Part shown: piece by piece, positions 1 through 64,000 of the stretch
Position numbering within the stretch: position 1 is the stretch's first letter
Layout: each line of letters opens with the position of its first letter
From: Bacteroidetes bacterium GWF2_33_16
Lineage (GTDB): Bacteria > Bacteroidota > Bacteroidia > Bacteroidales > UBA12077
Assembly: GCA_001768565.1 (NCBI GenBank)
Contig: MEOE01000028.1
Span: 62,001-126,000, forward strand
Length of the DNA stretch: 64,000 bases
Direction of reading: 5' to 3'
Translations under genes and position numbers: made by a program
The notes under the pieces: model-generated
What the model was told of the DNA's origin: nothing
Databases searched by the model: none
The model's input: only the letters and a program-made list of their open reading frames with translations

Positions 1-591
1 CGAAGCGCCCATATCCAAAGCAAAACTATAGGGTTCTCCATCAATTATTGCATCCATTTGGATAATACCAGTTTGTGGATGAATGCTTATCGCTGAAGCA
101 ACACCTTGAGGTTTAATGCTCCCGGGATCGGCAATGGTAAGTTGTTGATTGAGGTAATCAAAAACAATACGATATTTTTTTAATACTGTTGCTGGAAGAT
201 TTCCATCACTATGCATAGTACTAAATAACCAATAAGGTTGAAAAAGAACCAATGTTCCAATGCTATCGGTATTTATGTTCATGCCTCCTATTTTTAAACC
301 AGGAGGTGTTTGCACTTCAAATCTTGAACCTTTAAATGTAATATCATCGGTCACAGATAAATCTATCCCTAAATCGCGGGCCAGTGATTCGCTGATAAAA
401 AACTCGGGGCTTCCTGAATCGATCCACAGGCGTACCTTACGCCAGGTTCCATCCTTTCGTTGCATTTCTGCATCAACTAACATTCGGTTATGATCCAGAA
501 CAATTGGAGTTGTAATGGAATTAATACTTTTGTTTTGGCACGATCCAAATAATGCTAATAAAGCAAAACATACGCTAAAAAAAGTTTTCAT
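1..591 (-). CDS. Retropepsin-like aspartic protease lipoprotein (C-terminus cut by window edge)
   Basis: The reading frame is open from the ATG at 591 to the window edge, 197 codons, so the C-terminus is missing. The N-terminus is a short hydrophobic signal ending in the lipobox-like LFGSC, which suggests an envelope lipoprotein. WIDSGS at about residues 56-61 and ALDMGAS at the cut edge are two spaced Asp-x-Gly-Ser/Ala motifs, as in retropepsin or pepsin-like aspartic proteases with two lobes. The second motif has Met where Thr or Ser is usual, so activity is not assured. It is the last visible gene of a minus-strand run of exported proteins and lies 17 bp after the methyltransferase gene. 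The family call is inferred from the motifs. Confidence 0.6.
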   Translation of the reverse strand, partial: MKTFFSVCFALLALFGSCQNKSINSITTPIVLDHNRMLVDAEMQRKDGTWRKVRLWIDSGSPEFFISESLARDLGIDLSVTDDITFKGSRFEVQTPPGLKIGGMNINTDSIGTLVLFQPYWLFSTMHSDGNLPATVLKKYRIVFDYLNQQLTIADPGSIKPQGVASAISIHPQTGIIQMDAIIDGEPYSFALDMGAS

Positions 592-608
592 AATTGTCCA
601 ATTTCTTC

Positions 609-1226
609 TTATTTCTTTTTAGGACGAGCCAGGTAAATATTGTCTTCTCTCATTGTAGTATCAACCAAAAAGACTTCAAATCCTGCTTGATCCATTTGCT
701 TTATAAAATCTTCTTTTGTTGTGGCTTCATTTTTATGCTCTGATCGGTCTTTATCTCGCTCAACAATAGCTAAAATACCATTCTCCTTTAGCGCTGCGAG
801 AATGTTTTTAACAAGCATTATCGGTCTTTCCAAATGATGGTATGTATTTGTCATAAAGGCAATATCCAGAGAATTGTCAGGTAAGCATGGATCGTCAACG
901 GTGCCAACGATTATCTTTACATTTTTAAACCCCTCTTTATCGCATCTTTTTTTCAAATGATCTAAAGAAGATTTATCGATATCGTTTGCATATACAAGCC
1001 CATCAGTGCCAACTTGTTTAGCCAGCCAAACAGTAACCCGTCCGGTACCAGCTCCCACTTCTCCAATTACCATTCCTGGTTGTAAGCCAATGGTTTCAAT
1101 TACTTTTTGAATAGGTTGTCGGTCGTTAATTCGTTTTTCCCATTCCTCCACGGTTTGAGCAATTAGTTGTGAATGCCCAAAAAGGAACAGAGTAAAAGTG
1201 AGTGTAATAACGTTAATTTTTTTCAT
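609..1226 (-). CDS. Class I SAM-dependent methyltransferase with signal peptide
   Basis: The protein has a Rossmann methyltransferase core. Motif I, GEVGAGTGRV, lies at about residues 55-64. The acidic residue that would hold the SAM ribose is in YANDIDKSS near residue 80, and the motif II region is SLDIAFMTNTYHH. I start it at the ATG at 1226 because MKKINVITLTFTLFLFGHS then forms a clean signal peptide ending in LIAQ. The longer frame to 1346 adds 40 residues without domain character. An export signal on a SAM-dependent enzyme is odd because SAM is cytosolic, but exported or anchored members of this family are known from other bacteria. The substrate is unknown. The gene is 122 bp downstream of the S41 peptidase gene. 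Confidence 0.75.
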   Translation of the reverse strand: MKKINVITLTFTLFLFGHSQLIAQTVEEWEKRINDRQPIQKVIETIGLQPGMVIGEVGAGTGRVTVWLAKQVGTDGLVYANDIDKSSLDHLKKRCDKEGFKNVKIIVGTVDDPCLPDNSLDIAFMTNTYHHLERPIMLVKNILAALKENGILAIVERDKDRSEHKNEATTKEDFIKQMDQAGFEVFLVDTTMREDNIYLARPKKK

Positions 1227-1348
1227 GTTGTTGATTTTTATTTTATAAATCTCCTTCATTACTTTATTTTTCAAAGACCCACAGAGATAGGCATCGCTTT
1301 TGCTTATCTTCAGACTATTGAATATAATATTTAATCCAAATACCAAAC

Positions 1349-2338
1349 CTATTTTTTATTGATTGCCATTTTTAGCGCAATCTCAAATGCTTTTGATATT
1401 TCTACTTCAATATCGGGTTTTACACCAATTCCTTCCCAATTCGTTTTTGTAATTGGATTTATTGCTCTGCCTGTAGGAATAAATAATTCAAAGTCATCGT
1501 TAAGAGTAAAAATATCCCCTGGATTTGCACCACCTCCTGTAGTTTCTCCAATTAAAATGCCTCTCTTTTGTGTTTGAAAATTATAAGCACACTCTTCTCC
1601 TCCAGAAAACGTGAATGAGCTGGTTAAAACATAAACAGGAATATTTGCCATTTTTTTACCACTAACCTTATCGAGGGTTACAAAATCAACCGTTTCGTTT
1701 GTTGATCGCCAGTATATACTATTAATATGTGTTGGCTTTTCGAAAAAATAGCTGCAGATGTAACGAATACAATCAGGACTACCGCCTCCATTCCTGCGAA
1801 GATCAATTATTATTGCCGAAGATGATGAAACGATTTTCATAGCCTCATCAACTGATTCCTTTGCATAATCTGATCCCGGAAAATTATAAATATCGAGTAC
1901 TCCAATATTATTTTCGAGCATTCCAGCTCTTATAAATCCAAAATGTTTGCTATTAAGAAGATTTTTATAATCTGATTCAACGTTTGGTACATTATTGGTT
2001 CGAGGTGAATTTACTCTGCCCGATCTATAAAAACATCGCATGTGTTTATCTTTGCTAACATTTTGCATTTCAGCAGTAAGTTTTTCAGCAAACTCTTGTT
2101 GACTAGAAATACTATTGAAAGATCCCTTTGCAAGCTGAGATTTCAGGTGTTTTTCAATTGTTCTCGCAACATTTGGAAAAACATAGTTCTCATTAAGTAG
2201 TTTTGATGCTTTCTCGATGAGTGCTTTTTTTTCTTCTTTTGATACCGTCGTTTGTTCCTGTGCAAAATTCAAAAAGGGAAACAGGATGCCTACCGACACA
2301 ATAAAACAAAAAAACCGAAAAGCAATCTTTGATTTCAT
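1349..2338 (-). CDS. S41 family (tricorn/IRBP-like) serine peptidase, exported
   Basis: A signal peptide (about residues 1-26, ending NFAQ) precedes a helical N-terminal IRBP-like domain (about 35-100) and the S41 catalytic domain. Supporting motifs are IIIDLRRNGGG (about 177-187), TSSFTFSGGEE (239-249, Ser245 the likely nucleophile) and GILIGETTGGGANPG after residue 259. No PDZ domain is visible, which separates it from CtpA and places it with the IRBP/tricorn-like group. It should act in the periplasm or at the cell surface on unknown peptides. Only 9 bp separate it from the truncated hydrolase upstream, so the two are probably cotranscribed. Confidence 0.85.
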   Translation of the reverse strand: MKSKIAFRFFCFIVSVGILFPFLNFAQEQTTVSKEEKKALIEKASKLLNENYVFPNVARTIEKHLKSQLAKGSFNSISSQQEFAEKLTAEMQNVSKDKHMRCFYRSGRVNSPRTNNVPNVESDYKNLLNSKHFGFIRAGMLENNIGVLDIYNFPGSDYAKESVDEAMKIVSSSSAIIIDLRRNGGGSPDCIRYICSYFFEKPTHINSIYWRSTNETVDFVTLDKVSGKKMANIPVYVLTSSFTFSGGEECAYNFQTQKRGILIGETTGGGANPGDIFTLNDDFELFIPTGRAINPITKTNWEGIGVKPDIEVEISKAFEIALKMAINKK

Positions 2339-2347
2339 GGTAATTGC

Positions 2348-2689
2348 TTAAATTTTTAATTGTTTAAATACCCGGTTTAAATCCTCAATGTGTGAATAAT
2401 TGGCCTGTGGATCTGATGATTTACCGTAAGCTCGACGATCGTATCTGACAATCCTGTATTTCTTAGCCAGCAAATCAAATTGCGTATCCCAGATCTCATG
2501 ACTTACCATACCATCATGTAATAAAACAATATATTCTCCATCACCAGCAGTTTCATAAAATAGTTTTCCACCATCGATAAAAATATACCCCGAATCAGAT
2601 TTAAAAGAGGATGAATTATTATATTTCTGGGCAGGCGGTTTTATTCCTATTAAAGCAAGCAGATAAAAGACAATTGCTAATTTTTTCAT
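2348..2689 (-). pseudogene. Truncated alpha/beta hydrolase (N-terminal third only)
   Basis: The 113 residues begin with a signal-like segment and match the first part of an alpha/beta hydrolase. IVLLHDG gives the HG-type oxyanion region, and YRIVRYDRRAYGKSS is the usual strand-turn before the lid. The frame stops after EDLNRVFKQLKI, just where the family continues to the nucleophile elbow G-x-S-x-G. The serine, acid and histidine are therefore absent. The next gene starts 10 bp on, so the missing part is not nearby in another frame; a deletion rather than a frameshift seems likely. I call it a remnant. A short non-catalytic protein is possible but less likely. Confidence 0.7.
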
Positions 2690-2793
2690 TAGTTACCAAA
2701 TTATTTTAATTTGTTGTTTTTTCTATTATTAATTAACTGCTGTTATTCTTAATTTGCTCAAAAGATTTGATGTTTTGAGAATTCATAATGTAA

Positions 2794-4353
2794 CTAGTTT
2801 CCTATTTTATGAAATAACACTTCTGCCGGTATTTCTTGTTTCTCGACGCCGAGACCTTCATAGTAAACAGCTAAGTCGAGTTTCTTTTTGAATGCAGGCC
2901 CAACATACAAAACCTTGAAAGAATGAAACCCCTTAGCAAGTGTCACTATTCCGCTTTTCTCATCGTATGGATACCCTCTTTCTTTAAAGATTAAATCGTA
3001 GCCATCAAGAATAACTTTGCTTTCATCATTTGACCGGACAGAAAATGTATAACTACCGTCTTTCTCAATTTTTATTAACCCTTCAAATGAAATTGCAAAT
3101 CCCTCATATTGTTTCTTAATTCCTAAATTGATCTGGTCTGTTGTCCCTGTTTCAACAATCGCTTCCTCGTTAAAGTCTGGTAATCCTTCTCTAAAATAAT
3201 AATTCTCATAATATTGATAACTGATGCCCTTCTGGGTCTTCCCTTTAAAACGTTCACCTGTAAAAGAAGGGGCCTGTTTAAAGACAACTTCTGAAATTTC
3301 GCTCTCTCCAAATTCTCCATCAATGGCTTTAACTTTCAGGTTACATGGGCTAGAAACTTTAATAGGGTTGGTATATTTTAACGAGTTTCGTGTTGGTTCG
3401 CTTCCATCTATCGTGTAGAAGACTTCTTTACTTGTTGAATTAATGGAAACAGGAAGACTGCTTATAAAATCAAAGAATCCTCCGGCCGGCATTATCTCAG
3501 GCTCGCATAACGGTTTCCAACCTAAAAAAACATTTTTAAGTCCCTCGTACACTCCCCCCTCAGGAACATGGATTCCTCCTGGTATTGATGTTATGCTCCA
3601 ATTAAAACCCTTTGGTGCATTCTCTTTGAAAGCATTTGTAATTGATGTGACAGCATTTGTCATATCAAAATAATATTGCTCGCCATAGTATGCTTGTCCT
3701 TCAGCGCTTCCGAATACTATTGCAACTGTTTTTTTAAGAATTACATGTTTTTCGAATAGTGAGTTTAACTTATCTATAAAAAAATCGGTGTCAAATGCAA
3801 TTGAAGGGCTACATGGAACGTATGCTTCAAAATCTTCAGGTTTGCTAACTAAATAATATAAAACCAATATACCAGATCCTGAAAAACCAACCAATGTTCT
3901 GTGTCGTGTTGTACGATAGCTGCTATCAATAAATGGTATTAATTCTTCGGAAATAAACCGTATAAAGTTATCTGCACCACCAGATGTTCTGTGATAAAGG
4001 GTTTTAAATGGAAAAACGTCCCTATTTCTGTCAGTATTAACAATTGATATATTAACAACTTCGGGCATTAGTCCCTCATCCTGAAGACGATAAACATCTG
4101 CCAATCGTTTTATACAGGATCTTTCAGCTCCGTCAAGTTGAAATACAACCGGGTAGTGCTTATTTGAAGTTGCATAATCATCTGGCAATTTTATAAATAA
4201 TGTCCGTTCTTCGTTCAATACGTTGGAAAACAATTTTACTTTTTTGGCTATAACAATTTCATCGCTACTGTTTTGAGCAAACATAGGAACGAACTGACAA
4301 ATCAGAATATTTACCAGCAAAAGCATTCGCAATGTTTGGCATTTTGATTTCAT
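2794..4353 (-). CDS. Exported esterase with chitobiase-type C-terminal and PA14 domains
   Basis: Domains in order are: signal peptide (1-26); esterase-D/enterochelin-esterase-like alpha/beta hydrolase (about 35-280) with nucleophile motif GFSGSG at 156-161 and a likely catalytic His in GGIHVPEGG near 266; a beta-sandwich resembling the CHB_HEX C-terminal domain (about 290-358, with VFYTIDGSEPT); and a PA14 domain (about 370-515, with GSYTFSVRSNDESKV and VILDGY). PA14 domains usually bind carbohydrate, so this may be a secreted carbohydrate esterase, but the substrate cannot be read from sequence. It belongs to the minus-strand run of exported proteins. Confidence 0.8.
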   Translation of the reverse strand: MKSKCQTLRMLLLVNILICQFVPMFAQNSSDEIVIAKKVKLFSNVLNEERTLFIKLPDDYATSNKHYPVVFQLDGAERSCIKRLADVYRLQDEGLMPEVVNISIVNTDRNRDVFPFKTLYHRTSGGADNFIRFISEELIPFIDSSYRTTRHRTLVGFSGSGILVLYYLVSKPEDFEAYVPCSPSIAFDTDFFIDKLNSLFEKHVILKKTVAIVFGSAEGQAYYGEQYYFDMTNAVTSITNAFKENAPKGFNWSITSIPGGIHVPEGGVYEGLKNVFLGWKPLCEPEIMPAGGFFDFISSLPVSINSTSKEVFYTIDGSEPTRNSLKYTNPIKVSSPCNLKVKAIDGEFGESEISEVVFKQAPSFTGERFKGKTQKGISYQYYENYYFREGLPDFNEEAIVETGTTDQINLGIKKQYEGFAISFEGLIKIEKDGSYTFSVRSNDESKVILDGYDLIFKERGYPYDEKSGIVTLAKGFHSFKVLYVGPAFKKKLDLAVYYEGLGVEKQEIPAEVLFHKIGN

Positions 4354-4467
4354 ATCGTTAGATGTTTTGTTTTCCTGTTTGTTTTTTCAACTGTTTAATG
4401 GCGTTGGCATATTAGATATCAGGCATTAATCGTTTATATTACTTTCTAATTAGATTGTTATATAGAA

Positions 4468-6846
4468 TTACTCATATTTCAACGACTCTGCCGGATTTTT
4501 TTCGGCAGCTTTGTATGATTGAATGCTTACTGTAAGTATTGTAACAATTAGTATAATCAATATTGAATAAATAAAAGGAAGCGCACCCAGTTCTATTCGA
4601 TATTCGAATCCCTGCAACCAACTTCGCATAATAAATATTCCAGCCGGAACACCTATAATAATTGCAATAATTATAAGCTTTATGTATTCATGTAACTGCA
4701 ATGAAACCATTTGAGTAGTTGTTCCGCCAAAAGTTTTTCGAATACCTATTTCTTTGGTTCTCTGTTCGGCAGAATATGCTGCCAAACCGAACAATCCAAG
4801 TATAGCCACAAATATTGAGAGCAATGTAAACCTGAAAAACAATGTTGAGAATTCTTTTTCTTTTTCGAATAATTGGCCAAATGATTCGTCGTAGAAATTA
4901 TATTCAAAAGGAATGTTTCCGTTTATGTTCTTCCAGATTGCTTCAATTTCTTTTATGGTATTGCTCATGTTTTTCCCATCAAGTTTTATCGATAGAACGC
5001 CATTTGCCCCTGGCCTGTAACTCATCATTAAGGGCTCTATTTTTTGCCTGAATGATTCAAAATGAAAATCTTTAATTACACCTATTACCTGGGCTTTTCT
5101 TCCCCCTCCGAAAGTAAGTGTTTTATTGAGCCCATTTTCCCAGCTTGCTGCTTTTAAGAGAGATTCGTTTACAATTATTGGAACTGGATCCTGACTAATA
5201 TCTTTACGGAAGTTTTCTCCTTCAACAAGCTCCATTTCCATCATTGGAATATAATTCTCATCTACAGAAAACGCACTGATTATCCAGGTATCGGTTGTTT
5301 GAGCTCCCTCGGGAACTACTCCTCTTCTTCCAAAACCCAAGCCAGGCATTGAAGCTGATGTTGCAATATTCGATACGCCTGGAATTTTCTGTAATTCGGT
5401 TTTTAATGCGTCAAATTTCTGAAAAACCTCTTGATCATTAATCTGAATATTTAAGATTTGTTCCGTTTTAAAACCCAAATCCTTCGTTAAGCTATAATTT
5501 AATTGCTGAACAACTAATATTGTTCCCAAAATCATAACAAAAGTGGCTATAAACTGAATTGAAACAAGAAATCGTCTTAGCATTAATCCTTTTTTACCTG
5601 CGTCAAATTTCCCTTTTAGCACAACAATAGGATTAAACGAACTTAATACGAGTGCTGGGTAAACGCCTGAAAGAGTCCCTAATCCAAGAACAAGAGCTAT
5701 AAGGTATAGTATGTTTTCTGGAGTTGAAAATAGGATTTTGAACACCGACATATCAATAAATGGATAAAAACTATTAATAATATCAATAGCTCCAAATGCA
5801 ACTATTAATGAAATTACAACCTGAATAATAGCTTCCAACATATATTGGAAAATCAACTGAGTTCTATGTGCTCCTGATGTTTTTCTTACACCAACCTCTC
5901 TGGCACGTTTAGCTGAGCGGGCTGTAGATAGATTCATGTAATTGAAACTGGCTATAAGTAAAATAATAATGGCAACAAGCGAAAGAGATTGTACATATTT
6001 TATATTCCCCTTATCCTTATTAAACTGATCAAATAGAATATCGTCTGAGTATAAATGAACCTCATCTAAAGGTTGTAGAGTCGCTTTCCATGCATCAAGC
6101 ACTTTGTGCCGGCGCATCAGTGAATCCATTTCAACAATTACCTGGTCTTTCTTCAGGGGATCTTTAAGCAACGCATATTCGACCATGGCAATCGATTGCC
6201 AAGAATTAAGAAAAGCAATCGTATTCGAATCAGAGGCAGATGGATTAATCGAAATAATTACATCAAACTCAAAATGGCTGGGTCGTTTTTCATCTTCCAA
6301 AATACCCGTTACTTCTATATTATCTGTTCCGAGTGTTGAAAAGGTTTTTCCTAGCGGATCTTCATCGCCAAATATTTTTTTTGCCATTGTTTCTGTTAAT
6401 ACCGCTGTATTTGGACTTTTTATACAAGTAGTAATATCTCCCTTTTTTAATCTGAAATCGAAGACCTCAAAAAAACTGGGTTCAGTAAAAATAAGATCTT
6501 CACTGTAAATTGAATTATCATTATATTTAACAAGAGCCTTGCCTACCGGTGATATTCGAACGATTTCTTCTACTTCTGGTATTTCGTTCTTCATTCCTTG
6601 TGCCAATGCCGGTATAGTAATTCCCACAACATTATTACTTACACCTAATGCATTATCAATCGATAGAATCCTGAAAATACGATCTTTCTTTTCATGAAAT
6701 CTGTCGTAACTTAATTCGTGATTAACATTAATAAAGATTATAATAGTACAAATCAGTCCCACAGTAAGACCAATAAAATTTATTAATGATGTTGCATTGC
6801 TTCTTAAAAAACTGCGGATTGCTGTAATTAAATAGTTTCGTATCAT
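4468..6846 (-). CDS. MacB/FtsX-type ABC transporter permease
   Basis: The 792-residue protein has the duplicated permease layout common in Bacteroidota. TM1 lies near the N-terminus (FIGLTVGLICTIIIF) and is followed by a large MacB_PCD periplasmic domain. An FtsX module (ending PIVVLKGKF), a second periplasmic domain and a final FtsX module (LGLFGLAAYSAEQRTKEIGI, then SYKAAEKNPAESLKYE) follow. I start it at 6846 (MIRNYLITAI), because an exact promoter -7 element lies at 6901-6908 and the longer frame begins with TTG inside it. No ATP-binding subunit is nearby, so it must pair with an ATPase encoded elsewhere. Likely roles are lipoprotein, peptide or lipid export; none is proven. Confidence 0.85.
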   Translation of the reverse strand: MIRNYLITAIRSFLRSNATSLINFIGLTVGLICTIIIFINVNHELSYDRFHEKKDRIFRILSIDNALGVSNNVVGITIPALAQGMKNEIPEVEEIVRISPVGKALVKYNDNSIYSEDLIFTEPSFFEVFDFRLKKGDITTCIKSPNTAVLTETMAKKIFGDEDPLGKTFSTLGTDNIEVTGILEDEKRPSHFEFDVIISINPSASDSNTIAFLNSWQSIAMVEYALLKDPLKKDQVIVEMDSLMRRHKVLDAWKATLQPLDEVHLYSDDILFDQFNKDKGNIKYVQSLSLVAIIILLIASFNYMNLSTARSAKRAREVGVRKTSGAHRTQLIFQYMLEAIIQVVISLIVAFGAIDIINSFYPFIDMSVFKILFSTPENILYLIALVLGLGTLSGVYPALVLSSFNPIVVLKGKFDAGKKGLMLRRFLVSIQFIATFVMILGTILVVQQLNYSLTKDLGFKTEQILNIQINDQEVFQKFDALKTELQKIPGVSNIATSASMPGLGFGRRGVVPEGAQTTDTWIISAFSVDENYIPMMEMELVEGENFRKDISQDPVPIIVNESLLKAASWENGLNKTLTFGGGRKAQVIGVIKDFHFESFRQKIEPLMMSYRPGANGVLSIKLDGKNMSNTIKEIEAIWKNINGNIPFEYNFYDESFGQLFEKEKEFSTLFFRFTLLSIFVAILGLFGLAAYSAEQRTKEIGIRKTFGGTTTQMVSLQLHEYIKLIIIAIIIGVPAGIFIMRSWLQGFEYRIELGALPFIYSILIILIVTILTVSIQSYKAAEKNPAESLKYE

Positions 6847-6900
6847 CGTTCTGTCTATTAATTTTTTAACAATCTTAATACAATAACCATTTTCTGTTGC

Positions 6901-6908
6901 CAAAGATA
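6901..6908 (-). promoter_or_regulatory. Promoter -7 element for the permease gene
   Basis: Read on the minus strand this is TATCTTTG, an exact match to the Bacteroidota -7 consensus TAnnTTTG. No good TTTG sits at the ideal upstream distance. Transcription would begin near 6895 and leave a leader of about 50 nt before the ATG at 6846. Confidence 0.4.
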
Positions 6909-7143
6909 TGCCAAAAATTGTAACAATCTTATTTTGTGGCGCTTACACAAAAAGATTGCTTTTTAAATTGCATTTATTGTTCGTTTTTGGGCAGAAATTG
7001 TTCGCTTATGAACACTTTTGGAAAACCTGTCAATAATAAAATTAAATCTGCAAGCAATTTTCTAATTTCAATTATTCTATATTAATAAATATATTGAAAT
7101 CGCTGTGTTTTTTAAAAAACAACCAACTATTACAAAATATCAT
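6909..7143. other. AT-rich divergent intergenic region
   Basis: This is the core of a 351-bp gap between divergently transcribed genes (permease on the minus strand, DUF2378-like gene on the plus strand). I see no ORF, repeat family or hairpin of note; it probably holds only promoter and operator sequence. Confidence 0.5.
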
Positions 7144-7174
7144 ATTGAATTTTAAATGATTTTTTATACTTTTC
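7144..7174 (+). promoter_or_regulatory. Candidate promoter of the DUF2378-like gene
   Basis: ATTG (7144-7147), a 19-bp spacer and TACTTTTC (7167-7174) match the Bacteroidota TTTG/TAnnTTTG promoter with one mismatch in each box at the preferred spacing. Transcription would start near 7180, about 18 nt before the ATG. Confidence 0.4.
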
Positions 7175-7197
7175 AGATTCAATAAAAAATTTCTATT

Positions 7198-7755
7198 ATG
7201 CAGGTAAAAGGAACAAGTATTAAAACAACCCGAGACTTTGTTAAAGCCAAATTTCCAAATCGATACGAAGAGTGGTTAAAATTGCTCCCAAAAGATTCAC
7301 AAAAAATATATACCGATACCATAAATGTTTCAGATTGGTACGACTTAAAAAAAGGATATACTGAACCAATGGAAAAAATAGTTGACCTGTTTTACAATAA
7401 AAATAGTCAAAAAGGTGGCGAAGAAATGGGAATGTATAGTGCCGAAATAGGTTTACAGGGTGTTTATAAAGTGTTTTTGTTGGTAGCATCGCCCCAGTAC
7501 CTTATGAAACGAGGCACTCGTACAATGGAAACATTCTATATGCCTTCAGAAATAGAAGTGTCTGAAAAGGGAGACAAGATGGCGATAATAAAAATTAAAA
7601 AGTTTGAAGGTATAACAAAAACACTTGAATACAGGATTGCAGGCTGGTGCGCAAGGGCACTCGACTTATGCAAATGCAAAAGTAGAACCTACAGAATTAC
7701 AAGTCATTTATCGGCAGGTCAAGACTCAACAACTATTGAGTTTAAATGGGAATAG
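7198..7755 (+). CDS. DUF2378/TIGR02265-like cytosolic protein
   Basis: The 185-residue soluble protein has no signal peptide or membrane segment. Its plan resembles the DUF2378 (TIGR02265) proteins known mainly from Myxococcus: an opening VKGTSI, a W-Y pair in SDWYDLKKGY, a central GLQGVYKVFLLVASPQYLMKR helix, a Y in METFY, a late Cys-containing helix (AGWCARALDLCKCKS) and an ending FKWE. That group is related to V4R/heme-NO-binding-like folds and its function is unknown. The closely spaced Cys-x3-Cys-x-Cys (WCARALDLCKCK region) may matter for ligand binding; this is inference. It has its own candidate promoter and is a single-gene unit. Confidence 0.5.
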   Translation: MQVKGTSIKTTRDFVKAKFPNRYEEWLKLLPKDSQKIYTDTINVSDWYDLKKGYTEPMEKIVDLFYNKNSQKGGEEMGMYSAEIGLQGVYKVFLLVASPQYLMKRGTRTMETFYMPSEIEVSEKGDKMAIIKIKKFEGITKTLEYRIAGWCARALDLCKCKSRTYRITSHLSAGQDSTTIEFKWE

Positions 7756-7759
7756 GGCT

Positions 7760-8107
7760 TTAAAGTTTTTTCTGTATTGATTTTGGCAATTTACTAACCA
7801 CCAGGTTATAAGAATCATCAACCCATTCATAAAGTTTGCTATCTGGAATTCTGCCATCAACAATAATGGTATTCCAATGTTTTTTGCTCATATGATAACC
7901 AGGTAGAACGCTGTCGGGATATAACTCCCGTAATTCAATTGCTTTTTCCGGATCACATTTAATATTAATTGTAAATTCATCTTCCAGATCGGTTAAAGCA
8001 AACATTTTACCAGCAACTTTAAAAACCAGGGTGGTTTCATCAAAAGGAAATTCTTCTGTTACCCAGGGCTTTGAAATACAATAATCTCTGAATTCTTCAA
8101 TATTCAT
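7760..8107 (-). CDS. MmcQ/YjbR family protein
   Basis: The 115 residues match the MmcQ/YjbR family over full length: EEFRDYCISKPWVTEEFPFD, then KVAGKMFALTDL, the basic-acidic KCDPEKAIELRE, and the signature GYHMSKKHWNTI. Members have a CyaY-like fold and some are described as DNA-binding, but the physiological role is unclear. It converges on the preceding gene with 4 bp between the stop codons, so the two probably share termination signals. Confidence 0.85.
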   Translation of the reverse strand: MNIEEFRDYCISKPWVTEEFPFDETTLVFKVAGKMFALTDLEDEFTINIKCDPEKAIELRELYPDSVLPGYHMSKKHWNTIIVDGRIPDSKLYEWVDDSYNLVVSKLPKSIQKKL

Positions 8108-8281
8108 ATCATAAGTGTTTTTAACTTATCTTAAAATGAAAATCTGAAATACTGAAAGAATTATTTGTTGATAATTCGTTTTGTTTGAGATAATCTTTCA
8201 ATATTCCATTTTTTCAACATTTTTTCTCTTATCACCAAAAACAAAATGCCATTATTCTTTTTCTATTCTTTTGCAAACTCA

Positions 8282-8647
8282 CTATAGCAAGCTCGCTTGA
8301 AACGCATCTTCAATATGCTCAATTTCTGAATTTCCATTTCGTATTATTACTGAAACAATATCAAAACGAGTTTCTGAATCAATATTAAATTGTTGTATAT
8401 ATGCTTCAGTTGCTTTAATTATAAATCGCTGTTTTTTCTTAGTAACTGCTTCCTTTGGGCTTTCAAAATAATCATTTGTGCGAGTTTTAACTTCTATAAC
8501 TATTAATAAGTTATTTTTTTCTGCAATAATATCTACCTCGTTTTTTTTATATCGCCAGTTTTTATGCCTTATTTTATATCCACTACTAACAAGGAACCTT
8601 AATGCTTGCTCCTCACCTTCTTTTCCCAAATTAATATGTTCCGACAT
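8282..8647 (-). CDS. yraN: YraN/UPF0102 family nuclease-like protein
   Basis: The 121 residues show the UPF0102 pattern: LGKEGEEQALRFL at the N-terminus, then EVDIIAEKNNLLIVIEVKTR, which is the E-V-D...E-V-K-x-R core of a PD-(D/E)XK-like nuclease fold, and a C-terminal RFDIVSVII. Length is normal for the family. The molecular function is not established; proteins of this group have been linked to DNA processing. It diverges from the DUF4412-like gene. Confidence 0.9.
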   Translation of the reverse strand: MSEHINLGKEGEEQALRFLVSSGYKIRHKNWRYKKNEVDIIAEKNNLLIVIEVKTRTNDYFESPKEAVTKKKQRFIIKATEAYIQQFNIDSETRFDIVSVIIRNGNSEIEHIEDAFQASLL

Positions 8648-8745
8648 ATTCTATGAATTAATAAAGCTATTGCTTATTTTCGCAATATGTTTTACATTTG
8701 ATATAAATTGATCTATCTGATAAAAGTATAACTTTTTCGGTTTAT

Positions 8746-9378
8746 ATGTTAAATTATATACTTTCAATATTACTATTTACCGCCAGTCCAACCCTTCAGA
8801 ACAATTCATTTGAAGGAAGTATCGATTTAATATATATTTCACAATACGATACTACTTATTTTTCTTATTTTGTAAAACACGATAATGTACGAGTCGACAA
8901 ATTCGACAAGAACCATAAACATACCGAAAGCATTCTTTTAGATCTCCAAAAAGATATTATTTATGTTATTAGTCCATCACGGAAACTATATACACAGGTT
9001 ATTTATACTCCCCGTGATAATTCAAAAGATAAGAGTTTCGAGGTGCTAAAAACAGATAATACCCGAACTATAATTGGAGAAACCTGTTACCAATGGCGTG
9101 TTAAAAATGTCGAACGAAATACCGAAATTAGTTATTGGGTAGTAAAAAATGATTTTTTCTTTTTTGAAAAGTTGGTTTCTCTTTTAAACCTGGTAGATAA
9201 ATCTTTCGATTTTTTTGAGAAAATAGACAATACACAAGGATATTTCCCATTGTTGGTGGAAGAAAGAACTATTTTACGTGCCGATAAATCAAAATTAATT
9301 GTTCAGAAAATTTCGAATAGAGTTATAAGTCAAAATTATTTTGATATACCTGCCGATTATGAAAAAGTTAATCGCTAA
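8746..9378 (+). CDS. Exported DUF4412-like protein
   Basis: A short signal-like N-terminus (MLNYILSILLFTASP) is followed by a beta-rich protein of about 190 residues. Its flow is that of DUF4412-type LolA-fold proteins in Bacteroidota: FEGSIDLIYISQYDTTYFSYFVKHDNVRVDK is split here as FEGSIDLIY and SYFVKHDNVRVDK, then KDIIYVISPSRKLYTQV, TIIGETCYQWRVK and a C-terminal YFDIPADYEKV. The pattern suggests a periplasmic protein that binds a hydrophobic ligand or senses envelope state. The family call is moderately sure and the function is unknown. Its end overlaps the convergent ldcA end by 11 bp. Confidence 0.6.
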   Translation: MLNYILSILLFTASPTLQNNSFEGSIDLIYISQYDTTYFSYFVKHDNVRVDKFDKNHKHTESILLDLQKDIIYVISPSRKLYTQVIYTPRDNSKDKSFEVLKTDNTRTIIGETCYQWRVKNVERNTEISYWVVKNDFFFFEKLVSLLNLVDKSFDFFEKIDNTQGYFPLLVEERTILRADKSKLIVQKISNRVISQNYFDIPADYEKVNR

Positions 9379-10279
9379 AATAATGCACCCTTACCCGATT
9401 ATTATTTACTTCTAATTCCACCTTTGAGCCCAACACTAAAGCAACGTTCCTATCTTGATGCCCTACAGGAAAGTCAAAACATACAGGATAATTATAATCA
9501 CATACAGCATCGCGTATTATTTCATAAGCTGTTTTACCAAACTCAACCTTATTGTCATGCATATCAGTCATTCCACCAACAATTAATCCTTTGAGTTTAC
9601 CAAGCTTACCAGAATATTTCAGGTTCATCATCATTCGGTCAATATGATAGAAATACTCGTCCAGATCTTCAATTACCAGAATTTTGTCAGTATAATCATA
9701 ATCGTACTTTGTACCGGCAATACTGTATAAAACAGACAAATTTCCACCAATCAATGTTCCTGTTTCGTTTCCGGATTTATTAAATTTATGTGGTAACAAA
9801 CCAACATCATTCTGCTGACCAAACAATATTTCCTTTAATGATTCGACTGCCTGGCTATATTTGTTTTCACTGTTAATATTAAATGGCATTATTCCATGAA
9901 TCGATTTTGCCCCGAGGTGCTGGTTAAGGTATGCATGCATTGCTGTTATGTCGCTATATCCAACAATCCATTTTGGATTTTTCAGGAATTTTTCAAATGA
10001 TAGATGCTTTAATATTTTTATGGTACCATAACCCCCTCTTGCACAAAGTATCGCTTTTATCTCAGGATTGTCGAGCATATACTGAAAGTCATGCGATCGC
10101 TGAACCTCTGTTCCTGCAAACTGGTGATCTTCTTTAAAGAGATTTCTCCCCAACTCAACCTTTAGTCTCCAACTTTCGAAAACATCAATAGCGGTATTCA
10201 ATTCATCAAACTCGACTTTTCTTGCCGGAGCAACAATTCCTATTTTATCACCAGGTTTTAAATTCGGAGGAGTAATCAT
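9368..10279 (-). CDS. ldcA: LD-carboxypeptidase, peptidase family S66
   Basis: It matches muramoyltetrapeptide carboxypeptidases, which remove the terminal D-Ala from murein tetrapeptides during peptidoglycan recycling. The Ser nucleophile is in GYSDITAMHAY, Glu in LVIEDLDEYFYHIDRMM, and His in FDFPVGHQDRN, the family's Ser-Glu-His triad. ARGGYGT and LIGGNLSVL are further signatures. I start at 10279 (MITPPNLKPGDKIGIVAPA) because a promoter -7 box lies at 10304-10311 and the longer frame would begin inside the leader. No signal peptide is present, so it is cytosolic, as expected for recycling. Confidence 0.9.
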   Translation of the reverse strand: MITPPNLKPGDKIGIVAPARKVEFDELNTAIDVFESWRLKVELGRNLFKEDHQFAGTEVQRSHDFQYMLDNPEIKAILCARGGYGTIKILKHLSFEKFLKNPKWIVGYSDITAMHAYLNQHLGAKSIHGIMPFNINSENKYSQAVESLKEILFGQQNDVGLLPHKFNKSGNETGTLIGGNLSVLYSIAGTKYDYDYTDKILVIEDLDEYFYHIDRMMMNLKYSGKLGKLKGLIVGGMTDMHDNKVEFGKTAYEIIRDAVCDYNYPVCFDFPVGHQDRNVALVLGSKVELEVNNNRVRVHYFSD

Positions 10280-10303
10280 TGTTTCGTTTTTTTGATGCAC
10301 AAA

Positions 10304-10335
10304 CAAAGATAATCATTTTAAATTTTTTGATCAAT
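10304..10335 (-). promoter_or_regulatory. Promoter of ldcA
   Basis: On the minus strand, ATTG (10335-10332), a 20-bp spacer and TATCTTTG (10311-10304, exact TAnnTTTG) form a Bacteroidota-type promoter. Transcription would start near 10298, about 19 nt before the ATG at 10279, which supports that start. Confidence 0.5.
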
Positions 10336-10337
10336 GA

Positions 10338-10397
10338 TTCAAACAATCTAAAAGCTGAAAGCTAAAAGCTAACAGCTTTTCAAATTAATTGTTTGAA
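10338..10397. repeat. AAAGCT word array inside a 10-bp inverted repeat
   Basis: TTCAAACAAT (10338-10347) and its exact complement ATTGTTTGAA (10388-10397) flank four imperfect copies of the word AAAGCTNA (10350-10380). The same word recurs at 22893-22921 and 35271-35291. The right arm overlaps the metG -33 box, so a hairpin here could affect the ldcA/metG divergent promoters. Confidence 0.6.
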
Positions 10398-10421
10398 AAA
10401 AAATATTCCTTCGTATATTTG
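10392..10421 (+). promoter_or_regulatory. Promoter of metG
   Basis: TTTG (10392-10395), an 18-bp spacer and TATATTTG (10414-10421) match both boxes of the Bacteroidota sigma-A promoter exactly. Transcription should begin near 10427. This gives a 32-nt leader and rules out the longer frame that begins at 10393. Confidence 0.65.
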
Positions 10422-10458
10422 CCAGATATCGAAAAATAAAGAAAAATCATTTAATAAG

Positions 10459-12507
10459 ATGAAAAGACCGAAACGATACTTAATTACCTCCGCATTACCT
10501 TATGCCAATGGACCATTACACCTGGGCCATATTGCAGGAGCTTATCTGCCAGCCGATATTTATGTTCGTTATTTAAAACTTAAGGGCGAAGATGTCGCAT
10601 TTATTTGTGGCTCCGATGAACATGGTGTTCCGATTACATTGCGTGCACGCAAAGAAGGGGTTTTGCCGCAAGACATTGTTGATAAGTATCATGAAATGAT
10701 TAAAAAAGCATTTGCAGAGTTAGGTATTGCTTTCGATATTTATCATCGCACATCTGATCCATTGCATCACGAAACAGCTTCGGCCTTTTTTAAGGAGATG
10801 AATGAAAAAGGAGAATTTATTGAGAAAGAAGAAGAACAATTTTTCGATGAGCAGGAACAGCAGTTTCTTGCCGACCGATATATTATAGGAACCTGTCCAA
10901 AATGTGGGTTCGAGAATGCTTATGGCGATCAGTGCGAGAAATGTGGAACAAGCTTAAGTCCTAAAGAATTAATAAACCCAAAATCAACAATAAGTGGAAA
11001 TCCTCCTGTTTTAAAAACTACAAAACACTGGTATTTGGATTTGGAAAAATATCAGCACGAATGGCTTGAGAAATGGATCGACAGTCATAAGGCAGACTGG
11101 AAAGCAAATGTTTACGGTCAGTGTAAGTCGTGGCTCAACTCAGGCTTACAACCTCGTGCAGTAACCCGCGATTTAGACTGGGGAGTACCTGTTCCTGTTC
11201 CAAATTCCGAAGGCAAAGTACTTTATGTTTGGTTCGATGCTCCTATTGGATACATTTCTGCTACCAAAGCATGGGCAAAAGAAAATGGAAAAAACTGGAA
11301 AGACTACTGGCAAAGTGACGATTCACGATTGATTCATTTTATAGGAAAAGACAATATTGTTTTTCATTGCTTGATTTTTCCGGCCATGCTAAAAGCACAC
11401 GGGGATTATATTTTACCCGACAATGTTCCTGCTAACGAATTTTTAAATCTCGAAGGCGATAAACTTTCTACATCGCGTAACTGGGCTGTATGGATTCATG
11501 AATACCTGAAAGATTTTCCGGGCAAACAGGATGTTTTACGCTATGCAATCTGCACTACTCTTCCCGAACAAAAAGACAACGATTTCACCTGGAAAGATTT
11601 TCAAACACGCAACAACAGTGAGCTGGTAGCAATATTTGGTAATTTTGTAAATCGCACCATTGTTCTTACACACAAATATTTCGAAGGTAAAGTTCCTGCA
11701 TGTGGCGTGTTAACTCAATTCGACAAAGATACATTAGCTGAAATATCGGTTATAAAAGGAAATCTTGAAAAAAGTATTGAGAATTTCCGTTTCCGCGAAG
11801 CAATAAAAACAGCTATGGATCTTGCCCGATTGGGAAACAAATACCTTGCCGATACAGAACCATGGAAAGTTATAAAGACTGACGAAGAACGAGTAAAAAC
11901 CATTTTGAATGTTTCGTTACAAATAACTGCGAATCTTTCAATAATCATGGAGCCCTTTATTCCTTTCACAGCAGAAAAATTACGACGGTTTTTAAATATT
12001 GAAAAGCTCAACTGGAACCTTGCCGGAAATGACGATTTATTAAAAGCTGGACATCAGATTGCAGAAGCTGAATTACTTTTTGATAAGATTGAAGACGAAG
12101 AAATGGAAAAACAAATACAAAAGTTGATGGATTCAAAAGCAGCAAACGAAATAGCCAACATAAAAGTTGATCCTGCAAAGGAAAATATTACCTACGACGA
12201 ATTTTCAAAAATGGATATTCGTGTTGGAACAATTCTGGAAGCCGAACGAGTACCAAAAACAGACAAGCTACTTAAATTGAAAATCGACACCGGTATTGAT
12301 CAACGTACGGTTGTTTCTGGTATTGCCATTGATCATAAGCCCGAAGATATTATTGGAAAGCAAGTAAGTATTTTAGTAAATCTTGAACCACGAACAATTA
12401 AAGGCATTGAATCAAAAGGAATGATCTTAATGGCAGAAGATGCAAGCGGCAAACTCAATTTTGTCATTCCTGCCGAAAAAACAACAAACGGATCCGGAAT
12501 AAAATAA
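10459..12507 (+). CDS. metG: Methionyl-tRNA synthetase
   Basis: The 682-residue enzyme charges tRNA-Met. The class I HIGH motif appears as HLGH in [21 protein letters not shown] zinc knuckle [18 protein letters not shown] follows in the connective peptide, and the KMSKS loop is KLSTSRN. The anticodon-binding helical domain follows, and the C-terminal 110 residues are an EMAP-II/Trbp tRNA-binding domain ([20 protein letters not shown]), so it is the long dimer-type form. The start at 10459 ([18 protein letters not shown]) fits the promoter at 10392-10421. It ends before a strong hairpin terminator. Confidence 0.97.
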
Positions 12508-12522
12508 GTAAACAATAAATCC

Positions 12523-12565
12523 AAAAAACACATAGAAACGTCCTTGGACTTTCTATTGTGTTTTT
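12523..12565 (+). terminator. Rho-independent terminator of metG
   Basis: The arms AAACACATAGAAA and TTTCTATTGTGTTT pair with small bulges, and the inner GTCC-TT-GGAC extends the stem; a T-run follows. It lies 15 bp after the metG stop and separates metG from the sigma-factor operon. Confidence 0.8.
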
Positions 12566-12582
12566 AATTTTTTTTACATCTA

Positions 12583-13158
12583 TTGAATTTAACATCAGCA
12601 CATACAAGCTTTAAGATTGAAACTAAAAAGGATTTTGAAATCCTGTTTAACTCTCATTACAACAACCTATGTGCATATGCCAATAATTTTTTAAAAGATG
12701 TTGATGCTTCTGAAGAGGTGGTTCAGGAAATACTGTTTAAACTTTGGACAAACAAGGATTCCATTGCAATAACAACCTCAATTCAAAGCTATCTTTTTCG
12801 TTCAGTCCGAAATGCCTGTTTGAATTTACTCAAGCACATAAATGTACGCGAAGAATATAAAGTACAGCGTGAATATGAAATGCAAAACACAATCTCTTCT
12901 GAAGATGAAATGATTGTTTCGGAGCTGGAGCAAAAAATACGTTCTGCAATTGACCAACTTCCCATAGAACGAAAAAAAATTTTTATTATGAGCCGTTATG
13001 ACGGATTGAAATATGCAGAAATAGCTGAAAAACTTAATCTTTCGGTAAGTACTGTCGAAAATCAAATGGTAAAAGCATTAAAGTTTTTACGTGAGGAGCT
13101 GGTCGACTATTTACCGTGGATAATAATCTTTTTTGGTAATTTTTTTAAAAATGGATAG
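12583..13158 (+). CDS. ECF sigma factor, FecI/RpoE-like (Bacteroidetes sigma-70 family)
   Basis: The 191 residues carry sigma region 2 (FEILFNSHYNNLCAYANNFL, then DASEEVVQEILFKLW, the promoter-melting/core-binding part) and region 4 (IDQLPIERKKIFIMSRYDG, then YAEIAEKLNLSVSTVENQM, the -35-binding helix-turn-helix). No ATG lies before region 2 in frame; a TTG at 12583 is the only credible start, which may keep expression low. The C-terminus is hydrophobic (LPWIIIFFGNFF). It is followed 39 bp later by a FecR anti-sigma gene, the standard pair, and probably controls the operon through 20104. Confidence 0.9.
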   Translation: MNLTSAHTSFKIETKKDFEILFNSHYNNLCAYANNFLKDVDASEEVVQEILFKLWTNKDSIAITTSIQSYLFRSVRNACLNLLKHINVREEYKVQREYEMQNTISSEDEMIVSELEQKIRSAIDQLPIERKKIFIMSRYDGLKYAEIAEKLNLSVSTVENQMVKALKFLREELVDYLPWIIIFFGNFFKNG

Positions 13159-13197
13159 AGGAAAAGTAATTCTGAATTGTCATACTAATGCAAATTG

Positions 13198-14241
13198 ATG
13201 AATAAAGAATCTGAACATATTGACCCAAAACTACTTCTGCGTTTTTTACTTGGCGAAGCAACTCCAAATGAACAGCGAATGGTAGAAGAATGGCTTCAAT
13301 TATCGGAAGTAAATCAAAAGTTATTGGATCAATACGAAGCTATTTGGGCAGAAACAGGCAAGCTTACACCCAGTCCTGTGGCTGTTGACACCAAATCTGC
13401 CTGGGAAAAAATGTCAGAGAAAGTTGATCAATATGAAAAAGAAAAAATATCACCTAAAATAATTCCGTTAAAATCAAGATTTGTTTGGATTTCGGGAATA
13501 GCTGCTTCTATTGTAATCTTGTTTGGAATATATCAATTGATTTTAAAACCATCATACCAAACACAAAAAGTTTACATAGCAAGTGCACAGGAAGTTATGG
13601 AAGACTCATTACCTGATGGATCAAAAATAACACTTAATGCTAACACTAAAATTACCTATCCTAAGCAATTTGCTAAAAACGAGCGACGTATAAAACTCTC
13701 CGGCGAAGCATATTTTGAAGTTGAACACAACAAAGAAAAACCATTTATAATTGAAGCTGAAAATGCATTTGTTCAGGTTTTGGGAACATCGTTTAATGTG
13801 AAAGCCTACGAAAACAGCGATTTGGAAGTAATTGTAACCGATGGACTGGTTAAAGTTTTTGTTGTCGACCCCGAAACCAGCGATACATCGGCAATCCTTC
13901 TTAGAAAAGGAGAAAAAGGAAAAATTGCAGCTAATGAAATGAAACCAGTTTATGTTGCTGAACAAAAGCCTGATGCAATTTTCTGGATGGATTATACCTT
14001 GATTTTTAATGATGCCGATTTGAGAAAGGTTTTCAGCTTACTGAAGAACTACTATAACATCGAAATTAATGTTAGCGACGAACGAATATATGATTGCCGC
14101 TTAACAACAACATTTACAAACAACTCTATTGAAGAAATTATCGAAGTAATAACTGCCACATTTGAGTTTGAATATAAAAAAGAAAACAACACATATACAA
14201 TTACAGGAAATGGGTGCGCCGAAAAAAATACTACTTCTTAA
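13198..14241 (+). CDS. FecR-type anti-sigma factor with DUF4974 domain
   Basis: A cytosolic N-terminal sigma-binding part (LLLRFLLGEATPNEQRMVEEW split as LLLRFLLGE and NEQRMVEEWL) leads to one transmembrane helix near residues 100-120 (FVWISGIAASIVILFGIYQL). The periplasmic FecR domain follows (LPDGSKITLNANTKITYP, then LSGEAYFEVEH and VLGTSFNVKAY), with a C-terminal DUF4974 (LRKVFSLLKNYYNIEINV) that resembles STN domains. It holds the ECF sigma factor inactive until an outer-membrane partner signals. I start at ATG 13198 rather than TTG 13195. Its end overlaps the next gene by 32 bp in another frame, so the partner protein is translationally linked. Confidence 0.92.
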   Translation: MNKESEHIDPKLLLRFLLGEATPNEQRMVEEWLQLSEVNQKLLDQYEAIWAETGKLTPSPVAVDTKSAWEKMSEKVDQYEKEKISPKIIPLKSRFVWISGIAASIVILFGIYQLILKPSYQTQKVYIASAQEVMEDSLPDGSKITLNANTKITYPKQFAKNERRIKLSGEAYFEVEHNKEKPFIIEAENAFVQVLGTSFNVKAYENSDLEVIVTDGLVKVFVVDPETSDTSAILLRKGEKGKIAANEMKPVYVAEQKPDAIFWMDYTLIFNDADLRKVFSLLKNYYNIEINVSDERIYDCRLTTTFTNNSIEEIIEVITATFEFEYKKENNTYTITGNGCAEKNTTS

Positions 14242-16249
14242 AATAGTAATTGTACTATTTACATTATTGTTTTCTGGTAAGGTTGCCATATCCCAGACAA
14301 ATTACCTATACAAAAAAGTTAACGTTTCTTTTACTAATATTCCATTGGAAGAAGCGCTAAAGCAAATTTCCGAGGTTGGCGGATTCACCTTTTCTTATAA
14401 CTCAAAAATTATTAATGAAAAGGAACTGGTAAGTCTTAATGTACAAAACAAAACTGTGGCTAAGTCGCTTGATTTGCTTTTTGATAATGCTGTACGATAT
14501 AAAGTAGTTGGAAGTCATGTTGTACTAACAAAAAAGAGCTTGCCAGAGAATGATGCAAATGCAAAGGTAAATGAATATATATTAACCGGATATATAATAA
14601 ATTCGAAGACAGGAGAAAAAATTCGGGAAGCAACAATTTATGAGATTAATGGGCGAGTTGTTTCATTATCAGATTCGGCAGGATTTTATTCTCTAACCAT
14701 CCCTTCAGGTAATGCAGTTCAGGCTTTAAGCTATAGTAAACAGGGATTCTTAGATACCATAATTATGGTTGAGCCTACTTATAAGAAAAATATAGATATC
14801 TACCTTAATCCTGATAATTATTATCTGGAGAAAATGGAATCCAAATCAGTTAACCTAAAATTGGCCGACTTGCATAATCGTCAGCTGGTTAGTGTTTTAG
14901 TACCCGACGAAGCCAAAACAATTTCTGACAATCTTGTTGTTCATGAAGAAAAGAAAATTCAGGTTTCGTTTATTCCTTATGTTGGTACGAATGGCAAATT
15001 AAGCGGATCGGTAGATAATACCTTATCTCTGAATATTATTGCCGGATACTCAGGTGGTGTTAATGGATTCGAGCTGGGAGGTATTAATATAGTTCGAAGA
15101 AATGTAAATGGATCACAGATAAGCACTTTTGCAAATATTGTTGGAGGAGATACCAGATATTTTCAGTTTGCCGGATTATTTAATAAAAACACTGGTTCGG
15201 TTAAAGGCACTCAAATTGCCGGATTTAGCAATGTCGTTCTTGATTCATTAAAAGGTATCCAGCTGGCTGGTTTTAATAATACGCTTCATGGGTACATGGA
15301 TGGAATACAGATCTCTGGTTTTAATAATGTAACAACAAAAAATGTTGATGGAATCCAACTTACCGGTGGTGTGAATATTGCGTTGCAAGATGTTAAACTA
15401 ATGCAGATTGGTGGTTTTGTTAATTACTGCAACAATGTAGATGGAGGTCAATTAGCCGGATATGTTAATGTTGCAAGAGGCGATGTTAACTGGGGACAAA
15501 TAAGTGGATATGTCAATTATGGGAGAACGGTTAAGGGATTTCAAATTACCGGAATTGTTAATATTTCGTCAAAAGAAGTTACCGGAGGTCAGTTAGCCGG
15601 AGTTGTGAATTATGGAAAAACAAGTGGAAAATTTCAAATTTCAGGATTTTCAAATATTGCGAAAGACGAAAATAAAGGAATACAACTATCTAGTGTTCTT
15701 AATTATTCCAAAAAAGTAAATGGATATCAAATTGCACTTGTCAATGTCTCTGATACTATAGAAAGCGGATTACCTATTGGGTTGTTTTCATTTGTAAAAA
15801 AGGGTTTTCATCGTGTTGAGCTTTCTGCAAATGAAGTGCTCTATGCAAATATGGCCTATAAATTGGGTGTTAAAAAACTATATAATGCTATTCGCATAGG
15901 ATATGATTTTTCAAATAATGTTTCGGCTGGATATGGTATTGGAAAACAAATTAGCTTTAGCAATAAATTCAATCTTAATCTTGATTTATCTTCCGACGTT
16001 CTGCTGGAATCGAATTCATTTGCATATATCGGTAATCTAAATAAGTTGGCAACAACAATTGATTATAATTTAACAAAACACATTTCAGTATTTATAGGGC
16101 CTTCTTTAAATCTGTCAGTAATTCCTCTGGATACAAAAACAAATACTTATCAAAACATTGCCCCATACTCATTCTACAACGAAATAGACACTGATAACCA
16201 AATAAAAATGTGGGTTGGTGGCACCTTAGGACTTTCTTTTACATTGTAA
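14210..16249 (+). CDS. STN-domain protein with about 15 sixteen-residue G-x-Q-I-x-G-F-x-N repeats
   Basis: Domains in order (679 residues): signal peptide (1-29); STN domain (about 32-108, IPLEEALKQISEVGGFTFSY), the module that in TonB-dependent transducers contacts FecR; a carboxypeptidase-regulatory-like beta-sandwich (about 125-190); a bridging segment; about 15 repeats of 15-16 residues (about 285-530) of the form G-x-Q-hydrophobic-x-G-F-x-N-hydrophobic, resembling LA_2272-type surface repeats; and a C-terminal beta-strand-rich part ending in GTLGLSFTL, like an outer-membrane barrel. There is no TonB-receptor plug. The start at 14210 gives the signal peptide and lies inside the fecR 3' end. 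It is probably the outer-membrane signalling partner of the FecR; this is inference. Confidence 0.75.
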   Translation: MGAPKKILLLKIVIVLFTLLFSGKVAISQTNYLYKKVNVSFTNIPLEEALKQISEVGGFTFSYNSKIINEKELVSLNVQNKTVAKSLDLLFDNAVRYKVVGSHVVLTKKSLPENDANAKVNEYILTGYIINSKTGEKIREATIYEINGRVVSLSDSAGFYSLTIPSGNAVQALSYSKQGFLDTIIMVEPTYKKNIDIYLNPDNYYLEKMESKSVNLKLADLHNRQLVSVLVPDEAKTISDNLVVHEEKKIQVSFIPYVGTNGKLSGSVDNTLSLNIIAGYSGGVNGFELGGINIVRRNVNGSQISTFANIVGGDTRYFQFAGLFNKNTGSVKGTQIAGFSNVVLDSLKGIQLAGFNNTLHGYMDGIQISGFNNVTTKNVDGIQLTGGVNIALQDVKLMQIGGFVNYCNNVDGGQLAGYVNVARGDVNWGQISGYVNYGRTVKGFQITGIVNISSKEVTGGQLAGVVNYGKTSGKFQISGFSNIAKDENKGIQLSSVLNYSKKVNGYQIALVNVSDTIESGLPIGLFSFVKKGFHRVELSANEVLYANMAYKLGVKKLYNAIRIGYDFSNNVSAGYGIGKQISFSNKFNLNLDLSSDVLLESNSFAYIGNLNKLATTIDYNLTKHISVFIGPSLNLSVIPLDTKTNTYQNIAPYSFYNEIDTDNQIKMWVGGTLGLSFTL

Positions 16250-16521
16250 TAGTTTATCTCCGATCTCAGTTAGGATTCTGTTTCAAAAAGACCGTCTATC
16301 ATTTGCCGGTTAGCACACTTGGAGTTATTTTAAAAAATATTTTCTTTTTTCTAATAATCTTATCGCTTGTTATTCTGACACTTATAAATTATCAATAATT
16401 TTTTTTCATTTTTTTCTGAATTCGGATAGAGGTAACTCTAATTCGGCTTGTCATTATTTTGAATTAATCAAAATGAAAATGAAAAATGAAAAATAATAAT
16501 CAATCAAAAAATCAGAAAAAC

Positions 16522-17697
16522 ATGAAAACAGGTAAGGTTTTAATTACAGCAATTCTTTTGTTAGCTATTAATTTAGTTGGAAAAGCACAAGATGAAAAGA
16601 AGGAATCAGAAGTACGTCCGTTTCAGATAACTTTTGTAACACCTCTTGGAACAAACGGATTAGATGCATGGAACATAACCAATAAATTCTCAATAAACTT
16701 ATATGCCGGATATAATGGAGGATTAGATGGTGTTGAGCTTTCAGGATTTGGAAGCATGTTGAAAAACAATATGAAGGGAACTCAAATATCAGGGTTTGGA
16801 AATATAATCATGGGTACCGGAAAAGGAGCTCAGATTTCGGGATACTTTAATTTCTCCAAAGGATATTTTTCGGGAGTACAAGTATCGGGATTTTCGAACA
16901 TTATAATAAATGATGCTAAAGCTTGGCAATTATCAGGATTTGCAAATGTAACAACCAAAAAACTAGAAGGAGGACAGGTTGCAAGTTTTGCAAACTACTC
17001 GAAGGGCAACACTAATGGTCAGATGAGTGGATTTGCAAATGTTAATTCAGGCGATTTAACAGGAGTACAAATTGCAGGATTCGCAAACGTAAATACAGGA
17101 TCGCTACAAGGTGTTCAGATTGGTGGATTTGCAAACGTTACTCAACATCTGCGTGGTGTACAAATAGGATTTTTCAATTATGTTGATTCATTAGAAAAAG
17201 GTATTCCAATCGGATTTTTGACAATTGTTAAAAACGGATACCGTACACTTGAAATCAGCGGAAACGAAACAATTTACGGAAATGTTAGTTTCAAAACAGG
17301 TACAACACACTTCTACAATATCTTTTCTGTTGGCGGAAGCTACAAAGATGATAAAATATATTGGGGTTTAGGATATGGTATTGGTACCATGCTCCCTTTA
17401 AAAGAAAAGTGGAACCTGGGATTTGAGCTATTATCTTATCAGATTAATGAAGATGAATGGCATACAGAAGCATTAAACCTCCACAACAAACTACAAATAA
17501 CAGCCTCTAGAAAAGTAGCAAAAAACATAGATCTTTTTGGAGGTATAAGCTGGAATGTAAACGTTTCTGAAACCGAAGACCGTGATGGAAATCCATTTGA
17601 ATCAACCATTACTCCATACTCTGTTTTTGATAAAACATACGGAAATGGTAACAATGTTACGATGTATCCTGGATTCACAGTCGGAGTTAGATTTTAA
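16522..17697 (+). CDS. Exported repeat protein, paralogue of the STN-repeat protein without STN
   Basis: The start at 16522 gives a clean signal peptide (MKTGKVLITAILLLAINLVG, then KAQ). The mature part lacks STN and regulatory domains and begins at the stretch that precedes the repeats in its neighbour (TPLGTNGLDAW, SINLYAGYNGGLDG). About ten repeats of 15-16 residues follow (GTQISGFGNII, GAQISGYFNF, GVQIAGFANVN). A C-terminal part shares NG-R-LE-S-NE and GYGIG motifs with the paralogue. A solenoid feeding an outer-membrane barrel is a reasonable picture but inferred. It lies 272 bp after the paralogue and 40 bp before the TonB receptor gene, on the same strand. Confidence 0.7.
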   Translation: MKTGKVLITAILLLAINLVGKAQDEKKESEVRPFQITFVTPLGTNGLDAWNITNKFSINLYAGYNGGLDGVELSGFGSMLKNNMKGTQISGFGNIIMGTGKGAQISGYFNFSKGYFSGVQVSGFSNIIINDAKAWQLSGFANVTTKKLEGGQVASFANYSKGNTNGQMSGFANVNSGDLTGVQIAGFANVNTGSLQGVQIGGFANVTQHLRGVQIGFFNYVDSLEKGIPIGFLTIVKNGYRTLEISGNETIYGNVSFKTGTTHFYNIFSVGGSYKDDKIYWGLGYGIGTMLPLKEKWNLGFELLSYQINEDEWHTEALNLHNKLQITASRKVAKNIDLFGGISWNVNVSETEDRDGNPFESTITPYSVFDKTYGNGNNVTMYPGFTVGVRF

Positions 17698-17737
17698 TTA
17701 GAAACACCTAAAATTATTAATCAATTAATATAAAATC

Positions 17738-20104
17738 ATGAAAGGCTATAAAAGTATTTTAAAAACAAGTTTGCTCCTATTCTTTTTTATAATGAATATA
17801 CAAGCTTACAGCACAAATCTTCAGGTACAAACTATCCGCGGTCAGGTTATTGATCAGGATTCAAAAATGCCATTAATTGGCGCTAATGTTATTCTCTTAA
17901 ATACCGATCCTTTAGTCGGTACAAGTACCGATGCAAATGGAAATTTCAGGTTCGAACAAATACATGTAGGTAGAACAAGTATTAAAGTAAGCTGTATTGG
18001 CTACGAAGAAAAAACGGTACCTAATATTTTAATTGTATCAGGAAAAGAAGTTGTTTTAGAAATCGAATTAAAAGAATCATTAATTCAGCTTCAGGATGTT
18101 GTAATTACTGCCAATGGACATAAATCTGAGCCGCTAAATGAAATGGCCCTGGTAAGTGCAAAAGCTTTTAGTGTTGATGAAACACAGCGGTACGCCGGTT
18201 CTTTTAGCGATCCTGCACGTATGGTTTCGGGATATGCCGGAGTAACTGGTGATGCTATGGGAAACAACGATATTGTTGTACGTGGAAATTCATCAAAAGG
18301 AATTTTGTGGAAACTAGATGGTATGGATATTCCAAACCCCAACCACTTTTCTGACGAAGGAGCTACTGGTGGACCTATAAACGCACTAAACAGTGCTATG
18401 CTCAATAATTCAGATTTCTTTTCGGGTGCCTTTGCTCCCGAATATGGAAATGCTTACTCAGGAGTATTTGATATGAAACTACGAAATGGAAACAACGAAA
18501 AACGCGAGTATTCTGCTTCTATAGGCATTTTAGGCACCGATGTGACTTTAGAAGGCCCTTTCAGCAAGAATTATTCGGGCTCATATCTGATAAATTACCG
18601 GTATTCGTCTCTCGATATTCTGGATAAACTTAATGTTGTAAATTATTATGGTATTCCAAAATACCAGGATGCTGCCATAAAAATAAATTTACCTACAAAA
18701 AACAGTGGTACTTTCCAGCTAATAGGATTTGGCGGCTTAAGTAATATTTACCAGGAAGACTTTGCACTCGAAAACGAAGACTCCCTGACTCGTACTGCAG
18801 ATTTTGGAGCACATGTTGCCTTTTTAGCATTCAAGCATATTTATCCGATTAACGACAGAACATTTATCACCAGTTATATCTCCGGATCAAGTACCGAAAA
18901 TAGTGCCTATTATAAAAAAGATGATGATATGGGTAATTGGTATACCGCCTTTTATGATGAGTTTACAAATACATCAATTCGAGTTTCAACAAATATTAAC
19001 ACAAAAATAAACACCAGACATCGACTAAAATTAGGTGTTACCTATTCAGATTTAGGATACAACATGTTTTCAAAATTCGATTTGTTGAATTCAGGAACCT
19101 ATACTGTTGGTGTCGATACCGAAGGCAGAGCTGGGCTAATTCAGGGATATGCAAACTGGAAATACAGAATTCATGATAATGTGACGCTAGTTTCGGGAAT
19201 ACATTATATCCATTTTTTACTGAATAACAGCAATTCATTGGAGCCACGCCTGGGACTTGAATGGCAGATTAATCAAAAACAATCATTATCACTTGGATTT
19301 GGAGTACATAGCAAGGTTGAAAGCATCGCTACTTATTTTGCAACTGTCGAAAACAGCGACGGTACTTACTCTACACCAAACAAAGATCTCGGACTTTCTA
19401 AATCGGCCCAGTATGTCCTTGGATACTCAAACCGAATCAGCAAAAATGTTAATGTACGTATAGAAGCTTATTACCAGCAATTGTATAACCTTGCTGTTGA
19501 AAATGATATCAATAGTTCATTTGTGCTTAACAATGTGAGATCAGGATATGAAAACCTTGAACTAATAAATAAAGGTAAAGGTTATAACTATGGTCTTGAA
19601 TTAACAGTTGAACGGTTTCTGGCTAATAATTATTATTTTCTGATAACATCTTCACTATATAATTCTAAATTGACAGCTATGGATGGCATTGAAAGAAACT
19701 CAAGGTTTAATGGTAATTATGTTAGTAATATTTTAATTGGCAAAGAATTTCGTGTAGGGAAACCTTCAAAAAATAAAACGCTCGGAATCAATACCAAGGT
19801 ATCTTATATTGGTGGACAACGGTATACTCCGCTCGATCTGCAAGCATCTATTGATAAAGGTATCAGTGTATTTCAGGAAGATAAAGCCTTTGCCTACAGA
19901 GCCGATGATATTTTTGCTTTAAATCTTGGTATTACTTATAGAAGAAATCGCAAGAAAACAACACATGAATTCAAGATTGATATTCAAAACCTGACAAACA
20001 ATAAAGCATTGGTATTTGAATATTACGATGATATGAACAAAGGAATTGAAAAGGCTTATCAGCTTGCAATGCTTCCAAATATAAGTTATACAATTCAGTT
20101 TTAA
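17738..20104 (+). CDS. TonB-dependent receptor with carboxypeptidase-regulatory-like domain, no STN
   Basis: The 788-residue protein has a signal peptide (about 1-28) and a CarboxypepD_reg-like domain (GQVIDQDSKMPLIGANVILL, then GNFRFEQIHVGR). A plug domain follows (AFSVDETQRYAGSFSDPARM, NDIVVRGNSSKGILWKLDG, IPNPNHF), then a 22-strand-type barrel ending in the aromatic terminus NISYTIQF. It imports or senses an unknown ligand using TonB energy. It lacks the N-terminal STN domain expected of a FecR-linked transducer; that domain is on the gene two positions upstream, so the signalling and transport functions seem to be split across the operon. No SusD-like partner is present. Confidence 0.85.
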   Translation: MKGYKSILKTSLLLFFFIMNIQAYSTNLQVQTIRGQVIDQDSKMPLIGANVILLNTDPLVGTSTDANGNFRFEQIHVGRTSIKVSCIGYEEKTVPNILIVSGKEVVLEIELKESLIQLQDVVITANGHKSEPLNEMALVSAKAFSVDETQRYAGSFSDPARMVSGYAGVTGDAMGNNDIVVRGNSSKGILWKLDGMDIPNPNHFSDEGATGGPINALNSAMLNNSDFFSGAFAPEYGNAYSGVFDMKLRNGNNEKREYSASIGILGTDVTLEGPFSKNYSGSYLINYRYSSLDILDKLNVVNYYGIPKYQDAAIKINLPTKNSGTFQLIGFGGLSNIYQEDFALENEDSLTRTADFGAHVAFLAFKHIYPINDRTFITSYISGSSTENSAYYKKDDDMGNWYTAFYDEFTNTSIRVSTNINTKINTRHRLKLGVTYSDLGYNMFSKFDLLNSGTYTVGVDTEGRAGLIQGYANWKYRIHDNVTLVSGIHYIHFLLNNSNSLEPRLGLEWQINQKQSLSLGFGVHSKVESIATYFATVENSDGTYSTPNKDLGLSKSAQYVLGYSNRISKNVNVRIEAYYQQLYNLAVENDINSSFVLNNVRSGYENLELINKGKGYNYGLELTVERFLANNYYFLITSSLYNSKLTAMDGIERNSRFNGNYVSNILIGKEFRVGKPSKNKTLGINTKVSYIGGQRYTPLDLQASIDKGISVFQEDKAFAYRADDIFALNLGITYRRNRKKTTHEFKIDIQNLTNNKALVFEYYDDMNKGIEKAYQLAMLPNISYTIQF

Positions 20105-20121
20105 GATTTTTGTTATAGAAA

Positions 20122-20163
20122 TTTAACTTTCCATCGTGGCGTAAGCCACATGGAAATGTTAAA
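20122..20163. repeat. RAYT-associated palindrome copy 1
   Basis: Stem TTCCAT-c-GTGGC, loop GTAA, GCCAC-ATGGAA, within TTAAC/GTTAA outer arms. It lies 18 bp after the TonB receptor stop and may also act as its transcriptional end. Confidence 0.8.
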
Positions 20164-20186
20164 TACGGTATTTCTTATTTATCTGA

Positions 20187-20230
20187 TTAACTTTCCATCG
20201 TCCGCTGGTTGGCGGACATGGAAACGTTAA
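20187..20230. repeat. RAYT-associated palindrome copy 2
   Basis: Same outer arms as copy 1 (TTAAC-TTTCCAT and ATGGAAACGTTAA), with inner stem GTCCGC/GCGGAC and a different loop. The inner stem differs between copies while base pairing is kept, the mark of selected or structure-dependent REP-like elements. Confidence 0.8.
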
Positions 20231-20241
20231 TAAGAATAAAC

Positions 20242-20903
20242 CTATTCAAAAGTAAAATCTCTTATCTTTTCTTCTGGCTTTTCAGAATATAAAGAAAGAA
20301 CAAACTTAAAGTTCTCAACATTATCAAAGTAACCAAGAACTTCATCTCTCATTAATTTGGTTGGTTCCTGTGACACTAATTCCAAATATGACGACCATGG
20401 ATATTCTAAAATGCTTTCAACAAATCCATGCTTTACAGGATTATTATGAATATATAAAATAAGATTTTTGAGTTGCTTCTCATTTACAACTTCAATTCGT
20501 TCATAGTTTTTCTCAAATAACGAACTTATTCGGTCATGTCTGAAATTAAACCATCTGGCATAAGCATTAAATAAATGTTTAAATTGATTTGTTGGGGTAG
20601 GTTTTTGGTTGAGTTTTTTATCTCGTTCTTCTGGAAAGTATGTCTTCCATTTAACAGAAGCGTCTTCAGATTTAATATTTTCGGAATTTAAATATCCTAT
20701 TTCTTTTTCTTCTTTAATTCGTACAAGAAGATGAAAATGATTTTTCATTAAGCACCAGGCATAAGTATCGGCTATAGGATTAATATAAATATCATAGATT
20801 GATAAAAATGAAGATGATCTTCTTTATTTATAAAAATGTTTTCATAATTATTTCCTCGGTTATAAATGTGATAATACTTTCCGTATTCAATCGGCACTTT
20901 CAT
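20242..20903 (-). pseudogene. REP-associated tyrosine transposase (RAYT, Y1_Tnp), frameshifted
   Basis: The frame from ATG 20903 encodes IEYGKYYHIYNRGNNYENIF, the start of an IS200-like RAYT, then hits a stop. A second frame continues it with IYINPIADTYAWCLMKNHFH and runs to 20242. One missing T in a T-run near 20808-20815 would restore a single protein of about 220 residues. The HUH-type pair is HFHLL, and the usual tail motif is YIHNNPVKHGFVESILEYPW. The end FTFE lies 11 bp from palindrome copy 2. RAYTs are domesticated transposases thought to move REP elements. The frameshift makes this copy probably dead unless slippage occurs. Confidence 0.85.
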
Positions 20904-20983
20904 AAAAACAACTAATTAGCTTTACTTTCCATTGCAGCGATCGTTTCAAAAACAATAAAGTTTGCCTGTTTTTTCTCCCTTAA

Positions 20984-21020
20984 TTGACGTTTCCATGTCC
21001 TATGGACGATGGAAAATCAA
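20984..21020. repeat. RAYT-associated palindrome copy 3
   Basis: TTTCCATGTCC-tat-GGACGATGGAAA is copy 2's family in the opposite orientation, on the other side of the RAYT. It ends 4 bp from the ispG stop codon and may terminate ispG. A partial copy (CTTTCCATTGCAGCGATCG) lies at 20925-20943. Confidence 0.8.
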
Positions 21021-21024
21021 TTTA

Positions 21025-22788
21025 TTATTCTTTCCAGTCCCCACAATCTTTGATCAGTTGAATTAGTTCATCAACGGCTTTTTCTTCAGGGATATTTTTC
21101 TTTACAACGTCTTTGTTTTTATACAGAGTTATTTTACCTGGTCCTGCTCCAACGTAACCGTAATCGGCATCAGCCATTTCACCGGGACCGTTAACAATAC
21201 AACCCATGATTCCGATTTTCAAATGCTTTTGGGATGATGTTTTTTTACGTATTTCCGAAGTTGTTTTTTGCAGATCAAAAAGTGTACGACCGCATCCGGG
21301 GCATGATATATATTCTGTTTTCGACATTCGAACACGACTGGCTTGCAGAATTCCAAATGAGGTATTTACTATTTCCTGATTACTAATTGAACCATTGTTT
21401 TCAAGCCATATTCCATCGGCCAAACCATCAATAAATAAACCACCCATCTCGCTGGCTGCTTTCAACTGCAAATCCTCGATGTTGTTTTCAGAAAATGTTC
21501 TTTTTAAAATTACCGGTACGTTGCAATTTGCATTTATCAATTTCATTATCGCAGCCCGTTGATCAGCAAATGCATTATTATTTTTTGACTCAAGAATAAC
21601 TAACACATTGGTTTCTCTTGCAATTTTTTGAATCATCTCGGAATCCAACATTGAATTTTCAGTCACAATTAATTTCAGTTCGTTTGATTTTTTTTCTGAT
21701 TCTGTACTTTTTGTATTTTGAACGATGGTGTTTCCGGAAAAAATATAGTCCGGTTTCAAATCGACATACTTATCATTATTCCCAACTACCACTGGCAAAT
21801 TATTTCCTCCTATGTTTCCAACTGCGATTGTTTCTCTGCGCTTATAACCGAAGAAGTCAACCGAAACAGGATTTACTACTTCAATCTTTTGGTGATCGGT
21901 CTTTTCATTAATAATTGCCACAAGTTTTTTAGCAACCGGTATTTCATCTTCGGGAGGTTCGGTAAGCGAAACCCGTATGGTGTCACCTAATCCATCGGCA
22001 AGCAATGTTCCAATACCAACTGCTGATTTAATACGACCATCTTCGCCTTCGCCCGCTTCGGTTACACCCAGGTGTAAAGGGAAATGCATATTTTCATCCA
22101 GCATTCTGGTAACCATCAATCGGTTTGCCTGAACCATTACACGTGTATTGCTCGATTTTAAAGAAACAACAATGTTTTCATATTTCTCCTTAACACAAAT
22201 CCGTAAAAACTCCATTGCCGATTCTACCATTCCATCGGGTGTATCACCATAGTGGCTCATAATCCGATCCGACAACGAACCATGATTCACTCCAATACGT
22301 AAAGCTGTTTTGTTCGCTTTACAAATATTTATTAAAGGAATCAATTGATCCTCGATTTTCTTTAATTCTGATTTATACTCTTCATCCGTAAATTCAATTT
22401 GTGTAAAATCAGCTCGTTTATCAACAAAATTCCCAGGATTAATTCTGACTTTTTCAACTATTTCTGCTGCAATAAATGCTGCTTTCGGGTTAAAATGAAT
22501 ATCAGCAGCTAGCGGAATATTAATTTTTGCATCCAGAATACCTGTTTTTATATTTTTTAGATTTTCCGCCTCACGAATGCCCTGCGCTGTAATGCGAACT
22601 AATTCGCCACCTTGCCTGACAATCCTGAGCGACTGCTCAATTGATTCTTGAGTATTAAGCGTATTCGTATTGGTCATGGATTGGATCCGAATTGGATTAT
22701 TTCCTCCAATTATGATATTCCCAACCTTAACCGGATGTGTTTTTAATCGGGTATATTGAAATAAATTGATATAATTTTCGTATTTCAT
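21025..22788 (-). CDS. ispG: 4-hydroxy-3-methylbut-2-enyl diphosphate synthase, long form
   Basis: IspG/GcpE reduces MEcPP to HMBPP in the MEP isoprenoid pathway. The TIM-barrel half shows IRIQSMTNTNT, DIHFNPKAAF, RINPGNFVDKR and LGVTEAGEGEDGRIKSA. The iron-sulfur half has SCPGCGRTLFDLQ and GCIVNGPGEMADADYGYVG, whose three cysteines bind the [4Fe-4S] cluster. At 587 residues it is the long form with an extra middle domain (about residues 280-480), as in Bacteroidota, Chlamydiae and plants, against about 370 in E. coli. No other MEP gene is near. The start MKYENYINLFQYTRLKTHPV is the only good one. Confidence 0.96.
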   Translation of the reverse strand: MKYENYINLFQYTRLKTHPVKVGNIIIGGNNPIRIQSMTNTNTLNTQESIEQSLRIVRQGGELVRITAQGIREAENLKNIKTGILDAKINIPLAADIHFNPKAAFIAAEIVEKVRINPGNFVDKRADFTQIEFTDEEYKSELKKIEDQLIPLINICKANKTALRIGVNHGSLSDRIMSHYGDTPDGMVESAMEFLRICVKEKYENIVVSLKSSNTRVMVQANRLMVTRMLDENMHFPLHLGVTEAGEGEDGRIKSAVGIGTLLADGLGDTIRVSLTEPPEDEIPVAKKLVAIINEKTDHQKIEVVNPVSVDFFGYKRRETIAVGNIGGNNLPVVVGNNDKYVDLKPDYIFSGNTIVQNTKSTESEKKSNELKLIVTENSMLDSEMIQKIARETNVLVILESKNNNAFADQRAAIMKLINANCNVPVILKRTFSENNIEDLQLKAASEMGGLFIDGLADGIWLENNGSISNQEIVNTSFGILQASRVRMSKTEYISCPGCGRTLFDLQKTTSEIRKKTSSQKHLKIGIMGCIVNGPGEMADADYGYVGAGPGKITLYKNKDVVKKNIPEEKAVDELIQLIKDCGDWKE

Positions 22789-22839
22789 TCGTTTATAGAT
22801 GTTGAAAACGGTTATAAAAGTATTGATTTTTTATCTCTT

Positions 22840-22925
22840 TTGCCACTAAGTCAGCAAGTACACTTAGAAACACAAAGAAAAATTTTATTTGCTAAAAGCT
22901 AACAGCTAATAGCTATAAGCTATTT
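22840..22925. repeat. CACTAAG-family fragment plus AAGCT word array
   Basis: TTGCCACTAAGTCAGCAAG and CACTTAGAAACACAAAG (22839-22877) belong to the CACTAAG family seen at 23893, 32203, 60391 and 60876. They are followed by a run of AAGCTAACAGCTAATAGCT-like words (22893-22925). Together they fill most of the ispG-gldA gap. Confidence 0.6.
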
Positions 22926-22968
22926 ATAAAATTTTACTTATTTTCGTAATGATCAAATAAACAATATT

Positions 22969-23877
22969 ATGTCGATAAAAGTTAAAGATTTAACCAAAAT
23001 ATACGGTCAGCAAAAAGCGGTTGACAACATTAGTTTTGAAATAAGAACAGGCCAGATTGTTGGGTTTGTTGGTCCGAATGGAGCTGGTAAATCAACTACA
23101 ATGAAAATGCTTACCGGATTTATCCCTCCATCTTCGGGAGAAGCATGGATTAACGATCTTGAGTTGGTAGAACATTCGCTTGAAATCAGAAAACATATTG
23201 GTTACTTACCCGAAAATAATCCATTGTATCCTGAGATGTATATAAAAGAATACCTTGAATATGTTGCAGGAATCTACAAACTAGGAAAACAGACTAAAAC
23301 TAGGATTACAGAGATTATTGAACAAACCGGTTTAACTGTTGAGCAAAATAAAAAAATTGGAGCATTGTCGAAGGGTTATAAACAAAGAGTTGGGCTGGCA
23401 CAGGCCCTGATTCATAATCCCGGGATATTAATTCTAGACGAACCTACTTCAGGGCTTGATCCAAACCAGATTATTGAAATCCGCAACCTGATATCAACAG
23501 TAGGAAAAGAAAAAACTGTTTTGCTATCAACTCATATTATGCAGGAGGTCGAAGCAATCTGCGATCGTATCATCATCATTAATAAAGGAAAAATTGTTGC
23601 TGATGATTCGGTAAACTCCATATATACTCACTTGAAAGACAAGCAGATTACTGTTGTTGTTGAATTTGATAAGAATATTGATCAGGAGAAACTTGAACAA
23701 ATTGAACTGGTTGAAAAAGTTGCCCGTATTGATGATAAAAATTGGTTAATACAAAGCACATCGGACGAAGTACGACAACATATTTTCAACTTTGCAGTAC
23801 ATTCTGGACTATCAGTACTTTCGATGCAGAAAAAAGAAAAAAGTTTAGAAGAAGTTTTCCAAGAGTTAACAAAGTAA
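22969..23877 (+). CDS. gldA: ABC transporter ATP-binding protein, GldA type
   Basis: The 302-residue ATPase has Walker A GPNGAGKST, Q-loop region YLPENNPLYPEM, signature variant LSKGYKQRVGLAQAL, Walker B ILILDEPTSGLDP and switch His in STHIMQEVE. The C-terminal 70 residues form the regulatory extension of DUF4162-like ATPases. It closely follows the GldA pattern, the ATPase that with GldF and GldG is needed for gliding in Flavobacterium. Neither partner is in this window, so the symbol indicates family, and the transported substrate is unknown. A 39-nt-armed inverted repeat follows the gene. Confidence 0.75.
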   Translation: MSIKVKDLTKIYGQQKAVDNISFEIRTGQIVGFVGPNGAGKSTTMKMLTGFIPPSSGEAWINDLELVEHSLEIRKHIGYLPENNPLYPEMYIKEYLEYVAGIYKLGKQTKTRITEIIEQTGLTVEQNKKIGALSKGYKQRVGLAQALIHNPGILILDEPTSGLDPNQIIEIRNLISTVGKEKTVLLSTHIMQEVEAICDRIIIINKGKIVADDSVNSIYTHLKDKQITVVVEFDKNIDQEKLEQIELVEKVARIDDKNWLIQSTSDEVRQHIFNFAVHSGLSVLSMQKKEKSLEEVFQELTK

Positions 23878-23892
23878 ATTTCCTGAAATTTT

Positions 23893-23997
23893 CTTAGTGA
23901 TCCTTTGTGCCCTTTGTGGCTCAGTGGTAAAATAAAAAGTAATAATTAAATAAAAAAATTTACCACTCAGACACCGAGAACACTCAGCTGCACTAAG
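23893..23997. repeat. Large inverted repeat of the CACTAAG family
   Basis: The left arm (23893-23931) and right arm (23959-23997), 39 nt each, are imperfect complements; each is a full copy of the unit that runs TTTACCACT...CACTAAG. The 27-nt AT-only middle forms the loop. It could terminate gldA or be two head-to-head repeat copies. Confidence 0.75.
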
Positions 23998-24044
23998 TAA
24001 AAGTATTTCATTACTAAATTTTAGTATTTGTAATTTGAATTAAC

Positions 24045-24052
24045 TATTTTTG
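24045..24052 (+). promoter_or_regulatory. Promoter -7 element of metK
   Basis: TATTTTTG is an exact TAnnTTTG. A TTTG lies 14 bp upstream (24027-24030), shorter than the usual spacing. Transcription would start near 24058, 33 nt before the ATG. No SAM riboswitch aptamer fits in so short a leader. Confidence 0.4.
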
Positions 24053-24090
24053 GTCGTTTTTATTTTTAATCATTATAAATAATTTTTATT

Positions 24091-25356
24091 ATGGGATATT
24101 TATTTACTTCTGAATCTGTCTCTGAAGGACATCCTGACAAAGTTGCCGATCAAATATCTGATGCTTTATTAGACGAGTTTCTACGACGTGACCCTGATTC
24201 GAAAGTTGCCTGCGAAACATTGGTAACTACAGGATTAGTGGTTTTAAGTGGCGAGGTTCGTACTAAAGCATATATAGATGTTCAGGAAGTTGCCCGACGA
24301 GTTATTAAACGTATTGGTTATACCAAGCAAGAGTATCGATTTGATTCAGACTCATGTGGTGTTATTTCTACTATTCATGAACAATCACCTGATATTAACC
24401 AGGGTGTTGTAAGAGAAAAAGAAGAAGACCAGGGAGCCGGTGATCAGGGAATGATGTTTGGATACGCAAACAAAGAAACTGACGATTACATGCCATTATC
24501 ATTGGTATTGTCGCATGTATTATTGCAAGAACTGGCAAAAATTCGACGCGAAGGAATTGAAATGTTATATTTAAGACCTGATGCCAAATCGCAGGTTACA
24601 CTTGAATATAATGACAACAATGCTCCTGATCGAATTCATACAATAGTAATTTCAACTCAGCATGACGATTTTACTGAAGAGAAAAAAATGCTTGAAATCA
24701 TTAAAAATGATGTTCACAATATTTTAATCCCTCGTGCAAAAGCACGTTTCCCTGAGAGAGTTCAAAAACTGTTTAAAGATGACTTTATTCTACACGTAAA
24801 TCCAACCGGTAAATTTGTTATTGGTGGACCACATGGAGATACAGGATTAACTGGTCGCAAGATTATTGTTGACACATATGGAGGTAAAGGTGCTCACGGT
24901 GGTGGTGCATTCTCTGGAAAAGACTCATCAAAGGTTGACCGTTCTGCCGCTTATGCTGCACGTCACATTGCTAAAAACATGGTAGCTTCAGGATTAGCCG
25001 ACGAAGTACTTGTTCAGGTTGCTTATGCTATTGGTGTTGCCGAGCCTGTTGGTTTATATGTTAACACTTACGGAACAGCTAAAGTAAACTTAAAAGATGG
25101 CGAAATTGCTGCTAAAGTTAAAGAACTGTTCGACATGCGCCCTGCTGCTATCGTAAAACGATTTGGATTAAAGAATCCTATATTTGAAGATACTGCTGCT
25201 TACGGACATATGGGTCGTGATTTTAAACGTGCAAAAGTAACTTTCGTTGAAAACGGAAACGGTAATGAAGAGAAAACATACGAAAAAGAAGTTGATTTCT
25301 TTGGTTGGGAAAAGCTGGATTACGTTGACAAAATTAAAGCTACATTTAAAATATAG
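24091..25356 (+). CDS. metK: S-adenosylmethionine synthase
   Basis: MetK makes SAM from ATP and methionine. The family signatures are all present: [19 protein letters not shown] near the N-terminus, [12 protein letters not shown] (methionine/ATP-binding hexapeptide region), [20 protein letters not shown] and the P-loop-like [20 protein letters not shown]. At 421 residues it is somewhat longer than the E. coli enzyme (384), as in other Bacteroidota. It is a single-gene unit with its own promoter and terminator. Confidence 0.97.
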
Positions 25357-25420
25357 TATCATGTAGTTAGTACTGAGCACCTAGACTTTAGCTGCTTTAA
25401 CTAAAATCAAAAGATACATT

Positions 25421-25452
25421 AGCCACTGTTCGACAAGAGCGGTGGCTTTTTT
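25421..25452 (+). terminator. Rho-independent terminator of metK
   Basis: AGCCAC (25421-25426) and GTGGCT (25442-25447) form a hairpin followed by a T-run of six. It lies 64 bp beyond the metK stop. Confidence 0.8.
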
Positions 25453-25822
25453 AGTTTCCAATAAATTTTAATAGTGAAAACCCACACAATTATTTTTAGA
25501 ACCTATAATTTGTTGCTACTTACACAATATATCACTGAAAAAGAGCCATTTTAGTTTAGTTCACTATAACCAGAAAGGAAGGATGTGTAATTGGTAATTG
25601 CCAATTACAGTGCTTATAATTCAAAAAAAACAGGAATACATCAGCTTCTTATAAATCAATATTTATAAACCTTTATAAGCTATTATTGTTTAATATAAAA
25701 TTAAATTTTTCAAGAGGTTTTCTTTCATTTTAATTTAGTATTAGGATTTGTTCTTTTAAAATCTGTTATACAATTTGTTGAAAATATTGTTTGTCTTAGC
25801 AATTCGATTAATTTAGTAGTTG
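25453..25822. other. Non-coding leader region of the polysaccharide locus
   Basis: About 370 bp of AT-rich DNA without an ORF. It contains an 8-bp hairpin (GTAATTGG 25587-25594, CCAATTAC 25601-25608) and TTTATAA/TTATAAG-rich dyads at 25645-25685. Regulatory sequence for the capsule locus, such as an operator, would be expected here, but I recognise no named site. Confidence 0.4.
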
Positions 25823-25830
25823 TAAATTTG
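25823..25830 (+). promoter_or_regulatory. Promoter -7 element of the UpxY-type gene
   Basis: TAAATTTG is an exact TAnnTTTG. It overlaps the GTG at 25830 that could otherwise open the frame, so the ATG at 25875 is the better start, with a leader of about 38 nt. No well-spaced -33 box is visible. Confidence 0.4.
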
Positions 25831-25874
25831 TGGAAGATAAATCGCAATGGCTTTTTAATATTAAAATTCAACAG

Positions 25875-26369
25875 ATGAACCATAAATGGTTTGCTTTATA
25901 TACAAAATCGAGAACCGAAAAAAAGGTTTATACCGAATTAGTAGAAAAAGGCATAACAACTTATTTACCTCTTGAAAAAAAGCTTAAACAATGGAGCGAT
26001 CGCAAAAAGTGGGTCGAAGAACCATTTATTCGTTCGTATATATTTGTAAATATTGATGTTTCGAATATGGATCAGGCGTTAAATACACCTGGCGTAGTAA
26101 AGGTAGTGCGTTTCGAAGGAAAACCGGCTCCTGTGCAAGAAAAACAAATTGATATAATTAAATCGATACTTAATAGCAAAGAAGAATATGAAGTTTGTTC
26201 TGAAACATTTGCCCCGGGAGAAAAGGTTCGAGTTGAAGAAGGATTGCTTAAAGGCTTAGAAGGTGAATTGGTTTACCATCTAAATAAATACAAGGTTTTA
26301 GTTCGTATTGAATCCATTAATCAGAACATACTAATACGTATAAATCCTTCAAATTTAAAGAAGGTTTAA
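25875..26369 (+). CDS. UpxY-family NusG-like transcription antiterminator
   Basis: The 164-residue protein has the NusG N-terminal fold (KWFALYTKSRTEKKVYTELV, TYLPLEKKLKQWSDRKKWVE, FIRSYIFVNI, TPGVVKVVRFEGKPAPV) and a C-terminal KOW domain (FAPGEKVRVEEGLLKGLEGE). In Bacteroides, UpxY proteins are encoded first in capsule operons and let polymerase read through terminators in that operon. Its position at the head of the locus fits that role. No UpxZ-type inhibitor follows. The gap to the export gene holds a strong GC-rich palindrome (26435-26482) that could be one antitermination target; this is inference. Confidence 0.88.
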   Translation: MNHKWFALYTKSRTEKKVYTELVEKGITTYLPLEKKLKQWSDRKKWVEEPFIRSYIFVNIDVSNMDQALNTPGVVKVVRFEGKPAPVQEKQIDIIKSILNSKEEYEVCSETFAPGEKVRVEEGLLKGLEGELVYHLNKYKVLVRIESINQNILIRINPSNLKKV

Positions 26370-26434
26370 GTATATTTGAAGTTAATTAAAATTTTCGGAT
26401 AATTTTTCCGAAAAAAGCTTACTTAGACACTAAA

Positions 26435-26482
26435 TCCCGCCCCAATAATTCCCGAAAGCTTTCGGGACGGGAACTATCGGGA
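26435..26482. repeat. CCCGAAAGCTTTCGGG palindromic repeat, copy 1
   Basis: A perfect 18-bp core palindrome TCCCGAAAGCTTTCGGGA sits between outer CCCG-rich arms (ATCCCGCCCC and ACTATCGGGA). Related copies are at 35303-35350, 37471-37527 (inside legC) and 56240-56287. It is preceded by a fragment of the CACTAAG family (TTAGACACTAA, 26423-26433). Confidence 0.8.
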
Positions 26483-26640
26483 TGTGACTGAGGAAGCGGA
26501 GCTGTGTTAGGCAGTTATCAATAATCAATGATCAATTAATAATTACCAGAGATTATTGAATAGGAAAAAGAGCTGTTCGCAGCGATAGAAAAGCATATCA
26601 GTATTTGCACATAAGGAATTGGGCGATTGAAAGAATCTGA

Positions 26641-26757
26641 ATGAGCTTGAGCTATTTTGATGACGCTGAACAAGAGCCTTCTCCAGTAATGTTAGTTGTT
26701 ACGAACTGGGAAAACATAAAAAACACCATCATAAAGCAGGTTGAACATTTAATTTAA
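26641..26757 (+). pseudogene. Small ORF, probable remnant of a larger gene (possibly AbiEii-like C-terminus)
   Basis: The 38-codon frame MSLSYFDDAEQEPSPVM followed by NWENIKNTII and KQVEHLI has well-formed protein character and no start signal. The motif Y-F-D-D-A-E-x-x-P-x-P-x-M followed by W-x-x-x-K recalls the C-terminal end of AbiEii/AbiGii-type nucleotidyltransferase toxins. Upstream, another frame at about 26560-26612 reads ELFAAIEKHIS before a stop. I take it as a decayed gene end left in the gap; the family link is tentative. Confidence 0.4.
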
Positions 26758-26787
26758 TATTGGTATTTCAATAAAAATCAAAATCAA

Positions 26788-27555
26788 ATGATAACAAAAT
26801 CAAACTATATTTTACTGCTAAGCATACTTGTGCTTTTGCTGGCCTCGTGCACCAGTAAAAAGCAACTTACATATATGCGTAATTTGGGTCAAACAGAAGA
26901 AGGATTTGACATTAAACCACCAAAATACAGAGTTCAAAAACAAGACATCCTTTATATCAACATTAAAAGCATTAATGATGAAATAAATGCTTTATTTCAG
27001 ACTCAACCAATGGAAGGACGGCAAATGTTTCAGAACGAAACGAGTTTGTATATAAACGGATATGTGGTTGACGATTCGGGGAAAGTAGAAATGCCATTAC
27101 TTGGTCAGATTCCTGTTGAAGGATTAACTCTTGATGAGATTAAGATAGTTATTAGAGATCGTTCAAAGGTGTATTTAAAAGAAGCATCGATCGACATTAA
27201 GCTTATAAGCTTTAAGTTTACGGTGTTGGGCGAAGTAAAAAAACCGGATACTTATAAAAACTTTAACAATCAACTTACGGTATTGGAGGCTATTGGTATG
27301 GCAGGAGATATAACTGATTCAGGCGACCGAAAAAATGTACTTGTAGTACGACCTTCGCATGAGGGAACAAAAACCTTTCGAATTGACTTAAGCAAAAAGG
27401 AAGTACTTAACTCCGAGGCATTTTTCCTTATGCCAAACGATGTAGTAATTGTTGAACCTGTACGTGCCAAAGCATTTAGAGCAAACATACCAAATATGTC
27501 ACTCGCTTTATCGACAATAACTACGCTCATTTTAATCTTAAATTATATAAAATAA
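26788..27555 (+). CDS. Wza-type polysaccharide export lipoprotein
   Basis: A lipoprotein signal (LVLLLASC) leads to the polysaccharide-export (PES) domain (YRVQKQDILYINIKS, then GYVVDDSGKVEMPLLGQIPV) and a SLBB domain (FTVLGEVKKPDTYKNF, LTVLEAIGMAGDITDSGDRK). A C-terminal hydrophobic helix (LALSTITTLILILNYI) may cross the outer membrane as in Wza. It should form the outer-membrane exit channel and work with the Wzc-type kinase encoded at 32830. The sequence is about 255 residues, the short form normal in Bacteroidota. Confidence 0.9.
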   Translation: MITKSNYILLLSILVLLLASCTSKKQLTYMRNLGQTEEGFDIKPPKYRVQKQDILYINIKSINDEINALFQTQPMEGRQMFQNETSLYINGYVVDDSGKVEMPLLGQIPVEGLTLDEIKIVIRDRSKVYLKEASIDIKLISFKFTVLGEVKKPDTYKNFNNQLTVLEAIGMAGDITDSGDRKNVLVVRPSHEGTKTFRIDLSKKEVLNSEAFFLMPNDVVIVEPVRAKAFRANIPNMSLALSTITTLILILNYIK

Positions 27556-27726
27556 ACCGTCCTTTTTTAACCAGATGGACAATAATTACAACTATTAAAC
27601 CTTATTTCTACTGAAAACAAAATTATTATTATCAATTATTACTGCTAATTCTTGATTCTGTTCTTCAAAAAATAATACGTTGCTAATTAAGAAATATGTT
27701 GATCCTGAATTTAAACCAATAAAATA

Positions 27727-28881
27727 ATGGCAAAGAGATTATATTATGGCCAGCATACAATTACTGAAGAAGATATTCAGGCAGTAGTAAATGTTCTACG
27801 CTCCAATTACCTAACGCAGGGGCCAATGGTTGCTGAATTTGAGGAGGCGTTTGCAAATTACATTGGAAGCAAGTATGCAGTTGCTGTTTCGAATGGTACT
27901 GCTGCCTTGCATTTATGTGCAATGGCACTTGATGTTAAGCCGGGTGATAAAGTAATTACCACTCCAATAACATTTGCTGCTACTGCAAATTGTGTTCGGT
28001 ATTGTGGAGGAGAAGTTGTTTTTGCTGATATCGATCCGGAAACATGGTTGCTCGATAGTAAAAAAGTAAGGTTGTTGCTTGAATCATCACCTAAAGGAAC
28101 ATATAAAGGAATTATACCTGTTGATTTTACTGGCAGATCAGTTAATCTCGAAGAATTCCGAATACTGGCAAATGAATATGGTCTTTGGATTATTGAAGAT
28201 GCCTGTCACGCTCCGGGTGGATATTTTTGGAGTAATAATAATCAAAAAGAGAATTGTGGTAATGGAAATTTTGCTGATCTGGCAATTTTCTCATTCCATC
28301 CTGTTAAACATATTGCTGCTGGCGAAGGAGGAATGATTACAACGAATAATAAAAACTTGTATGATCATCTTCGTAATTTACGCACACACGGAATACAACA
28401 AAATCCAGATTTAAAAATCGAAAACCATGGTGTTTGGTACTACGAAATGCAGGAGCTGGGTTATAACTACCGACTTACTGATATGCAGGCAGCACTAGGA
28501 TTGAGTCAACTAAAGAGAGCCGACAAGGGATTACAACGAAGAATTGAGATTGCAAAAAAATACGAGAAAGCATTTGAAAATGCCGATTTTGTTATTCGGC
28601 AGCCCGGATTTATTGATGGACATGCATATCATCTGTATGCGATTGAATTTAAAGATCGCGATAAGTTAATTAACTACTTGAGAGATAAAAATATTTTTGC
28701 CCAGGTACATTACATTCCAACACATCTTATGCCATATTACAAGCAGTTTGGATGGAAAAACGGAGATTTGCCAAATGCCGAAAACTATTATAAAAACTGT
28801 CTGAGCATTCCTATATATCCAACGCTTACAAACGAAGAACAGGATTTTGTGATTGAAACTATAACGAATTTCTATGCATAA
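27727..28881 (+). CDS. pseC: PseC, UDP-4-keto-6-deoxy-AltNAc aminotransferase
   Basis: This DegT/DnrJ/EryC1 PLP enzyme performs the second step of pseudaminic acid synthesis. It shows YYGQHTITEEDIQAVVNVL, SNGTAALHLCAMAL, ITFAATANCVRYCGGEVVF, IIEDACHAPGG and SFHPVKHIAAGEGG, whose Lys forms the PLP aldimine. The closing LGYNYRLTDMQAALGLSQL is typical. Its gene overlaps pseF by 8 bp. PseB, the dehydratase that makes its substrate, is not in the window. Confidence 0.9.
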   Translation: MAKRLYYGQHTITEEDIQAVVNVLRSNYLTQGPMVAEFEEAFANYIGSKYAVAVSNGTAALHLCAMALDVKPGDKVITTPITFAATANCVRYCGGEVVFADIDPETWLLDSKKVRLLLESSPKGTYKGIIPVDFTGRSVNLEEFRILANEYGLWIIEDACHAPGGYFWSNNNQKENCGNGNFADLAIFSFHPVKHIAAGEGGMITTNNKNLYDHLRNLRTHGIQQNPDLKIENHGVWYYEMQELGYNYRLTDMQAALGLSQLKRADKGLQRRIEIAKKYEKAFENADFVIRQPGFIDGHAYHLYAIEFKDRDKLINYLRDKNIFAQVHYIPTHLMPYYKQFGWKNGDLPNAENYYKNCLSIPIYPTLTNEEQDFVIETITNFYA

Positions 28882-29563
28882 TCTTGCGATTATTCCTGCC
28901 CGGGGTGGCAGTAAACGTATACCTCGAAAAAACATTAAGCTTTTTTTAGGGAAACCCATAATTGCTTATTCGATAGAAACTGCTTTGCAAAGCAGACTAT
29001 TTGATGAGGTCATGGTATCGACCGACGATGAGGAAATTGCAGAAGTAGCGTTGCAATTTGGGGCAAAAGTACCTTTTCTAAGAAGCAAAGAAACTTCTAG
29101 CGATTATGCTACCACTCTGGATGTGGTTAATGAAGTACTTACAAGATATCAGAATGAATTGAAATCTGTTTTCGAATATGTATGTTGCATATACCCTACA
29201 GCACCATTAATTAATGGCACAACTCTGCAAGAAGGCCTTAATTTACTTATTAACAATCAATTTGACAGTGTTTTACCTGCAGTGCCATTTAGTTACCCTG
29301 TATGGCGAGGTTTAGAGAGAACCGACACCGGGCAAACTAAAATGATTTGGCCTGAGTATTTGAATTCAAGATCACAGGATTTAAAAAAAGTATATCACGA
29401 TGCAGGACAGTGGTACTGGATAAAATCAAACAATATTAAAGAGTCTTTGTTTACAGAAAATACAGGAGCAATTATTCTCGATCAAACAGTGGTACAAGAT
29501 ATTGATACCCTTTCGGACTGGAAGCTTGCAGAGATGAAATATAAATTGATGCATGAGATGTAA
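28874..29563 (+). CDS. pseF: Pseudaminic acid cytidylyltransferase
   Basis: A CMP-NeuAc-synthetase-family protein of 229 residues with the nucleotide loop AIIPARGGSKRIPRKNIK, then IAYSIETALQS, VSTDDEEIAEVA and YPTAPLI. It activates pseudaminic acid with CTP. Placement among pseC, pseG and pseI, and features such as YPVWRGLERT and DAGQWYW, separate it from the legionaminic homologue at 41620. It overlaps the next gene by 11 bp, so translation is probably coupled. Confidence 0.9.
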   Translation: MHNLAIIPARGGSKRIPRKNIKLFLGKPIIAYSIETALQSRLFDEVMVSTDDEEIAEVALQFGAKVPFLRSKETSSDYATTLDVVNEVLTRYQNELKSVFEYVCCIYPTAPLINGTTLQEGLNLLINNQFDSVLPAVPFSYPVWRGLERTDTGQTKMIWPEYLNSRSQDLKKVYHDAGQWYWIKSNNIKESLFTENTGAIILDQTVVQDIDTLSDWKLAEMKYKLMHEM

Positions 29564-31004
29564 GGTTTATTTTCGTGCTGACGGAAATGCACAATTGGGT
29601 ATGGGACACCTTGTTCGTTGTTCTGCACTGGCATATATGCTTAATGAAGATTTTGATATTTCATTTTTTTGCAGAGAAATACCAGAAAATCAAATCCTCG
29701 AATTCAAAGCAAGTGGATTTGATTGTTTCCAAATAGAAAGCGAAGATGATTTCTTTTCACATATTACCCGGGATACTATTGTTGTAATAGACGGTTATTT
29801 ATATGACATCGCTTATCAACAAAAGATAAAAGAAAAAGGTTGTAAGCTTGTCTGCATTGACGATTTGCACGATAAAGAATTTATTGCCGATCTGATAATC
29901 AATCATGCTCCGGGAATAAGCCCGCAGGATTATATTGCCCAGCCATATACTCAATTTGCTCTTGGTTTAGATTATGCCCTGTTACGCCCTGTGTTTTTAG
30001 ACCGTGCAAAGAAAACACGAATCATAAAAAAGATTGAAACCCTTTTGATCTGTTTTGGTGGTTCAGATCCTAAAAGATTAACAGAAAAAGCTACAGAAAT
30101 AGCTCTGGAGTTTACACAATTAAAAAAAATTATTGTTGTCACTGGTTCTGCATATCAAAAAAACGATTATTTAGATCGGCTTGTTGAAAATAATACCAGA
30201 ATAGAACATAGGAATGCACTAAGCGAAAAAGAAATGGCCGATGTTATGAATCAATCAGAATTGGCAATAATACCGGCTAGTGGGATTTTATTGGAGGCTT
30301 TTGCGACAAAATCAATGGTCGCTTCTGGATTTTATATCGACAATCAAAAATATCTTTACCAAAACTGTCTCTCGTTGGGTTATATTATTGATTGCAAAAA
30401 TTTCGAAACAGAAAGTATTAAACAGGCTCTTGGCAATGCCCTTGTTTCTAATGTTGTCGTTGCCAACCTTATTGATGGAAAATCCTCTGTTAGGTTAAAT
30501 AAAATTTTCAGGCATCTTCAAAATGAATTTCTTTTTTCGTTAAGAAGAGTTATTCCTTCTGATTTGGAAAGCACCATGAAATGGGCTACCAATAGTGAAA
30601 TTAGAAAATTTTCTTTCAATCAGAATCTCATTTCTGAATCAGAGCATTTAAATTGGTTTAATAGCAAGATAAATGATCCTGCTTGTTTTTTTTATATTCT
30701 CGAACAAGATCAAGAGAAAATAGGTTCTATTCGCTTTGACATTAAAAATGAAGAAGCCCTAATTAGTTACCTTATAGATCCGGAATACCACGGCAAAGGT
30801 TATGGACAGTTAATAATAAAAAAAGGTGTTGAAAAGTTAATTGCCGATTCTTTGGGCCAATTGGGGTTTACAAGTATAGTTGCCTTTGTTATGAAAGTTA
30901 ATATCCCATCAATTAAAGCATTTGAGCGATTTGGTTTTACAAAAACTGAGCGGGATGAAACTTTAAAATTTAAAAAAGAAATTTCACAATGTCATTTTCA
31001 ATAG
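29553..31004 (+). CDS. pseG: PseG hydrolase fused to a PseH-like GNAT acetyltransferase
   Basis: Residues 1 to about 320 match PseG, the GT-B-fold hydrolase that releases UDP from UDP-2,4-diacetamido-2,4,6-trideoxy-altropyranose: FRADGNAQLGMGHLVRCSAL, then LVCIDDLHDKEF, LLICFGGSDPKRL and IPASGILLEAFATK. Residues about 327-483 are a GNAT domain (RRVIPSDLESTMKWATN, with the acetyl-CoA loop YHGKGYGQ, and NIPSIKAFERFGF), as expected for PseH, which acetylates C4 just before PseG acts. The fusion therefore joins two sequential steps in reverse order. No separate pseH is in the window. Confidence 0.88.
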   Translation: MRCKVYFRADGNAQLGMGHLVRCSALAYMLNEDFDISFFCREIPENQILEFKASGFDCFQIESEDDFFSHITRDTIVVIDGYLYDIAYQQKIKEKGCKLVCIDDLHDKEFIADLIINHAPGISPQDYIAQPYTQFALGLDYALLRPVFLDRAKKTRIIKKIETLLICFGGSDPKRLTEKATEIALEFTQLKKIIVVTGSAYQKNDYLDRLVENNTRIEHRNALSEKEMADVMNQSELAIIPASGILLEAFATKSMVASGFYIDNQKYLYQNCLSLGYIIDCKNFETESIKQALGNALVSNVVVANLIDGKSSVRLNKIFRHLQNEFLFSLRRVIPSDLESTMKWATNSEIRKFSFNQNLISESEHLNWFNSKINDPACFFYILEQDQEKIGSIRFDIKNEEALISYLIDPEYHGKGYGQLIIKKGVEKLIADSLGQLGFTSIVAFVMKVNIPSIKAFERFGFTKTERDETLKFKKEISQCHFQ

Positions 31005-32038
31005 GATCATTTAGCTTTGAGCAGAAAAACAGGGTTTTTATTATTGCTGAACTATCGGCCAATCATAATGGTTCGTTAGAAACAGCAACAGAAACTATAA
31101 AAGCGGCCAAAAGAGCCGGTGCCGATGCAATTAAACTGCAAACTTATACTCCCGATACCATAACGCTGGATTGCAAAACCAGTGATTTTATTATAGGACA
31201 AGGAACGATTTGGGATGGTAACTATTTATACGATCTGTATAAAGAAGCATATACACCCTGGGAATGGCATGCACAGCTTTTCGAAGTGGCCAAAGCCGAA
31301 GGATTAATTTGTTTTTCATCTCCATTTGATAAGTCGGCAATAGATTTGTTGGAAAACCTGAACACACCCGCTTATAAAATTGCCTCCTTCGAAATTACCG
31401 ATATTCCGCTTATTGAATATGCTGCATCGAAAGGAAAACCAATGCTAATATCTACAGGCATTGCCGGATTAGAAGATATTGAACTGGCAGTTGAAGCATG
31501 CCGAAAAGTGGGTAATAACCAGATTATACTACTAAAATGCACATCAAGTTATCCTGCACCTATCGAGAATGCAAATATGTTAATGATTCCGGATTTAGCA
31601 AGCCGTTTTAAAGTAATTGCCGGTTTATCGGATCACACAATGGGAATAACTGTTCCTATAGTATCGGTAACGTTGGGAGCCAGAGTAATTGAAAAACACT
31701 TTATTATTGACCGATCGATTGGAGGCCCCGATGCATCTTTTTCGATGAACGAAGAAGAATTTACACAAATGGTTAAGGCTGTTCGCGAAACAGAGGTAGC
31801 ACTGGGAAAGGTTGATTATACAATTACGGAAGGCATGATAAAAAGCCGTGTGTTCTCGCGTTCGCTTTATGTTGTGGAAGATATTAATACAGGCGACAAA
31901 ATTACCGAACAAAATGTACGATCGATTCGCCCGGGATATGGATTACATCCCAAATATTTTAAGGAAATTATTGGTCGAAAAGCAAAAACAGATATAAAAA
32001 GAGGCACTGCTTTGAAGTGGGATTTTTTGGATGACTAG
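30989..32038 (+). CDS. pseI: Pseudaminic acid synthase
   Basis: A NeuB-family TIM barrel (FIIAELSANHNGSLETATET, ADAIKLQTYTPDTITL, GLICFSSPFDKSAIDLLE, YKIASFEITDIPLIEYA, AGLSDHTMGITVPIV, EKHFIIDRSIGGPDASFSM) with a C-terminal SAF/antifreeze-like domain (VEDINTGDKITEQNVRSIRP). It condenses the PseG product with phosphoenolpyruvate. The motif SANHNGS and the length (349) favour PseI over LegI/NeuB; the other synthase at 39561 has the NeuB-type AEAGVNHNGD. It overlaps the previous gene by 16 bp and ends the Pse operon. Confidence 0.92.
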   Translation: MSFSIGSFSFEQKNRVFIIAELSANHNGSLETATETIKAAKRAGADAIKLQTYTPDTITLDCKTSDFIIGQGTIWDGNYLYDLYKEAYTPWEWHAQLFEVAKAEGLICFSSPFDKSAIDLLENLNTPAYKIASFEITDIPLIEYAASKGKPMLISTGIAGLEDIELAVEACRKVGNNQIILLKCTSSYPAPIENANMLMIPDLASRFKVIAGLSDHTMGITVPIVSVTLGARVIEKHFIIDRSIGGPDASFSMNEEEFTQMVKAVRETEVALGKVDYTITEGMIKSRVFSRSLYVVEDINTGDKITEQNVRSIRPGYGLHPKYFKEIIGRKAKTDIKRGTALKWDFLDD

Positions 32039-32068
32039 TATAAATAGTGATTTGTTAATAGTGATCGG

Positions 32069-32183
32069 GAAAAAAGCAGCAGCAGTTGGATGAAAAAGAC
32101 CATAGACCATAGTCTACAGACAATAGACCACAGACCATAGCAAAAAGAATTCACCTATGGACTAATAAAATTTATACGAAATA
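32069..32183. repeat. Direct repeat, copy A (about 115 bp)
   Basis: From GAAAAAAGCAGCAGCAGTTG to TTATACGAAATA, including the ACCATAGACCATAG word array. It is nearly identical to copy B 335 bp downstream; differences are a few substitutions and one A. Confidence 0.85.
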
Positions 32184-32403
32184 TGGCTCTTTGCTCCTTT
32201 CACCACTTAGACACTAAGGACACTCAGAAACACGAAGAAAAGCAACAGCATACCTAAGCTACCCCCCGACCCCCAGAGCCTGCCTGCCGGCAAGGCAGGG
32301 GGGAGCCTGCCCGCGAGGGAAAAAGCCCACCTCCGGCGGGTAAAACCTCCTTCGGCGGGCAAGCCCACCTAACGGTGGGTAAATCTGACAGAGCTTGAGC
32401 GAG

Positions 32404-32519
32404 GGAAAAAGCAGCAGCAGTTGGATGAAAAAGACCATAGGCCATAGTCTACAGACAATCGACCACAGACCATAGCAAAAAGAATTCAACTATGAACTAA
32501 TAAAAATTTATACGAAATA
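32404..32519. repeat. Direct repeat, copy B (about 116 bp)
   Basis: The second copy of the 32069-32183 unit in the same orientation. The DNA between the copies contains CACTAAG and CCTGCCGG elements, so the arrangement could be a duplication or a segment able to delete by recombination. Confidence 0.85.
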
Positions 32520-32829
32520 AAGCTCACGGCTTTTTAAAATTAACATATAATTAGCACTTTAAATCTTGCAAATGGCCGGCGCGACCCCCTTTACCCCCAG
32601 ACGGGGGAACCAGCCCGCAAGGGAAAAAACTGTAGGCAGCCAAACTTTGAACTTTAAACTTTAAATTACTCCTGCCTACCTCCTTCGGCGGTCAGGTAGG
32701 CAGACCGGCCAGTAACCAGTAACTAGCAACTATTTAAACTTTTAATTTATAACTTTAGATCATTTTAGGCACTTTAGCTCACTTTAGGCATTTATAACTT
32801 ATAACTTCTAATTCATAATTAAATATCCC

Positions 32830-35208
32830 ATGGACCCAATCCAACAACCCCCTTACCCCCAATACAATTATCAGGAGGAAAGCATAGATATTAAAAAGTA
32901 CCTTTTTAAGTTTTTATTTAACTGGTACTGGTTTGCACTGGCGCTGGCGCTGGCATTAACTGTGGCATATATGGTAAACCGATACTCCGAACCTACCTAC
33001 ACCATTTCGTCTTCTATTATTGTTACCGATAAGCAAAGCGAAATGGCCAGTGTGGAATCTATTATTGAGGAGCTGGGCATGAGCCGACGTAACCGTAAAG
33101 CGGTGGTGGAGAACGAGATTACAATTTTAAAATCGTACAAGCTGGCACGAATGGCCATTGAAAAGCTCGATTTTGAAGTTACCTATGTAGCTGTTGGCCG
33201 CAGGGAAATTGTTGAATCTAAAACTTATACACGCAGCCCTTTCGTTGTACTTATTGACACTACACACAAACAATTGTATAATTACCCGGTAAATGTTAAA
33301 ATATTATCGAACGAAAAATACCTGCTCGAAATAAACGACAAGTACGATATAAAAAAAACACTGAAATTTGGCGAAACATTTGAATCCGAGATATTTAAAT
33401 TTACAATTAACTTGCGCAACCCCGAAAGCTTTATTTACAACAAAAACCAGTCGAACAAATTCTATTTCTTTATAAACGATATAAATGCGCTGTCTAAAAA
33501 TTACCGAAGCCGCTTAAATATTGATGTAAATGATGAAAAAGGATCTATCTTAAATTTAAGCATAAGCGGTTTTGTGCCCGAACAATTGGCCGATTATTTA
33601 AATACCTTATCAGATGTTTATATCCAGAGCAATTTGGATGAAAAAAACCTGCGTACTTCCAATACCCTCCAATTTATCGATGAGCAAATGAAAAGCATTG
33701 TGGATTCGTTGAATATAGCCGAACTCAACCTGCAAAATTTCAGGGTACAAAACCAGGTATTTGATTTGAGTCAAAAGGGGAAACTGATTTTCGATAAATT
33801 GAATACATTACAAACTGAAAAGAACAAACTGGAATTGCAAAAACGGTATTATGTATATATTGAAGGATATCTTGCAAGCTCAGAAAATTACGAACCGGTT
33901 ATTGCCCCATCGGTTATGGCAGTTGAAAACATTACTCTTCAAAATAGCATCAATATTATAAACAATTTGATTTCCGAACGGAACAGGATCGCTTACACAG
34001 CCGAAGGTATTACACCCAATCGAATTATTCTTGAACAACAGATTGCCGATCTTAAGAAAGCATTAAAAAAAGAAATATCCTCATCTGTTAGTACCAGCCA
34101 AATAGCATTAAAGCAATACAATGAACAAATAAACGAAATTGAACAGGAAATACAATCTCTCCCTGTAAATGAGCGCCAGTTGGTAAATATTGAGCGGGTA
34201 TTTAAGTTAAACAACGATTTATACACCTTTTTACTCGAAAAACGAGCCGAAGCAGGAATTACCAAGGCTTCGAACATTGCCGACAACAAAATACTCGATA
34301 TCGCACGACCTGAAAATGCTGGACAGATTAAACCCAAACGTTCCATGAACTACTTAATTGCTTTGGTTTTGGGTTTAGGCATACCCGGATTTATTATTTT
34401 GCTTACCGAATTTTTTAATACCAAAATTGAAGAAAAGAAAGACATTGAAAACAATACCAAAATTCCAATTATTGGAACCATCGGCCACAACGAAACCCAA
34501 AGCGACCTTGCGGTTTATATCGACCCAAAATCGAGTCTGGCCGAATCATTCCGGAGTTTACGCACCAATTTGCAATACATACTGCGCGAAAAAGAACAAA
34601 AGGTAGTTATGATTACTTCTACCATTAGTGGCGAAGGAAAAACATTTGCGGCTATTAACCTGGCATCAATTATTTGTATGACTGGTAAAAAAGTATTGCT
34701 TGTGGGTTTGGATTTGCGTAAACCCGGATTGCACCGTGTATTCGATATAGCTAATGAAACCGGAATAAGCACCTATTTAATCGGACAATCAGACTATGCA
34801 TCAGTATTAAAATCTACCATAATCGAAAATCTCTGGCTGGCACCTTCGGGTCCTGTTCCTCCAAATCCGGCAGAATTGATTGAAACAGAACAAATGATAC
34901 AGTTTTTTGAACAAGCAAAAAAGGATTTTGATTACATTATTGTAGATACACCTCCCGTGGCTATAGTTACCGACGCTTTGCTGGTAAGTACCTTTGCTGA
35001 TGCTAATATTTTTATGATACGACAGAAATATTCAAGCAAACATGTATTTGAACTTATCAATTCGATTTACGAAACAAAAAAAATGACTCACATGAATATT
35101 TTGGTAAATGATATAAAAATTCCAAAATACTATGGGTATGGATACAATTATGGATATGGGTATGGGTATGGATATGGTTATGGGTACGGATATAAAGATA
35201 AAAGATAA
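32830..35208 (+). CDS. Wzc-type polysaccharide co-polymerase and tyrosine autokinase
   Basis: The 792-residue protein has a cytosolic N-terminus, TM1 (about 30-48, WYWFALALALALTVAYMV), a Wzz domain, a long coiled-coil region, a GNVR-type segment (PVNERQLVNIERVFKLNND) and TM2 (about 500-520). The cytosolic BY-kinase follows with Walker A SGEGKT, Walker A' VLLVGLDLRKPG and Walker B YIIVDTPP. The tail is an almost pure Tyr-Gly run (GYGYNYGYGYGYGY, then GYGYGYKDKR) instead of the usual Tyr cluster. It should control chain length and export with the Wza-type lipoprotein. Confidence 0.93.
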   Translation: MDPIQQPPYPQYNYQEESIDIKKYLFKFLFNWYWFALALALALTVAYMVNRYSEPTYTISSSIIVTDKQSEMASVESIIEELGMSRRNRKAVVENEITILKSYKLARMAIEKLDFEVTYVAVGRREIVESKTYTRSPFVVLIDTTHKQLYNYPVNVKILSNEKYLLEINDKYDIKKTLKFGETFESEIFKFTINLRNPESFIYNKNQSNKFYFFINDINALSKNYRSRLNIDVNDEKGSILNLSISGFVPEQLADYLNTLSDVYIQSNLDEKNLRTSNTLQFIDEQMKSIVDSLNIAELNLQNFRVQNQVFDLSQKGKLIFDKLNTLQTEKNKLELQKRYYVYIEGYLASSENYEPVIAPSVMAVENITLQNSINIINNLISERNRIAYTAEGITPNRIILEQQIADLKKALKKEISSSVSTSQIALKQYNEQINEIEQEIQSLPVNERQLVNIERVFKLNNDLYTFLLEKRAEAGITKASNIADNKILDIARPENAGQIKPKRSMNYLIALVLGLGIPGFIILLTEFFNTKIEEKKDIENNTKIPIIGTIGHNETQSDLAVYIDPKSSLAESFRSLRTNLQYILREKEQKVVMITSTISGEGKTFAAINLASIICMTGKKVLLVGLDLRKPGLHRVFDIANETGISTYLIGQSDYASVLKSTIIENLWLAPSGPVPPNPAELIETEQMIQFFEQAKKDFDYIIVDTPPVAIVTDALLVSTFADANIFMIRQKYSSKHVFELINSIYETKKMTHMNILVNDIKIPKYYGYGYNYGYGYGYGYGYGYGYKDKR

Positions 35209-35209
35209 T

Positions 35210-35350
35210 CTTGCCTGTCGGCAGACAGGAAGGAAAAAGATACAAGCCTGCCTGCCGGCAAGGCAAGTAAAAAGCTAAAGCCTAACAGCTAAGATCAGTC
35301 ACGCCCGAAAGCTCCCGTCCCGAAAGCTTTCGGGAATTATCGGGACGGGA
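35210..35350. repeat. Cluster of three palindromic repeats before legB
   Basis: TTGCCTGTCGGCAGACAGGA (35211-35230) and GCCTGCCTGCCGGCAAGGC (35246-35264) belong to the CCTGCCGGCAGG family, and 35303-35350 is a CCCGAAAGCTTTCGGG-family copy with arms GCTCCCGTCCCG and ATTATCGGGACGGGA. A short AAGCT word array lies between (35271-35291). The cluster fills the wzc-legB gap and could attenuate transcription into the legionaminic block. Confidence 0.8.
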
Positions 35351-35363
35351 TAATAAAAATAAC

Positions 35364-36563
35364 ATGCTTCATTTAATAGGCCGAAACAAAGAATTATTTA
35401 CCGAAGATGTAAACCAAAACGAAAAGGAACTACAAAAAATTGTTTCCGGTTCGCGGTTTTTAGTTATTGGTGGTGCCGGTTCGATAGGGCAGGCAGTAAC
35501 CAAAGAGATTTTTAAACGAAATCCGAAAAAACTGCATGTGGTGGATATTTCTGAAAATAACATGGTGGAACTGGTTCGGGATATCCGCAGCTCATTAGCA
35601 TATATTGATGGCGATTTTAAAACCTTCGCATTGGATGTTGGTTCTGTTGAGTACGATGCGTTTATTGAATCAGACGGAATGTACGATTATGTTTTAAATT
35701 TAGCAGCATTAAAACATGTACGTAGCGAAAAAGATCCGTTTACCCTCATGCGAATGATCGATGTAAATATTTTTAATACAGATAAAACCATACAGCAATC
35801 CATAAAAAAAGGTGTAAAAAAATATTTCTGTGTTTCAACCGATAAAGCAGCAAACCCTGTAAATATGATGGGTGCATCGAAACGAATTATGGAAATGTTT
35901 GTACACCGCCGAAGCCAAAATATTGATGTGTCCATGGCACGATTTGCCAATGTAGCTTTTTCTGATGGCTCGCTGTTGCATGGTTTCGACCAGCGAATAA
36001 AAAAACAGCAACCCATTGTAGCACCAAACGATGTAAAACGCTATTTTGTGATACCCAAAGAATCGGGAGAACTCTGTTTAATGTCCTGCATATTTGGCAA
36101 AAACAGGGATATCTTTTTTCCCAAACTTAATGAAAATTTACATTTAATCACTTTTGCCGAAATTGCCGAAAAATATGTAAGAAATTTGGGTTATGAACCA
36201 TACCTTTGCCAAAGCGAAGATGAAGCCAGAAACTTCTTTAAAGACGCTAATAACCAATCACCAATCACTAATCACCAGAAATGGCCTTGTTTTTTCTCCG
36301 AAAGCAACACCACCGGCGAAAAAGATTTTGAAGAGTTTTATACAGCAAACGAAGTGCTCGATCTGGAGACTTTTAAAAATCTTGGTATTATAAAAAATGA
36401 GCTTACTTTTGATAACAATAAACTGGAATATTTTACTCATACCATCCGAAAAATGAAAGAAAACCGAAAGTGGGAAAAAACCGAATTGGTAAGTTTGTTT
36501 AAAGAGATGATTCCGGATTTTTTGCATAAGGAAACAGGGAAGTATTTAGATAGTAAAATGTAA
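35364..36563 (+). CDS. legB: UDP-GlcNAc 4,6-dehydratase, LegB type
   Basis: The extended SDR of 399 residues has the Rossmann loop VIGGAGSIGQAV, DISENNMVELVRDIRS, NLAALKHVRSEKDPF, and the active-site region VSTDKAANPVNMMGASKRIM with the T-D-K and M-x-x-x-K signature of PglF/WbpM-like dehydratases. It starts legionaminic acid synthesis by making the 4-keto-6-deoxy sugar. A low-complexity stretch near residues 296-305 (NNQSPITNHQ) is encoded by a repeat array and looks inserted. The stop overlaps the legC start (TAATG). Confidence 0.85.
   Translation: MLHLIGRNKELFTEDVNQNEKELQKIVSGSRFLVIGGAGSIGQAVTKEIFKRNPKKLHVVDISENNMVELVRDIRSSLAYIDGDFKTFALDVGSVEYDAFIESDGMYDYVLNLAALKHVRSEKDPFTLMRMIDVNIFNTDKTIQQSIKKGVKKYFCVSTDKAANPVNMMGASKRIMEMFVHRRSQNIDVSMARFANVAFSDGSLLHGFDQRIKKQQPIVAPNDVKRYFVIPKESGELCLMSCIFGKNRDIFFPKLNENLHLITFAEIAEKYVRNLGYEPYLCQSEDEARNFFKDANNQSPITNHQKWPCFFSESNTTGEKDFEEFYTANEVLDLETFKNLGIIKNELTFDNNKLEYFTHTIRKMKENRKWEKTELVSLFKEMIPDFLHKETGKYLDSKM
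36249..36279. repeat. AATCACCA word array inside legB
   Basis: The bases read as three to four imperfect copies of (A)ATCACCA/ACTAATCACCA and resemble the intergenic AACCAGTAACTAG array at 32709. They are translated in frame as NNQSPITNHQ. Confidence 0.7.
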
Positions 36564-37780
36564 TGGAGAAGTATAAAGAAATAATAGACTTTATAAGAAA
36601 GTTATACAACCAACCTGACGGTTTTATACCCTTGCATGCCCCTGTATTTAATGGCAACGAAAAAAAATACCTACTCGACTGTATCGATTCAACCTTTGTT
36701 TCGAGTGTCGGAAAATATGTTGATTTGTTTGAAGAAAAAATAGCCGAATATACCGGAGCAAAAAAAGCGGTTGCTTGTGTAAACGGAACAAATGCCCTGT
36801 ATTTAGCACTAAAACTGGTTGGTGTTGAGGCAAACACCGAAGTAATAACCCAACCCTTAACCTTTATTGCCACAGCAAACGCAATTGCATACACAGGAGC
36901 TCAACCAATTTTTCTGGATGTTGACAAAGATACCTTAGGCCTATCACCCCAGGCACTTAAAAATTGGCTAAAAAACAATGTAAAAATCGAAACGCTTAAC
37001 TCGAAACCCATAACCATAAATAAATTAACCAAAAAACCAATTTCCGCTTGTGTTCCCATGCATACCTTCGGGCATCCCTGTAGAATTGATGAGATTTTAG
37101 AAATTTGTACTCAATACAATATACCCGTTGTTGAAGATGCTGCCGAAAGTTTGGGAAGTTTTTACAAAAAACAACATACCGGAACATTTGGGGAAATAGG
37201 TATTTTAAGTTTTAACGGAAACAAAATTTTGACTACCGGTGGAGGGGGAATGCTTTTATTTAAAGACGAAGAATTGGCAAAAAAAGCAAAACATTTAACA
37301 ACACAAGCAAAAATACCACATCCATGGGAATTTGCCCACGATGAAATAGGGTACAATTACCGTATGCCCAATATTAATGCCGCATTGGGTTTAGCTCAAC
37401 TAGAACAGCTCCCTGCTTTTCTAAAATCTAAACGCCAAACCGCCCAAGCCTATAAAGATTTTTTTGGTTGTCACCCTGATCCCGATAGCTCCCTAAAGCT
37501 TTCGGGACGAGACGTCGAAGGGTCAACCTCAACCTTAACCTTTATACCCGAACCCCAAAACTCACAATCCAACTACTGGTTAAATTGCATATTGTTACAA
37601 AACAGAACAGAGCGGGATGCTTTTCTAAAATACAGTAATGAAAATGGAATAATGACCAGACCGGCATGGACTTTAATGAATAAAATGGATCTGTTTAAAA
37701 ATTGCCCGACAGATGGTTTAGAAAATGCACTCTCGCTTGCAAAAAGAATTGTTAATTTACCAAGTAGTGTAAAAATATGA
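36563..37780 (+). CDS. legC: LegC-family PLP aminotransferase with an inserted repeat-encoded segment
   Basis: A DegT-type enzyme of the LegC group (IPLHAPVFNGNEKKYLLDCI, AVACVNGTNALYLALKL, TFIATANAIAYTGAQPIFLD, VVEDAAESLGSFY). The PLP lysine is expected in SFNGNKILTTGGGGML. It aminates C4 of the LegB product. Near residues 303-325, between AYKDFFG and TFIPEPQNSQSNYWLNCI, about 20 extra residues (CHPDPDSSLKLSGRDVEGS) are encoded by a palindromic repeat seen elsewhere between genes. The frame is kept and the segment lies in a likely surface loop, so the enzyme may still work. It overlaps the next gene by 4 bp. Confidence 0.88.
   Translation: MEKYKEIIDFIRKLYNQPDGFIPLHAPVFNGNEKKYLLDCIDSTFVSSVGKYVDLFEEKIAEYTGAKKAVACVNGTNALYLALKLVGVEANTEVITQPLTFIATANAIAYTGAQPIFLDVDKDTLGLSPQALKNWLKNNVKIETLNSKPITINKLTKKPISACVPMHTFGHPCRIDEILEICTQYNIPVVEDAAESLGSFYKKQHTGTFGEIGILSFNGNKILTTGGGGMLLFKDEELAKKAKHLTTQAKIPHPWEFAHDEIGYNYRMPNINAALGLAQLEQLPAFLKSKRQTAQAYKDFFGCHPDPDSSLKLSGRDVEGSTSTLTFIPEPQNSQSNYWLNCILLQNRTERDAFLKYSNENGIMTRPAWTLMNKMDLFKNCPTDGLENALSLAKRIVNLPSSVKI
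37471..37527. repeat. CCCGAAAGCTTTCGGG-family repeat inside legC
   Basis: It reads CACCCTGATCCCGATAGCTC, then CCTAAAGCTTTCGGGACGAG and ACGTCGAAGGGTCAACC. The core matches the intergenic copies at 26435, 35303 and 56240, and CACCCTGA...TCGAAGGGT supplies outer arms. Its length has kept the reading frame. Confidence 0.8.
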
Positions 37781-38409
37781 AAGAAAAAGTTATAATAGTT
37801 GGAGATGGAGGACATGCAAAAATTGTCATTGACATCTTAGAACAGTATGGTAATATTGAAATTGTAGGAATTACAACTAAGCAACCTGAAAAAAAAGAAT
37901 TTTTTGGTTATCCAATTATTGGAACAGATGAAATATTAGCCTTTTATTTTAATAAAGGTATAAGAAATGTAGCAATTGGCATAGGAGGATTCACCAATAA
38001 CAATTTAAGAAAAGAAATATTTATAAAAATAAAAAAGCTGGGATTTAATGTAATTTCAGCAATACACCCTAATGCAACAATAGCAAGTACAGCTAAATTA
38101 GGTGAAGGAGTAACCATTTTTGGGGGAGTAGTTATAAATCCCGATGTGGTAATAGGAAATAATTGCATTATCGCAACATGCTCATCAATAGACCACGAGA
38201 CTATTATTGAAGATCATTCCTTAATTTCAGCAGGAGTTACTGTTGGTGCTAATACAATTATAAAAAAAGGAACATTATGTGCTTTGGGTTCAAAAATTAT
38301 TTCTGGAGTTACAATAGGAGAAAATTCACTGATTGCTGCTGGCGCGGTCGTTGTTAATAACATTGAAAAAAACACAAGAGTTTATGGTATCCCTGCTAAA
38401 ATTAAATAA
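37777..38409 (+). CDS. NeuD/PglD-type sugar N- or O-acetyltransferase, likely LegH
   Basis: An N-terminal Rossmann-like sugar-binding part (IIVGDGGHAKIVIDILEQYG) precedes a left-handed beta-helix of hexapeptide repeats (IHPNATIASTAKLGEGVTIF, GNNCIIATCSSIDHETII with the catalytic His, GVTVGANTIIKKGTLCAL). This is the layout of PglD, LegH and NeuD. Between legC and legG the likely job is acetylation of the C4 amino group (LegH), though O-acetylation of the finished sialic-type sugar (NeuD) is possible. The start lies in the legC stop (ATGA), and 3 bp separate it from legG. Confidence 0.85.
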   Translation: MKEKVIIVGDGGHAKIVIDILEQYGNIEIVGITTKQPEKKEFFGYPIIGTDEILAFYFNKGIRNVAIGIGGFTNNNLRKEIFIKIKKLGFNVISAIHPNATIASTAKLGEGVTIFGGVVINPDVVIGNNCIIATCSSIDHETIIEDHSLISAGVTVGANTIIKKGTLCALGSKIISGVTIGENSLIAAGAVVVNNIEKNTRVYGIPAKIK

Positions 38410-38412
38410 CAA

Positions 38413-39567
38413 ATGAAGATAGCATTTTTTACAACAACTAGAGCGGAATTTGGAGTTTTATATCCCTTAATAAAAGAAATTGATAACACTTCAATAATTG
38501 AAAATCTTTTATTTGTTGGTGGTACTCATTTATTAAAAGAGCATGGTGATACAATTGAAGAAATTAAAGAACAAAATATAGCAATAAACGATACTTTTGA
38601 TTATATCTCACAGGGGACAAATCCTTACGAAATATTGCATTCTTTGGCTAAAGAAACAAGTGAACTTGCAAAACTTTTTGAAAAACATGAATTTGATGCA
38701 GTTTGTGTTTTAGGAGACCGTTACGAATTAATACCTATAATAGAGGCAGCTATTCTTTACCGTAAATATATTATTCACATACACGGAGGTGAAAAATCAG
38801 AAGGAGCAATTGATGAACAGATACGACACATGATTACCAAAGCTGCTCATATTCATTTTTCTGCATGCGATGAATATGCAAAAAATATTCGTAAAATGGG
38901 AGAATCTGCTTGGCGGGTATTCAATACCGGGGCATTGGCTGTTGATAATATGCTTCAGATACCTAAAATCCCTAAACAGGAATTATTTAATGAATTAAGA
39001 TTAGATCCTGAAAAAGAACTTGTTCTGATGACCTATCATCCGGTTACATTGGAAAAAGAATTATCCCCAGTTGATCAAATGAAAAATGTTTTTAAGGCTC
39101 TCGAATCATTTAATAGTCAGGTTTTAATTACAGCTCCCAATATGGATGTAAACAGGGGTGAAATTTTAAATGAAATCAAGTTACAGGTTAAAAACAATTC
39201 AAATTATCATTTTATTGAATCCTTAGGTAGTTTAAGATATCTTAATTTAATTAAACATTGTAAATTTGTAATTGGAAATTCATCAAGTGGAATTGTTGAA
39301 GTTCCATTTTTTAAAATTCCTACGATTAATATTGGCAACAGGCAAAAAGGACGAATACGGCATTCAAGCGTTATCGACACAGATTACAGCACAGAATCGA
39401 TTCAAAAAGGAATCAAAAAAGCTTTGAATAAGAACTTTTTACTTTCTTTGCAAGAAATGAAGTATAAGTTTGGAAATGGGAATACAGCAAAAAAAATGGT
39501 TGATATATTAGAATCCATAACTTTTGATAAAAAGCTATTGCAAAAACAATTGGATTTCGAATGTTAA
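38413..39567 (+). CDS. legG: Hydrolysing NDP-sugar 2-epimerase, LegG/NeuC type
   Basis: The GT-B-fold enzyme of 384 residues has FFTTTRAEFGVLYPLIKEI, VLGDRYELIPIIEAA, HIHGGEKSEGAIDEQIRHMI and the nucleotide-contacting IGNSSSGIVEVPFF...NIGNRQKGR. It releases NDP and inverts C2 to give the 2,4-diacetamido-mannose-type precursor of legionaminic acid. NeuC enzymes for sialic acid are close relatives; legB and legC upstream favour the legionaminic assignment. It overlaps legI by 7 bp. Confidence 0.9.
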   Translation: MKIAFFTTTRAEFGVLYPLIKEIDNTSIIENLLFVGGTHLLKEHGDTIEEIKEQNIAINDTFDYISQGTNPYEILHSLAKETSELAKLFEKHEFDAVCVLGDRYELIPIIEAAILYRKYIIHIHGGEKSEGAIDEQIRHMITKAAHIHFSACDEYAKNIRKMGESAWRVFNTGALAVDNMLQIPKIPKQELFNELRLDPEKELVLMTYHPVTLEKELSPVDQMKNVFKALESFNSQVLITAPNMDVNRGEILNEIKLQVKNNSNYHFIESLGSLRYLNLIKHCKFVIGNSSSGIVEVPFFKIPTINIGNRQKGRIRHSSVIDTDYSTESIQKGIKKALNKNFLLSLQEMKYKFGNGNTAKKMVDILESITFDKKLLQKQLDFEC

Positions 39568-40574
39568 ATATTAAAGGTACATTTATTATAGCTGAGGCTG
39601 GGGTAAACCATAATGGTGATATAAACCTTGCCAAAAAGTTGATTGATGTCGCTGCTGATTCTGGAGCTAATGCGGTAAAATTCCAGACATTTAAAGCTAA
39701 GAACATCGTTTCAATACATGCAGAAAAAGCAAATTACCAGAAAGAAACAACTGGTGCAGAAGAAACCCAGCTACAGATGATACAAAAATTGGAACTGGAT
39801 TATAGTGCACATCGGGAGTTAATAAATTATTGTAATAAGAAAGAAATTCTTTTTCTTTCTTCGCCTTTTGATATTGAAAGTATACGTCTTTTGTATGATT
39901 TAGGCTTACCCATCTTTAAAATTCCATCCGGAGAAATTACAAATCTACCTTATCTGGAAGAAATTGGGAAATACAACAAAAAGGTAATCCTATCAACAGG
40001 AATGGCAACCCTAGATGAAGTTCAAAAAACATTGGATATATTAATAAAAAGTGGCACTGTAAAAAAAAATATTACGATTTTACAGTGCAACACCGAATAC
40101 CCAACTCCTTATGCAGATGTTAATCTGAGAGCCATGCTTACCATGAAAGAAACATTTGATGTTGAAGTAGGTTATTCTGACCACACCAAAGGCATTGAAG
40201 TTCCTATTGCAGCTGTGACTTTAGGAGCAAAAGTAATTGAAAAGCACTTTACTCTTGACAAAAAAATGACTGGGCCAGATCATAGAGCATCCCTTGAACC
40301 GTTCGAACTAAAAGCAATGGTTTCTGCAATACGAAATATTGAACAAGCACTTGGTCATGGAAGAAAGGAACCATCAGGGTCAGAAATAAAAAACATGAAA
40401 GTTGCACGGAAAAGTATTGTGGCTAAAACTCATATTAAAAAGGGAGATTCTTATACAAGTCAAAATATTACTGTAAAAAGGCCAGGTACAGGCATTTCCC
40501 CCATGAAATGGTACCAAGTAATTGGAGAAATAGCAAAACAGGACCTTAGCCCCGACGAATTAATTGAATTATAA
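39561..40574 (+). CDS. legI: N-acetylneuraminate/legionaminate synthase
   Basis: The NeuB-family barrel (FIIAEAGVNHNGDINLAKKL, AVKFQTFKAKNIVS, LFLSSPFDIESIRLLYDLG, FKIPSGEITNLPYLEEI, VGYSDHTKGIEVPIAAV, KHFTLDKKMTGPDH) ends with a SAF domain (KTHIKKGDSYTSQNITVKRP). It condenses the legG product with phosphoenolpyruvate. The AEAGVNHNGD and GPDHRAS motifs are the NeuB/LegI form, unlike the PseI at 30989. Context decides for legionaminate, or a closely related 5,7-diamino sugar. Confidence 0.92.
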   Translation: MLNIKGTFIIAEAGVNHNGDINLAKKLIDVAADSGANAVKFQTFKAKNIVSIHAEKANYQKETTGAEETQLQMIQKLELDYSAHRELINYCNKKEILFLSSPFDIESIRLLYDLGLPIFKIPSGEITNLPYLEEIGKYNKKVILSTGMATLDEVQKTLDILIKSGTVKKNITILQCNTEYPTPYADVNLRAMLTMKETFDVEVGYSDHTKGIEVPIAAVTLGAKVIEKHFTLDKKMTGPDHRASLEPFELKAMVSAIRNIEQALGHGRKEPSGSEIKNMKVARKSIVAKTHIKKGDSYTSQNITVKRPGTGISPMKWYQVIGEIAKQDLSPDELIEL

Positions 40575-40576
40575 TT

Positions 40577-41620
40577 ATGCTAATAAATATCGAAGAGCAT
40601 CTTATTTTATATAACAAAACTGTTTTAGAAGCATTAAAGCAATTAAACAATTTGCCCAAAACCTTAACACTTTTTGTGGTAAACGAAAAAAAACAATTGT
40701 TGGGAACTTTAACCGATGGTGATATCAGAAGGGGGCTAATTAATGGTAAAACATTAAACGAATCTATAGAACAATTTATAAAGAAACAATTTTATTCTTT
40801 ACGCGGAGATATTGATGTAAAGGTTATTAAAAATTTGAAAACAGAAGGTATTCGTTTATTGCCATTTTTAAATGAAAATGATGAAATTACCAAAGTCTAT
40901 GATTTAAAAGGATTGCATTCGGTTTTGCCTTTAGACATTGTTATTATGGCTGGAGGCAAGGGTGAGCGCTTACGCCCTATAACTGATAACATTCCAAAAC
41001 CAATGATTCCTCTGGGAAACAAACCGATCATAGAACATACTATTGACCACTTGATTAACTTTGGCATAGATAAACTTTATATTTCGGTTAACTACCTTAA
41101 AGAACAAATTATTGATTATTTTGGAGATGGTTCTATAAAGGGGATACAAATTCAATACATCGAAGAAACTAAACCTCTTGGAACTGCAGGAGCATTAACG
41201 TTGATAGATAATTTCAAACATGATGTATTATTAACCAACTCAGACTTATTTACAAGTATCGATTACGAAGATTTGTATTTGGCATTTATCGAAAAAAATG
41301 CCGATTTAGCAATTGCATCCGTTCCTTACACAGTAAATATCCCTTATGCTATTCTTGAAGAAAAGGACAATAGTGTAAAAAGCTTTAAAGAAAAACCAAC
41401 CAATTCTCATTTTGCTAACGCAGGTATTTACATTGTTAAAAAGGAACTACTAAAGAATATACCCCATAATACATTTTATAATGCAACTGATTTAATTCAA
41501 TATTCATTAGATCGGAAGCTAAAAGTTATTCATAACCAGATTGTCGGGTATTGGATTGATATCGGAAGTTTTGATGATTTAAAAAGAGCAGAAGATATAT
41601 ATAAACACATTTATAGATAA
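40577..41620 (+). CDS. ptmE: CBS-domain sugar nucleotidyltransferase, PtmE type
   Basis: An N-terminal pair of CBS-like motifs (about residues 8-115, LFVVNEKKQLLGTLTDGDIR) precedes a nucleotidyltransferase domain (about 118-345) with IVIMAGGKGERLRPITDNIP, KPMIPLGNKPIIEHTID and LLTNSDLFTSIDYED. In Campylobacter, PtmE makes GDP-glucosamine at the start of legionaminic acid synthesis, so this pathway may use GDP- rather than UDP-linked precursors. That would fit a leg cluster containing legB, legC, legH, legG and legI. The nucleotide used cannot be read from sequence. It overlaps legF by 1 bp. Confidence 0.8.
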   Translation: MLINIEEHLILYNKTVLEALKQLNNLPKTLTLFVVNEKKQLLGTLTDGDIRRGLINGKTLNESIEQFIKKQFYSLRGDIDVKVIKNLKTEGIRLLPFLNENDEITKVYDLKGLHSVLPLDIVIMAGGKGERLRPITDNIPKPMIPLGNKPIIEHTIDHLINFGIDKLYISVNYLKEQIIDYFGDGSIKGIQIQYIEETKPLGTAGALTLIDNFKHDVLLTNSDLFTSIDYEDLYLAFIEKNADLAIASVPYTVNIPYAILEEKDNSVKSFKEKPTNSHFANAGIYIVKKELLKNIPHNTFYNATDLIQYSLDRKLKVIHNQIVGYWIDIGSFDDLKRAEDIYKHIYR

Positions 41621-42309
41621 TGAAACCACTTGTATTAATTCCTGCACGAGGAGGATCCAAAGGAATTTTTAAAAAAAACATTAAATTCCTATGTGGCAAA
41701 CCATTGATTCAATATACAGTGGACGTTGCACGAGAAATGTTTCCTGATGATATAATATGTGTTTCAACTGATGATGTAAAAATAAAAAACACTGTTGAAT
41801 CTTTAGGTTTAAAAGTTCCTTTTCTACGACCCAATGAACTTGCTACAGATCATGCTGGAACATACGAGGTTATGTTACATGCAATTGATTATTACAAAAA
41901 GCAAGATTATGTACCTGACACAATAATTTTATTACAACCAACCTCCCCCTTAAGAAACGTTAAACACCTAAAGGAAGCTATTAATTTATTTACCAGTAAT
42001 ATTGATATGGTAGTTTCAGTAAAGGAGACAAAATCAAATCCATATTATGTTTTATTCGAAGAAAACAAGAATGGATTTTTGGAGAAATCAAAGTTCACAA
42101 ATATTACCCGTAGACAAGACCTTCCAAAAGTTTGGGAACTAAATGGTGCTATATATATTATCAATGTTGAAAGTCTGAAAAAGAAAAGTCCAATTGAATT
42201 CACCAAAATAAAAAAATTCGTAATGGATGAAAAACATTCTATTGATATAGATACTATAATGGATTTTGAATTTTGTGAGTATCTCTTAAAATCCAGAAAA
42301 ATAGAATAA
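41620..42309 (+). CDS. legF: CMP-legionaminic (or sialic-type) acid synthetase
   Basis: The 229-residue CMP-NeuAc-synthetase family enzyme shows VLIPARGGSKGIFKKNIK, VSTDDVKIKNTVESLG, FLRPNELATDHAGTYEVML and LLQPTSPLRNVKHLKEA. It activates the LegI product with CTP. It differs clearly from PseF at 28874 in the loop after GGSK and in TRRQDLPKVWELNGAIYI, the form seen in NeuA/LegF. The ATG overlaps both neighbours by one base, so it lies in a tightly packed operon. Confidence 0.9.
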   Translation: MKPLVLIPARGGSKGIFKKNIKFLCGKPLIQYTVDVAREMFPDDIICVSTDDVKIKNTVESLGLKVPFLRPNELATDHAGTYEVMLHAIDYYKKQDYVPDTIILLQPTSPLRNVKHLKEAINLFTSNIDMVVSVKETKSNPYYVLFEENKNGFLEKSKFTNITRRQDLPKVWELNGAIYIINVESLKKKSPIEFTKIKKFVMDEKHSIDIDTIMDFEFCEYLLKSRKIE

Positions 42310-43781
42310 TGAAAAAAAATTTATTATTATTTAGTCGTTGTGATTTAGTTCATTTATATGGGAGACTAGACAAATATCTTTCTAAGGATTTTAATATTAT
42401 TCACTTGGCTTATTCAAAAAAAGAAGAAGAAATCCTAAAAAATGATTATTACATAAATAATATTATAAACTTTAAGAATGAAACATTTCAAATATATGTA
42501 AAAGAAAAATTAAATGTTGAATTATGTAATATTATTGATTCTTTGATTATTGAACAAACTCAAAATCGTTTCTGTTTAAATTCGGCAATACAAAGCGATA
42601 GAACGTTTCAATACTTAGAATATAATGATTGTTTATTACTATGTCAGATTTATTATAAGTTCTGGAATAATATAATTATGAATTATAAAATAGATTTCAT
42701 AATTCATGAACCCACAGCATTGTATATTACACAAATTGCATCTATTCTATGTAATAAATACGGAGGAAAATATTTAGCACAAATACATGGTATTGGGGAA
42801 AATAAATATGACTGGTTTTTTGTAGAAGGAGATATTGGGATTCCTTTCGAATTAAATTATAACCTTAAACACTTAAATAATATTGAAATAGAAAGGGTAA
42901 AAGCTTATATAGAAGAATTTAGAAATGAATCAACGGTTTTATTTTCAGAATATATTCAAAAAGTAAATACTAAAAAAAATCAACCCCTAATAAAGTTTGT
43001 TATAATTCTTTTTAGAATAATTATTAGACATTTAATTACCCTTTTTAGATTAACCAAAAAAATAGAAGATACAGTCTTTAATCATATAGAACTACATTCT
43101 CAAAAGTTTAAACCTTCATTCTATAAAGAATTTAGAAATAAATGGAATGCATATTTTAGATTAAAATTTGATGAATTTAATCCTACGTTAAAATATTACT
43201 ACTATCCAATACATTTAGAACCTGAAGCTGTTGTTTTATATTGGGGTGATGGACTTTATAAAAACCAGGTTAAGTTGATAGAAAATATTGCTGCTCAAAT
43301 TCCTCCAGATCACTATTTATTTGTTAAGGATCATCCCCATGCTGGGTTATATAGAGATTTCGCCGACTATACTAAAATAAAAACTATTCCAAATATAAAG
43401 TTAATTGATCCAAACATCCCGGGTAAAGAAATAATTAAATCTGCCATAGCAGTTATTACCATAAATGGAACAGGAGGTTTCGAAGGAATTTTGTTTAATA
43501 AGCACGTTTTTACATTTGGAAATTCATTTTATAATGAATGTAATCGAGTTACTTACATAAAAAACGTAAAAGAGTTAAGAAAAAATATTTATGCACAACT
43601 TAATAAAGAATTTAAAGATGACAATGAATTATTTATGTTCATTAATGCTTATCTAAAATCTTTGCACCCTGGCTTTGTTAATTATTTTTTAAATAGATCG
43701 GAACTTCTAAAAATAGATGATGAAAATAATGCAAAACTTATTGCAAAAAATATTATTAACTCTTTACAATTAGGCCAATAA
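42309..43781 (+). CDS. KpsS/KpsC-like capsule transferase family protein
   Basis: A 490-residue cytosolic protein with a GT-B-like C-terminal half typical of the Capsule_synth (pfam05159) group: YYYPIHLEPEAVVLYWGDGL, then PPDHYLFVKDHPHAGLYRDF, KLIDPNIPGKEIIKSAIAVI and NGTGGFEGILF. Such proteins transfer Kdo or related nonulosonic-type sugars from CMP donors, so this is a good candidate for adding a legionaminic or pseudaminic residue. The N-terminal half (HEPTALYITQIASILCN) is less conserved. Sequence becomes more AT-rich from here to about 49290. Confidence 0.7.
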   Translation: MKKNLLLFSRCDLVHLYGRLDKYLSKDFNIIHLAYSKKEEEILKNDYYINNIINFKNETFQIYVKEKLNVELCNIIDSLIIEQTQNRFCLNSAIQSDRTFQYLEYNDCLLLCQIYYKFWNNIIMNYKIDFIIHEPTALYITQIASILCNKYGGKYLAQIHGIGENKYDWFFVEGDIGIPFELNYNLKHLNNIEIERVKAYIEEFRNESTVLFSEYIQKVNTKKNQPLIKFVIILFRIIIRHLITLFRLTKKIEDTVFNHIELHSQKFKPSFYKEFRNKWNAYFRLKFDEFNPTLKYYYYPIHLEPEAVVLYWGDGLYKNQVKLIENIAAQIPPDHYLFVKDHPHAGLYRDFADYTKIKTIPNIKLIDPNIPGKEIIKSAIAVITINGTGGFEGILFNKHVFTFGNSFYNECNRVTYIKNVKELRKNIYAQLNKEFKDDNELFMFINAYLKSLHPGFVNYFLNRSELLKIDDENNAKLIAKNIINSLQLGQ

Positions 43782-45052
43782 TGATACTTCTAAAGGCTGA
43801 TAAATCCAAAATATCTTACGTTCTCATTACTGTTATAATTTCTTTACTTCGTTTTGTAAGAGGTTTTGTTTTTATGAAGTTACTGAGTTTATCTGAACTT
43901 GGTATTATTACTTTAGTATCGACAATAATGGGTTTGTTCGTGATCTTACAGATTGGATTTTTAAATGGTGGCTATAGAATTTTCTCGGTAAACAATCCTA
44001 ATAAATGGAAAGTTAATGATACAATTTATTCTTATTTTTTTATTCTTGAAGGAATTATATTCATCGGTATTTTAATTTCTTTTCTTTTTAATCAAATTAA
44101 TATAGAAGAGCTATTTTTAGGAATTCTGGCAGCTTTTTTTGGACTTATCTTGATACTAAATAATTGGAACAGAAATATCTTAATTGCTCAACACAAATTA
44201 AAAGAAATCAATAAACTAGAATTAATTGCAACAATTATTTCATTCCTATTTTTGATTCTGGTTTTTTGGTTTGGTCTTATTGGAGCCTTGATTGTTATAT
44301 TTTCTCGTGAATTAATATTTTATATTTTAACTGTTGCAAGAAATAAAAACTATCTCCCTCAAAAATTCTCCTTTAATTTTCCAGAAGCAAAATGGATCCT
44401 TTCTTTTGGATTTTTACCTTTTATTGCAGGTACAATATTACAAATGAATATACAGGTTGAAACCTGGAGTATTGCTTCTTTTTTATCAACAGAAGAACTA
44501 GGCAAGTTTTACTTACCTCAACTTTATATAACCCTTTTTCTAATTGTACCTCAGGCAATAAATAAACTATATTTTCCAAGAGTAATGCAAGAATTTGTTC
44601 TGGAGAATTTTAATAAAGTAAAGAAATTTATTAAACTAAATTTTATTCTAAATATAAGCTATACACTTTTTGTAATAATTGTTTCTTTTTTCTTCATGGA
44701 ATTAGTTATAAAATTTGTAGTTCCCGAACATCTTGTTGGTATTCCTTTTATCTGGATTATAATACCTGGGTTGTCAGTATATGTAATTTTACAACCTATT
44801 AATTTAATTTTTAATGCTGCAGTTCGTTTAAACCCTTTTATATGGTCATCTGCATTTGGATTTGTTTTAACAGCTATTATGCTGTTAATCTTTGGTTTTA
44901 ACCAATCGTTATCTTTAGAAAAAGTAGCCTTAGCAAAAACTTTAAGTTATTCTTTAATTAGTTTAATTCTTTTGGCTATTTTAATGTATAATAAACAGAA
45001 TATCTGGAAAGTAAATTATTTAAAAGAAAATCTAAATAATAAATTTATTTGA
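43781..45052 (+). CDS. wzx: Wzx-type oligosaccharide flippase
   Basis: The 423 residues contain about twelve hydrophobic helices with short loops, the MATE/MOP-superfamily plan of Wzx proteins. Examples are IGALIVIFSRELIFYILTVA, FGFLPFIAGTILQMNIQVET (the second-half repeat with WSIASFLSTEELGKFYLPQL) and IPFIWIIIPGLSVYVILQPI. It should flip undecaprenyl-linked repeat units to the periplasmic face. Its stop TGA overlaps the TTG start of the next gene. Confidence 0.85.
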   Translation: MILLKADKSKISYVLITVIISLLRFVRGFVFMKLLSLSELGIITLVSTIMGLFVILQIGFLNGGYRIFSVNNPNKWKVNDTIYSYFFILEGIIFIGILISFLFNQINIEELFLGILAAFFGLILILNNWNRNILIAQHKLKEINKLELIATIISFLFLILVFWFGLIGALIVIFSRELIFYILTVARNKNYLPQKFSFNFPEAKWILSFGFLPFIAGTILQMNIQVETWSIASFLSTEELGKFYLPQLYITLFLIVPQAINKLYFPRVMQEFVLENFNKVKKFIKLNFILNISYTLFVIIVSFFFMELVIKFVVPEHLVGIPFIWIIIPGLSVYVILQPINLIFNAAVRLNPFIWSSAFGFVLTAIMLLIFGFNQSLSLEKVALAKTLSYSLISLILLAILMYNKQNIWKVNYLKENLNNKFI

Positions 45053-46278
45053 AAAAGGATTTATTATATTATATTGTAGTATTTATTATTATCCTTTTAA
45101 TAAGTGGATCTTCTTTCGTACTTACTAAATGGTTTACTATAGGTTTTACAACTTTTCTATTGGTAATTTTCTTAAATCAAAAACGAGAATTTACAAAAAA
45201 AATATTCTTAGTGCTCGTTGTTTGGTTTCTAATTAACATTCTTGCAATGTTTTTTACGAATAGCGATTTTATATTATTGAGAATACTACACTATACATTT
45301 GGTCTATTATTACTACCATATTTTGTTATTAGTTTAATGGGATTAAACTTCTGGTCTCGTTTTGAAAGAATTGTTTACTTTCTTACCTTAGTTTCAATTC
45401 CCTTATTTGCATTAAATATAGTATTCCCTGATTTCTTTAATAGTCTCTCATCTCTTTTCCGTCCATTAACTAGAGATATTTTCTCAAAATTTAATACAGA
45501 TACAAATTACTGGTCAGCGCTAATTTATGTTAATGCGATAAAAGATGGAAGTTTTTATAGAAATTCTGGATTTATGTGGGAACCAGGATCTTTTGCAATG
45601 ATTATTGTTTGGGCCATTGTATATAACTGGTTAACTAAAGGAATAAAGTTTGATAAAAGATTCTGGGTTTATTTTACAGCTATGGCAACAACTTTATCTA
45701 CAGCAGGTTACTTAGCAATCTTTGTGGTAATATTGAGTAATTATATAAAAAAAATTGGATTTAAGAATATCGTTTTGTTACCCATAATTGCTTTTTTATT
45801 TTGGACTTATATTTATCAATTAGATTTTGTTGGAGGAGAAATAGATTATTATATAGAAGGTTATAGCAAAGATAATCTTTTTTACAACAATAGTTATGAA
45901 GCAATTAAGGTAAGCCGTTTTCAAATTGTAAAATATGATTTTTATAAGGTTTTTGAACATCCTTTTGGTTATGGAGTTGTATCAAAAAAAGATTTTAGTG
46001 AGGAAATTGAAATTGTTGGAGTAAATGGATTAACAAATTTAATGGTTATGTGGGGTATTCCAGTATTTATTTTCATGCTTGTTTTAATGAAAAGGTATGT
46101 TTTTCTCTTAAATTTTAGAAAATATAGTAATTTAACTCTTTATTTTCTGTTTACTGGCCTTTTAATTATGTTCTTTTCAAATCCCCTTTCTAGAAATGTA
46201 TTCATTTATCTTATAATGATAACGCCATTATTAATAAATTTTCAACATAATACAAATGCAACAAAACCAACAAGTTAA
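45049..46278 (+). CDS. wzy: Wzy-type O-antigen/capsule polymerase
   Basis: A 409-residue integral membrane protein with about ten helices and a large periplasmic loop (about residues 130-180 and 255-300), the Wzy polymerase/WaaL ligase plan. The motif FMWEPGSFAMIIVWAIVYNW and the late HPFGYGVVSKKDF resemble other Wzy proteins. It starts with TTG inside the wzx stop (TTGA); the next in-frame Met is 66 residues on, past two helices, so TTG is very likely the true start. It overlaps the next gene by 23 bp. Confidence 0.8.
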   Translation: MKKDLLYYIVVFIIILLISGSSFVLTKWFTIGFTTFLLVIFLNQKREFTKKIFLVLVVWFLINILAMFFTNSDFILLRILHYTFGLLLLPYFVISLMGLNFWSRFERIVYFLTLVSIPLFALNIVFPDFFNSLSSLFRPLTRDIFSKFNTDTNYWSALIYVNAIKDGSFYRNSGFMWEPGSFAMIIVWAIVYNWLTKGIKFDKRFWVYFTAMATTLSTAGYLAIFVVILSNYIKKIGFKNIVLLPIIAFLFWTYIYQLDFVGGEIDYYIEGYSKDNLFYNNSYEAIKVSRFQIVKYDFYKVFEHPFGYGVVSKKDFSEEIEIVGVNGLTNLMVMWGIPVFIFMLVLMKRYVFLLNFRKYSNLTLYFLFTGLLIMFFSNPLSRNVFIYLIMITPLLINFQHNTNATKPTS

Positions 46279-47473
46279 TTTTGCAATAATTTCTATTTAC
46301 TCATTTCCTTATGGGTTAGCTCCCACCTCTAGAACATTGGCATATTCAAAGGGATTAATTGAAAACAATGCTCGAGTTTCAATCTATTTACCCTTTCCAA
46401 CAGATAATTATAATTCTAAACAAAATTTAGAAAATAATGGATCATTTAATAGTATTGAATATTTATATACATCCGGCAGATATAAAAGTAAAAGTAAACT
46501 TTTCAGAGCTATTTCTGTTTTATCAGGTTATAGAAAAATTTGGGGATATATAACTTGTTGGATTAAAATAATAAAAAATAATAAAAAGTTAAACATAGAC
46601 TTTTTAATAATTAGTTCAGACTATATTCCAAATCTTTTTATTTTCGGGTTATTAGCTAAGCGAATAAATGCAAAAAGCATTTTTATATTTGACGAATATC
46701 CTGTACCAATAAGACACAAATTGAAAAACAAAATACCTATCTGGAAAGAAAATTTATATAAAATAGTGCTCAAATTAATCGATGGGTATATTTCTATTTC
46801 TGAAAAATTAAAGATTTATTTTTGTGATTTTGTTCCTAAAAAAACACTCGTTCTATCTACCATTACAGACATTAGTCGATTCAAAAATACAAATACTACT
46901 ATCTCAGAAAAAATTAGTTATATATGCTATATGGGAAATATGGAATTAACAAAAGATAATGTTGACAATATAATAAATGCTTTTTCTTTAATAACAAATA
47001 AATATCCAGATTTAGAATTGCATTTGTACGGCAGACCTAATACAAAAACGTTAGAGATTCTAAAAAAACAAGTAAAAGAATTAAATTTAGAAGACAAAGT
47101 TTTATTTAAAGGCAAAGTAAATTACCAACATGTTCCTACTGTTTTAAAAAATGCAAAAATTCTAGTTTCTTCTCAACCGAATACACTAAGAGCAAGCGGG
47201 GGATTCCCAACTAAACTGGGAGAATATCTAGCTGCCGGTGTTCCAACATTGATAACTGATGTAGGTGAAAATTCAAAATATGTCAAAGATAAAATACATC
47301 TTTATTTTTCAATGCCAGATAATCCTGAAGATTTTGCTAATAACATTGAATATATTTTAAATAATTATTCATCAGCATTAAGTGTTGCAAAAAATGGCAA
47401 AAATTTTATAATTGATAACTATTCACATTTTAAACAAGGAGAAATTATACTTCAATTTTGCAAAACTTTATAA
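46256..47473 (+). CDS. GT4-type glycosyltransferase
   Basis: A 405-residue GT-B enzyme. The N-terminal acceptor half begins FAIISIYSFPYGLAPTSRTL, the loop after the first strand that contacts acceptor or donor. The C-terminal half shows ICYMGNMELTKDNVDNII, LEDKVLFKGKVNYQHVPTVL and GGFPTKLGEYLAAGVPTLIT, the retaining GT4 E-x7-E-like region that binds the sugar nucleotide. Donor and acceptor cannot be told. A 120-bp AT-rich gap follows before the acetyltransferase gene. Confidence 0.85.
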   Translation: MQQNQQVNFAIISIYSFPYGLAPTSRTLAYSKGLIENNARVSIYLPFPTDNYNSKQNLENNGSFNSIEYLYTSGRYKSKSKLFRAISVLSGYRKIWGYITCWIKIIKNNKKLNIDFLIISSDYIPNLFIFGLLAKRINAKSIFIFDEYPVPIRHKLKNKIPIWKENLYKIVLKLIDGYISISEKLKIYFCDFVPKKTLVLSTITDISRFKNTNTTISEKISYICYMGNMELTKDNVDNIINAFSLITNKYPDLELHLYGRPNTKTLEILKKQVKELNLEDKVLFKGKVNYQHVPTVLKNAKILVSSQPNTLRASGGFPTKLGEYLAAGVPTLITDVGENSKYVKDKIHLYFSMPDNPEDFANNIEYILNNYSSALSVAKNGKNFIIDNYSHFKQGEIILQFCKTL

Positions 47474-47592
47474 TAAATCCTTTTTTTTAAACGTTTTTTC
47501 CCAAATGAGTTCGTTGCTTAAAAATAATTATAACTTATTTCTTCAATTAAAAAATTAATCAAACCGTTTATTACTAACTTAATATATAAATA

Positions 47593-48129
47593 ATGTTAAA
47601 TATTTTCTTTGATTTTTTTGCTTATTATTTTTTTTCACCGTCTTTATATGCAAAATACATAAAAGTAAAATTTGGCAAAAATTGTAGGATTGTAACAAAA
47701 AACTGGGGAAGTGAGCCTTACCTAATTGAGCTAGGTAATCATGTTCATATTACTAAAGGTGTAAGTTTTGTAACACACGATGGAGCGGTATGGGTTTTTA
47801 GAGAAAACATTCCAACCTTTGATGTTTTTGGTAAAATTGTCGTAAAAGACAATACTTACATTGGAAATAATGCGGTCATTCTACCTGGTGTTACTATCGG
47901 CTCTAATTGCATTGTTGGTGCAAATTCTGTTGTAACCAAGAGTATTCCAGACAATAGCGTTGTTGCAGGAAATCCTGCTAAGTTTATTTTATCTACTAGA
48001 GATTATTTAGAAAAAGCTATTAACCATAATGCACAAACAAAACTCTTAACAAAAAAACAAAAAAAGAATTATTTACTAAATCCTGATTTTAATTTATTTA
48101 TTAAAAAGTCTACTCTTAAAATTGAATAA
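47593..48129 (+). CDS. Hexapeptide-repeat (WbbJ/CysE-type) O-acetyltransferase
   Basis: The 178 residues fold as a left-handed beta-helix: ELGNHVHITKGVSFVTHDGA (catalytic His in THDG), then VVKDNTYIGNNAVILPGVTI, GSNCIVGANSVVTKSIPDNS and VVAGNPAKFI, the usual closing motif. It probably O-acetylates a sugar of the repeat unit using acetyl-CoA. Its end overlaps the next gene by 8 bp. The short hydrophobic N-terminus (IFFDFFAYYFF) may associate it with the membrane. Confidence 0.85.
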   Translation: MLNIFFDFFAYYFFSPSLYAKYIKVKFGKNCRIVTKNWGSEPYLIELGNHVHITKGVSFVTHDGAVWVFRENIPTFDVFGKIVVKDNTYIGNNAVILPGVTIGSNCIVGANSVVTKSIPDNSVVAGNPAKFILSTRDYLEKAINHNAQTKLLTKKQKKNYLLNPDFNLFIKKSTLKIE

Positions 48130-49288
48130 TAACAACTCTTTATTAATCGTTAGTTGCTATAATATTGTAAATAGCAATACGGCCGGAGAAAAAAGAATTA
48201 AATGTTATATTAATTCTTTATTAATCCATGAAGATTTTAGTTCTGCATATATTTATTACCATGCCAAATTATTTAAGTTTGAAAAAAATAAAATTGTTGA
48301 ATATCCTAAAAAAATAAATTTTGTTTCATTATTTAGAACTGTTCCTGAATCTTCAAGTATTTTAATATATCCTTCTACAAATGTTCTTTTAGAAATATTT
48401 TATTTATTGTACTTCAAATTTGTAAGAAAGAAACGTGTTTTTATAGAACTAAACGAAGTAAGAAAATTCTCAATAACATTAAAAAGTCGGTTTTCAGATA
48501 TTTACAAAAGCCCTTTCTTGTTTTTGAAAAATAAATTAAAGCAATTATTATCTGTTATACAGGAATATACATTATCTGCATATGATGGTTTAATTACTAT
48601 ATCTGATAATATTACAAATTACAATTTATTAAAAAATAAAATCATATTACAGATTCCAATTTTATCTGATATTCCTGATCTTTATAATCATCCCATAAAA
48701 TACGATTATAAAACCCCTTTCAAAATAATTTTTACAGGAACAATTAATATCAAAAAAGAAAATTTAAACTTGGCACTAGAATCATTATCTAATCTTAAAG
48801 TTAACAATATAGAGCTCCATTTATATGGTCCAATAGATAAACAAAATTTACAAGAATTGGATTTTATAAAAAATAAATTGAATCTTAATACACACGTTTT
48901 TCATCAGGGTATTGTTTCAAATAATTTATTAATGAATATTTTTAAAGAAGCACATTTGTTAATTCTACCTAGAGGTAATACTAAACAAAATCAATATGGT
49001 TTTTCCACCAAATTATCTGAATATTTAGTTTCTGGTCGACCAGTCTTAGTTACTAATGTAAGTGATAATGGTAAATATATTAAAGATGGTTTTAATGGTT
49101 TTATAATTCCTCCAGATTCATTAGAATCAATGACTAATAAAATTAAATATATTTACGAGAATTATAATAGTTTTAATGAAATGATACCTTCTAATGCATT
49201 AAAAACTGTAAAAGAAAATTTTGATTACAACCTTTATAGTAATTCATTATACAGCTTTCTATTCCAACAACTTCTATTAAAAAATTAA
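48122..49288 (+). CDS. GT4-type glycosyltransferase
   Basis: The 388-residue GT-B protein begins with SLLIVSCYNIVNSNTAGEKR and has the C-terminal donor half IIFTGTINIKKENLNLALES, HVFHQGIVSNNLLMNIFKEA and GFSTKLSEYLVSGRPVLVTN, the E-containing GT4 region. That region is close to the one in the enzyme at 46256, so the two may be related duplicates. It starts with TTG at 48122, within the last codons of the acetyltransferase gene; no ATG lies near. Specificity is unknown. Confidence 0.8.
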   Translation: MNNNNSLLIVSCYNIVNSNTAGEKRIKCYINSLLIHEDFSSAYIYYHAKLFKFEKNKIVEYPKKINFVSLFRTVPESSSILIYPSTNVLLEIFYLLYFKFVRKKRVFIELNEVRKFSITLKSRFSDIYKSPFLFLKNKLKQLLSVIQEYTLSAYDGLITISDNITNYNLLKNKIILQIPILSDIPDLYNHPIKYDYKTPFKIIFTGTINIKKENLNLALESLSNLKVNNIELHLYGPIDKQNLQELDFIKNKLNLNTHVFHQGIVSNNLLMNIFKEAHLLILPRGNTKQNQYGFSTKLSEYLVSGRPVLVTNVSDNGKYIKDGFNGFIIPPDSLESMTNKIKYIYENYNSFNEMIPSNALKTVKENFDYNLYSNSLYSFLFQQLLLKN

Positions 49289-49295
49289 CATTAAA

Positions 49296-50240
49296 ATGAT
49301 ATACCTTATAACAGGCTCCGCAGGATTTGTAGGTTCGCATTTGGCAGATAAGTTAATTAGTTTAGGTCACAGAGTTATTGGTATTGATAATTTTGATAAT
49401 TTTTATGCTAAAAACATTAAAAAACATAATATTCTGTCGGCAATAAAAAATCCAAATTTTATTTTTATTGAAGCCGACATAACACATCAAAATGAATTAT
49501 TTGATGTGTTTTCAAAATACAATTTTGATTGTGTAATTCACCTTGCAGCCAAAGCAGGTGTTCGTCCATCCATAAAATATCCATCAGAGTATTTTAAAGT
49601 AAATGTTGATGGAACAGTTAGTATTTTGGAAGCTATGAAACAATTCGGAGTAAAAAAGCTAATCAATGCATCATCTTCGTCTGTTTATGGAAACAACCCC
49701 AAAGTGCCATTCTCAGAAACAGATTCGGTAGACTATCCAATATCCCCATATGCTGCCTCAAAAAAAGCAGGAGAACTCGTGTGTCACACTTATCATCATT
49801 TATATGGTTTTGACATTTTCTGCCTTAGATTTTTTACAGTTTATGGACCACGACAACGACCGGATCTTGCCATTCACAAATTCACTGAAAAAATTATAAA
49901 TAGTCAACCCATTGATGTTTATGGAGATGGTTCTACTGCACGCGACTATACATATATTGATGATATCATACAAGGTATTTGTTTGGCAATTGAAAAAGTG
50001 AAAGGATATGAAATAATTAACATTGGGGAATCTAAAACTATTTCACTAAGTAAAATGATATCCGTTATTGAAGAAAAGTTAAATAAAAAAGCAATTGTTA
50101 ATCGCTTACCAATGCAACCCGGTGATGTAAATTTAACCAACGCCGATATTTCAAAAGCAAAACAGATTCTTGGTTATAACCCTATTTGGAAGTTTGAAAA
50201 AGGGATTGAAGAATTCATTAAATGGAAAAAGAATGACTAG
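49296..50240 (+). CDS. NAD-dependent sugar epimerase, UDP-glucuronate 4-epimerase-like
   Basis: The extended SDR has the NAD loop TGSAGFVGSHLADKLI, VIHLAAKAGVRPSIKYPSEY, catalytic ASSSSVYG and YAASKKAGE (Tyr-x3-Lys), and the substrate segment RFFTVYGPRQRPDLAIHKF. The AGVR-S and RPDLA-HKF motifs are those of UDP-GlcA 4-epimerases (LspL/CapI group), which make UDP-galacturonate. At 314 residues the length fits. It would supply a uronic acid to the polymer. It overlaps the next gene by 8 bp. Confidence 0.85.
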   Translation: MIYLITGSAGFVGSHLADKLISLGHRVIGIDNFDNFYAKNIKKHNILSAIKNPNFIFIEADITHQNELFDVFSKYNFDCVIHLAAKAGVRPSIKYPSEYFKVNVDGTVSILEAMKQFGVKKLINASSSSVYGNNPKVPFSETDSVDYPISPYAASKKAGELVCHTYHHLYGFDIFCLRFFTVYGPRQRPDLAIHKFTEKIINSQPIDVYGDGSTARDYTYIDDIIQGICLAIEKVKGYEIINIGESKTISLSKMISVIEEKLNKKAIVNRLPMQPGDVNLTNADISKAKQILGYNPIWKFEKGIEEFIKWKKND

Positions 50241-51306
50241 GGTTTTAATTCTAACAAATACATTAAAAACAGGTGGTGCTGAAAAGCAAAGTATTTATTT
50301 ATATAAAGCTTTAAAAAAAACATATAATGCCCAACTGATAGTATATTATGGTAACCAGATTGACCAAAGAATGAAAGAGCTGTTGGTTGATTCTAACTCA
50401 GAGAATATTATTTATTTAAAGGGTAATCATCTTAGTAAATTATGGTTCTTGTATAAATTGTTCAAGCAAAACACGGAAACAGTTTGCATTTCATATTTGG
50501 CAACAACAAACACCATAAATGCTGTTATTGGTAAGCTTGCTAAAGTAAAATTTCGAATTGGGGGAATCCGGAATTCAAAATTTCATTGGTTTAAAAAAAT
50601 TATTCAAAAACATTTACATAATAACTGGCTAAATTGTTCTGTATTCAATAATCATAATGGATATTACGAACTAACAAGATCTGGTTTTAAAAAAGAAAAA
50701 GGAATTGTAATTTTCAATTGTATTGAAATTCCGGAATATATTCATGAGGTTAAAAAAGATAATCTATTAAATATTTTAACTGTAGGAAGATTTGTTGAAC
50801 AAAAAGATTATAAAACAGCTTTTCTTTCAATAAAAAAACTTATTGAAAACAACATTATAGTAAAATACACTATTGTTGGGCAAGGACAACTTGAAACAGA
50901 ACTAAAGGACTATGTTTCACAAATAGGAATAGATAATCACGTTGAATTTATCGTAAATCCTCCAAATGTTGATGATTACTACAAAAATGCAGATATTTAT
51001 TTGTCCACATCATTATTTGAGGGTTTGTCCAATTCTATTATGGAAGCCATGTCGTTTGCATTGCCTGTAGTTGCAACAAATGTGGGAGATAATAAATATC
51101 TAGTTATAAATGAAAAAACAGGATTTTTGTTCCCCGTTAAAGATATTGACAGGATTAGTAATTCACTGAAATTATTATGCAACAATGCAAACTTTAGAAA
51201 TGAAATGGGGGAAAAAGCATATGAGCATATAAAAATGAATTTTTCTGTTGATAAATTTACAAATGAATACATTACTCTGATAGAGAACCTTTTCAATGGA
51301 AAATAA
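50233..51306 (+). CDS. GT4-type glycosyltransferase
   Basis: I start it at ATG 50233 (MTRVLILTNTLKTGGAEKQS), the standard first strand and glycine loop of GT4 enzymes; an upstream extension to 50170 would lie inside the epimerase gene. The donor half has ILTVGRFVEQKDYKTAFLSI, YTIVGQGQLETELKDYVSQI and LSTSLFEGLSNSIMEAMSFA, the E-x7-E motif. It is a retaining transferase of unknown specificity in the repeat-unit assembly pathway. It overlaps the next gene by 11 bp. Confidence 0.88.
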   Translation: MTRVLILTNTLKTGGAEKQSIYLYKALKKTYNAQLIVYYGNQIDQRMKELLVDSNSENIIYLKGNHLSKLWFLYKLFKQNTETVCISYLATTNTINAVIGKLAKVKFRIGGIRNSKFHWFKKIIQKHLHNNWLNCSVFNNHNGYYELTRSGFKKEKGIVIFNCIEIPEYIHEVKKDNLLNILTVGRFVEQKDYKTAFLSIKKLIENNIIVKYTIVGQGQLETELKDYVSQIGIDNHVEFIVNPPNVDDYYKNADIYLSTSLFEGLSNSIMEAMSFALPVVATNVGDNKYLVINEKTGFLFPVKDIDRISNSLKLLCNNANFRNEMGEKAYEHIKMNFSVDKFTNEYITLIENLFNGK

Positions 51307-52393
51307 AAAACCACATATTGCTGTCATTGGTTTAAAAGGATTACCTGCTTTTGGAGGAGCTGCTACAGTTGGTGAAAATTTAATAGACCAATTAAAAAAC
51401 GATTACAATTTTACTGTTTATTCTCTTAGTACACATACTAAAGGAGAATCAATTGATGGCATAAAACAAATTGTATTTAATGGCTGTAAAAACACAACTA
51501 TAAATACCTTTCTATACTATATTAAATCATTATTTCATTGTCTTTTTTTTGCAAAATACGACCTAATACATTTACATCATGCTGAGAGTGGATTTATAAC
51601 ACCGTTATTAAGGCTAAAATATAAAGTTGTTGTTACATTTCATGGTGTGTTTTTTGACAAATCAGATCCCAAGTTTGGGTATTCTGCTAATAAATTTTTC
51701 AGATGGTCAGAGAAGCTAAATATCAAGTATGCGAGCATAGTTATTTCTGTTTCCAAAACAGATGCTAATAATTGTAATTTAAAATATAATACAAATATTC
51801 AATACATTCCAAATGGAATAACCATTCAGAATATCGGAAAGAATGTGTTTATTGAATCATATATGGTATTTGCAGCATCGAGAATATATGAAATCAAAGG
51901 ATTACATTTATTACTTGAAGCCATTCGAAACAATCGTGTAAATCAAAAGTTATTTATTATTGGAGATTTAAACCATGTTCCTGCATATAAAAAGAAAATT
52001 GAGCTGCTTGCAAGAGGATTAAATGTAACATTCATAGGATTAATAAAAAATAAACAAGAGCTATTTAAAATAATTAATGATGCAAATTTGTTTATTTTTC
52101 CATCTCTTTTTGAAGCAATGTCAATGATGCTATTAGAAGTGGTTTCTTTAAAAACCCCAGTATTAGCAAGTAAAATACCTGCTAATACTGAAATTTTCAA
52201 CGATCAGGAAATGCTTTTTTTTGAACTTGAAAAAGAAAACGAATTACAAAAGAAACTTTCTTTTGCATTGACTAATCCTGAAGAAATGAAAATTAAAGCT
52301 GAAAAAGCATTTCAAAAACTTAATGAAAAATATACCTGGGAAATAATTTCCTTAAAGTACAATTCTATTTACAAGAATTTAATATCAAACTAA
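51296..52393 (+). CDS. GT4-type glycosyltransferase
   Basis: The 365-residue enzyme has the N-terminal motif IAVIGLKGLPAFGGAATVGE, typical of GTs that act early in capsule repeat units (rhamnosyltransferase-like DUF1972-containing group), and the half-site HLHHAESGFITPLLRLKYKV. The donor half shows FAASRIYEIKGLHLLLEAIR and FPSLFEAMSMMLLEVVSLKT with the E-x7-E spacing. Substrate unknown. Three bases separate it from the amidotransferase gene. Confidence 0.85.
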   Translation: MENKKPHIAVIGLKGLPAFGGAATVGENLIDQLKNDYNFTVYSLSTHTKGESIDGIKQIVFNGCKNTTINTFLYYIKSLFHCLFFAKYDLIHLHHAESGFITPLLRLKYKVVVTFHGVFFDKSDPKFGYSANKFFRWSEKLNIKYASIVISVSKTDANNCNLKYNTNIQYIPNGITIQNIGKNVFIESYMVFAASRIYEIKGLHLLLEAIRNNRVNQKLFIIGDLNHVPAYKKKIELLARGLNVTFIGLIKNKQELFKIINDANLFIFPSLFEAMSMMLLEVVSLKTPVLASKIPANTEIFNDQEMLFFELEKENELQKKLSFALTNPEEMKIKAEKAFQKLNEKYTWEIISLKYNSIYKNLISN

Positions 52394-52396
52394 GAC

Positions 52397-54424
52397 ATGT
52401 GTGGCATTTTTGGAGTTATTACGGGTAAAGGATCAGCCTATAGTTCGGGGTTTTTAAATCACTCGGTTAAAACTCTTGCTCATTTATCAGAAAGCCGTGG
52501 CAAAGATTCGTCGGGTATTTGTTTGTTTAATTCACAACAAAAACTACAAGAGATATTTAAAGGCCCTGTGCCGGTTTCATTTCTGCTAAAGAATAATAAA
52601 CTTAAGGAAAATTTAAATTCTGCCTTTTCTGCTAAATCAGATTTTCGCTATGCTTTTGGCCATGCCCGTTTAGTAACCAACGGTACTCAGCTCAACGACG
52701 AAAACAACCAACCTGTTATTAAAGATGGCATAATAGCTATACACAACGGCATTGTGGTAAATGTAAACGAACTATGGGTAAAATGCCCTGAAATTAAACG
52801 AAAATATGAAATTGATACCGAAGTTTTGTTGTCGCTAATACGTTACCATTTACAGCAAAACAATTCGCTGGAGCAATCTCTTGTATTATCATTTAACGAA
52901 GTATTTGGCACCGTATCTGCCGCGATGGTTTTCGACGATATGAATAAATTTGTACTGGCAACAAACAATGGATCATTATATACCTTGCATAATGGAAAAG
53001 ATATTCTGTTTTTTGCATCCGAAAAATTTATGCTTAGGCAGTTTGCCAAAAAAACAAATCTTTCGGAAATTGGGTCGTATGAAATTAATGCTGTAAAACC
53101 CAGCGAGGGATTAATTGTAAATCTCGATGAATTCAAAATTATTCCTATTTCTTTAATTAAAACAGAAAATAAACAACCTGAAGAATTGAGTTCAGAGAAA
53201 TATCCGGTAAAAGTTTATCCTGTGTTATCGAATAAAAAACAGCGTTCTACGGTTATCGACCTCAATTATATTCACTTAAATCCAGATGCAGAAAAGGAAA
53301 AAGCCATTTTACAATATCCCATTGATAAAATTAAAACTTTAAAACGATGTTCAAAATGTTTGCTTCCCGAAACCTTTCCTTTTATTGAGTACAATGAAAA
53401 AGGAGAATGCAACTATTGTAAGAATTACAAACCTAAAAACCAACCAAAACCAATTAATGACTTATTAAAGCTGGTTGAACCTTTCCGTAAAAAAGATGGC
53501 TCGCCAGACGTAATCATTCCTTTTAGTGGTGGCCGCGATAGTACTTATGTATTACATGTAATAAAGAAAGAGCTTGGATTAAATCCTGTTACCTATACCT
53601 ACGATTGGGGTATGGTTACTGATTTGGCTCGTAGAAACATTGCACGAATTTGTGGTAAACTGGGAGTTGAAAATATTATTGTTGCCTCCGACATACACTG
53701 GAAAAGAGAGAATATTCGCAAAAACATTGAGGCCTGGATTAAATATCCAGCACTGGGTATGATTCCCTTATTTATGGCTGGAGATAAGTACTTTTTTTAC
53801 TATGCTCATAAAATTAAAAAACAGTTGGGTATTGATCTTGAAATTTGGGGAATAAATGAACTTGAAAACACCAATTTTAAAACCGGATTTGCAGGATTAA
53901 AGCCACAATTCGATAAAAAAAGGATTTATTCATTATCAATTCAAAATCAGTTAAAACTTTTTGGATTTGTTGGTAAAAATCTTATACAGAGTCCCGGGTA
54001 TATCAATCAGTCCGTTTTTGATTCATTGGGTTCGTTTGCATCTCGATATTTAACACCAAAACCCAATTATTACCATTTATTCGATTATGTTCAATGGAAC
54101 GAAAAAGTAATTGAAGATACCATTATTCAAAATTACGATTGGGAAAAAGCAGTAGATACAAATTCCACATGGCGCATTGGCGATGGCACTGCCTCGTTTT
54201 ATAATTACATATATACATTGGTTGCAGGATTTAGTGAAAACGATACGTTCCGAAGCAATCAAATACGCGAAGGAATGATTTCAAGAGAGGATGCCTTGCG
54301 GCTCATTTATGAAGAAAACAAACCCCGCTACAATTCAATTAAATGGTATCTTGAGATTGTTGGATTAGACTATGAAACAGTAATCAAAAAGATTAATAAT
54401 ATTCCGCGTTTATATAACTCATAA
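52397..54424 (+). CDS. Class II glutamine amidotransferase fused to WbpG/PseA-type N-acetyl-sugar amidotransferase
   Basis: The N-terminal half (about 1-270) is a GATase_6-type class II glutaminase with nucleophile Cys2 (MCGIFGVITG), FGHARLVTNGTQ and IIAIHNGIVVN. A Cys-rich patch (CSKCLLPETFPF, then CNYCKNY, about 318-345) and a PP-loop ATPase domain (IIPFSGGRDSTYVLHVIKKE, about 371-390) follow, as in WbpG, WbuX and PseA. Those enzymes turn an N-acetyl group of a sugar into an acetamidino group. WbpG takes ammonia from separate HisH/HisF-like partners; here the glutaminase is fused. A nonulosonic acid or N-acetyl uronic acid made in this locus is a likely substrate. Confidence 0.8.
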   Translation: MCGIFGVITGKGSAYSSGFLNHSVKTLAHLSESRGKDSSGICLFNSQQKLQEIFKGPVPVSFLLKNNKLKENLNSAFSAKSDFRYAFGHARLVTNGTQLNDENNQPVIKDGIIAIHNGIVVNVNELWVKCPEIKRKYEIDTEVLLSLIRYHLQQNNSLEQSLVLSFNEVFGTVSAAMVFDDMNKFVLATNNGSLYTLHNGKDILFFASEKFMLRQFAKKTNLSEIGSYEINAVKPSEGLIVNLDEFKIIPISLIKTENKQPEELSSEKYPVKVYPVLSNKKQRSTVIDLNYIHLNPDAEKEKAILQYPIDKIKTLKRCSKCLLPETFPFIEYNEKGECNYCKNYKPKNQPKPINDLLKLVEPFRKKDGSPDVIIPFSGGRDSTYVLHVIKKELGLNPVTYTYDWGMVTDLARRNIARICGKLGVENIIVASDIHWKRENIRKNIEAWIKYPALGMIPLFMAGDKYFFYYAHKIKKQLGIDLEIWGINELENTNFKTGFAGLKPQFDKKRIYSLSIQNQLKLFGFVGKNLIQSPGYINQSVFDSLGSFASRYLTPKPNYYHLFDYVQWNEKVIEDTIIQNYDWEKAVDTNSTWRIGDGTASFYNYIYTLVAGFSENDTFRSNQIREGMISREDALRLIYEENKPRYNSIKWYLEIVGLDYETVIKKINNIPRLYNS

Positions 54425-54432
54425 TTATTAAC

Positions 54433-55011
54433 ATGGGCCGATTAAAATATTTTGTTGTAATTTTTTTCCTGTTTTCTGGTTATAAAATCTTTTCGCAAAA
54501 TTTTAATAACACGTATTCACAAGAATATGGTAAAAGTTGGTTTTTCTCTCTTGGAGGTGGTATTCAAATGTCTGGAATAAAATCAGAAGACTTTATTCAT
54601 TCAAATATAGCACCAGCACTGGTAATAAATATTGGTAATTGGGTTACTCCGGAAGTTGCAATTCTTGTTGGATATAAAGGCTTTTACTTTACTACAATTA
54701 GCGATAATGATAAACATTATTATATTTTTTTTTATGGAGAAGTATTATTTAATGTGAATGAGTTAATTAATGGTAAAAATATTGCCAACAATACCTGGAG
54801 TTTAATTGTTCATCCTGGAGCAGGGTATTTTTATAACAGTTATTACAACCAGCCAAATATTTGTGCAAACTTCGGAATAACAAACAGTTTTCAAGTTTTC
54901 GAACGGTTTGAAATCTTCATAGATGTTTCAGCCATAATGGGTTGGGATATTTATCAGGGAGATGAAGATATTCTGCCTAGCTGTGTTCTTGGCTTGACTT
55001 ATTCGCTATAG
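54433..55011 (+). CDS. Small outer-membrane beta-barrel-like protein
   Basis: A signal peptide (FVVIFFLFSGYKIFSQ) leads a 170-residue mature protein rich in alternating hydrophobic strands and aromatic residues: WFFSLGGGIQMSG, APALVINIGNWVTPEVAILV, YYIFFYGEVLFNVNELI, SLIVHPGAGYFYNSYY, ending VLGLTYSL. This fits an eight-stranded outer-membrane barrel of the OmpA/OmpW-like kind found in Bacteroidota. It lies 8 bp after the amidotransferase gene in the polysaccharide operon and has no clear role there. The family cannot be named with confidence. Confidence 0.6.
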   Translation: MGRLKYFVVIFFLFSGYKIFSQNFNNTYSQEYGKSWFFSLGGGIQMSGIKSEDFIHSNIAPALVINIGNWVTPEVAILVGYKGFYFTTISDNDKHYYIFFYGEVLFNVNELINGKNIANNTWSLIVHPGAGYFYNSYYNQPNICANFGITNSFQVFERFEIFIDVSAIMGWDIYQGDEDILPSCVLGLTYSL

Positions 55012-55113
55012 AAAAAAATCAAGGCTAAATCTTTCACATATAAAGTTATTTGGGGTTAAGAAATTAAGTCGTTTTCTGATACAAGAGAGAAAAATGATTG
55101 TTCGCATTAACAA

Positions 55114-56196
55114 ATGAAAATTCTTTTCGATACAGGTCATCCGGTTCATGTTCTTTTTTTTTCTTCGATTATTACACAACTAGAAAAAGACGGGCACACC
55201 TGTCGTTTAAGTATCCGCGAAAAAGACTGTTCTGTTCAGATTGCAACAGCCTATAATTTACCATTTATAACAAAAGGCAAAGGGAGTTATTCGTTTTTTT
55301 TAAAGCCTTTTGCCCTGCTGGGCTTTGTTGTAAAAATATTCCGTTCGGCCCAAGTATATAAACCCGATATTTTTGTAAGCTTTGCTTCGCCATATGCAGG
55401 TATTGTTTCGTGGCTAATGCGTAAGCCCCATATTGTGTTTGATGATACAGAAACAGATCCAATTTTACAATGGATTTATAACCGGTTTTCAACACACATA
55501 ATTACGCCATCGTGTTTTCAGAAAGATTTTGGCAAAAAACATATTCGCATTCATTCTTACAAAGAATTAGCCTATTTAAACCCGCAACGATTTTCCAAAA
55601 ACCCGGAAATTAAAACAGAATTGGGTTTTCAAGCTAATCAGGATTACATTTTGGTTCGCTTAGTAAACCATGGCGCCATGCACGATATATTTTCTAAGAA
55701 ATGGGATAACCCGAACAAATTTTTCTTTATCGAAAAACTGGCAAAAACATATCACCTTGTTATTTCTGCCGAAACAACTTTACCCGCAAACCTGGAAAAA
55801 TTCCGCATGAAATTACCAGAACATTTGTTTCATCAGGTTTTGGCAAATGTAAAAATAATGGTAGGCGAAAGTGCCACTGTAGCAACCGAAAGTGCTGTTC
55901 TGGGTGTTCCTGCTATTTTTATAGATTACAGTACTCGCGGGTATATTACAGAAATAGAAAAAGAGTATGGTTTAGTAATGCACGTTAAGCCCACAACAAA
56001 CGAACTAAAAAAAGCAGAGGAGTTTGTACATACTGTTATGCAAAACCCTGTTAATTCTGTGTACGAAAAGAACAGGCAAAAATTACTTTCAGAAAAAATA
56101 GATCCTACAACATTTATGGTTTGGTTCATCGAAAACTACCCTGAGAGTGTAAGAATAATGAAGGAGAATCCGGATTATCAGTACAACTTTAAATAA
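55114..56196 (+). CDS. DUF354 family GT-B-like protein
   Basis: The 360 residues match DUF354 along their length: MKILFDTGHPVHVLFFSSII, DIFVSFASPYAGIVSWLMRK, HIVFDDTETDPI, and the C-terminal half VLANVKIMVGESATVATESA, VLGVPAIFIDYSTRG. Members have a GT-B-like fold related to MurG and UDP-GlcNAc 2-epimerases and are common in polysaccharide loci, but their reaction is not established. A role as a glycosyltransferase is plausible. A 102-bp gap separates it from the small barrel gene, so it may be the start of a new transcript or a late operon member. Confidence 0.8.
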   Translation: MKILFDTGHPVHVLFFSSIITQLEKDGHTCRLSIREKDCSVQIATAYNLPFITKGKGSYSFFLKPFALLGFVVKIFRSAQVYKPDIFVSFASPYAGIVSWLMRKPHIVFDDTETDPILQWIYNRFSTHIITPSCFQKDFGKKHIRIHSYKELAYLNPQRFSKNPEIKTELGFQANQDYILVRLVNHGAMHDIFSKKWDNPNKFFFIEKLAKTYHLVISAETTLPANLEKFRMKLPEHLFHQVLANVKIMVGESATVATESAVLGVPAIFIDYSTRGYITEIEKEYGLVMHVKPTTNELKKAEEFVHTVMQNPVNSVYEKNRQKLLSEKIDPTTFMVWFIENYPESVRIMKENPDYQYNFK

Positions 56197-56239
56197 AGAG
56201 ACAATTACCAGTGATCTGTGATCTAACTGTGATCTGTGA

Positions 56240-56287
56240 TCCCGTCCCGATAACTCCCGAAAGCTTTCGGGACGGGAGCTATCGGGA
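56240..56287. repeat. CCCGAAAGCTTTCGGG palindromic repeat, copy near DUF354
   Basis: TCCCGTCCCGATAACTCCCG, then AAAGCTTTCGGGACGGGAGC and TATCGGGA. The core and both outer arms match the copies at 26435 and 35303. A GTGATCTGTGATC word array precedes it (56214-56239). Confidence 0.85.
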
Positions 56288-56355
56288 AAAGGGCGCGCGT
56301 GGGTAAAAAAAATTAATAATAAATTTTATCTCTATTGGCCATTACAGCCCCCAAC

Positions 56356-56475
56356 CCCCTGAAGCCTGCCTGCCGGCAAGGCAGGGGGAAAGCCAGCCCT
56401 CATTTAATATATGATTAGCGTAACCTCCCCTGTCTTCGACAGGTAAACTTTAGGGAATCAAAGGGCGCGCACAGG
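56356..56475. repeat. CCCCCT...AGGGGG / TTTAGGGAATNAAAGGGCG repeat, left of the DUF559 gene
   Basis: CCCCCT-GAAG, a CCTGCCTGCCGGCAAGGCAGG dyad and AGGGGG form a hairpin (56356-56388). TTTAGGGAATCAAAGGGCGC then GCACAGGGAA (56450-56478) recurs to the right of the gene. The copy has the same orientation as those on the other side. Confidence 0.75.
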
Positions 56476-56481
56476 GAATTA

Positions 56482-56859
56482 ATGAACACCATGAAAAAAA
56501 GAACCATTGAACGTTCGATGTTTTATAACGCTTCTCCAGAAATTTTCAGAAGAGCTGAAGAGTTGCGTAAAAATATGACTGAGGCAGAAATGGTTTTATG
56601 GAATAAACTAAATAAAAACCAACTTGGATTTCGATTTAAAGCTCAACATCCGATTGAGCGTTTTATTGCTGACTTTTACTGCCATAAGGCAAGACTTGTA
56701 ATTGAAGTTGATGGCGAGATTCATAATTTTCAACAAGAATATGATTTAGGTAGAGCAGCAGAAATAGAAAAATATGAACTAAAAATTCTTCGTTTCACTA
56801 ATGAAGAAGTGTTTAATAAAATAGATCAGGTAATTGAAAAGATTAAAATGAATTTATAA
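56482..56859 (+). CDS. DUF559 (Vsr-like) nuclease-fold protein
   Basis: The 125 residues match the DUF559 group of very-short-patch-repair-like PD-(D/E)XK proteins: LRKNMTEAEMVLWNKL at the N-terminus, FRFKAQHPIERFIADFYCHK, then the core LVIEVDGEIHNFQQEYD, and ILRFTNEEVFNKID. The D-F-Y and E-V-D residues are those expected to bind metal. It is flanked on both sides by copies of one repeat family (56356-56475 and 56873 onward) and has no tie to sugar synthesis. Either MNTMKKR start is possible. Function unknown; a role in the repeat's spread is a hypothesis set out among the findings. Confidence 0.85.
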   Translation: MNTMKKRTIERSMFYNASPEIFRRAEELRKNMTEAEMVLWNKLNKNQLGFRFKAQHPIERFIADFYCHKARLVIEVDGEIHNFQQEYDLGRAAEIEKYELKILRFTNEEVFNKIDQVIEKIKMNL

Positions 56860-56872
56860 AATGCTTTATCTG

Positions 56873-57137
56873 CCCCCCACCCCCTAAAGGGGGGCTTCCC
56901 TTTAGGGAATAAAGGGCGAGCGCGGGAAAAGAGTTGGTTTTACAGTACGTGAAGAAAGTTGTGAAACTTGTTTTGAATATTATAAGATAATAATATCCTT
57001 CGCTGCCCCCACCCCCTAAAGGGGGGCTTCCCTTTAGGGAATAAAGGGCGAGCGCGGGAAAAGAGTTGGTTTTACAGTATGTGAAGAAAGTTGTGAAACT
57101 TGTTTTGAATATTATAAGATAATAATATCCTTCGCTG
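56873..57137. repeat. Two tandem 132-bp copies of the DUF559-flanking repeat
   Basis: The unit begins with CCCCACCCCCTAAAGGGGGG and CTTCCCTTTAGGGAATAAAG, GGCGAGCGCGGGAAA, then an AT-rich tail AGTTGGTTTTACAGTA to AATAATATCCTTCGCTG. The two copies are nearly identical (one visible substitution, C/T, near 56948/57080). A third, diverged copy starts at 57136 (CCCCCAGCCCCTGAGGGGGC) and ends with TTTAGGGAATAAAAGGGCGC at about 57213. Confidence 0.9.
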
Positions 57138-57328
57138 CCCCCAGCCCCTGAGGGGGCGAGTCCAACCCGTAGTTAGTTTAATGAGCAATGGATCCCTTTA
57201 GGGAATAAAAGGGCGCGCACGTGAATTAAATAACTATTCACAAAAACAAATATTCCATCCTACCAAATACTAAATCCTACATACTAATTACTTAAAAAAC
57301 TAATTATAAGAAATTTCTCTACACACAA
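57138..57328. other. Diverged third repeat copy and AT-rich spacer
   Basis: This holds the third repeat copy (to about 57225) and then AT-rich DNA with no ORF. Together with the tandem repeat and the terminator region it forms a gene-free stretch of about 760 bp between the DUF559 and superoxide dismutase genes. Confidence 0.6.
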
Positions 57329-57353
57329 CCCTGCTTCGGCAGGGATTTTTGTT
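57329..57353 (+). terminator. UUCG-loop terminator upstream of the superoxide dismutase gene
   Basis: CCCTGC-TTCG-GCAGGG (57329-57344) followed by ATTTTTGTTT is a near-ideal hairpin with a stable UUCG tetraloop. It would end transcripts from the polysaccharide/DUF559 side. A close copy is at 58545. Confidence 0.8.
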
Positions 57354-57617
57354 TATAATAGATTTGAGATGTGAGATATGAGCTTGCCTGCCATGCCTAG
57401 CGGCAGGTTAACCGGTAGGTAGGTATCAAGACAATAAACAATAATCAAACTCCAAATTTCAATTATCGATTATCAAAAATCATTAATTCCGAAAGCTTTA
57501 GAGAGATGTCGGGAGCGAACCGCAAAGCAGCGAGAAAAAGACAGAAGGCTTTAGACATGTAATTTTAAACATTTAATTGTTTTTTGTGTTTCTATGTTAT
57601 TATTAAAAAATGAAAAA

Positions 57618-58301
57618 ATGAAAAAAATAACATGTATACTAATCGCCTTATTTGCTTTGCAAATTGTAAAAGCCGAGGCACAAACCATTAGTTTTGAATT
57701 CCCTGCATTACCCTATTCATACGATGCATTAGAGCCATATATTGATAAAGCTACAATGGAGATTCATTACGACAGGCATTTTAGAGCGTATTATAACAAT
57801 TTTGTTAAATCTGTTAACGAAAATAACCTGAATGGAAAAAGCCTGGAAGAGATTTTTGCTGATGTAAGTAAATATTCTGCTGTAGTCAGAAATAATGGTG
57901 GAGGATATTACAACCATTCCCTTTTCTGGACTATAATGGCGCCAAATGCAGGAGGTAAACCAGATGGCAAACTATTTGAGGATATTGAGAAAACCTTTGG
58001 ATCGTTCGAAAATTTTACAAAAGAATTCGAGAAGGCAGCCTCTACACAATTTGGTAGCGGATGGGCCTGGTTGGTTGTAGATGAAAACAATCAATTGTTT
58101 ATATTGCAGTTACCAAATCAGGATAATCCGCTAATGGATATATCACCTAAAAAAGGGATGCCAATACTTGCAATTGATGTGTGGGAACATGCCTATTACT
58201 TAAAATATCAGAACAAACGAAGAGACTATATTGCTATTTTCTGGAAGGTTGTTAACTGGAATAAAGTAAGCGAATTATATGCTAATGCACTGAAAAAGTA
58301 A
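57618..58301 (+). CDS. sod: Exported Fe/Mn superoxide dismutase
   Basis: The SOD_Fe_N and SOD_Fe_C domains are complete. The metal ligands are His in MEIHYDRHFRAYYNN, His in NGGGYYNHSLFW, and Asp and His in IDVWEHAYYLKY. FGSGWAWLVVDENN is the standard strand before the last ligands. The start at 57618 (MKKITCILIALFALQIVKAE) gives a signal peptide ending AEAQ, so it is probably periplasmic or outer-membrane associated, unlike the usual cytosolic SodB. Iron or manganese use cannot be decided from sequence. It sits between two similar terminators and is a single-gene unit. Confidence 0.92.
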   Translation: MKKITCILIALFALQIVKAEAQTISFEFPALPYSYDALEPYIDKATMEIHYDRHFRAYYNNFVKSVNENNLNGKSLEEIFADVSKYSAVVRNNGGGYYNHSLFWTIMAPNAGGKPDGKLFEDIEKTFGSFENFTKEFEKAASTQFGSGWAWLVVDENNQLFILQLPNQDNPLMDISPKKGMPILAIDVWEHAYYLKYQNKRRDYIAIFWKVVNWNKVSELYANALKK

Positions 58302-58849
58302 GGCTTTTGTTGTTTTTGTTATTAAGCTCACAGGCTGGTTCGTGGTAAAAAAAGCTAAATTACGATAGACAATTACCAGTGAACTGTGATTCGTGATCTT
58401 TTAATCAAGAAAAGGAAAACAAACAAAACAGCATTAAAACTGCAATAATTTATAAAATAAAACCATTTATAAGCTGTTATGCGGCTTAGAATACATTTAT
58501 AAGTACTTAAAACAAACAAATTAGAAGAAAAATCTCTTCTTACACCCTGCTTCGGCGGGGTTTTGTTTTTAGAATTAAGATGTGAGTATAGAGAGAATAA
58601 ACCATAGTTAAAAAAGCTTGCCTGCCAGCTAAACCGCCTTGAGCAGTAGGTAAGATAAAAGTGAAAAAGCTCTCCCATGTAAACAGTAAACGTTGATTTT
58701 GAACCTATATGTACTATAGAAACAGAAGTTTTTTATTCAAAACCCTTAATTCTACCTATAAATAAATCCCTTCGGTAAACTTTAAATTTTAACTTTGTAC
58801 TTCAAACTTATTTTTTCTTACCTTTAATCCTGTATTTAAAAAAATAAAA
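58302..58849. other. Gene-free region with repeats and a terminator
   Basis: About 550 bp. It holds a GACAATTACCAGTGA/GTGATC word array (58368-58397) like that at 56202-56239, the terminator at 58545, and then TTGCCTGCCAGCTAAACCGC, a diverged CCTGCC element. AT-rich DNA with no clear promoter match precedes the sugar transferase gene. Confidence 0.5.
58545..58570 (+). terminator. UUCG-loop terminator after the superoxide dismutase gene
   Basis: CCCTGC-TTCG-GCGGGG (with one G-U pair) followed by TTTTGTTTTT. It lies about 240 bp after the sod stop and resembles the terminator at 57329 in stem, loop and following sequence. Confidence 0.75.
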
Positions 58850-60388
58850 ATGAACCGACGGTCGATATTTGTAAATACAGTTGTTGATATTGCTGCACTT
58901 AGCCTTGCTTTTTTACTAATGATATGGATTAAGCCGGCCTCGAAACGTATTTACCTGCCAACCTATTTTTATCCATTTCTTATTTTTATTACCCTTTGGG
59001 TAGTTGTTTCGTTAATTGCACGCAAATATTCGGCACCCGAAAGATACAGCCTCTCACGGGCTATGTGGCATATTATTATTACCAACCTTTTAATTTCGGG
59101 AATTGCAGTATTGATAATGTACCTCTTTAAGCACTTATTTTTTTCACGATTAGTTGTATTGGGTACAATAACGGTAGGTACATTCTTTGAGCTATTATTT
59201 GCATTTTGCGATTACTTTATCTGTAATGCTAAACCCGGTCCCGATACATCAAAGGTATTTGAGGTTTATCAGAGAGTTGTTGGCCGCCAGCAGGAAATAC
59301 CAATAGCGGAACCGTTGCTTATAGATTTTTCATTAGAGCAAGTACCCGAAAATATTAAAGAGGCAGTAATTGACGAATCGAATGTTGATGTTTTCTATTT
59401 TTTATCTGAAAATATTGACCTCACAAAGCCCGATTATTCATTATTATCAACCACTACCCGCTTTAATGTTGATAAGCTTCCGGAATTGGTTTATCATAAA
59501 ATTGTTAATCTTCATCGCATTAATGATATACGGTATATTAACAAGTTTTTTGAGTCGGTAAATAAGAAACTCCCCGAAAATGGAATATTTATAGGATGTT
59601 TCGAAACGAAAAACCTGCGCAAAAAGCGAATTTTTAATAAATATCCCCCGGTAATTAATAGCATCTACTATTTCTTCGACTTTATTATTAAGCGCGTATT
59701 TCCAAAGTTTAATCTCACCAAAGGAATTTATTTTTTTCTTACACGGGGTAATAACAGAGTTTTATCGGGAGCAGAAACATTTGGGCGTTTATATTCCTGT
59801 GGTTTTGAGATAATTAATGAAAAAGAGATTCGTGGTTTGTTATATTTTATTGCCCGTAAAGTGAGAAAACCTTATTACGATTTGCATCCCACATACGGTC
59901 CCCTGATTAAGCTAAGTCGAATAGGTCAAAATGGCAAGATCATTTATGTATATAAGCTACGCACAATGCATCCATATGCCGAATATCTGCAGGCTTATGT
60001 TTACAACAAATCCGATTTGCAGGAGGGTGGCAAATTTAAAGATGATTTCAGGGTAACCACGCTGGGGAAAATATTTCGAAAGTTCTGGCTCGATGAATTT
60101 CCTATGCTCATAAACTTATTAAAAGGCGAGATGAAGCTTTTTGGGGTGAGGCCATTGAGTGAGCACTATTTTAGTTTATACTCAAAAGAATTGCAAGAGA
60201 AAAGAATAAAAACAAAGCCCGGCCTAATTCCTCCTTTTTATGTAGATATGCCCAAAACACTGGATGAGATTCAGGCTTCGGAGACGAAGTATCTTAATGC
60301 ATACGAAAAACACCCTTTATTAACCGACTTTAAATACTTTTGGAAAGCAGTGTGGAATATTTTGTTTAAGAATGCTCGTAGTAGTTAA
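58850..60388 (+). CDS. Polyprenyl-phosphate sugar-1-phosphate transferase (initiating transferase)
   Basis: The 512-residue protein has four N-terminal helices (about 8-125), a central Rossmann-like linker, and the C-terminal bacterial sugar transferase domain. That domain carries KIIYVYKLRTMHPYAEYLQA, TTLGKIFRKFWLDEFPMLIN, LLKGEMKLFGVRPLSEHYFS and IKTKPGLIPPFYVDMP. The D-E-x-P and K-x-R-S/T-M motifs contact the sugar nucleotide and polyprenyl phosphate. The TIPxK-like junction of WcaJ proteins is replaced by divergent sequence, and the usual PGxTG-x-Q is KPGLIPPF, so it is an atypical subgroup. It likely starts the repeat unit on undecaprenyl phosphate. Confidence 0.85.
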   Translation: MNRRSIFVNTVVDIAALSLAFLLMIWIKPASKRIYLPTYFYPFLIFITLWVVVSLIARKYSAPERYSLSRAMWHIIITNLLISGIAVLIMYLFKHLFFSRLVVLGTITVGTFFELLFAFCDYFICNAKPGPDTSKVFEVYQRVVGRQQEIPIAEPLLIDFSLEQVPENIKEAVIDESNVDVFYFLSENIDLTKPDYSLLSTTTRFNVDKLPELVYHKIVNLHRINDIRYINKFFESVNKKLPENGIFIGCFETKNLRKKRIFNKYPPVINSIYYFFDFIIKRVFPKFNLTKGIYFFLTRGNNRVLSGAETFGRLYSCGFEIINEKEIRGLLYFIARKVRKPYYDLHPTYGPLIKLSRIGQNGKIIYVYKLRTMHPYAEYLQAYVYNKSDLQEGGKFKDDFRVTTLGKIFRKFWLDEFPMLINLLKGEMKLFGVRPLSEHYFSLYSKELQEKRIKTKPGLIPPFYVDMPKTLDEIQASETKYLNAYEKHPLLTDFKYFWKAVWNILFKNARSS

Positions 60389-60390
60389 TT

Positions 60391-60430
60391 TTACCACACA
60401 GACACTTAGATCACCAAGAAACACGAAGAA
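60391..60430. repeat. CACTAAG-family repeat, left of the GxxExxY gene
   Basis: TTACCACACAGACACTTAGA followed by TCACCAAGAAACACGAAGAA. It begins 3 bp after the sugar transferase stop and matches the unit at 32203-32238 and the right-hand copies at 60876-60947. Confidence 0.8.
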
Positions 60431-60456
60431 AAACTCTGATTAAGAATTAGTAAGAC

Positions 60457-60870
60457 ATGAAAATTACACAAAAATATATTAATGAAATTGCTTACAAAAT
60501 TGTTGGATGTGCTATTGAAGTTCATAAACACTTAGGTCCGGGATTACTTGAATCTGTATATGAGAAATGTCTTATTCAGGAATTAAAAGAACATGGATTA
60601 ATTGTTAGATCACAGGTATTGGTTCCAATTAAATATAAAGACACTCGATTAGAAAGTGATTTACGGATTGATCTTTTAGTAAATGACTTAATAATTATTG
60701 AGTTAAAGGCTGTGGAAGTTATGATTCCTGTATTTAAAGCACAGTTATTGTCTTACTTAAAACTAACAGGAAGACCCAAAGGATTATTAATAAATTTCCA
60801 TACTGAAAATATTACGAATCAATTAGTATCTTTAGTAACAGAAGAATTTGCTAAATTGCCTGTTGAATAA
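60457..60870 (+). CDS. GxxExxY family protein (PD-(D/E)XK-like)
   Basis: The 137 residues show the family name motif in GPGLLESVYEKCLIQELKEH, preceded by IVGCAIEVHKHLG, and a nuclease-like core SDLRIDLLVNDLIIIELKAV (D...E-x-K), with a C-terminal GRPKGLLINF. The fold is PD-(D/E)XK-like but no activity has been shown to my knowledge. CACTAAG-family repeats lie on both sides (60391-60430 and 60876-60947), 26 bp before the ATG and 6 bp after the stop. Nothing ties it to polysaccharide synthesis, so it looks like a cassette dropped into the locus. Confidence 0.9.
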   Translation: MKITQKYINEIAYKIVGCAIEVHKHLGPGLLESVYEKCLIQELKEHGLIVRSQVLVPIKYKDTRLESDLRIDLLVNDLIIIELKAVEVMIPVFKAQLLSYLKLTGRPKGLLINFHTENITNQLVSLVTEEFAKLPVE

Positions 60871-60875
60871 AAATG

Positions 60876-60947
60876 TAACCACTAAGACACTAAGTACACT
60901 AAAAAACACTTAGTGAAACTTCGTGGCCTTAGTGACTAAGTGGTAAA
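60876..60947. repeat. CACTAAG-family inverted pair, right of the GxxExxY gene
   Basis: TAACCACTAAGACACTAAGT at the left and CTTAGTGACTAAGTGGTAAA at the right face each other, with ACACTTAGTGAAACTTCGTG between. This is a head-to-head pair of units, as at 23893-23997. It ends 5 bp before the wzi start. Confidence 0.85.
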
Positions 60948-60952
60948 AAACA

Positions 60953-62557
60953 ATGAAAAAAGCTATAATAATCATACTCTTTTTTTTCTCTGCTTCACTG
61001 TATGCGCAAGATGTATACTATCATACCACGAATAAAGATGTATATGAGTTTCTGGATGAGTTTGCGGCAGCTGGAGTTATAGATATAAATACAGTTGTTA
61101 AGCCCTTTTCGCGGATGTTTATAGCCGAAAAGCTTATGGAGGTTAGTGAGTCGGGATATGAACTTAATGCACGTCAGCAGGCAGAGCTTGATTTTTATTT
61201 TAAGGATTTTAATAAGGAACTTAAAAAAAATAAGAATTTTGATAAGCGCCTCGACCTCTATACATATAAAGATTCTTTATTTACATTTTCGGTAAATCCA
61301 ATTGTCGGGATCGATTATTTTATGAACGATAGTGGTAGTTTCTCGCATTGGTGGAATGGAGCCGAAGCATTTGCCTATATAGGCAATAATTGGGGTTTTT
61401 ATGCCAGTTTGCGCGATAACCACGAAAGCACCCTCCTAACAAGAGAGGATTTTTTAACTCCACGTACAGGGGCCAATTACAAATATACCGACAAGGGAGG
61501 CGATTACAGTGATATGCGTGGTGGCCTCACCTACTCGTGGGATTGGGGTAGCTTTGGAATTGTAAAAGATCATTTCGAATGGGGTAACAACTATAATGGA
61601 GCCAATATTTTTAGCAACAGAGCTCCTTCGTTTGCACATATTAAGTTACAACTTAAACCTGCCAAGTGGTTCGAGTTTAACTGGGTTCACGGATGGCTTG
61701 TGTCCGAAGTAATTGATAGTGCCTCTTCGATGACATTCACGAACTCATATGGTACTGATTATCGAGATATGATGTTTGATAAGTACCTTGCTGCAAACCT
61801 TTTTACCTTTAAACCATTTGACAAACTATATATTTCGCTTGGTAATTCGGTAATTTATAGCTCTGATGGTCCACAATTGCAATATCTTATTCCGGTGATG
61901 TTTTACAAATCGGTTGATCACACCTATAATGCAACAGATAAATCGGGAAGAAATGTTGGTCAGAACTCGCAGATGTTTATTGATATAAGCTCAAGAAATA
62001 TAAAGAAACTCCATCTTTCGGCCACCCTATTTATTGATGAACTTTCGACCGATCGGTTTTTTAACGATACAGTATGGAACTTCTGGAGTTTTAAAGCCAG
62101 CGCACGAGTTTCTGATCTTATTCCGAATACATTTATTACTGTTGAATATACTAAATCGATGCCCCTCACCTACAAGCATAATATTCCAACCACAACGTTC
62201 GAAAGCAATGGTTATAACCTGGGACATTATTTAATGGATAATGCGCATGAGTTTTATTTTTCGGTTTTAGTAAAGCCTTTCAGAACATTAACAATAAAAG
62301 CAGATTATCTGTTTGCTCAAAAAGGCAAGGATTATGATGATTTGGGAGGATCACGATTGGGCAATCCGTTTATGGATAAGGTGGAATGGGAGAATCAAAG
62401 CTATTCGATCCGGGCTTCGTACCAAATAATTAATGATGGATATTTGTTTGTAAAATTTATGCATAGTGATATTTCGGGAGATGTAACAAAATACACACCA
62501 CTGGTTTATCACGGAATACAAAATACTTTTTCGTTTGGAGCAAATATTGGATTCTAA
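60953..62557 (+). CDS. wzi: Capsule assembly Wzi family outer-membrane protein
   Basis: The signal peptide (IIIILFFFSASLYAQ) precedes an N-terminal helical part (DVYEFLDEFAAAGVIDINTV, NARQQAELDFYFKDFNKEL) and a beta-barrel of about 18 strands. Barrel segments include WWNGAEAFAYIGNNWGFYAS, YSWDWGSFGIVKDHFEWGNN and WFEFNWVHGWLVSEV, and it ends NTFSFGANIGF. Wzi proteins are outer-membrane lectins that anchor capsule at the surface, so the locus product is probably cell-bound. It lies after the GxxExxY cassette on the same strand. Confidence 0.88.
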   Translation: MKKAIIIILFFFSASLYAQDVYYHTTNKDVYEFLDEFAAAGVIDINTVVKPFSRMFIAEKLMEVSESGYELNARQQAELDFYFKDFNKELKKNKNFDKRLDLYTYKDSLFTFSVNPIVGIDYFMNDSGSFSHWWNGAEAFAYIGNNWGFYASLRDNHESTLLTREDFLTPRTGANYKYTDKGGDYSDMRGGLTYSWDWGSFGIVKDHFEWGNNYNGANIFSNRAPSFAHIKLQLKPAKWFEFNWVHGWLVSEVIDSASSMTFTNSYGTDYRDMMFDKYLAANLFTFKPFDKLYISLGNSVIYSSDGPQLQYLIPVMFYKSVDHTYNATDKSGRNVGQNSQMFIDISSRNIKKLHLSATLFIDELSTDRFFNDTVWNFWSFKASARVSDLIPNTFITVEYTKSMPLTYKHNIPTTTFESNGYNLGHYLMDNAHEFYFSVLVKPFRTLTIKADYLFAQKGKDYDDLGGSRLGNPFMDKVEWENQSYSIRASYQIINDGYLFVKFMHSDISGDVTKYTPLVYHGIQNTFSFGANIGF

Positions 62558-62817
62558 AAAAACTTTGAGCTTCTAGCCATGAGCTATGAGCCCGACTGAC
62601 TTCCTGCGGCGGTTAAAACCACCTCCTGCATCGTCTCTAGGCTCTCACCTTCATCCTTCAAATTAACGCTTTCAGCAGAAAATTTTTGCACACTTTTTGT
62701 GTCTGGAGTTTCTTTGTTTTAAAAAAAATAACAAAAACTTAACAAACAATAAAAATGAATAAACAAAAGTATTTTGAAATTTGTTTGTAAAAAACCGCGG
62801 AAACTTTTAATACTTTT
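62558..62817. other. Intergenic region with a short word array
   Basis: TTGAGCTTCTAGCCATGAGC followed by TATGAGCCC is a word array of the kind seen elsewhere, next to a GC-rich TTCCTGCGGCGGTTAAAACC segment. The rest is AT-rich. I see no gene. Confidence 0.5.
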
Positions 62818-62850
62818 TTTGTTTCCTAACTTTTTTTTGTTTTATATTTG
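62818..62850 (+). promoter_or_regulatory. Promoter of the TetR regulator gene
   Basis: TTTG (62818-62821), a 21-bp spacer and TATATTTG (62843-62850, exact TAnnTTTG). Transcription would begin near 62855-62857, at the ATG itself, so the mRNA may be leaderless. Confidence 0.5.
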
Positions 62851-62854
62851 CGCC

Positions 62855-63481
62855 ATGAATTCAGAATTAGAAAATATTTTAGAAAAGGTTGCTGCTCTTT
62901 ATATGAAATATGGAGTAAAGAGTATCACCATGGATGATGTTGCCCGCGAATTGGGCATATCAAAAAAAACACTTTACCAGTACGTTGAGAATAAAAACGA
63001 GCTGGTAGAGAAGGTTGTGGATTATGTTTTAAACAAGAAAGATTGCGAGTTTAAAATGATCTCTGAAAAAGAAATGAATGCTATTGAAAAGTTGCTCGAA
63101 GTAAATATGCATATCATTAAAACAATGAAAGAATATAATCCGGCAACCGAGTACGATCTTAAAAAGTACTATCCCGAGCTATTTGCAAAGCTGCATTCGG
63201 TGCGAAAAGAAAGAATGTACCAATCGATAATGGCAAACATTAAAAAAGGCAAAGAAGAAGGATTATACCGAGAGGAACTGAACGAAGAAGTAATAGCGCG
63301 CATGCAGGTAAGTCGGTTTATGAATATTAACGAAGATGATCTTCTTACAAAAAATGATTTGCAAAGGTCAGAGTTTATTCACGAGCTTTTTATTTATCAT
63401 ATTCGAGGCATTGCTAATGAAAAAGGGATTGAAGTTCTGGAAAATACTCTAAAAACAATAAATTTTAATAATTACTTATAA
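62855..63481 (+). CDS. TetR/AcrR family transcriptional regulator
   Basis: The start at 62855 (MNSELENILEKVAALYMKYG) gives the standard TetR N-terminus. The helix-turn-helix is KSITMDDVARELGISKKTLY, then QYVENKNELVEKVVDYVLNK. The ligand-binding C-terminal domain (about residues 60-208) is all helical and not closely recognised. Upstream in-frame sequence encodes a hydrophobic stretch that overlaps the promoter and is not translated in my view. It lies 21 bp before a TolC-type efflux gene, so it probably represses that efflux operon. Confidence 0.9.
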   Translation: MNSELENILEKVAALYMKYGVKSITMDDVARELGISKKTLYQYVENKNELVEKVVDYVLNKKDCEFKMISEKEMNAIEKLLEVNMHIIKTMKEYNPATEYDLKKYYPELFAKLHSVRKERMYQSIMANIKKGKEEGLYREELNEEVIARMQVSRFMNINEDDLLTKNDLQRSEFIHELFIYHIRGIANEKGIEVLENTLKTINFNNYL

Positions 63482-63502
63482 TTAACAATAAAATAAATAC
63501 GA

Positions 63503-64000
63503 ATGAAACAGAAATTTTTGCTTGGTATGCTACTCACAGCCCTCCCTTTATTGGGATTTTCGCAGCAGACTGAGCCATTGGAATTATCGTTAAATAAGGC
63601 ACAGGAATATGCTATTCAGAATAACCTTACCTTAAAAAATGCAAACCTGGATATTACTATCGCGGAGAAAAAAGTTTGGGAAACAACGGCTATTGGTTTA
63701 CCACAAGTTAATGGAGCATTAAACTACCAGCACATTCCGGGCGAACTACCTACGTTTTCGTTTACCGATAGTTCGACCATGAAAATATACAATTATATAT
63801 TTACATCTCTTGAAGCATTGGGTTATCCACCATCGTCAGATTTGTTTTCGAGCGATTCGAAACCATTAACACTGGGGGTAAAAAACAGTACTACTTATTC
63901 GGTTACTGTTTCGCAATTGGTGTTTAGTGGTGAATATATTGTTGGATTGCAAGCATCAAAAACCTTTTTGCAGATTTCAAAGCTAGCTGCAGAAAAGCAA
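63503..64000 (+). CDS. TolC-type outer membrane efflux protein (C-terminus cut by window edge)
   Basis: The open frame of 166 codons runs off the window. A signal peptide (FLLGMLLTALPLLGFSQ) is followed by the TolC-family start LELSLNKAQEYAIQNNLTLK, NANLDITIAEKKVWETTAIG and LPQVNGALNYQHIPG, then a strand near YSVTVSQLVFSGEYIVGLQA, the first barrel hairpin. It should form the outer-membrane channel of a tripartite RND- or ABC-type pump with partners beyond the window. It follows the TetR gene by 21 bp, so the two are probably in one operon. Confidence 0.88.
   Translation, partial: MKQKFLLGMLLTALPLLGFSQQTEPLELSLNKAQEYAIQNNLTLKNANLDITIAEKKVWETTAIGLPQVNGALNYQHIPGELPTFSFTDSSTMKIYNYIFTSLEALGYPPSSDLFSSDSKPLTLGVKNSTTYSVTVSQLVFSGEYIVGLQASKTFLQISKLAAEKQ

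Follow-up and report, generated by a model that had tools for sequence, protein, structure and literature searches.

How a palindromic repeat has come to lie, in frame, within a gene for a sugar aminotransferase is the question raised by the legC-like gene at 36563..37780 (+ strand) of the window, the whole stretch of 64 000 nucleotides of DNA analysed here (contig 28, 62001-126000, of the 4.33-Mb genome of an uncultured Bacteroidota bacterium). The gene encodes a LegC-family (DegT/DnrJ) protein of 405 aa, which in a profile search matches TIGR04181 over residues 22-402 (E 9.1e-163), and it is followed by genes for a NeuD-like acetyltransferase and a NeuB-like synthase, a neighbourhood that is read as a cluster of the legionaminic/sialic-acid type. 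The original prediction held that a segment of legC belongs to a repeat family found between genes, and the match itself is borne out, as CCCTAAAGCTTTCGGG at 37491-37506 is one mismatch from the 16-mer CCCGAAAGCTTTCGGG, which occurs exactly at 26451-26466, 35319-35334 and 56256-56271 of the window. Together with a weak fifth match at 57488 (three mismatches), the window has five matches at up to three mismatches; 100 shuffles averaged 0.12 and never gave five. In its own genome as a whole, nine copies are exact and 22 have up to two mismatches, and a reversed control has none. However, the family covers only the inner part, 37480-37512, of what has been inserted. The insertion into legC stands, given the match to the genome's family, the frame and the short loops of related enzymes, but its true span, 37466..37528 (+ strand), is slightly longer than was predicted, and the outer arms belong to a second repeat.

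Across 37466-37528 the order is GGTTGTCACCCTGA TCCCGATAGC TCCCTAAAGCTTTCGGGA CGAGA CGTCGAAGGGTCAACC, and the encoded peptide, GCHPDPDSSLKLSGRDVEGST (LegC residues 302-322), adds some 20 residues to the protein and leaves the ORF uninterrupted, as had been claimed, up to a full-length product of the TIGR04181 family. The outermost elements, all on the + strand as are those within, are the left arm GGTTGTCACCCTGA at 37466..37479 and the right arm CGTCGAAGGGTCAACC at 37513..37528, which pair as GGTTGTCACCCTGA / TCGAAGGGTCAACC; their loop holds TCCCGATAGC[TCCCTAAAGCTTTCGGGA]CGAGA, in which TCCCGATAGC (37480..37489) is the left part of a first 18-mer, TCCCTAAAGCTTTCGGGA (37490..37507) is a second 18-mer, one mismatch from TCCCGAAAGCTTTCGGGA and read as S-L-K-L-S-G, and CGAGA (37508-37512), after the second, completes the remains of the first. 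We read this loop content as two 18-bp palindromes that have decayed. The predicted DNA fold of the segment consists of an outer stem and an inner hairpin, with a folding energy of -17.2 kcal/mol (z -4.3) that none of 200 shuffles equalled. The composite TCCCGATAGC[18-mer]CGGGA recurs at locus L176 and in the QueG gene of genome G015, and in a slightly altered form, TCCCGATGGC[18-mer]CTGGA, at C2:8024; the recurring composite is one 18-mer in the centre of another. Likewise, the intergenic copies are nests, namely the nested palindromes around CCCGAAAGCTTTCGGG at 26435..26482, the copy at 35304..35351, which lies between an ORF ending at 35208 and one starting at 35364 and is the inverse of the third (96 % complementary), and the nested unit at 56239..56287, none of the three being assigned a strand. 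The expectation that legC holds a simple copy of the intergenic unit thus gave way to two repeats, nested as a decayed composite. The outer arms fall outside the CCCGAAAG family, and a second copy with both arms is absent from the 284 kb searched of the window's own genome; the pattern CACCCTGA N{4,34} TCGAAGGGT has no match in that genome, the loop in legC being itself one base over the allowed maximum. Locus L388, from another family of the class, has a repeat of the same kind as the outer one in legC, with arms ACCCTTCGACA / TCAGGGT and a loop occupied by the 18-mer. Broadly defined, the REPs may include the outer repeat of legC, and Rfam gave no match to the window at the gathering score.

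For comparison with relatives, 80 LegC loci were fetched and 43 aligned, and a tree was made from 21 of these together with the window and genome G010. At the insert, the window LegC has a loop of 25 residues against a median of 6 in the 43 homologues, 36 of which have nine or fewer, in agreement with the prediction of a short loop in related enzymes. L060, the sister of the window LegC in the tree (support 96/89), has 6 residues, and L063 has 12, with no match to the 16-mer or the palindrome. Among the 43, a 16-mer match at up to three mismatches is found only in L059, where GGTTGTCACCCTGAGC[ATGTCATCCTGAGC[CCGCCTGTCCGGCAGGCAGG]CTCGTCGAAGGGT]GTCGAAGGGTCAACC, followed by CCCCGAAAGCTTTCGGGG, lies at the same point of the gene, all of it in frame; this nest of palindromes differs from that of the window. 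L059 is apparently the same contig as L009, judged partly by shared inserts, and their legC carries the same two arms as the window's. The outer repeat is hence common to the window legC and L059 and absent from the closer relative L060, the joining fork being weak (89/57). As to whether the same residues are present in homologues that lack the repeat, GCHP was found among the 43 aligned sequences only in L059, which carries the same DNA arms. The LegC of L009/L059 has two more in-frame inserts in other loops, one CCTGTCTGCCGATCAGGCAGG-like and one a hairpin, TTCACCCCGTGAAATTCGTGG...TTTCACAGGGT; the first of those other loops has, in L010/L063, a TCAACC-type simple repeat instead.

It could be supposed that this is an ordinary, old LegC loop that resembles the repeat by chance, and several homologues do have a long loop that is free of the 16-mer (28 residues in L068, 18 in L062 and L071, 17 in L075). 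Such an origin is very improbable, given a match to the genome's family far above chance, a strong palindrome, the different palindromes that L059 has at this point and the in-frame presence of the 18-mer in further conserved genes. In an AlphaFold2 model built with 33 sequences (mean pLDDT 87.2), the insert is flanked by a helix and a strand and, at residues 304-322, is one of three stretches with pLDDT below 50; the others are residues 45-47 and 248-265, the latter being equally low. On this model the insert is taken for a disordered surface loop, with the caveat that few aligned sequences cover it, which may partly lower its score. We infer that LegC still works as an enzyme with the insert, and a function for the insert is, in our judgement, unlikely; the copy in legC looks like an old, decayed nest within a tolerant loop.

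The extent of the 18-mer was defined on a genus sample of 133 exact places (44 + 89), of which the analysis covered 116 that were distinct and had flanks of 40 bases; 46 of these were set aside for having a flank at least 60 % like another's, leaving 70 unrelated sites. The base pair adjoining the 16-mer is T-A in 61 of the 70 and C-G in five, and the next pair out is complementary in 11, against 19.7 expected; the unit is therefore an 18-bp palindrome. Within the class, TCCCGAWAGCTWTCGGGA is present in 73 of 296 genomes and 51 of 166 genera, with up to 31 copies per genome, and its reversed control has no match in any of the 296. Such a spread over genera, together with a perfect symmetry that includes the end pair, would suit a dimeric binding protein, and the 18-mer might accordingly be a protein-binding or regulatory site under selection, and not mobile at all. 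This is improbable, however, as the 18-mer sits in coding sequence and in the loops of terminator-like structures and of other repeats with no common neighbour seen, decays in place (as in the RlmF gene of the window's own genome, G000) and varies from no copies to 31 between genomes.

Other repeats were observed alongside. Two tandem copies of 132 bases, 99 % identical, lie at 56874-57137 amid many others, and a 44-base AT-rich repeat of the CACTTAGACACTAAG type has five copies in the window, at 22838, 23958, 32198, 60389 and 60874; the 18-mer at C23:48082 is within a stretch that looks similar to it. At position 1929 of L154 (G000:C14:237428), the 18-mer is exactly central in a perfect 17-bp inverted repeat, one arm of which resembles a gene start (ATGGTAGATGCGCAAAG), as if copied inversely beside the palindrome.

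Alignment with relatives had been proposed as the way to find an empty site in legC, and relatives with short loops were indeed found, but the great variability of the loop left no clean insertion boundary. The same 18-mer gives cleaner ones in QueG, in RlmF and in a relative of proline racemase, where filled and empty sites also bear out the claim that the family moves or is copied. In QueG, for which 13 of 24 loci were aligned codon by codon and all 24 placed in a tree, the empty sequence GAT CAG TCC ATA AAA (G017) corresponds to GAT CA[TCCCGATAGCTATCGGGA]A AAA in G004, six bases of the empty allele being gone. In G015 and G011, further palindromes are nested inside the 18-mer, G011 seems to retain more of the old site than G004, and G010 has a similar, altered insert with its register shifted. 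The site is empty in G002 and others, and G002 is sister to the filled G004 (95/92), which requires independent gains or recombination. Odd residues are found at the insert position in G009 and G014. In the proline racemase relative, AAA GAC GGT GAT GAA (G012, empty) corresponds to AAA GA[18-mer]T GAA (G017, filled), and all six relatives aligned with G017, G012 among them, are empty (7 of 11 loci aligned). In RlmF, TTA AAA GAT CAG (G013, empty) corresponds to TTA [18-mer] GAC CAG with an exact copy in G001; the copy in G000 is decayed, with two changes, and nine others, including G013, are empty. The 18-mer hence replaces three to six bases, for net in-frame gains of 12, 12 and 15 in QueG, the proline racemase relative and RlmF, respectively, and no target-site duplication was seen at these three sites. 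Since the empty sites were taken from other species, small deletions after insertion would look the same as replacement at insertion. Natural pairs of enzymes with and without small in-frame inserts are now supplied.

In-frame 18-mers are also carried by ORFs for an HATPase (one site, two genomes), a UDP-GlcNAc 2-epimerase (WecB), HsdM, a GT28-type glycosyltransferase and a putative ribonucleotide reductase (one site, four genomes; Pfam score 26.7 against a cut-off of 28), and by ORFs in L205 and L221 that match no Pfam family. Copies of the ATAG form in named genes are read in the PDSYR frame, and L378 and L384 (one peptide, two genomes) use the PIAIG frame; given the latter, no claim of a preferred reading frame is made.

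The flanks of the 18-mer point to where it lands. At the 70 unrelated genus sites they pair with a mean of -7.66 kcal/mol, against -5.54 (sd 0.21) for swapped flanks, with none of 5000 permutations as low, and pairing of -10 kcal/mol or below is found at 16 sites against 1.5 expected. These duplex energies were adopted after scoring by local alignment, in which 8 of 67 reached a score of at least 10 against a fraction of 0.0125 of swapped pairs. When the palindrome is left out and the insertion point is ranked among the split points of its own neighbourhood, which was done for 69 of the 70 sites, one being too short, 15 fall in the best 2 % against 1.4 expected (KS p 1e-4). Just 26 of the 69 are in the best 20 %, and many copies therefore lie outside any recognisable hairpin loop. 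Sites from the class comprised the loci of a class-wide pattern search and 47 stretches among the matches listed; a first sample of 31 was enlarged, the first included, to 82, 65 of them unrelated. For these 65, two of 5000 permutations were as low and the KS p was 0.003, with a slight excess in the best 2 % of split points (3 of 65 against 1.3 expected); the first 31 alone had given 13 of 5000 permutations and a split-point test that was not significant (KS p 0.10). In L208, one kind of REP occurs with the loop GTAA and also with the 18-mer as its loop, and L210, L214, L224, L229 and L233 resemble intrinsic terminators whose loops contain the 18-mer. The preference for hairpin loops is real but partial, and it is weaker across the class than in the genus. 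Such a preference would explain the origin of nested repeats and the variation in the loops of terminators and REPs.

Any explanation has to accommodate the composite anatomy, the intact frame, the filled and empty sites in other genes and the excess of hairpin loops. The segment in legC probably consists of palindromic repeats inserted, in the manner of a Russian doll, into a surface loop, and it involves an 18-mer whose copying favours hairpin loops. First in the nest would be a hairpin repeat (arms GGTTGTCACCCTGA / TCGAAGGGTCAACC) placed in a loop-coding stretch of legC; the loop of that hairpin would have come to hold a pair of mobile 18-bp palindromes from the TCCCGAWAGCTWTCGGGA family, one centred in the other, both having since decayed. 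The 18-mer would be copied to new places by swapping out a few target bases, without target duplication and with existing hairpin loops as preferred landing sites, and the survivors within genes would be those copies that keep the frame in tolerant loops. Copying may proceed by template switching at stalled hairpins and not by a dedicated transposase, the nascent strand perhaps using TCCCG/CGGGA to copy another hairpin before it returns; template switching would fit a short, duplication-free replacement, the preference for loops and self-nesting.

A different mover would be a RAYT, i.e. a Y1 HUH transposase of the IS200-like kind, with the 18-mer as its REP element; TnpA-REP is proposed to cut and paste GTAG REPs as single-stranded hairpins. 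The window's own genome has three PF01797 matches, and one or more occur in 18 of the 20 genus genomes; a truncated RAYT, L007 (C13:393384), carries and adjoins 18-mers, its frame at 1393-1725 (G000:C13) running into palindromic repeats of which one is the 18-mer; and REPs in frame inside tnpA-REP genes of subclass 2.4 are published (PMC6006769). On the other side, 31 of the 32 Y1_Tnp loci read, from 74 genus matches, have no 16-mer at up to two mismatches in the surrounding 1.5 kb or so, or as far as the contig reaches, and G013 (96 % complete) has four copies yet no PF01797 match. There is also no fixed foot, since at positions 2-5 to the left and right of the palindrome even the commonest base is found in no more than 33 of 70 sites. 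Two further RAYTs of the same genome, read through, precede other repeats: the Y1 transposase genes of L005 (1489-2140) and L006 (1312-1990) are followed by differing palindromic repeats (CCCCAGCCTAAAGGCTGGGG; GAGACGCAATGCATTGCGTCTC), and both loci are likely to be REPtrons. Linkage of the 18-mer to RAYTs is thus not supported, L007 keeps the idea alive, and movement by a RAYT is, on balance, rather doubtful. Returning to template switching, its strongest form, in which TCCCGAWAGCTWTCGGGA, a mobile palindrome of 18 bp, is self-contained and homes to hairpin tips, its own included, with no transposase of its own, is put forward tentatively, as a possibility that falls short of probable. If it is true, nests grow from the inside, genes are entered harmlessly where +12 or +15 bases keep the frame, and the unit is among the smallest mobile sequences known.

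Palindromes in frame within genes are already known, and as mover of the 18-mer family a RAYT would be the obvious candidate. The literature searched holds no match to two 16-mers and three REP strings and, within the limits of those searches, nothing closer on hairpin-loop homing or on nested palindromes of such repeats. Bacterial MITEs are small, non-coding, dispersed elements that sometimes form in-frame fusions (PMC10969869). The 18-mer is similarly small, dispersed and at times in frame within genes, but it differs in that it lacks a core enclosed by terminal repeats and shows no target duplication at the three comparable sites. GTAG/CGTC REPs are short, dispersed palindromes, mostly intergenic, with some intragenic and the frame intact (PMC3733652), and TnpA-REP subclass 2.4 is given as abundant in Cyanobacteria and Bacteroidetes (PMC6006769). 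The 18-mer is like them in being dispersed, short and partly intragenic without a frame break; unlike them, it is low in copy number and occupies the loops of other repeats. The GTAG-type tetranucleotide foot is missing beside the 18-mer at the 70 genus sites. Of copies flanking a RAYT gene, as would be expected in a REPtron, the 32 loci read of 74 gave one case, the truncated L007. CGTC REPs have a CGTC foot, a stem of 8-9 bp, a loop of 4-5 bases and an unpaired tail (PMC3733652). The 18-mer contains no CGTC; considering the tetranucleotide alone, there is a CGTC at 37513-37516, in the outer repeat of legC. A parallel in coding sequence is with the Rickettsia palindromic elements of Ogata, Claverie and colleagues, which are described as palindromic repeats of about 150 bp, hosted by Rickettsia and lying in frame within unrelated genes (PMC10969869, PMC3733652). 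The 18-mer likewise lies in frame within coding sequence, in LegC, QueG, RlmF and others; what sets it apart is a unit of 18 bp, a host range in the Bacteroidota and nests in hairpin loops. The invasion of proteins by palindromic DNA, best known from Rickettsia, is in this way extended to a broad set of other bacteria, and the unit involved is short enough for its mechanism to be tested directly.
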